A DNA stretch of 33,475 bases, from the NCBI GenBank assembly GCA_024641545.1, contig JAHECW010000042.1:1-33475 (forward strand), given 5' to 3'. Source of the DNA: Acidobacteriota bacterium. GTDB taxonomy: Bacteria > Acidobacteriota > Thermoanaerobaculia > Thermoanaerobaculales > Sulfomarinibacteraceae. Both the position numbers and the translations under genes were made by a program. The notes beneath the pieces are model-generated. The model saw only the letters and a list, made by a program, of their open reading frames with translations, was not told the origin of the DNA and made no database searches. Below, piece by piece: positions 1 to 33,475 of this stretch (positions are counted from its first letter, which is position 1; each line of letters starts with the position of its first letter).

Positions 1-24
1 CGCGCATCCGAAGGCTGACGCTCC

Positions 25-124
25 AAATTCTCAATCTTGAATTCTTGATTCTTAATGACAGCGCGACCGTCCCGCGAGGCCGTGCGATGGTAATTGAGAA
101 TTCAAAATTGAAAATTGAGAATTA
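25..124. repeat. AT-rich imperfect inverted repeat
   Basis: Two AT-rich arms of about 32-34 bases (25-56 and 91-124) are imperfect reverse complements of each other. They are separated by a GC-rich spacer of 34 bases. The right arm contains TTGAGAATT and similar units in tandem and runs over the TAA stop of the M23 peptidase gene. The AT content is far from that of the surrounding genome. It may be a small dispersed repeat or act as a transcript end for the M23 gene. Its function is not known. Confidence 0.6.
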
Positions 125-1510
125 TCGTCCGATCTTCGCCATGACCTTTTCCTGAATCCACTTGCCGTCGAGCCATTCGAGCGGGTCCACCGATTGTCCA
201 TGAACGAAGATCTCGAGGTGGAGATGGTCGCCGCCGGCGAGACCGGTGGCGCCGCTCCGGCCGATGATCTCGCCCCGTTCGACCTGATCTCCCTCCGCCG
301 TCTCGATGGTCGAGAGGTGACCGCAGAGCGACATCAGGCCATAGCCGTGGTCGATGATGATCGCATTGCCGTAGAGCGTCATCCAGCCCGCGAAGACCAC
401 CCGGCCCGAGTTCGGCGCCGGCACCGGCGCCCGGGCTGTGGAGGCGAGATCGAGGCCGAGGTGGGTCTGGCGGTCGACCTCACGACCGTCGTAGAGGTAA
501 CTTCTGGTCTGCGCGAAATTCGCCTTGAGCGCCGAGTTGGTCATCTGGAAGAACGGACCCGACCACAGGAAGGCCGGCTCGCTGCGACGCGAGAGCTCGG
601 CGACCCGGTCGAGCTCGGCCCGGCGCAGCTCACGGTTGATCAAGAGGTACTGTTCGAGCAGGGTCCCGGAGTCGTCGAAGCCCGGCGTCCGGCTCGCGAT
701 GGCGGGCACGACCCGGTCGAAGAAGGCGTCGTCGAGGCTGATGGTGTCGACTCGCGCGGGGAGGGCCTTGAAGAGGTCGAGAAAGGGAGCCTCGACCCGG
801 TTGCCGGCGTCGTCCTCGGCGAAGAGTCGGACCTCGGCCGGGTCGCCGAGATCCCAGGGCAATGCGTAGATGGTGAAGAACTCGTCCGAACCGCCCCCTG
901 GAAGCCCCAAACCCAAGGATTCATGGGTCCCCGCCCGGACCCCCGAGCGCACCGCCGTCTCACCCGCCCGGTAACGCACGGCGCCCGAACCGCCCTGCTG
1001 GCCGTAGTGCTGCGATGACAACAGCTCGAGACGGGGCGGCCGGCGCCGCACCGGGAGCACGCGCTCCGCCACCACGGACTCGTCGCGGCGCAGGAAACCC
1101 ACCGAACGGTCGGCGGTCGCCCGCAGAATGACATCGCCGTCGTCGAGCCAGTCCAGGGTGGTGGTGCCGACGACGGCGGTCAGCGCGATCTCGGCCGTCC
1201 CGTCCGCCCGCGACCAGGGCACCAGCGACCCTCGCGTCAGCTCCCGGCGATCGAGAACCTCGACCCGGTCGCCCTGGATGAGCTCGAGCCGGATTCCGCC
1301 GAGACCGTGGACCGGCTCGCTGAACGTCGCGGTCACCGTGGTCGCCTTGCCGACGGCCGGCCGATCAGTCGCCAGCTCGACCACCGGCGTCGGGCCTCTC
1401 CTCAGGGCGAGCCAGAACCCGGCGGCGATCACGCCGGCGATCAGCAGCACAAGAAAAAATCGAATCTTCGTCCGTGGTTTTCGCGCGCCGAGCTGCATGA
1501 AGTCTCCCAT
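122..1510 (-). CDS. membrane-anchored M23 family metallopeptidase (LytM/peptidoglycan endopeptidase-like)
   Basis: This 462-residue protein has a basic N-terminus, one membrane segment (about 17-36), a long extracytoplasmic region of beta-rich character, and a C-terminal M23 domain (about 335-450). The zinc site is complete. H350 and D354 lie in HLGLDLAS, H398 in LCGHLS, and H429/H431 in GDHLHLEIF. The family cleaves peptide cross-links of peptidoglycan in the periplasm, so it is probably an active cell-wall hydrolase anchored in the inner membrane. The ATG at 1510 is preceded by a good Shine-Dalgarno (GAGGTGG), which favours it over the Met four codons later. It lies 110 bases downstream of another minus-strand gene. 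Which cross-link it cuts cannot be read from sequence. Confidence 0.88.
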   Translation of the reverse strand: MGDFMQLGARKPRTKIRFFLVLLIAGVIAAGFWLALRRGPTPVVELATDRPAVGKATTVTATFSEPVHGLGGIRLELIQGDRVEVLDRRELTRGSLVPWSRADGTAEIALTAVVGTTTLDWLDDGDVILRATADRSVGFLRRDESVVAERVLPVRRRPPRLELLSSQHYGQQGGSGAVRYRAGETAVRSGVRAGTHESLGLGLPGGGSDEFFTIYALPWDLGDPAEVRLFAEDDAGNRVEAPFLDLFKALPARVDTISLDDAFFDRVVPAIASRTPGFDDSGTLLEQYLLINRELRRAELDRVAELSRRSEPAFLWSGPFFQMTNSALKANFAQTRSYLYDGREVDRQTHLGLDLASTARAPVPAPNSGRVVFAGWMTLYGNAIIIDHGYGLMSLCGHLSTIETAEGDQVERGEIIGRSGATGLAGGDHLHLEIFVHGQSVDPLEWLDGKWIQEKVMAKIGR

Positions 1511-1620
1511 GGTGAACCACCTCGCGGTTCGAGGGGAGAGGATATCTCAGTTGCGGCGGCTTCGGTGGAACCCGGATCACAGGGCGCCTCGAGTCGGGCT
1601 GGAACCCGTCGCTGCGCCGG

Positions 1621-2283
1621 CTACGGCTCCGTCAATGTCCACCGGGTGGTATCACCCGACTCGAAACCATCGGCGAAGAGCGGCGTCTCGGCGCCGGTCT
1701 CGATCTCCATACGGATGATCCAGTCGCCCATCACCCCAACGGCGTCGGCGTAGACCCACACTCCGGGCGGGTTGACGTAGACGTAGTTGACGTTGGGAGT
1801 GAACCCGTCGTTGTCCCTGGCGAGCCCGGGACCCGGGGGCGAGGCCTGATACCACTCGAGCTCGACCCGCACGCTGCCGCTCGAGATGACGATCCCCTGG
1901 AGCGAAATATCGACCTCGTTGAGGGCAATGTCCGAGGCGGTGACCTGAACGATTTCCTCGTAGAGCAGGGGCCCTGGCGCGACGGTGCCGGTGTCGTCCT
2001 CGTAGATTCTCAGAATCACGAACCCGGAGGTCGGCTCCGGACAGATCAGCATTCGCACCTTTTTGATTTCGTACGGATAGTCACCGGGGTCCGCGGTCAG
2101 CTTGACCGCCGCGGATTCGCCCTCGGCAAAACCCAGGGCGCAGGTGACCGTGCCGACCCCGGCAAAGCTGTCGTTGGAAAGCTCCTTGATGGTTGCCGCC
2201 GCCGGGGCCGTGGCGCCGAGCACGAGGAGCATCCCACCGCACCATCTCAACCACCTGTGCCGTTGCCCGGTCGATCGCACCAT
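1621..2283 (-). CDS. secreted protein of unknown function with C-terminal FADGFESG tag
   Basis: A 220-residue protein with a typical Sec signal peptide (basic start, hydrophobic stretch about 13-24, then TAPAAA). The body is beta-rich, with several short strands and three cysteines, and it ends in LFADGFESGDTTRW plus five residues. The same FADGFESG ending occurs in the unrelated secreted protein at 7135-8685, so it looks like a shared C-terminal module or sorting tag. The ATG at 2283 was chosen because GAGGAGG lies at 2293-2299. Longer upstream reading in this frame would run antisense through the tryptophanase gene. No enzymatic motif was recognised. It is probably exported to the periplasm or outside the cell. 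Confidence 0.75.
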   Translation of the reverse strand: MVRSTGQRHRWLRWCGGMLLVLGATAPAAATIKELSNDSFAGVGTVTCALGFAEGESAAVKLTADPGDYPYEIKKVRMLICPEPTSGFVILRIYEDDTGTVAPGPLLYEEIVQVTASDIALNEVDISLQGIVISSGSVRVELEWYQASPPGPGLARDNDGFTPNVNYVYVNPPGVWVYADAVGVMGDWIIRMEIETGAETPLFADGFESGDTTRWTLTEP

Positions 2284-2421
2284 GGCCGGTCGCCTCCTCA
2301 TCGCGGGATCCCATCGAGTATACCCCGCAAACCACCGGGAAGCGGTCTTGACCGGATCGCGAAAGACGGTAGGCTCGGGGCGGCGTCGGAAATCCCCGCG
2401 CCCGCACCGAGGAGGTCTGCC

Positions 2422-3792
2422 ATGCGCACCATCATCGAGCCCTTCCGAATCAAGATGACCGAGCCGCTCAAGATCACCAGCGCGAAGGACAGGGCTGCGG
2501 CCCTCGAGGCGGCGCACCACAACGTCTTCCTCCTCGACGCCGAGGACTGCTGCATCGATCTGCTCACCGACTCGGGGACCGGCGCCATGTCCACCGAGCA
2601 GTGGGCGGCGATGATGCTCGGCGACGAGAGCTACGCCGGCAGCCGATCGTGGAAACGCTTCGAAGCGAGCGTCGCCGAGATCACCGGGATGAAACACATC
2701 TTCCCGACCCACCAGGGGCGTGCGGCGGAGGGAATCCTCGCCGCATGCGTGCTCAAACCGGGCGACATCATTCCCAACAACAGTCACTTCGACACGACCC
2801 GGGCGAACATCGAGTACTGCGGCGCCATCGCCCTCAATCTGCCCTGCGCCGAGGCTTTCGACACCCAGGCCGAGGCTCCCTTCAAGGGCAACATGGACAT
2901 CGCCGGGCTCCGCGCCTGCATCGCCGAGCACGGCGCCGGGAAGATCCCCTTCGCCATGATGACCGTGACCAACAACACCGGCGGCGGCCAACCGGTCTCC
3001 ATGGCCAACCTCCGCGACGTCAGAGCGGTGCTTTCGGAGCACAAGATCCCGTTGATCATCGACGCCTGCCGCTTCGCCGAGAACGCCTACTTCGTCCGCG
3101 AGCGCGAGCCGGGCTACCGCGACCGCGAGCTCCTCGACATCGCCCAGGAGATGTTCTCCCTCGCCGACGGCGCCACCATGAGCTGCAAGAAGGACGGCCT
3201 CGCCAACATCGGCGGCTTCCTGGTCTGCCGGGATGACGAGTGGGCCGAGCGCTTCCGCTCGCTTCTCATCCTGCGCGAGGGTTTCCCGACCTACGGCGGT
3301 CTTGCCGGCCGCGACCTCGAGGCCATCGCCGTCGGTCTGAAAGAGGCCCTCGGTTACGACTACCAGGTCTACCGCCATGCGACGGTGGAGTACATGATGA
3401 CGCGGCTCACCGCCATGGGAGTGCCGATGGTACGGCCGGCCGGCGGGCACGCGATCTTCCTCGACGTCCGTCAGATGCTGCCGGACATGGACCCACTCAC
3501 GTACCCGGGAATCGGGGTCGTCAACGCCCTCTACCTCGCCGGCGGCGTCCGCGCGGTCGAGCTCGGCAGCGTGATGTTCGGTCACTTCGACAGCGACGGC
3601 GTCGAGCAGCCGTCACCGCTCGAATTGGTGCGGTTGGCCTTCCCCCGCCGGGTCTACACCCAGAGCCACTTCGACTACCTCATCGAGGTCATCGAGCAGG
3701 TGTGGCGGGAGCGCAACAGGATCCCGGGCCACCGGATCACCCAACAACCCAAGATGCTCCGGCACTTCACCTGTCACTTCGAGCCGATCTGA
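2422..3792 (+). CDS. tnaA: tryptophanase (beta-eliminating PLP lyase, tyrosine phenol-lyase family)
   Basis: A 456-residue PLP fold-type I lyase. The family splits tryptophan to indole, pyruvate and ammonia, or tyrosine to phenol, pyruvate and ammonia. The protein is co-linear with Citrobacter tyrosine phenol-lyase numbering: Y71, the PLP lysine K257 in MSCKKDG, and the substrate-carboxylate R404 all fall at the same positions. The residues that separate the two activities are of tryptophanase type: D124 in HFDTTR (Thr in tyrosine phenol-lyase), L381 in RAVELG (Arg in tyrosine phenol-lyase), and H448 in LRHFTCHF. Tryptophanase is therefore preferred. The ATG at 2422 has GGAGG at 2411-2415. 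A possible weak promoter (TTGACC near 2348) lies upstream. No tnaC-like leader or tnaB permease gene is adjacent. It ends convergently with the cytochrome operon. Confidence 0.85.
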   Translation: MRTIIEPFRIKMTEPLKITSAKDRAAALEAAHHNVFLLDAEDCCIDLLTDSGTGAMSTEQWAAMMLGDESYAGSRSWKRFEASVAEITGMKHIFPTHQGRAAEGILAACVLKPGDIIPNNSHFDTTRANIEYCGAIALNLPCAEAFDTQAEAPFKGNMDIAGLRACIAEHGAGKIPFAMMTVTNNTGGGQPVSMANLRDVRAVLSEHKIPLIIDACRFAENAYFVREREPGYRDRELLDIAQEMFSLADGATMSCKKDGLANIGGFLVCRDDEWAERFRSLLILREGFPTYGGLAGRDLEAIAVGLKEALGYDYQVYRHATVEYMMTRLTAMGVPMVRPAGGHAIFLDVRQMLPDMDPLTYPGIGVVNALYLAGGVRAVELGSVMFGHFDSDGVEQPSPLELVRLAFPRRVYTQSHFDYLIEVIEQVWRERNRIPGHRITQQPKMLRHFTCHFEPI

Positions 3793-3884
3793 CTCGCCGT
3801 AACCACGAAGCCGCCACGACACGAAGCCGTCTCGGGTCGCTCCGTCTTCCCCTTTGAGCGTGTGCGGTTGTGACGAAACGCGTA

Positions 3885-5228
3885 TCAACCAGTCTCCGCG
3901 GTCGCCTCCGGGAGCGAGAAAACTTCATTGAGAATGTAGGTCGCGACCGCCCGGTATTGAGCGTCCTGCATCGTGATCGGCGGCATCTGCTGATAGCCCT
4001 CGCGTTTCTTGCCCGGCGCCTTGACCCAGGCGATGAGGCCGTCGGGGTTGTCCGCGTAGATATCGACGATCTCCCGCAGCGGCGGACCGACCCGACGCGT
4101 GTCGAGGTCGTGGCAGGCCATGCACGTCGCCCGGAAGACCCTCTCCCCGGGTGACGCCACCACCTCACCGGCGCCGATACGCGGCGTCCCGGCGGCAAGC
4201 CGCATCTCCGCGCCGAGGGCCGCGGCGCGGAAATCGGCGGTGTGGGCCGCCACCAGCTCCCGGTGCGGCGTGATCGCCTTCTCGCGATAGAGGTGGCGGG
4301 TCAGACCCATGAGGCCGACGGTGCAGCCAAGCAGCACCACGACCGTCCAGTAGCGGGCGCTGAGCGGTCCCGCTGCCGAACTCTCCCGCCAGAGCAGGAC
4401 CAGCGCCGCGATGCCGAGGCTGACGGCCACCGCGAGGTTGCCCAGGAGCAGCCATGACAGTCCGTGCGGCGGCAGGGTCGCCAGCACCAGGGGTCCGGCG
4501 AGCAGCTGCAGTGCGGTGGCGGCCAAGACCACGGTGAGGAGTTCGCGCTTGATCACCGAGCGATCGAGTCCGGGCAGGGCGGTCTCGAAGTCGAAGCCTC
4601 TTCGACACAGCCAGCCCGCGAGGAAGAGCGCGGCGACGGCGACCGAGGCAAGCACGAAATGGACGAAACGGGGCAGCACGTTGGGCAGGGCGAGGGTGGA
4701 CAGGAACCCTTCGACCTCGAGCCATCGGCCGGGAAAAAGCATGAGATTGATGTTGGCGAGAAAGATCAGCGGAACAAAGAGCAGCAGCGTCGCCCCCGCA
4801 CCGCCGATGGCCAGGTGAAGGCCCTTGCGGTCGGCCAGCGCCGCCCAACTGTACTTGTGGAGATAGAGCAGCAGAAACGCGCTGATCACCACCGGGACGA
4901 TGAGGATCCAGGCCCCGCCGGTGAGGCTGTTGGCGGTGTAGAAGTAGAGCCCGTACAGAGCGTTGATCACCAGCAGGGGACCCACGCCGAGCACCACCGC
5001 CAGGCTCTTGTTGACGGTGACCGTTGCGGCGATCTTCTTGGCGAGAGCGTCGTAGCTCGGACGCCGCAGGCCGCGGATCTCGAACGCGAGACTCAGGAGA
5101 ACTCCGCCGACCATGAGATTGACGAAGAGGATGTGGGCGAGGAAGAGCAGCACGAGGGCGAGCTCGAGATCTCCGGCCGAGGCCGGCAGCGGCAGGAGAA
5201 AGTCCTTGGGGATCGGCACGCCGTCCAT
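3885..5228 (-). CDS. CydA-like multi-pass membrane protein with C-terminal cytochrome c domain (second subunit)
   Basis: A 447-residue protein with about eight hydrophobic segments (about 22-320) and a C-terminal monohaem cytochrome c domain: C369-M-A-C372-H373, with candidate axial Met at 415 or 420. The stretch PRFVH(190)FVLASVA resembles the segment of cytochrome bd subunit I that holds the haem b558 histidine (E. coli CydA H186). ANINLMLFPGRW resembles the preceding CydA loop. It begins one base after the stop of the upstream partner (TGA-G-ATG), so the two are translationally coupled and probably form one complex. Likely role: an electron-transfer or oxygen-reducing membrane complex that takes electrons through haem c. 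This is inferred; the CydA similarity is by eye and distant. Confidence 0.65.
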   Translation of the reverse strand: MDGVPIPKDFLLPLPASAGDLELALVLLFLAHILFVNLMVGGVLLSLAFEIRGLRRPSYDALAKKIAATVTVNKSLAVVLGVGPLLVINALYGLYFYTANSLTGGAWILIVPVVISAFLLLYLHKYSWAALADRKGLHLAIGGAGATLLLFVPLIFLANINLMLFPGRWLEVEGFLSTLALPNVLPRFVHFVLASVAVAALFLAGWLCRRGFDFETALPGLDRSVIKRELLTVVLAATALQLLAGPLVLATLPPHGLSWLLLGNLAVAVSLGIAALVLLWRESSAAGPLSARYWTVVVLLGCTVGLMGLTRHLYREKAITPHRELVAAHTADFRAAALGAEMRLAAGTPRIGAGEVVASPGERVFRATCMACHDLDTRRVGPPLREIVDIYADNPDGLIAWVKAPGKKREGYQQMPPITMQDAQYRAVATYILNEVFSLPEATAETG

Positions 5229-5229
5229 C

Positions 5230-6636
5230 TCAACCCTCCTCTCCGCCGCCGATCGGGCCGGCGGCTCCCGGGCGCGCCCCGACGTCCTGGGCGCCGAGCG
5301 CCGGCCGGGGGGCGCGCTGGAGATCGACCAGGTAGTCGGCCAGGGCGCCCGCCTCCCGGTCGGTGCCGGGGAAGGGCGGCATGAAGGGCCGCGCCGTGTG
5401 CATCCCGACGAGGTAGTACTTCACCGTGTCCCGGTCCCATGCGCCCGGGCCGTAGAGACCGCCCAGCCGGTCGGTGACGGAATTGACCCCCGACACGGTG
5501 TGGCAGCGGGTGCAGGAGAGTCGGAAGACCTCGGCTCCGGCGGCGACGCCGTTGGAGTCGGTGACTTCGCGGACCCGGGCGTAGGTTGCGTGATGCAGGA
5601 CCCCCTCTTCCTTGAGCAGGGGAAGATCGGCGACCCTGACGCCGTTGGCGTACATGTACTCGCCGATGACAAAGGGCTTGCGGATGAACTCCCGGACCCG
5701 CTCGAACGACCCGAGCAGCACGAGGGTGAGGGCGAAGGGCACGAGAAGCGCGACCCGGGGCAGGCGGCGCGGCAGCACGACGCCGAAGACGCCGGTCACG
5801 AAAACCACCACAACCATCGCCGCGAGGACCGTCAGGAGTTGGTCGTACCACGCGGCAAACCGCTGGGTGCCGAGGGCGACAGGCACGTTACCGGCCATCC
5901 AAACCGGGATCGCCCGCCAGTACCAGAGCGCCCCGGCCACGGCCGCCGGCAACCAGGCCAGCGACCAGAGCGCGATGAAACGGACGCTCCGGCGCCGCAG
6001 ATCGGGCTCCGAGCGGGTGAAGAAGTAGGCGAGGAACAGGGCCAACCAGCCCGCCGCGATCATCGCCACCGGGGTTCGGAAGGCCAACTGCGGCAGATAG
6101 ATCGGGTTGAAAACCCCGCTGAAGAAGCTCTCCCGCGCGAGCCAGCTTCCGGGGTCCATCATAAAACCGAGGATCGCGGTGATGATGGCCATGGTCACCC
6201 AAGAAGCAACGCTGAGGGCGACCCCGACGGCGATGTGGGCCTTCTTGCGCCGAGCCATGGGCTTCCAGCTCAGGTAGTAGATCATGATGCACAGAACCTC
6301 GGTGACGAAGACCAGCCACTCGATGAACCAGGCCCAGAAAAAGATCCGGATCAGGCTGCCGATGGCATAAGGGTTGACCAGCGAGGTCGACAACCAGATT
6401 CCCACCCCGGTCAGGGCGCCGAAGGTCGTCGTCACGACAAAACACACGGTAAGGACGCGGTAGCCCAAGCGATCCCACCGGTCGTCGCCGCTTCGATAAC
6501 CCCACCACTCCAGGGCGGTGACGAGCGGCATGGCCCCGACCGCGAAGGCGTGGTTGATCCAGACGTGGAGCACCGCGATGAGGGCAATGAGCATTCGGTT
6601 GCCGAGAAAATCCAGATGGAAGACCGGGAAGTCCAT
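5230..6636 (-). CDS. CydA-like cytochrome bd-type subunit with C-terminal cytochrome c domain (first subunit)
   Basis: A 468-residue protein. Residues about 10-310 hold eight or so membrane helices with the feel of cytochrome bd oxidase subunit I: a His-containing first helix (H24/H29), GALTGVGIW near 73-81 where CydA has GVATG, an acidic helix with E106 and E113, and a DPGSW loop. The usual CydA b558 histidine position appears to be R187, whereas its partner gene keeps a His there. The C-terminus carries C375-T-R-C378-H379 and an MPPF motif (419-422), which may supply the Met ligand. The ATG at 6636 was chosen because GGAGGGAGAGG lies just upstream; an ATG at 6669 has no such site. First gene of a two-gene operon. 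Confidence 0.68.
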   Translation of the reverse strand: MDFPVFHLDFLGNRMLIALIAVLHVWINHAFAVGAMPLVTALEWWGYRSGDDRWDRLGYRVLTVCFVVTTTFGALTGVGIWLSTSLVNPYAIGSLIRIFFWAWFIEWLVFVTEVLCIMIYYLSWKPMARRKKAHIAVGVALSVASWVTMAIITAILGFMMDPGSWLARESFFSGVFNPIYLPQLAFRTPVAMIAAGWLALFLAYFFTRSEPDLRRRSVRFIALWSLAWLPAAVAGALWYWRAIPVWMAGNVPVALGTQRFAAWYDQLLTVLAAMVVVVFVTGVFGVVLPRRLPRVALLVPFALTLVLLGSFERVREFIRKPFVIGEYMYANGVRVADLPLLKEEGVLHHATYARVREVTDSNGVAAGAEVFRLSCTRCHTVSGVNSVTDRLGGLYGPGAWDRDTVKYYLVGMHTARPFMPPFPGTDREAGALADYLVDLQRAPRPALGAQDVGARPGAAGPIGGGEEG

Positions 6637-7134
6637 GAAGCCCTCTCCCTCCGAGCGTGAAACGGCCACATGGTATCACTTGCTGAGACCGAAATTCGGA
6701 ACAATTCTCAATTAGTAAGTTGATCATGCGTTGAACCCGTACTTCTCACCGGATTGCGTCGCGAGGCCGGCGAGGCGCTGTGCCGGGACAGGTTGACGAT
6801 CCGAGGGGTGCGGAGGTGCACTCGACAGTACGTCGAGCACCCCAAGGTGAAAAGACACGGCTACGAGGGATGCATCCTCGTCCGCAGCAGACAGCTCATG
6901 AGTAGATCAGGCGAGGTCGTAGTCCCGGTGCCGGTCGCGATCGGAGCCCGGCGCGGAGCTCCTCCTTTCAATCCGGAGCCGCGGGCGGGGATTTCGATCC
7001 AGACGGCCTGGGCAGGTTCGCGGATGATACCTGATCGCAGTCAAATCCGCGTTTCATCAGTAGGCCCCTTGAGTCGCCCCGCGGCGCTGGGGCCCGGCGC
7101 CCGTCCGGAACGGCATTCGACAGGAGGATCCGCG
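6637..7134. other. 498-base non-coding divergent region with two hairpins
   Basis: No convincing gene was found between the divergent cytochrome operon and the secreted protein at 7135. The stretch holds an AT-rich patch (about 6690-6725) including CAATTCTCAATTA, which matches the arm unit of the repeat at 25-124, and a CCGAAATTCGG palindrome next to it. Two strong potential RNA hairpins follow. In the first, CTCGAC (6821-6826) pairs with GTCGAG (6832-6837), with outer GGGGTG (6805-6810)/CACCCC (6838-6843). The second is a near-perfect palindrome at 6863-6881 centred on GGATGCATCC. An AGGAGG at 7122-7127 serves the downstream gene. This could be a structured 5' leader, but no riboswitch class was recognised. 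Confidence 0.45.
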
Positions 7135-8685
7135 ATGACCAGAAAGCAGCGATGCGCTCTCGACCAGCCCGACACCACCCATCGACCCCGGCGGCGGGCT
7201 GCGGCCGCCCGGCTCGCCGTGACAGCGACGGCGCTCTGGCTCGCAGCGGTGTCGCCGGCGCCGGCCGCCGGCCCGCCCAAAGCCCGCGGCTCGGTGGTGT
7301 GGGGCGACCTGACCACCAACCGCCTCGCCGGCAGCGCCTGGTTCAACGCCAGCACCACCGGCAGCAGCGGAAATCTCTACGTCATCAACGACACCGCCAA
7401 CACGCTCACCCGGGTCGACCTGCTCTCCGGAACCACCCACACCGTCGGCCCGACCGTGATGAACCCGGAGGTCGCCGGCATGGCGCTGGACACCTCCACC
7501 GGGATAGCGTACGTCTCCGACGTGGAAACTCCGGACCAGGATCACGGCCTCGGCTGGATCGACCTCACCACCGGCCGCATCACCCTGATCGGCAAACACG
7601 TCACCAGCGACAACATCTGGGGTCTCGCCTACGACTCGCTCCACGACGTGCTCTACGGCGCCGACCTCGACTGCCCGGGCGGGGCCGGTCTCTCCGTGGT
7701 CGACCGCAGCACCGGCGCCTCCTCCTGCATCGGCCCCTTCGGCGCCGGCGCCACCGCCGCCGGCCTCGCCTACGACCCGACCACCGACACCCTGTATGCC
7801 TTGGACTCTCTCTCGCTGCTCTCGGTCAACCGCGCCACGGGCGCCGCGACCGTGGTCGGGCCGCACGGGATTCCCGTCGCGGTGAGCCAATCCGCTCTCG
7901 AGTACGCCTCCGACCTCGGGGTGCTGATCGCCTCGTGCGACGACGGCAACGTCTACACCGTCGACCCCGCCACAGCCACGAGCGCCCTCCTGCACGCGGC
8001 GGTCGTGCCGTTCCCGAGCGGCACCGTCTACGTCCCGAGCGGCGGCCGCCTCGCCGCCTTCGGCCCCTTCGCGGGCAGGCTCTGGGACAACGGCGACACC
8101 GATTTCACCCAAGCTCTCAGCAACGGCGTGCCTCCCGGTCTGACCGTGCGCCGCACGGTGCTCGACGACTTCGAGGTGCCGGCCGGCGCCACCTGGACCC
8201 TGCGCCACCTGCGCTGGCGCCACGTCTGGGACACGCGCGATGTCCCGGCAGGCAGAGGCGCCGACATCACGGTTCGCGCCAACGACCCCAATGGCGGCGG
8301 CCCCGGGGTCGCCGGACCGGGGGCGGTGATCGCCACCGCCAACGTCCGCTTCTACGCCGAGACCGGCAGCGGCCGCGAGGCCTTCGGCCGCTACGAGGCG
8401 GCATCCATCGCCGAGTTCGACCCGATCGTCCTCGGCGCCGGCCGTTATTGGCTGGAGTGGGCAGTGGTCGGCCCCGACAACAACTTCGTGCTCGCCAACC
8501 AGGGTGCGATCCGCGACAACCAGTGCTGGGTCGACTACCAGGACGGTGGCGGGATGCAGCCGTCTCAGTTACTTTTCGGCATCGCCTACGACCTGACCTG
8601 GGCGATCGGCAATGAGCGGCTCGGGATCTTCGCCGACGGCTTCGAGTCGGGCGCCACCGGGGCGTGGTCGGCGGCGCTGCCGTAG
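7135..8685 (+). CDS. secreted beta-propeller-like protein with C-terminal FADGFESG tag
   Basis: A 516-residue exported protein. It starts with a long, very basic n-region and a hydrophobic stretch, with likely cleavage after SPAPAAG (about residue 45). Residues about 50-310 repeat a pattern of roughly 40 residues in which GxxY(V/A)xD or LY(A/G)xD alternates with TGxxxxIG, as in YVINDTANTLTRVDL and LYALDSLSLLSVN. That suggests a beta-propeller of NHL/YncE type. The second half is a separate beta-rich domain. The protein ends in IFADGFESGATGAW plus five residues, the same tag as the protein at 1621-2283. AGGAGG at 7122-7127 fixes the ATG at 7135. No catalytic motif was seen; an extracellular binding or structural role is a guess. 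Confidence 0.75.
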   Translation: MTRKQRCALDQPDTTHRPRRRAAAARLAVTATALWLAAVSPAPAAGPPKARGSVVWGDLTTNRLAGSAWFNASTTGSSGNLYVINDTANTLTRVDLLSGTTHTVGPTVMNPEVAGMALDTSTGIAYVSDVETPDQDHGLGWIDLTTGRITLIGKHVTSDNIWGLAYDSLHDVLYGADLDCPGGAGLSVVDRSTGASSCIGPFGAGATAAGLAYDPTTDTLYALDSLSLLSVNRATGAATVVGPHGIPVAVSQSALEYASDLGVLIASCDDGNVYTVDPATATSALLHAAVVPFPSGTVYVPSGGRLAAFGPFAGRLWDNGDTDFTQALSNGVPPGLTVRRTVLDDFEVPAGATWTLRHLRWRHVWDTRDVPAGRGADITVRANDPNGGGPGVAGPGAVIATANVRFYAETGSGREAFGRYEAASIAEFDPIVLGAGRYWLEWAVVGPDNNFVLANQGAIRDNQCWVDYQDGGGMQPSQLLFGIAYDLTWAIGNERLGIFADGFESGATGAWSAALP

Positions 8686-8702
8686 GTCGGGCTGCCCGCG
8701 GA

Positions 8703-8723
8703 GGTCGCCGGGCCGGGGCGACC
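8703..8723. terminator. GC-rich hairpin between convergent genes
   Basis: GGTCGCC (8703-8709) and GGCGACC (8717-8723) form a perfect 7-bp stem around a 7-base loop. It lies in the 43-base gap between two convergent genes and could terminate both, but it lacks a T-run on either strand. Confidence 0.4.
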
Positions 8724-8728
8724 GGGGG

Positions 8729-9574
8729 TCAGGCCCCGCGGGCCAGCTCCCAGCCGACCATGGCGCGCTTTCGCACGCCACCCCAGCGGTACTGGCCGAA
8801 CTCTCCCATGGACCGGATCACCCGGTGGCACGGGATGAGGTAGGCGATATGGTTGGCCGCCACCGCCGAGGCCACGGCTCGGGTCGCGGTGGGCCGGCCC
8901 ATGGTGCGCGCGAGATCCTGATAGGAGCAGAGACCGCCGGGCGGGATCCTGAGCAGCGCCTCCCAGACCTTGAGCTGGAAGTTGGTGCCGGCGAGGAGCA
9001 CCGGCATGGGGCCGTCGCCGGACCGGGCGCGGTCGAAGACCCGGTCCCGCCAGTCGGCCGCCGCTCCGGTGTCCTCCCGAAGCCCGGCGTTGGGGAAGCT
9101 CCGGCCGAGCTCCTCGACGGCGTCGGTGGGACCGGTCCGGTCGTGAAACGACAGCCAGCACACCCCGCGGTCGGTGACGCCGATGAGGCAGGAGCCGAAC
9201 GGACTGGACTCGAAGCCGTAGCGGATCGTCAACCCGTCGCCGCCCGCCCTGAACTCGCCCGGGGTCATGGCGTCCACCGCCACCATGAGGTCATGCAGCC
9301 GCCCGGGGGAGGAGAGACCCGTCTCGAACGTCGCCTCGAGCACCGATCGTGTCTCCACAAGACACTGTCGGGCATGCTCGACGGTCAAGAACTGGAGAAA
9401 ACGTTTCGGACTGATGCCCACCCAGCGACTGAACAACCTTTGGAAATGGAAGGGGCTCAGCCCCACGTGACCCGCGACCTCCTCGAGGGCGGGTTGCTCG
9501 ATCCGGTGGTCCTCGAGATAGCTCAGCGCTTGCGCGATACGTTCGTAGTCGTGATGGTGGTCGTTGGTTTCCAT
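8729..9574 (-). CDS. AraC-type regulator fused to methylated-DNA-[protein]-cysteine S-methyltransferase (Ada-like, no N-terminal Ada domain)
   Basis: A 281-residue protein. Residues about 10-108 form an AraC-type double helix-turn-helix (LEEVAGHVGLSPFHFQRLF, then ISPKRFLQFL). Residues about 115-280 are an O6-alkylguanine-DNA alkyltransferase with the acceptor C249 in LIPCHRVI, and the usual NFQLKVWEALLRIP start and MGRPTATRAVA segment. It thus corresponds to the AraC and C-terminal parts of E. coli Ada, without the N-terminal phosphotriester-repair domain that normally triggers transcriptional activation. It should repair O6-methylguanine by suicidal transfer. Whether it still regulates genes is open. 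The ATG at 9574 has only a weak Shine-Dalgarno. The region just upstream is the six-base repeat tract at 9633-9760. Confidence 0.85.
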   Translation of the reverse strand: METNDHHHDYERIAQALSYLEDHRIEQPALEEVAGHVGLSPFHFQRLFSRWVGISPKRFLQFLTVEHARQCLVETRSVLEATFETGLSSPGRLHDLMVAVDAMTPGEFRAGGDGLTIRYGFESSPFGSCLIGVTDRGVCWLSFHDRTGPTDAVEELGRSFPNAGLREDTGAAADWRDRVFDRARSGDGPMPVLLAGTNFQLKVWEALLRIPPGGLCSYQDLARTMGRPTATRAVASAVAANHIAYLIPCHRVIRSMGEFGQYRWGGVRKRAMVGWELARGA

Positions 9575-9632
9575 GAGGCCAATGTAAGCGATGCCCCGGT
9601 TGGTATCCACCCGGTTCTTGCGCTGCGGGTCG

Positions 9633-9760
9633 TGTCCGAGTCCGAGCCCGAGTCCGAGCCCGAGTCCGCGTCCGTTTCCGTTTCCGAGTCCGCGTCCGAA
9701 TCCGTTCCCGATCCCGTGCCCGTGTCCGTGTCCGTGTCCGGGACAACGTCCGCGCCCGGG
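9633..9760. repeat. six-base-periodic low-complexity tract (copy 1)
   Basis: About 21 tandem degenerate hexamers of the form (T/C)CCGNN, such as TCCGAG, CCCGAG, TCCGTT, TCCGCG and TCCGTG. The tract lies in the 440-base gap 9575-10014, just upstream of the AraC/methyltransferase gene. Open readings through it give Ser/Pro/Arg or Gly/Asp dipeptide strings in every frame and are not genes. The gap also holds the inverted repeat at 9815-9893 and a purine-rich GGGAA-type stretch near 9936-9975; nothing else was recognised there. Confidence 0.75.
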
Positions 9761-9814
9761 GCAGCGGCAGCCCCGATTGCCTCGGCCCCGGAAAGCCAAG
9801 TACCGACCCCCACC

Positions 9815-9893
9815 GGGGCGTGCCGGGCGCGGCACTGTGCCCCCACCGTCTCCCGGCAGCACCCCACGCCCCGCACAATGCCGACGCCGGGCA
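9815..9893. repeat. REP-like inverted repeat (copy 1)
   Basis: The left arm TGCCGGGCGCGGCACTGTGC (9821-9840, preceded by GGGGCG) and right arm GCACAATGCCGACGCCGGGC (9873-9892) are imperfect reverse complements separated by 32 bases. Both arms recur at 15382-15462 with a different middle, in the same order after a hexamer tract. The small internal palindrome GCCG-GGCG-CGGC resembles the style of REP elements. No transposase is nearby. Confidence 0.65.
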
Positions 9894-10014
9894 AATCGCG
9901 GCGAAAGGAGTTCGGGGCAGGGCTCGGGTCGGCGGCCACTAGGAGGGGAACGGGAAAGGAAAAGGGAGTAGGGAATCGGTTCAATTCTGGGGCCGGGCGT
10001 CCCCGCCGGCTCGT

Positions 10015-10821
10015 TTACACCCTTCCCATCGCCAACGGATTCGACGACCCGCGCGCATAGCCGGCGAGATCGACGGTGACGAAGCGGAAGCCGGCGCCGC
10101 GGACACCGTCGAGCAGCTGCCTGCGGAGCTCGTCGTCGGCCAGGCGACCGATCTCGGCGGCGGGGACCTCGATGCGGGCCAGATCGCCGTGGAACCGCAC
10201 CCGGTACTGGCTGAAGCCGAGCCCGGCGACGATCTCCTCGGCGGCCGCAACCCGTTCGAGACCGGTGACGGTGATGGGAGTTCCGGTGGGAAAGCGCGAG
10301 GCGAGACAGGCGAGCTCGGGCTTGTCGGCGGTGGGCAGCCCGAGTCGGCGCGAGTGGGAGCGGATCGCCGCCTTGTCGAAACCGAGCTCGACGAAGGGCG
10401 AGCGGACGCCGGCCTCGTCGGCGGCGCGGTTGCCCGGCCGGTGGTCCGAGAGGTCGTCGGTGTTGAGACCGTTGACGATGACCGCGAGACCACGCTCCGA
10501 TGCGATCCTCCCGCAGATGCCGTAGAGCTCGGTCTTGCAGTGGTAGCAGCGGTCCCCGTCGTTGACGAGGTACTGGGGCAGGGCGGTTTCCTGCGAGGTC
10601 TCGAGGCGGTGGGTGATCCCGATCCGCGTCGCCAGCTCGCTCGCCTCGTCGAGCTCGGCGGGGGCGAGCGACGCCGAGACCGCGGTCACCGCCAGCGCGC
10701 GATCGCCGAGCGCGTCGTGCGCCGCTTTGGCCAGCAGGGTGCTGTCGACCCCGCCGGAGTAGGCGACCAGCGCCGAACCCCGGTCACGGAACCACTCGAG
10801 CAGGGCGTCGTAGTCGGCCAC
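10015..10821 (-). CDS. larE: LarE, ATP-dependent sacrificial sulfur transferase for the nickel-pincer cofactor
   Basis: A 268-residue PP-loop protein. The ATP site SGGVDST is near residues 19-25. RCYHCK follows, and the conserved ACLASR motif places the sulfur-donating cysteine at C172 (Cys176 in Lactobacillus plantarum LarE, 276 residues). LarE adenylates the P2CMN precursor and donates sulfur from its own cysteine, making dehydroalanine, to give the thiocarboxylates of the nickel-pincer nucleotide. The start is a GTG at 10821, preceded by GAGGAGG at 10826-10832. It overlaps the last base of the larC TAG (TAGTG), so the two are translationally coupled. Last gene of larB-larC-larE. Confidence 0.93.
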   Translation of the reverse strand: MADYDALLEWFRDRGSALVAYSGGVDSTLLAKAAHDALGDRALAVTAVSASLAPAELDEASELATRIGITHRLETSQETALPQYLVNDGDRCYHCKTELYGICGRIASERGLAVIVNGLNTDDLSDHRPGNRAADEAGVRSPFVELGFDKAAIRSHSRRLGLPTADKPELACLASRFPTGTPITVTGLERVAAAEEIVAGLGFSQYRVRFHGDLARIEVPAAEIGRLADDELRRQLLDGVRGAGFRFVTVDLAGYARGSSNPLAMGRV

Positions 10822-12005
10822 TAGTCCTCCTCGACCATACCGCCGGCGGCGGCGAGGATGTCCCGCACCGGGACCCCGGTCTTGCGCGCCAGCGCGGCGC
10901 AGGCCTCGAACTCGGGCACCCGGCGCAGGATCTTCTCGCCCGCGAGGGCGAGCTTGACCGCCACCGGTCCCCACGGGGTGTCGACGGTCGCCATCCGTCG
11001 TCCCAGGTGGTGCTTCGTGACCGGATAACTGCGGCAGCCGAGGCTGGTGGTTTCCCGCAGCAGCACCTCGACCACCGTCTCGAGCGCGGCGGTCGGGGCG
11101 AGCGCGGTCAGCAGATGGCCCGGGCGGCCCTTCTTCATGACGATGGGGGTGATCGACGCATCGAGGGCGCCGGAGGCGAGGAGCCGATCGAGGACCACCG
11201 GCAGCACCCGCGGGTCGAGGTCATCGACGTTGCACTCGACCACGACGTGATCGGTCTCGCCGATCTCGGCGGTTCCGGCGGTCTCGCCGACAAAGGCGCG
11301 CAGGACGTTGGGCAGCCCGGGTCGCTCGGCGGTCCCGGCGCCGATCCCCACGGTCTCGACGGTCATCGCCGGCATGGCTCCGAAGCGGTGGGCGAAGGTC
11401 GTCACCAGCGCCGCCCCGGTCGGGGTCACGGTCTCGCCGACGACCCCGGCCGGGTGGACCGGCACCCCCGGCAGCATGGCCGCCACCGCCGGCGCCGGCA
11501 ACGGCATGGTCCCGTGGGCGCAATCGACAGTCCCGCTCCCCATGGGCAGGCTCGAGCATACGATTTCATCCACCGCGAGCTGATCGAGAGCGAGACAGGC
11601 GCCGACGACATCGACGATGGCGTCCACCGCACCCACCTCGTGGAAGTGGACCGCCTCGGCGCTCACGCCGTGGACCTCGCCCTCGGCCCCGGCCAGGGTT
11701 CGAAAGACGTTCTTCGCCATCAACGAGACGGGCTCGGAAAGCCCGGCGCCGTCGATGACGGCCTCCACCTCGGCCAGGTTCCGGTGCCGGGGATGCGATT
11801 CGGGGGCGAAACCCACCCTCAGACGACGAGCGGCAAATCCCCCGGTTCGACCCGGGGGCCACGCGATGGTGACATCGGCGAATCCGAGCGTCTCCGGCAG
11901 CGCCTCGATCAGGGGGGCGCAATCCGCAGCCTCGGTGAGGGCACAGAGCACCATGTCGCCGGCGGCGCCGCCGGCGCAGTCGAGATAGAGCACCCGGCGA
12001 CTCAT
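10821..12005 (-). CDS. larC: LarC, nickel insertion protein for the nickel-pincer cofactor (single-frame)
   Basis: A 394-residue protein with the LarC family start LYLDCAGGAAGDM, the HFHEVGAVDAIVDVVG motif, the middle VTPTGAAL region, and the C-terminal part (ECNVDDLDPR, KKGRPGHLL, then RREV-like EILRRVPEFE). The family inserts nickel into the pincer nucleotide in a CTP-dependent reaction. In L. plantarum larC is split and needs a programmed frameshift; here it is one continuous frame, as in many other bacteria. The ATG overlaps the larB stop by four bases (ATGA at 12002-12005), and its own stop overlaps the larE GTG, so all three are coupled. Confidence 0.93.
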   Translation of the reverse strand: MSRRVLYLDCAGGAAGDMVLCALTEAADCAPLIEALPETLGFADVTIAWPPGRTGGFAARRLRVGFAPESHPRHRNLAEVEAVIDGAGLSEPVSLMAKNVFRTLAGAEGEVHGVSAEAVHFHEVGAVDAIVDVVGACLALDQLAVDEIVCSSLPMGSGTVDCAHGTMPLPAPAVAAMLPGVPVHPAGVVGETVTPTGAALVTTFAHRFGAMPAMTVETVGIGAGTAERPGLPNVLRAFVGETAGTAEIGETDHVVVECNVDDLDPRVLPVVLDRLLASGALDASITPIVMKKGRPGHLLTALAPTAALETVVEVLLRETTSLGCRSYPVTKHHLGRRMATVDTPWGPVAVKLALAGEKILRRVPEFEACAALARKTGVPVRDILAAAGGMVEED

Positions 12006-12808
12006 TTCGCCTTCCCTTCACCGTCGTCGAGGGAGATCCGGTGTGCCCGGGCCGCCGAATCGCCCTCACCGAGGGCGATTCGGTGAACCAGGGTTGCGGC
12101 GCCGAAACCGTTGTCGATGTTGACCACGCCGATCCCGGCGGCGCACGAATTGAGCATCCCGAGCAGGGCGGCGACGCCGCCGAAGCTGGCGCCATAACCG
12201 ACGGAGGTGGGCACCGCCACCACCGGCCGGTCGATGAGCCCGGCCACCACCGACGGCAGCGCGCCCTCCATCCCGGCCACCACCACGACGGCGCGGGCAG
12301 CGCGCAGCCGGCCGAGCTCGGAGAAGAGCCGGTGGATCCCGGCGACCCCGACATCGACGACCCTGTCCACCGGGTGGCCGAGGTGCTCGAGAACCACCGC
12401 CGCCTCCTCGGCGACGGGCAGATCCGAGGTCCCGGCCGCGACCACCGCGACCGGGAGGTGGCGCGGACCGCCTTCGCGCCGCGCCTCGAGCACCCGCGCC
12501 GCCCTGTGGAAGGTGAGCTCGGCGAACTTCGCGACCAACGGCGCCGCCCGGTCGGCGTCAAGCCGGGTGACCAGCACCTTGCCGTGGACCTCGAGGCACC
12601 GAGCCACCAGCATCTCGAGCTGCTCCCCGGTCTTGCCGGGGGCGAAAATCACCTCGGCGACACCGGTGCGGCGCTCGCGGTCGGTGTCGAGCCGGGCAAA
12701 GCCGAGATCGTCGACGCCGCTCGAAGCCAGTCGATCGAGCGCGGCATCGACACCGGTCGACCCCGCCGCCACCTCGTTGAGGATCCTCATCAACTCGTCG
12801 CGATCCAT
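12002..12808 (-). CDS. larB: LarB, NaAD carboxylase/hydrolase for the nickel-pincer cofactor
   Basis: A 268-residue protein with a short N-terminal helical domain and a PurE-like C-terminal domain (about 115-245: VAVVAAGTSDLPVAEEA, VVVVAGMEGALPSVVAGL, then SCAAGI and VNIDNGFGAA). LarB carboxylates the pyridinium ring of nicotinic acid adenine dinucleotide and cleaves its phosphoanhydride, the first step of the pathway. C222 and E181 fit the catalytic Cys and Glu described for the family. The ATG at 12808 has GGAGG four bases upstream and is preferred over an in-frame ATG at 12832. First gene of the lar operon. Confidence 0.92.
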   Translation of the reverse strand: MDRDELMRILNEVAAGSTGVDAALDRLASSGVDDLGFARLDTDRERRTGVAEVIFAPGKTGEQLEMLVARCLEVHGKVLVTRLDADRAAPLVAKFAELTFHRAARVLEARREGGPRHLPVAVVAAGTSDLPVAEEAAVVLEHLGHPVDRVVDVGVAGIHRLFSELGRLRAARAVVVVAGMEGALPSVVAGLIDRPVVAVPTSVGYGASFGGVAALLGMLNSCAAGIGVVNIDNGFGAATLVHRIALGEGDSAARAHRISLDDGEGKAK

Positions 12809-12932
12809 CACACCTCCGATACCCGATCTCATCCGCCGGACCCGACAAGGATACCCGAGCTCGGTCTCTTCCCTTCGATCGTCCGCCCATCGATTCCGGG
12901 AATGCCCGCCGGATCGGCGAGATCGAAATGAA

Positions 12933-13577
12933 TCAGGACAGGGCCGCGACCCTCGAGAACACGTAGAGCATCTCGCGGGCGATCTGGCGGCAGCGGTCGT
13001 CGTAGACCTCGGCCTCGTGCTCGCTGCCGTCGCCTTGCTTGGGATCGTCGTAAGGGACGGCGATGCGTTCTTCGGCGCCGACCACGGATGGGCAGGCGGC
13101 GTCGGCGGATGAACACGTCATGACCGCGACGAAGCCCGCCCTCGGATTCGGCGCCGCGTCATAGACTTTTGAGAACGCCTGAATCGGCTCCATCTCGGAC
13201 TCGTACCGGACCTCGTAGACCGGGTTCTTGCCGTCGCTGAAGAATTCGACTGCGAAACCGGCCCGCCTCAGGGCGGCCACCGCCCGCGGGTTGAACGCCG
13301 TCGCTTCGGTACCGCCGGAGAAGGCCTCGACGCCGGGGACCGAGAAGCGGTGCGCCGCAGCCTGCGCCCAGAACTGGCAGAGCTGGCTGCGCCGCGAGTT
13401 GTGGCTGCAGATGAAGACCAACCGCGCCGGCCGAGCGTTGCCCGTCTTCGCGACGACACCGTCCACGACCCTCTCGAGGAGCTTCCTGCGGTCGTCATCG
13501 ACGTCGCCCTCGCCGAGACGGCGGCCGACGTACGCTTCGAGCTCCGGGAAGAGTCGTGCATCAGCTGTTGTCACCAT
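12933..13577 (-). CDS. arsenate reductase-like / low-molecular-weight protein-tyrosine-phosphatase family protein
   Basis: A 214-residue protein with the LMW phosphatase loop C57-S-H-N-S-R-R63-S in FICSHNSRRSQ, and a later DDP (177-179), the usual general-acid position. C155 and C162 (TCSSADAACP) are spaced seven apart, like C82 and C89 of thioredoxin-linked ArsC, so the three-cysteine arsenate reductase relay could be intact. It is much longer than ArsC (about 131 residues): about 50 extra N-terminal residues and an insertion near 113-147. It is therefore either an arsenate reductase variant or a related phosphatase. No ars regulator or efflux gene is adjacent. GAGGAG abuts two tandem ATGs (13580 and 13577); the second is taken but either is possible. 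Confidence 0.75.
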   Translation of the reverse strand: MVTTADARLFPELEAYVGRRLGEGDVDDDRRKLLERVVDGVVAKTGNARPARLVFICSHNSRRSQLCQFWAQAAAHRFSVPGVEAFSGGTEATAFNPRAVAALRRAGFAVEFFSDGKNPVYEVRYESEMEPIQAFSKVYDAAPNPRAGFVAVMTCSSADAACPSVVGAEERIAVPYDDPKQGDGSEHEAEVYDDRCRQIAREMLYVFSRVAALS

Positions 13578-13744
13578 CATCTCCTCAACACACCGCAGAC
13601 CTCACCTCCGAGGATGCCACACTCTCGCTCGCAATCCACTACTTTGATCGATCAGCCCGGGCGGGGCAACGCCGAAGTATCATGGCCCGTACAACATGCA
13701 GCGACACCTCAATCGAATGAACGGCGGTGCGAGGGGGGACAGGG

Positions 13745-15181
13745 ATGCGGGTTCTGCTGGTCAACCCGGACTACGAGATCGAACGCTATATGGGTCGCCA
13801 CTTCGGCCGGATGGGATGGGTCATGCCGCCGATGGGCCTGCTCTACCTTGCCGCGCAACTCGAACGGGAGGGCATCGAGGTCGAGGTCTACGACGCCCAG
13901 ATCGAGGAACGTCCGCTGGCGGCGGCCCTGAACGAGGCGAGACCCGAGATCGTCGGCATCACCTGCGCCACCGCTCTGGTGGGAAGCACTCTGGCCGCCG
14001 CGCGGCTGGTCCGGCAGACCCTGCCGGCATCCACCGTCGTGGTCGGCGGCGTCCACCCGACGGTCCGGCCGGACGATCTCGTCGGCAGCCCGGATGTCGA
14101 CATCGCCGTCCGCGGCGAGGGTCTGAAGACCATCGTGAAGATCTGCCGCGCACTGGAATCCGGGGCCGACAATGAGCTCGGCACCATCGCCGGAACCTCC
14201 CACCGTCTCGACGGCGAGCTCGTCAGCAACCCGCCAAGGCCGCTCGAGCCGGATGTCGATTCCTTCCCCTTCCCGGCGCGTCATCTCCTGCCCATGGAGG
14301 TCTACCGGATGAGCCCCGACCTCAGCATCCGACCGCCCATGGACATCGTCTTCGGCGCCTACGGCTGCCCCTATGACTGTGTCTTCTGCGCCGCCCAGAC
14401 CGTCATGGGCGGCAGCTTTCGGGCGCGCAGCCTCGACAACATCATGGCCGAGATCGACCAGGTGGTCCGCGAACAGCGGCCGCGGACCCTGCTCATGGGC
14501 GACGACAATTTCGTGCTTTCAAAGGAACGGACCCTCGACTTCTGCGACCGGTATGCGGCTCGCGGATATCACCAAACCCTGCCGTGGCAGATCGCCACCC
14601 GGGTCGACTCGGTGGACGGGGAGACCCTCCAGGCGTTGAAAAAGGCCGGTTGCTATCTCGTCTCCTTCGGCATCGAAAGTGGGGTCGGGAGACTCCTCGA
14701 CACGGTCGAGAAGGGCACCGTGGTCGGCCAGGCCGAGAACGCCGTCCGCCTCGCCAAGGAGGCCGGCCTCTACGTCAGGGCGACCTTCATCCTCGGTCTG
14801 CCCGGCGAAACCGTCGAGGACAGCGAGGCGACCATCCGCTTCTCGCGCCGCCTGCCCCTCGACCAGGTGCGCTTCGCCTTGGCGACGCCCTTCCCCGGGA
14901 CCGAACTCTGGGAGATCGCCAAAGCCGAGGGCTCGGTGGAGATCGACGACTGGATGCAGCTCAGCTCGATGGGCGGCTACCGCGAGGAGGAGCTCTTCTA
15001 CGTCCCTCGGGGACGGACCTCCGATGAGCTCAAACGGCTCCAACGACGGGCCAACTTCGGCTTCTACTTCCGGCCCCGGATCATGGCCGGCTTCGCCGGC
15101 CGGATCCGATCATTCGACGAGCTCGGCGAGATCGCCCGCGGCGCCTGGGGGCTCGTCAAGGCGACCATCGCACCGTATTGA
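13745..15181 (+). CDS. B12-binding radical SAM protein of unknown substrate
   Basis: A 478-residue enzyme. Residues about 1-140 are a Rossmann-like cobalamin-binding domain (RVLLVNPDY, MGLLYLAAQLEREG, VVVGGVHPT, VRGEG) without the classical DxHxxG motif, as is usual in this class. Residues about 195-400 form the radical SAM domain with C208, C212 and C215 in CPYDCVFC binding the [4Fe-4S] cluster, followed by MGDDNF and SFGIESG. The family includes methyltransferases and cyclases such as those for hopanoids, bacteriochlorophyll and natural products, but no subfamily was recognised. The ATG at 13745 follows a purine-rich GAGGGGGGA; a GTG at 13727 is an alternative. It is divergent from the ArsC-like gene. 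Confidence 0.85.
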   Translation: MRVLLVNPDYEIERYMGRHFGRMGWVMPPMGLLYLAAQLEREGIEVEVYDAQIEERPLAAALNEARPEIVGITCATALVGSTLAAARLVRQTLPASTVVVGGVHPTVRPDDLVGSPDVDIAVRGEGLKTIVKICRALESGADNELGTIAGTSHRLDGELVSNPPRPLEPDVDSFPFPARHLLPMEVYRMSPDLSIRPPMDIVFGAYGCPYDCVFCAAQTVMGGSFRARSLDNIMAEIDQVVREQRPRTLLMGDDNFVLSKERTLDFCDRYAARGYHQTLPWQIATRVDSVDGETLQALKKAGCYLVSFGIESGVGRLLDTVEKGTVVGQAENAVRLAKEAGLYVRATFILGLPGETVEDSEATIRFSRRLPLDQVRFALATPFPGTELWEIAKAEGSVEIDDWMQLSSMGGYREEELFYVPRGRTSDELKRLQRRANFGFYFRPRIMAGFAGRIRSFDELGEIARGAWGLVKATIAPY

Positions 15182-15362
15182 GTCCGAGCATCCGCATCCG
15201 GGGCAACGTCAGCGACAGCGTCCGTTTCCGTCTCCGATCATCTCCCCCTCCCTCTCCCGTGCCCGATGAGATTTTCAGCGGCAGCGGCAGCGACCGCGGC
15301 AGCCGCAGCGACAGCGACCGCTGCAGCATCCGCGACAGCGGAAGCGACAACGCCGCAAGCAC
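15181..15362. repeat. six-base-periodic low-complexity tracts (copy 2)
   Basis: Immediately after the radical SAM stop, degenerate hexamers GCATCC, GTTTCC and GTCTCC lead into a CT-rich stretch, then a second array of GCGGCA/GCGACA/GCGACC hexamers (about 15278-15362). Reverse-complemented, the first part aligns with the tract at 30648-30721, including the GGGAGAGGGAG and GATNAT segments. The whole gap 15182-15709 (528 bases) contains this tract, the inverted repeat at 15382-15462 and the hairpin at 15520-15579. Open readings in it are Ser/Ala/Arg strings without coding character. Confidence 0.7.
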
Positions 15363-15381
15363 GCGGGAACAAACCTCCCTC

Positions 15382-15462
15382 GGGGCGTGCCGGGCGCGGC
15401 ATTGTGCAGAACGTCGGCCATCCGGCGGCGCGGAGCGCTGCGCACAATGCCGCTGCCGGGCA
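15382..15462. repeat. REP-like inverted repeat (copy 2)
   Basis: The left arm TGCCGGGCGCGGCATTGTGC (15388-15407, preceded by GGGGCG) and right arm GCACAATGCCGCTGCCGGGC (15442-15461) pair with about 18 of 20 positions matching and one indel. They are separated by 34 bases. The arms match those of copy 1 (9815-9893), while the loops differ, so the folded structure rather than the full sequence is kept. Confidence 0.68.
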
Positions 15463-15519
15463 ACCCTCGCGGCACGACGTCCCGGTGCCTCTCTCCCGGC
15501 CCGCCACGAGGCCGCCGCT

Positions 15520-15579
15520 CGCGCGGGCAGCGCGGTCACAGCTCCCCCATCCACCCCTCGTGACCGCGCTGCCCGTGCG
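15520..15579. terminator. 20-bp hairpin (19/20 paired) with 20-base loop
   Basis: CGCGCGGGCAGCGCGGTCAC (15520-15539) and GTGACCGCGCTGCCCGTGCG (15560-15579) pair at 19 of 20 positions around a C-rich loop. It is the strongest hairpin in the window and lies between a plus-strand and a minus-strand gene that converge. It could be a bidirectional terminator or part of a small mobile repeat. There is no adjacent T-run. Confidence 0.5.
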
Positions 15580-15709
15580 ACGCTGGGACGCCGGAGGAGG
15601 CCCAGAAGGCCGGGCCTGAAGGAACCGCCTTCCCTGCGTTCCTGATGATGGATGCTTTTTACGCCCTTTGCGATGCAACCCCGCGATGGTGTGCGATGCT
15701 TCGGATTCC

Positions 15710-18010
15710 TCAGGGTTGCGGCGGCTCATTCCACCAACCCTCGGTCGGGCGCTCGGGTTGGAACTCGATGCCGAGCAGCACCACGCCGAGCTCGCGATCA
15801 TCGCTGCCGCCGCCGGCGCTCGGTCGGTAGCGATCGCTGTGCAGCTCGAACTCAATGAAACCGGCGCCGACGGCCTCGTCGTCGACCGGGATCTCGATGA
15901 TCAACCCCCGGTTGCCGACGGCCGAGGAAACGGCGGCGAGGGTTCCGTCTCGAACGATCCGTGGGTTGGCCGCGGTCGGCCGCGGCGCGGCAAGAAGGAG
16001 CTCCAACCGCCCCGGCTCGTCGACGGCGATCCGCAGCCCGGCATCGGGTTTGAGCCAGACTCCACGGCCGAGGTCGGCGAAGATCTCCGCGTCGTAACCG
16101 CCCTCGAGCTCGAGCCCGAGGCCCCGGCGCTCGAGCTCGGTCGCCGCCCGGCCGCCCCACGCCGCCCCGCGCGGCCGAACCACGACATCGAGCAGTTGGA
16201 CCGACAGTTCGCGTTCGTCGCCCCCGCCCGGCGGGTAGCCCGCGCCCCGGTCGAGACGGACGATCACCGGCTCGGAGACGGCGTCCAAGGTGGTTCGCGT
16301 CCATAGCCGGGTCGAGTCGCTGCGGCCGTCGAGTCCGAAGCGTCCGCCGCCGTGGCTGACCTCCACCACCAGGGGATCCGCGCCCGGAGCCGGTCGCAGC
16401 TCGAGCCCGACCAGGGTCCCCGCCGGAACCGGCGGCAGCCAGAGCTCGGCCCGAGGGCCGGCCCACATGAAGGCGAGGCCGTCGTCGCGGTGCTCGAGGG
16501 TCCACCAGCGGCCGACGGGCAGCGGTGGGTTGTCGATCAGGACGGCGCTGAGGAACCGGTCCTGGGTCAGCGGCTTGATCCGTTCGGAAACCCCCGCATA
16601 GACCCTCTGGGACCGGGTCAGCGACGGCCAGTAGAGGTGCGGGTGGATCGTCGCCACCAACCACGGCCGGTCGATGCCGCGCCAGGGCTCGGGCGCCCGG
16701 GGCGAGAGCACCATGGGCGGCGTCGGTTCTCCGGCGGCCTCGATCAGCGTCCACTGGTAGGACGAAAAGACGTGGATTTCCGGTTCGACCACCGCCGCCC
16801 AACCGCGGTCGGCGGCCCGGTGGAAGGCGTCGACGGTGGCCTGCCAGGCGCCGAAGACCGCGTCGTGCTGCTCGCGCAGCAGCGGCAACGACGACCCCGC
16901 GGCGACCGCGGTCATGCCGAGAAAGCCGATCACCGCCAGCGGCGGCGCGACCAGGGAACCGGCGCCGGCGAGGAGCGGCGCCGACGCCATTTGAACCCCC
17001 ACCGCGTAGCGCGCGTAGGATCGGTTCTGGAGCATGACGAGCTGCGCCGCGGTGAGACCGAGAATCGCCACCCAGGCCACCGCGACCCTCGCCCCGGCCC
17101 GCCGCCGCCACGCGACCAGGCCGATCGCCGAAAGACCGGTCAGGATGGCTGCCGCCGCCGGCCCGCCGACCCCCTTGATCAGCCCGACCTCGGCGAGGAT
17201 CCGGGTGTTGCGGTGGAGCCGATCGACGTGAAAGCTGCCGTGTCTGACAAAGGGCTCGACAAACGCCGCCCAGCCGCCTTCGAGGCGGACCATGACCAGC
17301 ACCGCGACCGCGATGGCGATCAGACCGATGCCGGCGCCGAAAAGAACCCGGCGCCGCGGCCGGATCGACTCGACCCCGATGAGCCAGAGCAGCGCGATGG
17401 TGGGAAGCAGCACCGGACGGACGAGAAACGCCGCCGTGAGCAGCACGGTGAACGCGGTCGCGCGGTGGCCGCCGAGGCCGCCGACGAGCAGCGCCGCGGC
17501 CCACAGCGCCAGGGTCACCGCCGCCATGGAGGAGAACCCCCGCACCGAGAAGAGCCACGGTCCCGGGAGAAACAGCACCAGCAGCGCCGCCGAGGTCGCC
17601 ACCGCCGGTTCGGCCACCCTGCGACCGAGCACGGCAAGCGGCCACAGCGCGAGGACCGACGCCAGGGCGGACACCAGCTGCAGGGCGCGGTAGGGAGTTC
17701 CGGCCAGCGGCAGCAGCAGGTGGCCGAGCGCCAGCAAGCCGGGGAATCCCGGCGGCTGCGGGAAGTGCGCGGCGAGCTCGAAGTGGAGCATGCCGCGGGC
17801 GAAGAGGGTCTCGTCCCACTCCCAGGGCCCCGACGCGAGGAGCGCGAACCGCGACGCGGCGACGAGCACGACCGTCAGGAGACTCAGCACCAGGTCGAGT
17901 CGGGAATTCGCGAGACCCCAGAGACCCGGATTCCCGAGCTGGAACCGGTCCGTTCCCCCGCCGGAGCCCGCCCGGCCGCCACCGCTTTTGGTCGTCATCA
18001 CCGCGATCAT
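15710..18010 (-). CDS. GT-C-fold (GT39/ArnT-like) multi-pass membrane protein with large C-terminal soluble domain
   Basis: A 766-residue protein. After a membrane segment at about 39-57 comes WEWDETLFARG with D66-E67, matching the first-loop acidic pair of GT-C glycosyltransferases that use polyprenyl-linked sugars. Ten or so further membrane helices follow to about residue 390. Residues about 400-766 are soluble and beta-rich, with repeated Gly/Asp-rich strands, and probably lie outside the inner membrane. Likely role: transfer of a sugar from a lipid carrier in the periplasm; donor and acceptor are unknown. The ATG at 18010 has no clear Shine-Dalgarno; another ATG at 17998 is possible. Only 45 bases separate it from the divergent sulfatase-like gene. 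Confidence 0.6.
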   Translation of the reverse strand: MIAVMTTKSGGGRAGSGGGTDRFQLGNPGLWGLANSRLDLVLSLLTVVLVAASRFALLASGPWEWDETLFARGMLHFELAAHFPQPPGFPGLLALGHLLLPLAGTPYRALQLVSALASVLALWPLAVLGRRVAEPAVATSAALLVLFLPGPWLFSVRGFSSMAAVTLALWAAALLVGGLGGHRATAFTVLLTAAFLVRPVLLPTIALLWLIGVESIRPRRRVLFGAGIGLIAIAVAVLVMVRLEGGWAAFVEPFVRHGSFHVDRLHRNTRILAEVGLIKGVGGPAAAAILTGLSAIGLVAWRRRAGARVAVAWVAILGLTAAQLVMLQNRSYARYAVGVQMASAPLLAGAGSLVAPPLAVIGFLGMTAVAAGSSLPLLREQHDAVFGAWQATVDAFHRAADRGWAAVVEPEIHVFSSYQWTLIEAAGEPTPPMVLSPRAPEPWRGIDRPWLVATIHPHLYWPSLTRSQRVYAGVSERIKPLTQDRFLSAVLIDNPPLPVGRWWTLEHRDDGLAFMWAGPRAELWLPPVPAGTLVGLELRPAPGADPLVVEVSHGGGRFGLDGRSDSTRLWTRTTLDAVSEPVIVRLDRGAGYPPGGGDERELSVQLLDVVVRPRGAAWGGRAATELERRGLGLELEGGYDAEIFADLGRGVWLKPDAGLRIAVDEPGRLELLLAAPRPTAANPRIVRDGTLAAVSSAVGNRGLIIEIPVDDEAVGAGFIEFELHSDRYRPSAGGGSDDRELGVVLLGIEFQPERPTEGWWNEPPQP

Positions 18011-18055
18011 ACCCGGCCGGCCCCGGCGAGGTCTCCGCCGTGGGAGAATCGCCTC

Positions 18056-19399
18056 ATGCCAAGACCGACCTTGAAGCTCGTCGTCACCGCCGTGGCCACC
18101 CTCGGATTCGTCGGTTGCGGCGCCCAGGCGCCCGAGGTGGCCTCACCGCCCAATCTCCTGCTGATCTCCCTCGACGCGCTCCGCGCCGACCACCTGAGTT
18201 GCTACGGCTATGACCGCCACACGACGCCGTTCCTCGACGAGCTCGCCGCCCGGGGCGTGCGCTTCTCCTACGCCTCGGTCAACACCCACGGCACCCCGTC
18301 GTCGCACACCACCATGCTGTCGTCGCTCTATCAGGAGACCCACCGGGTGTGGGCCGACCCGGCGTCGGGTTCTCGCCAGGCGCCGTCGATTCCCACCGAG
18401 GTCGAGCTGGTGCAGGAGATCCTCGGTCGCCAGGGCTTCACCACCGCCGCGGTCACCGGCGGCGGCTGGATGTCGGCGAGCTACGGCTTCTCCCGCGGCT
18501 TCGATTTCTTCTCCGACGAGGGCAGGACCGCCGACCAGGGGGCGGATCTCCTGGTCGCGACCCTCGGCGAGGCACTCGCATCCGGCCCCCCGGTCTTCGC
18601 CTTTTTCCACACCTACCAGGTCCACTCGCCGTATCTGCCGCCGGAGGGCTACCGGACGCTCTTCGGCGAGTTTGCGGGCGCCGTCGAAGCCACCAGCGAG
18701 GCGCTCCGGCCGCTCACGACCACTGCCGGAAGCCACCTCGGCCGGGCCGACTTCGACTTCCTCGTGTCGCAGTACGACGGCGAGATCCGCTTCCTCGACG
18801 ACAGCCTGCGCGAGCTCTTCGGCCGCCTCGAGGAGATCGGGTTCCTCGACAACGCGGTGGTCGTCATCACCGCCGATCACGGTGAGGAGTTCGGCGACCA
18901 CGGCGGTCTCCTCCACCGCGGCAGCCTCTTCGAGGAGCTGGTCCGGGTTCCCTTCATCGTCTGGGGACGCGGGGTCCCGGCCGGGGTCGTCGACCCGACC
19001 CTGGTGAGCACGGTCGACATCGTCCCGACCCTGCTCGCCGCCGCCGGTTCCGTCCCGCCCCCTCAGCTGGAGGGCCGCGACATCCTCTCGGAGCAGACCG
19101 CGCCGTGGGCCGATCAGCGGATCTTCGCCCAGTACCGCGACGCGATCTACAGCGTCCGGACCCCGCGCTTCAAACTTATCGAGGGCGCCGGAAATCAGCG
19201 AATGCTCTTCGATCTCGAACGCGATCCCCGCGAGCGGCGCAACATCGCCGCCGAAGAACCCGATCTTACCGCCGGTCTGGCGGCCGAGCTCGAGGCCTGG
19301 CGGCTGGCGCGACCGAGCCTCGCCGATCAGGCCTCGTCCCGCACCGAGCTCGACCCCGCGACCGAGGAGCAATTGAAGACCCTCGGCTATCTCGACTGA
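18056..19399 (+). CDS. sulfatase-family (alkaline phosphatase superfamily) lipoprotein
   Basis: A 447-residue protein with a lipoprotein-type signal peptide ending at FVGC (C21). The sulfatase start LLLISLDALRADHLSCYGY provides metal-binding Asp residues, and ITADHGEEFGDHGG gives the second metal site. The family's C-terminal ending LKTLGYLD is also present. The canonical formylglycine motif [C/S]xPSR is not: the aligned stretch is THGTPSSHTTML, with Gly at the Cys/Ser position and Ser instead of Arg. It may use a nearby Thr (T77 or T80) as nucleophile, like phosphotransferases of the superfamily, or be inactive. It probably acts in the periplasm. It is divergent from the GT-C gene, which hints at shared envelope-glycan work. 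Confidence 0.8.
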   Translation: MPRPTLKLVVTAVATLGFVGCGAQAPEVASPPNLLLISLDALRADHLSCYGYDRHTTPFLDELAARGVRFSYASVNTHGTPSSHTTMLSSLYQETHRVWADPASGSRQAPSIPTEVELVQEILGRQGFTTAAVTGGGWMSASYGFSRGFDFFSDEGRTADQGADLLVATLGEALASGPPVFAFFHTYQVHSPYLPPEGYRTLFGEFAGAVEATSEALRPLTTTAGSHLGRADFDFLVSQYDGEIRFLDDSLRELFGRLEEIGFLDNAVVVITADHGEEFGDHGGLLHRGSLFEELVRVPFIVWGRGVPAGVVDPTLVSTVDIVPTLLAAAGSVPPPQLEGRDILSEQTAPWADQRIFAQYRDAIYSVRTPRFKLIEGAGNQRMLFDLERDPRERRNIAAEEPDLTAGLAAELEAWRLARPSLADQASSRTELDPATEEQLKTLGYLD

Positions 19400-19487
19400 C
19401 GCCGCTCCGGCTGGTGGCGCCACCCCACGCCGTCCACCGTGGTGACGATGCGCGGAACCGGCCGGCGGGACGCCGCCGCCGGGAGGC

Positions 19488-20636
19488 TCAGTCGGCCAGA
19501 GCGAAGAGGCAGTTTCGGCAGATGAAGCCGTCGGGGGCGTCCTCCACACCGTAGGTCCAGCGCCGGAGCTCGGCGATCGCGTCGCCGCCCAGGACCTCGT
19601 CCACGCGCTGGGTGGTGAGGTCGCCGACGGTGTGGACCTCGTCGTAGTCCTCGCAGCAGAAGACGACCCGGCCGGCGGCGGTGATGTGAAGGTGCTCGAA
19701 CGGGCGGGAGCCGAGATTGTCGCAACCGCGCAGCCGGCGGTGGGGCTGCTGCGGTCCGATGCCGATATCGAGCCAGCCGGCGCGATCCATGATGTCGAAG
19801 GGCCGGACGACGAAGTTGGAGCCGGCAAACCGCCGGCTGAGCTCTTCGGTCTCCCGGCGGCGGGCGTCGTCGTTGTGGCCGAGCACGACCAGGGCCATGG
19901 TTTCGGCGACGCGCTTGTCTTTCATGTACTCGAGGTGCTCGAGGACCCTGGGCAGATGGTCCTTGCCGCGGTCGGTCTTGTAGCGCTCGCGATCGGTGGT
20001 GGAGATGTTGATCCCGAGGTAGAACAACCCGCCGAGCCCGATCACGGCATCGACCTTGTCGGGGGTGAATCCCGAGGCGTTGGAGAGCACCGCGGGCGGA
20101 AGCCGGTGGGCATGGATCAAGGCCACCTGATCGACGAAGCGACGATCGGCGGTGGGCTCGTTGTAGTTCGACAGGCTGACCGCCTCGATGGTGTCCCGGT
20201 GGGCGGCAAGCTGGCCGACGATGCTCTCGAAGAGCGCGGTGGGCATGAACGCGGTCGGCCGCGGCGCCGAGCCCACCGGGCAGAAGTAGCAGCCCTGGGT
20301 GCAGTTGGAGCAGGTTTCGAGGGAGACGTAGCGCAAACGGAAGTCGTGCGACCGGTCGGCCGAGACCGCCTCGAGCCAGCCGTCGTTCAACCACCCGCGC
20401 TGGGTTTCGTCAAGCGCGACCAGCCTCCCGCCGCTCTCGGCCAACCGGAGCAGTTCGTCGTATCCGGGCTGACCACTCAGCAACTCCCGGTTTGTCAGAG
20501 GATGCGAGAGCCGCCCATCCACGCGGTGGATCCACGGACTCACCCGCCACGGTCCCGCGGCAGAACGACTCGGCACATGTGCGCTTTCGGCCATGCCGGA
20601 CATTATACGTGCGAGCGCTGAGCCGGGGGCCTGCAT
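19488..20636 (-). CDS. radical SAM protein with SPASM/twitch-like C-terminus
   Basis: A 382-residue protein. Residues about 28-95 form an N-terminal helical region of unknown type. The radical SAM motif is C112-T-Q-G-C116-Y-F-C119 in a stretch that also has an extra Cys at 109. SLSNYNEP and VLSNASG follow as in the core barrel. The C-terminal part has a Cys in RRLRGCDNLG, ITAAGRVVFCCED and FICRNC, matching the extra-cluster Cys set of SPASM or twitch domains. Such enzymes modify peptides or proteins or act as anaerobic sulfatase-maturing enzymes; substrate unknown here. The ATG at 20636 has GAGG six bases upstream; a GTG at 20639 and ATGs at 20603 and 20594 are alternatives. It lies 53 bases downstream of the OMP gene on the same strand. 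Confidence 0.8.
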   Translation of the reverse strand: MQAPGSALARIMSGMAESAHVPSRSAAGPWRVSPWIHRVDGRLSHPLTNRELLSGQPGYDELLRLAESGGRLVALDETQRGWLNDGWLEAVSADRSHDFRLRYVSLETCSNCTQGCYFCPVGSAPRPTAFMPTALFESIVGQLAAHRDTIEAVSLSNYNEPTADRRFVDQVALIHAHRLPPAVLSNASGFTPDKVDAVIGLGGLFYLGINISTTDRERYKTDRGKDHLPRVLEHLEYMKDKRVAETMALVVLGHNDDARRRETEELSRRFAGSNFVVRPFDIMDRAGWLDIGIGPQQPHRRLRGCDNLGSRPFEHLHITAAGRVVFCCEDYDEVHTVGDLTTQRVDEVLGGDAIAELRRWTYGVEDAPDGFICRNCLFALAD

Positions 20637-20689
20637 CACCGCCCTCGTGCCTGCCGGGTCGATCCCGGTCGGACCGCACCACCTGGCGG

Positions 20690-21271
20690 TCAGAAGGTGA
20701 AGGTCGCTCCGAGAGAGACGAGATAAACGCTGTCGGCGTCGGCGATGTCGAAGTACTCCACCTCCGCGCGCACCGCGAGGCCCTTGAAACGAACCTGGGC
20801 GCCGATGCCGTAGACCAGGTCGGTGCCGCTGTTGGTGTCGAGTTCGACGATCTCGCCCATGGCCGCTCGAATATCGGCGTTCCAGCTGACGAAACCCACC
20901 TTGGCGAAGATGTCGGCGATCCCGAGGGGCAGCATCCCCATGGCGGAGGCGTCGAATCCCTTGAGATCGGTGTCGACGCCGACGGTGCCTTCGATGGTGT
21001 CGATGGAGTCCGACAGGCTGCCGAAGTCGATGTAGTTCCCCTCGACGGCGAGAAAACCCATGAACCGATAGCCGAAGATGATCTTGTACGACGTGCTGTC
21101 GGCCTTGTAGTCGAACTCCTCCACGTCGAGGTTGAGATCATTGATCTTGAGCGTCGCCCGGCCGAAGCTGCCGCCGACGTAGAATCCGTTCTTTGCCGAA
21201 GCCGGTTCCGCCGCCAAAACCAGGAACGCGACCGCGACCACCACCAAGCCTCTGCCGATCGTGCGGTTCAT
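20690..21271 (-). CDS. outer-membrane beta-barrel protein
   Basis: A 193-residue protein with a signal peptide (about 1-26, ending EPASA). It has eight or so amphipathic strands (GFYVGGSFGRATLKI, SYKIIFGYRFM, LAVEGNYIDFG and so on) and a C-terminal aromatic end LGATFTF, the usual signal for the BAM machinery. The size fits an OmpA/OmpW-like eight-stranded barrel. GGGAGGAGAG just upstream supports the ATG at 21271. The specific function is unknown; it may be co-transcribed with the downstream radical SAM gene. Confidence 0.82.
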   Translation of the reverse strand: MNRTIGRGLVVVAVAFLVLAAEPASAKNGFYVGGSFGRATLKINDLNLDVEEFDYKADSTSYKIIFGYRFMGFLAVEGNYIDFGSLSDSIDTIEGTVGVDTDLKGFDASAMGMLPLGIADIFAKVGFVSWNADIRAAMGEIVELDTNSGTDLVYGIGAQVRFKGLAVRAEVEYFDIADADSVYLVSLGATFTF

Positions 21272-21518
21272 GACTCTCCTCCCACCCTGAAATCTATCGC
21301 AAGCGGTCCGACGCCGCGCCCCAGTCTACGACGGGACGCCGCGATTCGCCGATCGTCATCGCCGGCCGACGGGAATTCTCCGGTGATGGTCGTCACCTCC
21401 ACTGGTCCGGACCGGGGCCAACGCTGGGCAACCGGGGCCACAGGACATAGATTCAAGGAAGGCAAACCCGGGAACCCGAGGACTCGGTCGTCGGACCACA
21501 ACCTGAAGGCGGTCCCCA

Positions 21519-22679
21519 GTGGAGATCACACCTCGCCTGATCGAGCAGGCCGCGGCGCGCGGCGAGATGCATTTCGACTACCAACCGAAAGTGTCGTTTC
21601 TGACCGGAGAGGTCTGCGGCGCCGAGGCCCTCTTGCGGTGGCGCAGGGAGGACGGTTCCGAGGTCTCGCCGGAGAGCTTTGTTCCCCTCGCCGAGGCCTG
21701 GGGCGTGGTCAGCGATCTCACCGAGGCCATGTTCCCGCGTTTTCTCGCCGATGTCTCGGCGATCAAGACGGGCCACCCGAAGCAACGGATCGCTTTCAAC
21801 GTTTCGGCCCACGACCTCGACGCGCCCCGGTTCATCGCCATGCTGCACGACGCCATCGACCGCGGCCTCGTCGCCGTCGAGCACCTCGAACTCGAGGTCA
21901 CCGAAGGCGTGGTGGTTTCGGGCAAGCACTCGGTTCTCGGCAGCCTGCACCGCCTGGTGGCCGAGGGGGTCGAGCTCGCAATGGATGACTACGGCATGGG
22001 GTTCTCCTCCCTCGACACGCTCCAACGGCTGCCGTTTTCCTCGATCAAGCTCGATCAGAGCTTTGTCCTGCGGGTTCTCCACTCGGCCAAGAGCGCCGTG
22101 CTGGTCAAGCTCAGTATCGCCATGGCGCAGATGCTCGGAATCCGAACCGTGGTCGAAGGGGTGGAATCGAAAGCGATCTACGACTCCCTGCTCCACTCCG
22201 GCTGTTCCGCGGCGCAGGGGTTTTGGGTCAGCCGACCGCTGCCGCTCGACGACTACCTCGCCTTCCTCAGCGATCAACCGAGATGGCCGGCCTCACCCAT
22301 CGGCCTGTTCCGCATGGCCCAACTCGCCCACTTCTGGCAGGAACGACTGCTCATCGACATGGTCTTTGCCGCCCTTCAGAGCGACGATCCGGTGACCGAC
22401 ATCCCCCTCGAATTCCATCTCGATGAGACCGAGTGCGAGCTCGGCAAGTGGTACCTCGGCTCCGGTCGGGAGTTCGCCGGCGATCCCGACTTCGACGCCC
22501 TCGAGGCGCCCCACCGGGCCATGCACGACCTCTGCGCCGAGGTCTTCCGGGCGCTTCGGACCGGGGATCGGCAGCATATTCTCAGCGAGCTGCTCGGCGA
22601 GATCTCGGCGAACTCCTGTCGTGTGACGACGTGCCTCCACCGGCTCGAGACCCAGGCGCTGATCCGCGAAGCCGATTGA
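21519..22679 (+). CDS. EAL-domain cyclic-di-GMP phosphodiesterase with C-terminal CZB zinc-binding domain
   Basis: A 386-residue protein. Residues about 5-245 are an EAL domain with the main catalytic motifs: E36 in AEALLRW, FNVSA, LELEVTEG, MDDYGMGFSSL (for DDFGTG), IKLDQSFV, VVEGVES and QGFWVSRPL. It should hydrolyse c-di-GMP in the cytoplasm. Residues about 265-375 match the CZB (chemoreceptor zinc-binding) domain: H271 in AHFWQ, C306 in ECELGKWYLGSG, and H332/H336 in APHRAMH. This gives the 3-His/1-Cys set with spacing close to that of E. coli DgcZ (H22, C52, H79, H83). Zinc control of c-di-GMP breakdown is inferred. The start is GTG at 21519 with a GAAGGCGG upstream. Divergent from the OMP gene. 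Confidence 0.88.
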   Translation: MEITPRLIEQAAARGEMHFDYQPKVSFLTGEVCGAEALLRWRREDGSEVSPESFVPLAEAWGVVSDLTEAMFPRFLADVSAIKTGHPKQRIAFNVSAHDLDAPRFIAMLHDAIDRGLVAVEHLELEVTEGVVVSGKHSVLGSLHRLVAEGVELAMDDYGMGFSSLDTLQRLPFSSIKLDQSFVLRVLHSAKSAVLVKLSIAMAQMLGIRTVVEGVESKAIYDSLLHSGCSAAQGFWVSRPLPLDDYLAFLSDQPRWPASPIGLFRMAQLAHFWQERLLIDMVFAALQSDDPVTDIPLEFHLDETECELGKWYLGSGREFAGDPDFDALEAPHRAMHDLCAEVFRALRTGDRQHILSELLGEISANSCRVTTCLHRLETQALIREAD

Positions 22680-22746
22680 AATCAGGGCTCGACCGGGTGC
22701 GCGTCGACCAGCCCACCGAAGCGGGGACCGCCGCGCAGCGGGCCCC

Positions 22747-22766
22747 GGTGCGGGTCCATCCGCACC
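22747..22766. terminator. hairpin between convergent genes
   Basis: GGTGCGG (22747-22753) pairs with CCGCACC (22760-22766) around a 6-base loop in the 100-base gap between the convergent EAL and fabL genes. It is a plausible bidirectional terminator without a T-run. Confidence 0.4.
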
Positions 22767-22779
22767 CGCGCCGCCGCGC

Positions 22780-23538
22780 CTATGCCAGGATCGAGTAGCC
22801 GCCGTCGACGATGAGGGTCTGACCGTGGATCATCGAGGAATACTCGGTGCAGAGATAGATCACCGTGTTTGCGACATCCTGCGGACTCAGCAGGCGCCCG
22901 GCCGGGGTTCTCCGGCGGGCGGCCTCGAGCAGCTCCTCACGATTGGGAAAGTGGAGCAGCGCATCGGTGTCGACGGTTCCCGCCGAGACGGCGTTGATCC
23001 GCACCCCTTCGGGCGCGAGCTCGGCGGCAAGGTGGCGCACCATGGACTCGAGAGCGGCCTTGGAGGCGCCGACCGCGGTGTAGTTCGGAATCGCACGGAC
23101 CGCACCGAGCGACGACACCGCGACCATGGTCTTCTCGCCCTTGGAATCGAGCTTGATGAAGTTCTGAACGAGGGGCAACAACGCGGCGGCGTTGATGTGC
23201 ATCGCCCAGTCGAAGTGGTGTATTGTCAGTTCTTTAGCAGATTTGAGAACACCGGACGCGGCGTTGGAAATCACCATCTCGAGCCCGCCCCAGCTGGATT
23301 CGATGGCGGTGAACATCCGCTCGACGTGTTCAGGGTTGGCGACGTTGCCCTTGAGGAGGAGACAGCGGACCCCGCGCTCCTCGATCTCCCTCGCGGTCTC
23401 TTCGGCGCGGGCTCGGCCGCGGAGGTAGTTGATGGCGACGTCGACCTTGAAGTCGGCGAGGGAGAGCGCGATGGCCCGGCCGATACCCCTGGAAGAACCC
23501 GTCACCAGCGCCCGTTTGCCACCGAGTCTGAGATCCAT
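22780..23538 (-). CDS. fabL: FabL-type enoyl-[acyl-carrier-protein] reductase (SDR family)
   Basis: A 252-residue short-chain dehydrogenase/reductase with the nucleotide motif TGSSRGIG (14-20 region) and catalytic Y153 and K160 (YTAVGASK). Several stretches match Bacillus subtilis FabL rather than FabG: SNAASGVL, the FDWAMHINAAALL helix, SSLGAVRAIPNYT, and DTDALLHFPNREELLEAAR followed by TPAGR. FabL reduces enoyl-ACP with NADPH in the last step of fatty-acid elongation and is resistant to triclosan in Bacillus. The ATG at 23538 starts the conserved fold; the longer frame to 23643 would cover the HU promoter. If no fabI exists elsewhere, this is the essential enoyl reductase. Confidence 0.82.
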   Translation of the reverse strand: MDLRLGGKRALVTGSSRGIGRAIALSLADFKVDVAINYLRGRARAEETAREIEERGVRCLLLKGNVANPEHVERMFTAIESSWGGLEMVISNAASGVLKSAKELTIHHFDWAMHINAAALLPLVQNFIKLDSKGEKTMVAVSSLGAVRAIPNYTAVGASKAALESMVRHLAAELAPEGVRINAVSAGTVDTDALLHFPNREELLEAARRRTPAGRLLSPQDVANTVIYLCTEYSSMIHGQTLIVDGGYSILA

Positions 23539-23621
23539 GCTCACCCCCCGGCGGCCCACGCTATCGTGGCCCGGGACCGAACGCAAGTGTTCCAGGTTCC
23601 TGTAATACCCCGGATTTGCCC

Positions 23622-23650
23622 TTGACAGTTGCGTTTTTCGCATCCACTAT
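23622..23650 (+). promoter_or_regulatory. sigma70-type promoter of the HU gene
   Basis: A perfect -35 TTGACA (23622-23627) is followed after 17 bases by CACTAT (23645-23650), in an unusually AT-rich patch 29 bases before the HU start. The -10 is imperfect, but the spacing and position fit a strong housekeeping promoter. Confidence 0.6.
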
Positions 23651-23678
23651 AGGTTTACATTTGCGTTCGGAGGATTGA

Positions 23679-23972
23679 ATGAACAAGACCGAAATGGCAC
23701 TGAAGCTTGCGAAGAAAACCGGCCTGAGCCAGGGCAAAGCTGCGGATATCGTCGATGTGATGTTCTCGGCCCAGCCCCGAAAAGGGATTATCGCCTCCGC
23801 CCTCGACGCGGGCGAGAAGGTGACGATCCCGGGTTTCGGGACCTTCGCCACCAAGAGCCGCGGCGAGCGCCAGGGCCGCAACCCGGCCACCGGTGAGAAT
23901 ATCACCATCAAGGCGAAGAAGTACGTTCACTTCAAGCCCGGCAAGACCCTTCGCGAGCGCGTCGAGGTTTAA
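23679..23972 (+). CDS. HU-family DNA-binding protein
   Basis: A 97-residue protein with the HU/IHF fold: MNKTEMALKLAKKTGLS at the start, VTIPGFGTFATKSRGER and the arm signature GRNPATGENITI. It bends and packages DNA as a dimer. It is about six residues longer than typical HU (90), because of an insertion around SAQPRKG (30-36) in helix 2, just before the usual LxxGEKV turn. A CGGAGG lies eight or so bases before the ATG, and a TTGACA promoter lies upstream. Monocistronic, with a strong hairpin between it and the next convergent gene. Confidence 0.93.
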   Translation: MNKTEMALKLAKKTGLSQGKAADIVDVMFSAQPRKGIIASALDAGEKVTIPGFGTFATKSRGERQGRNPATGENITIKAKKYVHFKPGKTLRERVEV

Positions 23973-24054
23973 GCCTGCAGCCGGCTCGTGGCACCCACCC
24001 GGAGAGTCCTGACCACCGGGCGTGTTATGGGGAGGGCTGTGAGTGTTGAAGGAC

Positions 24055-24079
24055 GAGGCCGAGCATCACGCTCGGCCTC
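24055..24079. terminator. bidirectional terminator hairpin
   Basis: GAGGCCGAGC (24055-24064) and GCTCGGCCTC (24070-24079) form a perfect 10-bp stem with a 5-base loop. It sits between the convergent HU gene and the pseudokinase/TonB gene. Only a short T-rich stretch follows on the plus strand (TCATTTCC). Confidence 0.65.
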
Positions 24080-24099
24080 GGTCATTTCCGCCGCAGCCA

Positions 24100-26094
24100 T
24101 CATTGCTGAGTGAAGTCGTAGCGCCAGGTGATGAAGGCATGGGTGGAGATGACCACGCCATCCTTGGTGCCGGGCTTGTAGCGATACCCTGAAGCGGCCT
24201 CGATCGCCGCCTCCGGGATGCCCCAATCGGTGTGGTCCGCCCGCAGGACGACGACCTCGTCGACCCCGCCGCTCGGATTCACGGTCACCTGGACCACGAC
24301 CACGCCCTTGCCCTTCGACCGTTGGGCATTCCTCGGCCACGCCAAGGGTTCGCTCTTCACCACCACGGGGAGCGTGTCGGCGTCCTCCGGACTGACGAAC
24401 TCTCCGATTTGGACCACCGTCGTGGCCGCTGCGACGGTCGGCCGGGGCGGCGCCGTCGTCGGAGCGGGCGGTGTGGTCGGCTTTTCCTGCGCGACCGGTC
24501 GGGCCTCTCGGCCACCACCGGCGGCCGGACCGGAATCGGCGGCCGCCGCCGCACCGCCGGCGATCGTCGCTTTGTCGGTGGCCGCCTGTTCAGCCGCCTC
24601 GTTCAACGCCTCCCGGCGCTTGGTTTCCAACGCCTGCTCCTGTTCGCGCTGGGCCTTCTCCTGCTCCTCGATCTCGGCCATCAGTTTCTTCTGGGTCGCG
24701 GCCTCGCTCGCCGCCGCCGCCGCGCCCTGGGTCGCCCGCTCTTCGCTCTGCTGGAGGCGGCGCTGCAGCTCCACGATTCTGGTCTGTCGGGCGATGAGTT
24801 CCTGCCGTATCTCTTCCTCACGCTCGGCCATCATCTCGGAGACCATCGCCTGGGTCAGGGCCCGGAGCCGATCGTCCTGAGCCTGTCTGCCGGCGGCGAT
24901 CTCGTCAGCCGTCGGCGTCGGCACCGGCGGGGGCAGCTGCGGCCGGGTCCCGCGGCCGATCCAGAAAACACCGGCGGCGATGGCGATGACGACCGCCCCG
25001 CCGATGATCCCCCAGAGCAGGCGCTTGCCGCCGCCTTCCCGGGCGGGTGGAATCGCCTCGGCCGTAGGGCTCGGCTCATCCGGCCCGGGCTCGTCGCGCT
25101 CGATCACCCGGTCCCACTGCTCGGCCTCGACCTTGATGTACGGCCGAACATCGATCTCGGACTCGAGTTTCAGGGCCACCTCGTCCTCTTCGATCTCGGT
25201 TCTGAACAGGCGATCCATGAAGAGGGCGAGATTGAAGGTCGTGGGCGAGTAGGCGCCGCCGTAGATGAGCCTTTCCAACTCGGCCCGGAACTCGGCGGCG
25301 GTCGCGAACCGATCGCTGGGCGCCGGGGCGAGAGCGCGGTTCAGAACGGCGCGGATGTCGAGCGCGAGCGGCTCTCCGTCCCAGGCGACGTGCGCCGCCT
25401 CGAGCGCCGCGGTGCGCTCGTCCGGATTCACCGGCAGGGCGGTCCCGGTGAGGAGATGAAAGAGGATCGCGCCGAGCGAGTAGACGTCGGCCTGCTGAGA
25501 GACACGTCCGGCGGCGAGGGCCTCGGGCGCGAGATAGGCACGGACGCCGGCGGCTGCATCGGCATCGCCGACGGCGCCCAGGAGGGTCGGGCCGAGCCCG
25601 AAGCCGGTGACCAGGACCTCTCCGTCGTTGCTCAGGTAGACCAGACCGGGATGAAGAAAACCGTGCGCCAGCGGATTCCCGCCGACCGCGATGGACTCGC
25701 CGGAGGCGAGCGCGAGGGCGAGCTTTTCGACGATCAGCAACGTGTTGTCGGGCTGGAGAGGAAAGGCCTCGTCGCGGGCGCGCGACAACACCCGGTTCAG
25801 CGGTTGACCCGGGAGGTAGTCACAACCCAGACCGGGCACACCGTCGGCGTCGAGGAAGAGCGGATGCCGCGGCAGCTGTGACCCGCGGATGGCCTCGGCG
25901 ATGGCTCGGGCTTCCCCGAACGATGCGATGATCGCCTTCGAGGGAAGACCGGCCCCGTCGAAGACCCGCAGCCAGATGACGCGATCCAGGGTCTCGCCGG
26001 CGATGATTCCAGCTCTGAACAGATGACCGAGATCGTCCTCGAAAACCTCCTTGAACACGATGCAGGATCCGAAGACCTCATAGGGTTGGGTCAT
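24100..26094 (-). CDS. pseudokinase - membrane segment - coiled coil - TonB C-terminal domain fusion protein
   Basis: A 664-residue protein. Residues about 10-280 have a protein-kinase fold signature (LAPEALAAGRVSQQADVYSLG, FHLLTG, RFATAAEF). The catalytic residues are gone: the HRDLKPxN loop reads HGFLHPGLV (144-152), DFG reads GFG (164-166), and no VAIK lysine is visible (IWLRVF). It is therefore a cytoplasmic pseudokinase. A membrane helix lies at about 359-379 after a basic patch, then a Gln/Glu/Arg-rich coiled coil (about 396-505), a Pro/Ala/Thr-rich linker, and a TonB C-terminal domain (about 575-664, with VQVTVNPSGGVDEVVVLRAD and YRYKPG). GGAGGG upstream supports the ATG at 26094. Last gene of ruvX-mltG-this operon. 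It may link cytoplasmic sensing to an envelope partner. Confidence 0.82.
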   Translation of the reverse strand: MTQPYEVFGSCIVFKEVFEDDLGHLFRAGIIAGETLDRVIWLRVFDGAGLPSKAIIASFGEARAIAEAIRGSQLPRHPLFLDADGVPGLGCDYLPGQPLNRVLSRARDEAFPLQPDNTLLIVEKLALALASGESIAVGGNPLAHGFLHPGLVYLSNDGEVLVTGFGLGPTLLGAVGDADAAAGVRAYLAPEALAAGRVSQQADVYSLGAILFHLLTGTALPVNPDERTAALEAAHVAWDGEPLALDIRAVLNRALAPAPSDRFATAAEFRAELERLIYGGAYSPTTFNLALFMDRLFRTEIEEDEVALKLESEIDVRPYIKVEAEQWDRVIERDEPGPDEPSPTAEAIPPAREGGGKRLLWGIIGGAVVIAIAAGVFWIGRGTRPQLPPPVPTPTADEIAAGRQAQDDRLRALTQAMVSEMMAEREEEIRQELIARQTRIVELQRRLQQSEERATQGAAAAASEAATQKKLMAEIEEQEKAQREQEQALETKRREALNEAAEQAATDKATIAGGAAAAADSGPAAGGGREARPVAQEKPTTPPAPTTAPPRPTVAAATTVVQIGEFVSPEDADTLPVVVKSEPLAWPRNAQRSKGKGVVVVQVTVNPSGGVDEVVVLRADHTDWGIPEAAIEAASGYRYKPGTKDGVVISTHAFITWRYDFTQQ

Positions 26095-26136
26095 TTGCCC
26101 TCCACCTTCAACGGTACACCGGGGTTCGGCCGTGGG

Positions 26137-27150
26137 TCAACGGCGGGAGCGCTGCCACCTCTCGACCGCCTGGTTGTGCTCGGCGAGGGTCCGCGAGAAC
26201 GCGTGCCCGCCGTCCGGCGACGCGACGAAGAAGAGGTAACCGTGCTCGTCGGGCGAGATCGCGGCTCGGATCGCCTCCCGGCCCGGGGAGTTGATGGGCC
26301 CCGGGGGTAAACCGGGGTAGCGATAGGTGTTGTACGGGTCGTCGATGCCCCAGTGAATGCGAAGCAGACGGCCGGTCCACTCGCCCCGGCGTTTGAGTGC
26401 GAAGACCACCGTGGGATCACACTGGAGGAGCATGCCGCGGCGCAACCGGTTGAGGTAGACCCCGGCGACCCGGGCGCGTTCCGTCGTCAATGCGGTCTCG
26501 GATTCGACGAGAGAGGCGAGGATCACGACATCGAACGGCGATCCCCAGAGCCCCGGGACCCGCGAGGACTCATCCGCCCACACCTCGCGGAATCGATCGA
26601 CCAGGTGACGGGCGGCAGCTTCGACCCCGATCCCCTGGGCAAACTGATAGGTGTCGGGAAACAGAAAGCCCTCGAGCGAGGTCGCTTCGGGCGCGAGATC
26701 CTCGATCCAATCGACCTGTTCGGTCGATTTGAGCCACTCGGCCGCGGTGCCGATGCCGGCGGCGGCCATCTGGGTCGCGACGGCATCGAGATCCGATCCC
26801 TCCACCACCGTCACCGGGACCATCTCGACCCGGCCGGCGAGGAGACGATCGAGGACATCCACCGGCCGGCTCGCGGCGTCGATTTGATAGCGACCGAAGT
26901 GGATCGATCGGCCATCCGCCGCAAACCGCAGATAGAGGCGGCCGGCGAGGGTCGACGGCAGCAGGCGGTGATCTTCGAGGATGGCGAGGACTTCGCGGCC
27001 CGAAGCGCCCTCGGGGATGGCGAGCTCGACGGCGCTCGGACTGCGGTAGCGGTAGAGCTGGGTCCAGAGCCAGGCGGCCGATCCGCCGACCACGGCGAGG
27101 CCGGAGACGACCACCACAAAGCCGAGCAGGGCGACCGTCCGGCGCTTCAT
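26137..27150 (-). CDS. mltG: endolytic peptidoglycan transglycosylase MltG
   Basis: A 337-residue protein with one N-terminal membrane segment (about 7-30), a LysM-like region and the YceG/MltG catalytic domain. The catalytic Glu is E216 in ILASLVESE, and the signature DPYNTYRYPGLPPGPI is intact. MltG cuts nascent glycan strands at the inner membrane and is thought to set their length. The ATG overlaps the ruvX stop by four bases (ATGA at 27147-27150). The same gene pair occurs in many bacteria. Length matches E. coli MltG (340). Confidence 0.93.
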   Translation of the reverse strand: MKRRTVALLGFVVVVSGLAVVGGSAAWLWTQLYRYRSPSAVELAIPEGASGREVLAILEDHRLLPSTLAGRLYLRFAADGRSIHFGRYQIDAASRPVDVLDRLLAGRVEMVPVTVVEGSDLDAVATQMAAAGIGTAAEWLKSTEQVDWIEDLAPEATSLEGFLFPDTYQFAQGIGVEAAARHLVDRFREVWADESSRVPGLWGSPFDVVILASLVESETALTTERARVAGVYLNRLRRGMLLQCDPTVVFALKRRGEWTGRLLRIHWGIDDPYNTYRYPGLPPGPINSPGREAIRAAISPDEHGYLFFVASPDGGHAFSRTLAEHNQAVERWQRSRR

Positions 27151-27563
27151 CGCGGTGCGTCCTTCGGATGTCGACCCTCGAGAAACTCTTCGAGAATCAC
27201 CTGCGCCGCGATGTCGTCGACCGGCTGACCCGGTCGACGGTTGGACGACTTCGCCCGCCGCCGCGCTTCGTTCGTGGTGAGGAACTCCGGCTGCAACGCC
27301 GTTTCGACACCGAGTTCCGCGAGCGCTCGCGCCAAGGCGTGCGATCGCACGCAGGCCGGGGTTTCAGAACCGTCGGACGCGGTCGGGAGACCGATGACCA
27401 CGATGTCGGCGCCGAATTCGTCCACGGCCTCGACGATGAGCCTCGTCGCCTGGTTCGAACCCTGGTACGGTGCGACCGCCAAAGGCGTCGCGAAACCGGT
27501 AAGATCGTCAGCCAATGCGAGACCGAGGCGTTTGCCGCCGGGATCGATTCCGAGGAAGCGCAT
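27147..27563 (-). CDS. ruvX: Holliday junction resolvase-like protein RuvX (YqgF)
   Basis: A 138-residue RNase H-fold protein with RFLGIDPGGKRLGLA at the start (catalytic D7), VVIGLP in the middle, TTNEARR, and the C-terminal DDIAAQVILEEFL. The family is linked to pre-16S rRNA 5' end processing and Holliday junction metabolism. The ATG at 27563 begins the conserved fold; the frame continues upstream to 27617 without support. First gene of an operon with mltG, and divergent from lptD across about 190 bases. Confidence 0.93.
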   Translation of the reverse strand: MRFLGIDPGGKRLGLALADDLTGFATPLAVAPYQGSNQATRLIVEAVDEFGADIVVIGLPTASDGSETPACVRSHALARALAELGVETALQPEFLTTNEARRRAKSSNRRPGQPVDDIAAQVILEEFLEGRHPKDAPR

Positions 27564-27569
27564 GAGCCT

Positions 27570-27674
27570 ATTGTACGGGCACCGATTACAATGACCTGAG
27601 TTTCGTGTCCGGCCCACTCGACCCGCGGACTCCCAACGGGGGAGTGCGGGCCGGCAACGACCGGAGAGGAGTTC
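27570..27674 (+). promoter_or_regulatory. lptD leader: symmetric -10-like boxes and hairpin
   Basis: ATTGTA (27570-27575) and TACAAT (27587-27592) form an inverted repeat that gives a TACAAT -10-like box on each strand, between divergent ruvX and lptD. No good -35 was found for either. Downstream, CCCGC (27622-27626)/GCGGG (27646-27650) and ACTCCC (27629-27634)/GGGAGT (27640-27645) fold into one 11-bp hairpin with a GG bulge, followed by a short CCGG/CCGG stem and a strong Shine-Dalgarno (GGAGAGGAG, 27663-27671). Confidence 0.45.
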
Positions 27675-27767
27675 GTGGAGATCCTGGTGAAGATTGGGTT
27701 CTTGACCGAACCGGACCGCCGGCGGGGCTCCCGCGGGTGGTGCCGGATCGCATGCTGGACACCGTGA
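27675..27767 (+). CDS. possible 30-residue leader peptide overlapping the lptD start
   Basis: A GTG-initiated frame of 30 codons begins four bases after GGAGAGGAG, the best Shine-Dalgarno in the lptD upstream region. It ends at a TGA 13 bases inside lptD, so it overlaps the lptD ATG at 27752, which has no clear Shine-Dalgarno of its own. The predicted product is basic, with a run of arginines and two Trp and two Cys. It could couple translation into lptD. Alternatively the purine box is coincidental. Confidence 0.35.
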   Translation: MEILVKIGFLTEPDRRRGSRGWCRIACWTP

Positions 27768-29893
27768 ACCGCATTCTCGCCGTCTTTGCCGTGGTCGCCG
27801 TGGTCGCCGCGATCGGATCGGCGCAGGAGACCCCGACGGCGAGCCGACCGGTCCAGGACGGCGCCCTCCGGATGACGGCCGATCAGCAGGACTGCCAGGA
27901 GGAGGAAAGCCTCTGCCTGTGGACCGGCAACGTCAAGATCTATTACCAGGACGTCACCCTCGCCTGTGACGAGGTGCTCTACAACGGGTCGAGCATGGAT
28001 CTCGTGGCCCGGGGCAACGTGGTCGTCGATCAGGGGCCGAGCCGCTTCACGGCCGACGAGCTGCACTACAACCTGCGCTCGAAGACCGGGCTGTTCCTCA
28101 ACGCCACCGGTTTCGTCTCGCCCATGTACACCTTCTCCGGCCAGTCCATCGAAAAGCTCGATGAGACCCGCTACCGGGTCGACCGGGCGGTCTTCACGAC
28201 CTGTGATGACGACACCCGGCATCCCCCGTGGAGCTTTCACCTGAAAAAGGCAAACCTCCAGGTTGAGGGCTACGGCAGGTTCACGAGCTCGACGGTCAAG
28301 ATCCAGGGTGTCCCGGTCTTCTATCTGCCCTACATGGTCTGGCCGATCAAGAAGGAACGGTCGCCGGGTCTCCTGATGCCGGGTTTCGGCTACTCCGACC
28401 GCCTCGGCGCCTATATCGGTCTGCCGGTCTACTTTCCCCTCGGCCGAAGCTGGGACACCACCTTCGTCTTCGAGTATTTCTCGAATGGTTATTACGGCGT
28501 CGGCAACGAGCTCAGGGGGACGCCCTTCCAGAACAGCACCGGGCTGCTCGACCTCTACTCAATCTACGACCAGGAGAACGCCGAGTGGCAGTGGCGGGTC
28601 AACGGTCACTACGACCAGGCCGATGTCTTCGGATTTCGTCTCCAGGCGCAGGTCGAGAACCTCTCCGATCCCGATTTCTTCCAGAACTTCGAGCGGACCT
28701 TCGAGGCCAACACCCGGCGCGACGTCTACTCCTACCTCTTTCTCACCCAGAGCTGGGGCCCGTACTCCCTCAACCTCAGTGCGGACCACCGGACCACCTT
28801 CCTGACCAACGTCGACACCACGCTCGCCCGGCTCCCCGAGGCCGAGCTGAGGGTTCGTTCCACCCGTCTGTTCAACAGCGACGTCTACTGGAATCTGGTT
28901 TCGTCGGTGAATCTCTTCGACATCGACAAGGGCAACGACCTGGTGAGCACCTACTGGCGCGGTGATGTCTTCCCGACCCTCAACTACACCCTGCCCGGAC
29001 CGCCCTGGCTCACGGTGACGCCACGGGTTGGGGGGCGCTACACCTACTACACGGCGCGTTACTCGGCAACCCAGACCGAGTACATCAATCAACCCATCGA
29101 TCGCGCCTACGTCGCCGCCGGGGTCGACATCGGCGGCCCGTCGATATCGCGGGTCTTCAACAAACCGCGGTGGGGTTTCTCCAAGTTCAAGCATCTCATC
29201 GAGCCGCGGATCGAGTACGCCTACCTCCAGGGCATCGGTGAGGACAACACCGAGATCCCCATCGCCGACGAGGTCGACAGCACTCCGCTGAGAAACCGGG
29301 TCAGGCTGTCGCTGGCCAACCGGCTCTTCGGTCGTTCGGAAAAGAGTCTGAGCTCGGTCGAGCTCGGTTCCTTCGAGCTCTTTCAGGACTACTCCTTCGC
29401 GAGGGCCCTGAGCTACGGCCCGGACGGAACGACCAGCAACCTGGCGCCGGTGATCGCCTCCCTCCGCGTCACCCCGAGCCCGGGCACCGGCCTCGATGCC
29501 CGCGCGAGCTACGACTGGCTCAACCGGAACCTGGCCTCCATTTCAATGACCGGGACCGGCCGCACCGGGTTCGGGTCACTCAGCCTGACCTGGTACGCCG
29601 GCTTCAACCCGATCACCGGCGACCGCGTCTCATCCCAGGTGAGGACCCTGATCAACTTCATGAAACCGGGTTTTCCGGTCACCGCCGCGCTCCACGTCGC
29701 CTACGACATCGAACAGAAGGAGATCCAGCAGCAGCGCTACCAGATCGGCTGGAAGGGCGGCTGCTGGGCGATCTCCGCCGAGTACCGCGATCTCAAGATC
29801 GGGCTCTATCCGACCCGCGACTTCCGGATCATCATCGAGCTCAAGGGGATCGGCAGCCTGCCCGAGATCAAGGGCAGCCTGGGCGGGGGCTAG
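27752..29893 (+). CDS. lptD: LPS-assembly outer-membrane protein LptD
   Basis: A 713-residue protein with a signal peptide (about 1-24, cut before QETPT). It continues with an OstA/LptA-like beta-jellyroll (about 35-150: LWTGNVKIYYQDVTL, LVARGNVVVDQG) and the LptD hallmark VFYLPYMVWPIKKERSPGLLMP (about 190-211 region). A large beta-barrel then runs to the C-terminus with many aromatic-rich strands. LptD with LptE places lipopolysaccharide in the outer leaflet of the outer membrane, so the organism is expected to make LPS. Four Cys occur in the N-terminal half. The ATG at 27752 is chosen for the signal peptide. No lptE is recognised nearby. Confidence 0.88.
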   Translation: MLDTVNRILAVFAVVAVVAAIGSAQETPTASRPVQDGALRMTADQQDCQEEESLCLWTGNVKIYYQDVTLACDEVLYNGSSMDLVARGNVVVDQGPSRFTADELHYNLRSKTGLFLNATGFVSPMYTFSGQSIEKLDETRYRVDRAVFTTCDDDTRHPPWSFHLKKANLQVEGYGRFTSSTVKIQGVPVFYLPYMVWPIKKERSPGLLMPGFGYSDRLGAYIGLPVYFPLGRSWDTTFVFEYFSNGYYGVGNELRGTPFQNSTGLLDLYSIYDQENAEWQWRVNGHYDQADVFGFRLQAQVENLSDPDFFQNFERTFEANTRRDVYSYLFLTQSWGPYSLNLSADHRTTFLTNVDTTLARLPEAELRVRSTRLFNSDVYWNLVSSVNLFDIDKGNDLVSTYWRGDVFPTLNYTLPGPPWLTVTPRVGGRYTYYTARYSATQTEYINQPIDRAYVAAGVDIGGPSISRVFNKPRWGFSKFKHLIEPRIEYAYLQGIGEDNTEIPIADEVDSTPLRNRVRLSLANRLFGRSEKSLSSVELGSFELFQDYSFARALSYGPDGTTSNLAPVIASLRVTPSPGTGLDARASYDWLNRNLASISMTGTGRTGFGSLSLTWYAGFNPITGDRVSSQVRTLINFMKPGFPVTAALHVAYDIEQKEIQQQRYQIGWKGGCWAISAEYRDLKIGLYPTRDFRIIIELKGIGSLPEIKGSLGGG

Positions 29894-29899
29894 GCATAG

Positions 29900-29940
29900 G
29901 CAATTCGTCGGACGAATTGCGGTGGCGCGTCGGACGCGCC
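29900..29940 (+). terminator. tandem hairpins with identical TCGGA loops after lptD
   Basis: GCAATTCG (29900-29907)/CGAATTGC (29913-29920) and GGCGCG (29924-29929)/CGCGCC (29935-29940) form two stems in a row, each with loop TCGGA. They begin seven bases after the lptD stop. There is no T-run, so they may stop transcription poorly or protect the 3' end. Confidence 0.5.
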
Positions 29941-30196
29941 AAGACGTCGCAGCCACGAAGTCATCGTAGCCCCCTGCCATCGCCGGGCGCCGATTGTCAA
30001 GTCCCGGCAACGTGCGCGCCCGGCGCGATTCTTGGAAACCGTTTGATTCCAGCATGTTGTGCTCGAGAACGAGTTTCCACAGCGGCGCCGGGAATCATCC
30101 GCCCGGGCGGTCTTGAGAGAATCGTGCGACGTCGGATGCTGCACCGGCGTCCCCGCCGGGGCCGAGACGGCGGCTTGTGAAAATGGAGGGGTCCAC
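29941..30196. other. non-coding stretch between lptD and a small gene
   Basis: No gene or clear RNA was recognised here. A GGAGGGG (30185-30191) at the right end serves the small gene at 30197. Confidence 0.4.
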
Positions 30197-30445
30197 ATGA
30201 AAACCGATCGCGACACGCGTACGCGGATTGCCGCCATGGCCGCCGCGGAGGCCGCCATGGAGCGCAATCCCCGGGATCCGTTCGCCGCGCTGCCGCAGAC
30301 CTGCGCCGAGACCGCGGAGCACCTCGGCGTCGATGCCCAGGCGGCGTACGTCATCGCCGACGGCATCCTCGTCGAAGCGTTGATCGAGTTCCATTTCGGG
30401 CCGGAACCGCCGGGATCGGAGACAAGCCCGCTGTCGGCGGGGTGA
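30197..30445 (+). CDS. small acidic hypothetical protein (82 aa)
   Basis: Not recognised. The 82-residue protein is alanine- and glutamate-rich and largely helical. It reads MKTDRDTRTRIAAMAAAEAA, then a Pro-rich turn, then a second helical block with TAEHLGVDAQAAYVIADGIL, and ends in a Pro/Gly/Ser tail. It has no signal peptide or membrane segment and a single Cys. GGAGGGG six bases before the ATG and consistently GC-rich third codon positions support it as a real gene. It stands alone between lptD and a tRNA gene on the other strand. Confidence 0.5.
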   Translation: MKTDRDTRTRIAAMAAAEAAMERNPRDPFAALPQTCAETAEHLGVDAQAAYVIADGILVEALIEFHFGPEPPGSETSPLSAG

Positions 30446-30484
30446 TCCGAGACGGAGGAAAAACCGCGCGGCGGACGGAATGGC

Positions 30485-30572
30485 TGGCGGAGGGAGTGGG
30501 ATTCGAACCCACGGAGGCTTGCACCTCACCGGTTTTCAAGACCGGCGCCATAGGCCACTCGGCCATCCCTCC
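30485..30572 (-). tRNA. tRNA-Ser (anticodon UGA)
   Basis: Reading the minus strand, the acceptor stem GGAGGGA (30572-30566) pairs with TCCCTCC, followed by discriminator G and an encoded CCA (30487-30485). The anticodon loop CTTGAAA between CCGGT and ACCGG gives anticodon UGA. A long class-II variable arm and the GGTTCGAATCC T-loop are present. It decodes UCA and probably UCG/UCU. Confidence 0.95.
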
Positions 30573-30576
30573 GATT

Positions 30577-30604
30577 GCGCGCGAAAGCGCGCATCGCGAT
30601 TCTA
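30577..30604 (-). promoter_or_regulatory. leader hairpin and -10 box of tRNA-Ser(UGA)
   Basis: On the minus strand a TAGAAT -10-like box (30604-30599) is followed by a perfect 6-bp hairpin GCGCGC-TTTC-GCGCGC (30592-30577), ending four bases before the mature tRNA 5' end. No clear -35 was found. The hairpin would lie at the 5' end of the precursor removed by RNase P. Confidence 0.4.
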
Positions 30605-30647
30605 CTCGAACGCGGTTGGTGTTTGCTCCTGCGTCGGCCATCGGGAC

Positions 30648-30721
30648 AAGGAGAGGGAGAGGATCATATCGGGAACGGGAACGTGAACGGATACGGACGC
30701 GGACGCGGACGCGGACGCGGG
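30648..30721. repeat. six-base-periodic low-complexity tract (copy 3)
   Basis: GGAGAGGGAGAGGATCATATC is followed by hexamers GGGAAC, GTGAAC, GGATAC and four GGACGC in a row. It is the reverse-complement orientation of the tract at 15181-15265. It lies between the two divergent serine tRNA genes, just before the promoter of the second. Confidence 0.68.
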
Positions 30722-30745
30722 AACACGATCGCGCGAAGCCTTCCC

Positions 30746-30774
30746 TTTACAGTCAACGATGCGATGCGTACAAT
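30746..30774 (+). promoter_or_regulatory. sigma70-type promoter of tRNA-Ser(GCU)
   Basis: TTTACA (30746-30751) and TACAAT (30769-30774), separated by 17 bases, lie 13 bases before the mature tRNA 5' end. It is the best-matched promoter in the window and may also feed gltX-glnS by read-through. Confidence 0.75.
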
Positions 30775-30787
30775 ACCCCTCCCGGCC

Positions 30788-30882
<95 letters not shown>

Positions 30883-30890
30883 TGAATCCC

Positions 30891-30918
30891 CGCCGCCCAC
30901 TGGGGCGGCGTTTCTCTT
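30891..30918 (+). terminator. intrinsic terminator after tRNA-Ser(GCU)
   Basis: CGCCGCCC (30891-30898) pairs with GGGCGGCG (30903-30910) around ACTG, followed directly by TTTCTCTT (30911-30918). It is a textbook intrinsic terminator, 25 bases before the gltX ATG. Confidence 0.8.
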
Positions 30919-30942
30919 AACACCGACGACACGAGGTTTTTG

Positions 30943-32397
30943 ATGGCCCAAGCCGTGCGCACCCGAATCGCACCGAGCCCCACCGGCGACCCCCACGTGG
31001 GCACCGCCTACGTCGCACTCTTCAACTACGCTCTGGCTCGTCAATGCGGCGGCCAGTTCGTCCTCCGCATCGAAGACACCGACCGCCAGCGCAGCACCTC
31101 GGCCAGCGAGGCGATGATCTTCGACGCCCTTCACTGGCTCGGCCTCGACTGGGACGAGGGCCCGGATGTCGGCGGCCCGTACGGCCCCTATCGTCAGAGC
31201 GAGCGCTCGGAGATCTACACCATCCACGCCGAGATGCTCGTCGCGAGCGGTCACGCCTACCCGTGCTTCTGCAGCCGCGAGCGGCTCGACGAGCTTCGCG
31301 CCGAACAGAAGGCCGCCAAGGGTCGGTTCGGCTATGACGGCCACTGCCGGTCCATCGACAGCGACGAGGCGGCGCGGCGGCGGGCGGCGGGCGAGGCCCA
31401 CGTCATCCGTCTCGCCATGCCCACCCAGGGCGAGATCGTGGTCCGCGATCTGCTCCGCGGCGAGGTGAGTTTCGCCGCCGAGCAGATCGACGATCAGGTG
31501 CTGGTCAAGTCCGACGGCTACCCGACCTACCACCTCGCCAACGTCATCGACGACCACCTCATGGAAATCACCCACGTCATCCGCGCCGAGGAGTGGATCT
31601 CGTCGCTGCCCAAGCACGTCCAGCTCTACCAAGCCTTCGGCTGGGCGCCGCCGGTCTTCTGTCACCTGCCGCTGCTTCGAAACGCCGACACGTCGAAGAT
31701 CTCGAAGCGCAAGAACCCGGTGAGCGTGAACTACTTCCGCCGCGCCGGTTTTCTCCCCGAGGCGATGCTCAACTACCTCGCCCTCATGGGTTTCGCCATG
31801 CCCGACGGGCGTGAGGAGTTTTCCCTCGCGGACTTCGTCGAGGCGTTCCGGCTGGAAGCCGTCAGTCTCGGCGGCCCGGTCTTCGACCTGACCAAGCTGA
31901 CCTGGCTCAACGGCAAGCACATCCGCGAGCTTTCGCCGAGCGAGCTTCTCCGGCGGTTGCGCGAGGAGCTGCTCGGCGACCGCTATCTCCTCGAGGTCCT
32001 ACCGCTGGCCCACGAGCGCATCGAAACCCTGGCCGATTTCTTCTCGTACACGAACTTCTTCTTTGTCGGCGATGTCGAGTACGACGACGCGGCCAGGACC
32101 AAGATGGTGATCCGGGAGCGCACCCCGCCGCAGACCGCCAAGATCTTCCGACTCCTGCTCGAGGAGTCGTTGGATGCCATCCTCGACTGGTCGGCCGAAA
32201 GCATCGAGGAGGCGCTGCGCTCATTCTGCGAGGCCAACGACCTCAAACCGAAAGAGCTCTTCATGCCGGTGAGAATCGCCGTCACCGGGCGGGCGGCCAC
32301 GCCGCCGCTCTTCGACACCATGGCGGTGCTCGGCAAGGAGATCTGCCGCTGGCGGCTGCGCAGCGCCGCCGAGACTCTGCGGACCATGAAAGCGTAG
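30943..32397 (+). CDS. gltX: glutamyl-tRNA synthetase
   Basis: A 484-residue class I aminoacyl-tRNA synthetase that charges tRNA-Glu with glutamate in the cytoplasm. The HIGH-type motif is PHVGT in [19 protein letters not shown], with [11 protein letters not shown] after it. The KMSKS-type motif is SKISKRKNP. The C-terminal anticodon-binding part (about 320-484) is complete, and the length is usual. CGAGG lies seven or so bases before the ATG at 30943. No promoter is seen in the 24 bases between the tRNA terminator and the ATG, so transcription may depend on read-through from the tRNA promoter. glnS follows ten bases downstream. Confidence 0.95.
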
Positions 32398-32407
32398 TGG
32401 GACCATC

Positions 32408-33475
<1,068 letters not shown>

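Follow-up and report, generated by a model that had tools for sequence, protein, structure and literature searches.

A predicted pseudokinase with a C-terminal TonB domain defines a conserved protein family of Acidobacteriota

The window analyzed here, a stretch of 33,475 nucleotides, corresponds to contig C103 of an acidobacterial draft genome of 5.38 Mb. On its reverse strand it carries an operon of ruvX, mltG and a gene for a protein in which a pseudokinase is followed by a membrane helix, a long helix, a proline-rich linker and a TonB C-terminal domain (TonB_C) (Table 1). The mltG gene ends 42 bp upstream of the pseudokinase gene and overlaps ruvX by 4 bp, and the true start of ruvX may be the methionine at residue 19 of the called frame. 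No promoter was found, and terminator-like sites were no more numerous than expected by chance. The gene lptD lies divergent from the ruvX-mltG operon (27147-29893), as in many members of the class, which places outer-membrane and wall genes in a common region. Elsewhere in the window, 21519-22679 (+) encodes a 386-residue protein in which a chemoreceptor zinc-binding (CZB) domain comes after an EAL phosphodiesterase domain.

Table 1. Positions of the pseudokinase-TonB_C gene, its protein segments and the operon genes in the window.
Feature	Residues	Position	Strand	Basis or remark
Whole gene, 664 aa	1-664	24100..26094	-	intact ORF, ATG start, stop included
Kinase-like domain	1-279	25258..26094	-	Pfam, PDB sequence search, alignment; catalytic residues gone
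Post-kinase helix, GGAYSPTTFNLALFMDRLF	280-305	25180..25257	-	conservation in class homologues
Single membrane helix, without His	359-378	24961..25020	-	hydropathy and AlphaFold2
Long charged periplasmic helix	396-511	24562..24909	-	AlphaFold2, pLDDT ~90
Pro/Thr-rich linker	~530-575	24370..24507	-	sequence
TonB_C domain	584-660	24115..24345	-	Pfam and TIGR01352
mltG, endolytic transglycosylase, upstream in operon		26137..27150	-	PF02618 E 7e-76, TIGR00247 202 bits
ruvX, first operon gene as called		27147..27617	-	PF03652 E 3e-25

The first-pass annotation had read a degenerate kinase fold and a TonB domain from the letters of this gene, and both were recovered by profile searches. Pfam matched Pkinase at residues 154-222 (E 1e-7; 32.1 bits, cut-off 31.7) and TonB_C at residues 584-660 (E 4.7e-10; 40.2 bits, cut-off 24.6), with TIGR01352 matching the TonB_C domain at 35.8 bits (cut-off 27.1). 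A phmmer search of the PDB aligned residues 139-279 with PknB kinases at E ~1e-12. The single membrane helix that had been proposed was likewise recovered, at ~359-377 by hydropathy and 359-378 in the AlphaFold2 model. What had been described as a coiled coil is by prediction a long, charged, proline-free helix: AlphaFold2 models residues ~396-511 as one helix of ~116 residues (pLDDT ~90), which at 0.15 nm per residue would extend ~17 nm if straight. Together with the proline-rich tether, which is shorter and richer in proline in several class members than in the window protein, this rod is of periplasm-spanning size by prediction. The models were built from input alignments of only 3 and 2 rows, and their quality is uneven. 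For the kinase domain, mean pLDDT was 53 with a good C-lobe; all top Foldseek matches were kinases, and the C-lobe superposed on PknB with a Z score of 16.7 and an rmsd of 3.1 over 144 aligned residues. The expected kinase fold thus appeared in the C-lobe, while the N-lobe and TonB_C were modeled with low confidence (pLDDT <50 past residue ~512), and we therefore rest the TonB_C call on Pfam and the N-lobe on the alignment. No Pfam match to PASTA repeats was obtained in the window protein at E up to 1, and Pfam found no MurJ flippase domain fused to its pseudokinase.

The active-site motifs of the window protein are degenerate in the way first described, with HGFLHPG at residues 144-150, GFG at 164-166 and YLAPEA at 187-192. 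The VAIK lysine is replaced by arginine (VIWLR). The positions of the β3 lysine, HRD aspartate and DFG aspartate hence hold Arg, Phe and Gly, none of them the residue of an active kinase. To place these changes in an evolutionary context, we aligned 50 homologues of full or nearly full length that belong to the class of the window organism. TonB_C was found in all 50 and Pkinase (PF00069) in 49, and HRD or DFG in none. Searches of 60 relatives all gave some match, many of them other kinases. A phylum-wide search added 27 pseudokinase homologues, for a total of 77, and 14 sequences whose catalytic motifs are intact; the Acidobacteriota label of these wider homologues is inferred from the nearest named contig, a MAG of the Thermoanaerobaculales, which are an order of Acidobacteriota, and its homologue is 65% identical across the whole protein. 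Some of the phylum homologues, matched in G103, G063, G078, G072 and G269, show one stop codon (TAA or TGA) within the match or within its reading frame, which might reflect an error, a true pseudogene or the end of a match.

Loss of catalytic residues is a property of the whole set. The HRD aspartate is missing from all 77 pseudokinases, as is the HRD arginine (Gly in 75, Asn in 2), and few retain the β3 lysine (3/77, with Arg in 56), the DFG aspartate (10/77) or the HRDxxxxN asparagine (3/77). Residues that support the fold are kept, namely the APE glutamate in 64 of 77 and the αF aspartate in 73. HRD is replaced mostly by HG[FAL], and not by the GLW known from other bacterial pseudokinases. 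The changes had been open to explanation as lineage decay, as an exception among homologues with intact HRD and DFG, or as a frameshift joining two genes; we reject all of these, since 77 homologues carry like changes. A quick phylogeny built with IQ-TREE from 69 kinase domains (53 pseudokinases and 16 active kinases, the latter including two added outside references) puts the pseudokinases on one side of one branch with an SH-aLRT of 99. Because the tree contains long branches, this supports a single origin without proving it; the shared HG and the shared non-catalytic motif described below also point to it. On these alignments, we regard the protein as a bacterial pseudokinase defined by family-wide loss of catalytic residues and as a genuine fusion, belonging to an old and widely kept pseudokinase-TonB_C family of Acidobacteriota. 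A scan of viral contigs for further kin returned one canonical active kinase and a second scan none. PADLOC matches to defense systems (PD-T4-6, MkoA and others) were dismissed as kinase-domain matches only.

Beyond the first-pass annotation, the homologues revealed a strongly conserved helix behind the kinase domain and an active sister family of the same layout. The most conserved stretch of the protein is the post-kinase motif SPTTFNLALFMDRLF. Over residues 280-305, class homologues show a mean identity of 71%; the corresponding values are 41% in the kinase domain, 39% in TonB_C and 28% in the linker. The motif, of TTFNLAF type, occurs in 75 of the 77 pseudokinases and in none of the 14 active sisters, and it stays constant among lineages, unlike the active-site region, which varies. 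The sisters share the layout and are usually longer, fall outside the pseudokinase clade as its nearest active relatives in the tree, and retain all catalytic residues (14/14), with VAIK, HRD and DFG intact. The sister in the window's own genome (on C127) gave a weak receiver-domain match, a match to a full kinase domain at 137 bits and a TonB_C match of 62.9 bits. Two further long members that were scanned likewise combine receiver, kinase and TonB_C. The active receiver-kinase-TM-TonB_C proteins (C127, L078) arrange kinase domain, membrane helix, linker and TonB_C as the window protein does, and differ by an N-terminal receiver domain, seen in the three long members scanned. More than 30 genomes list both short (~600-730) and long (~770-1170) frames, as counted by reading-frame length.

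Several known systems share parts of this architecture. PASTA kinases (PknB, StkP, IreK) also join a cytoplasmic kinase fold through one membrane helix to an extracytoplasmic binding domain, and PknB is the nearest solved structure to the window kinase domain; unlike the window protein, they are active, carry PASTA repeats and lack TonB_C. In the own genome, L091:2514-4499 (+) on C257 encodes a single protein that unites an M56 BlaR1-type peptidase with STN and TonB_C. This, too, is a signaling-type membrane protein ending in TonB_C, with a peptidase where the window protein has a kinase-like domain. Proteobacterial GLW pseudokinases likewise replace HRD and the β3 lysine and place a membrane helix after the kinase domain, but differ by the GLW motif from the mostly HG[FAL] window family, and TonB_C is not mentioned for them (PMC12599244). 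MviN of Mycobacterium tuberculosis carries a pseudokinase that scaffolds FhaA in cell-wall control (PMC12599244). Like the window protein, this MviN/MurJ pseudokinase (ActPs3) is membrane-linked, and it is tied to peptidoglycan synthesis with a demonstrated scaffold role; it differs in being attached to a MurJ flippase instead of TonB_C and in the changes that its motifs have undergone. As a precedent for a pseudokinase that acts as a scaffold at the cell wall, MviN comes closest.

We favor, with moderate confidence, the reading that the window protein is an unenergized envelope-spanning scaffold or sensor. TonB_C would hold or read a partner at the peptidoglycan or outer membrane, and its binding would pass a signal or force through the rod and membrane helix to the cytoplasmic pseudokinase, where the post-kinase helix may dock a partner. 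The likeliest candidate is the active kinase-TonB_C sister of the same cell, or the sister's substrates. Such a partnership is suggested, perhaps, by shared layout and co-occurrence. Cell-wall growth would be a likely output in the class, where the gene travels with ruvX-mltG. This reading rests on catalytic loss with retained fold residues in one clade, on the constant presence of TonB_C behind a membrane helix devoid of histidine in the class, on the co-occurring active sister and the exceptional conservation of the post-kinase helix, and on the operon that the gene forms with mltG in most members of the class other than family f2. The scaffold role of MviN and the action of the kinase IreK on MltG provide precedents. 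Weighing against it are the Plug-domain matches of the own genome as possible TonB_C ligands, the absence of the gene from one genus and the failure of the mltG link in f2 and outside the class.

The genomic link to mltG raises the alternative that the protein is a dedicated MltG regulator that adjusts the length of glycan chains by binding MltG through its pseudokinase or its rod. The operon in which the gene had been placed is real in the window and found across the class, with the order ruvX-mltG-gene shared by family f1 and the majority of the remaining families of the class, and mltG lies close upstream. In L046 (G037), two tandem pseudokinase-TonB copies stand downstream of mltG. A kinase that acts on MltG is also known, as the enterococcal PASTA kinase IreK phosphorylates a cytoplasmic residue of MltG (PMC12369325). 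However, the linkage breaks down in both directions. In the order-mate family f2, ruvX directly precedes the pseudokinase gene in several genomes, and mltG was found in none of six genomes that are 92-96% complete (G020, G021, G022, G023, G033, G034) while the pseudokinase gene remains. Conversely, genus g22 of the class keeps ruvX-mltG without the homologue, which also implies that some lineages can dispense with the protein. Outside the class, neither ruvX nor mltG was found beside homologues in the stretches taken. The mltG link is thus a trait of the window's class and not of the family. Moreover, the window's MltG has a cytoplasmic tail of only ~4 residues, which makes a direct cytoplasmic grip on it unlikely, and an IreK-type contact does not carry over directly. 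With f2, g22 and the wider phylum all weakening it, we consider a dedicated MltG partner unlikely.

A TonB_C domain above its Pfam cut-off could instead indicate a TonB energizer with an added cytoplasmic domain, driven by ExbB/ExbD, whose pseudokinase would control the uptake that TonB-dependent receptors carry out. The genome, when checked, proved to have ExbB/ExbD genes: each of the two gave five matches, located on C142, C41, C207 and C251, and there are 21 Plug-domain matches as candidate TonB_C partners. In TonB and TolA, a Ser-x3-His motif within the membrane helix makes the contact with ExbB/TolQ (PMC12215075), and the D-box is their ExbD-binding site (PMC10907165). SxxxH is absent from the membrane helix of all 50 class members, which have no histidine there at all, and the D-box pattern occurs in one of 50, inside the charged helix, where it is likely a chance string. 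The motor genes all lie away from the window contig and from the pseudokinase gene, next to small TonB/TolA-type proteins of their own, of which those on C142, C41 and C251 contain [AS]xxxH. The TonB beside exbB/exbD on C207 also lacks the histidine, so SxxxH is not fully diagnostic in this genome. The window protein hence shares the inner-membrane helix, periplasmic linker and TonB_C of the Ton motor's TonB, yet differs in both motor motifs, its large cytoplasmic domain and its gene context. This disfavors a classical TonB, in agreement with the original suggestion, drawn out here by motif, that the protein is no classical transporter energizer. We regard the energizer as improbable, and independence from ExbB/ExbD forms part of the scaffold or sensor reading, sharing its moderate confidence.

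Comparably improbable is a purely structural tether that runs from the inner membrane to the peptidoglycan or outer membrane and that the pseudokinase would merely anchor in the cytoplasm. The predicted rod length is near the width of the periplasm and the linker sequence is poorly conserved, but the cytoplasmic part, chiefly the post-kinase helix, is conserved at least as well as TonB_C, and a passive anchor would have no need of such conservation. Unusual catalysis despite the motifs, such as AMP transfer as in SelO or SidJ, gains some credit from the recurrent β3 arginine, the retained fold and activities gained by other pseudokinases (PMC12599244), but appears very improbable given that the metal ligands are mostly lost together and that the active-site region differs among lineages while the post-kinase helix is constant.

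No paper on a TonB-pseudokinase protein was found in the open-licence literature, and the text of a 2025 review of bacterial pseudokinase families mentions neither TonB nor Acidobacteria (PMC12599244). The parts are known, but in that literature we found neither their combination nor its conservation nor the pairing of the family with an active sister.

TonB_C is usually taken as the mark of an energized transporter, and pseudokinase-TonB_C proteins are likely annotated as energy transducers. Here it sits on a kinase-like receptor whose family is old and has an active sister to match, which suggests that TonB_C can have a role in signaling or anchoring. As a tentative extension that we hold with more doubt than the scaffold or sensor reading itself, Acidobacteriota might run a transenvelope pair of an active kinase and a pseudokinase, both ending in a TonB_C that would read the state of the peptidoglycan or outer membrane as a sensor and not as a motor part, comparable to animal receptor kinase/pseudokinase pairs. 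If the two work together, they would constitute an unstudied route by which diderm bacteria could convey the state of the envelope to the cytoplasm.
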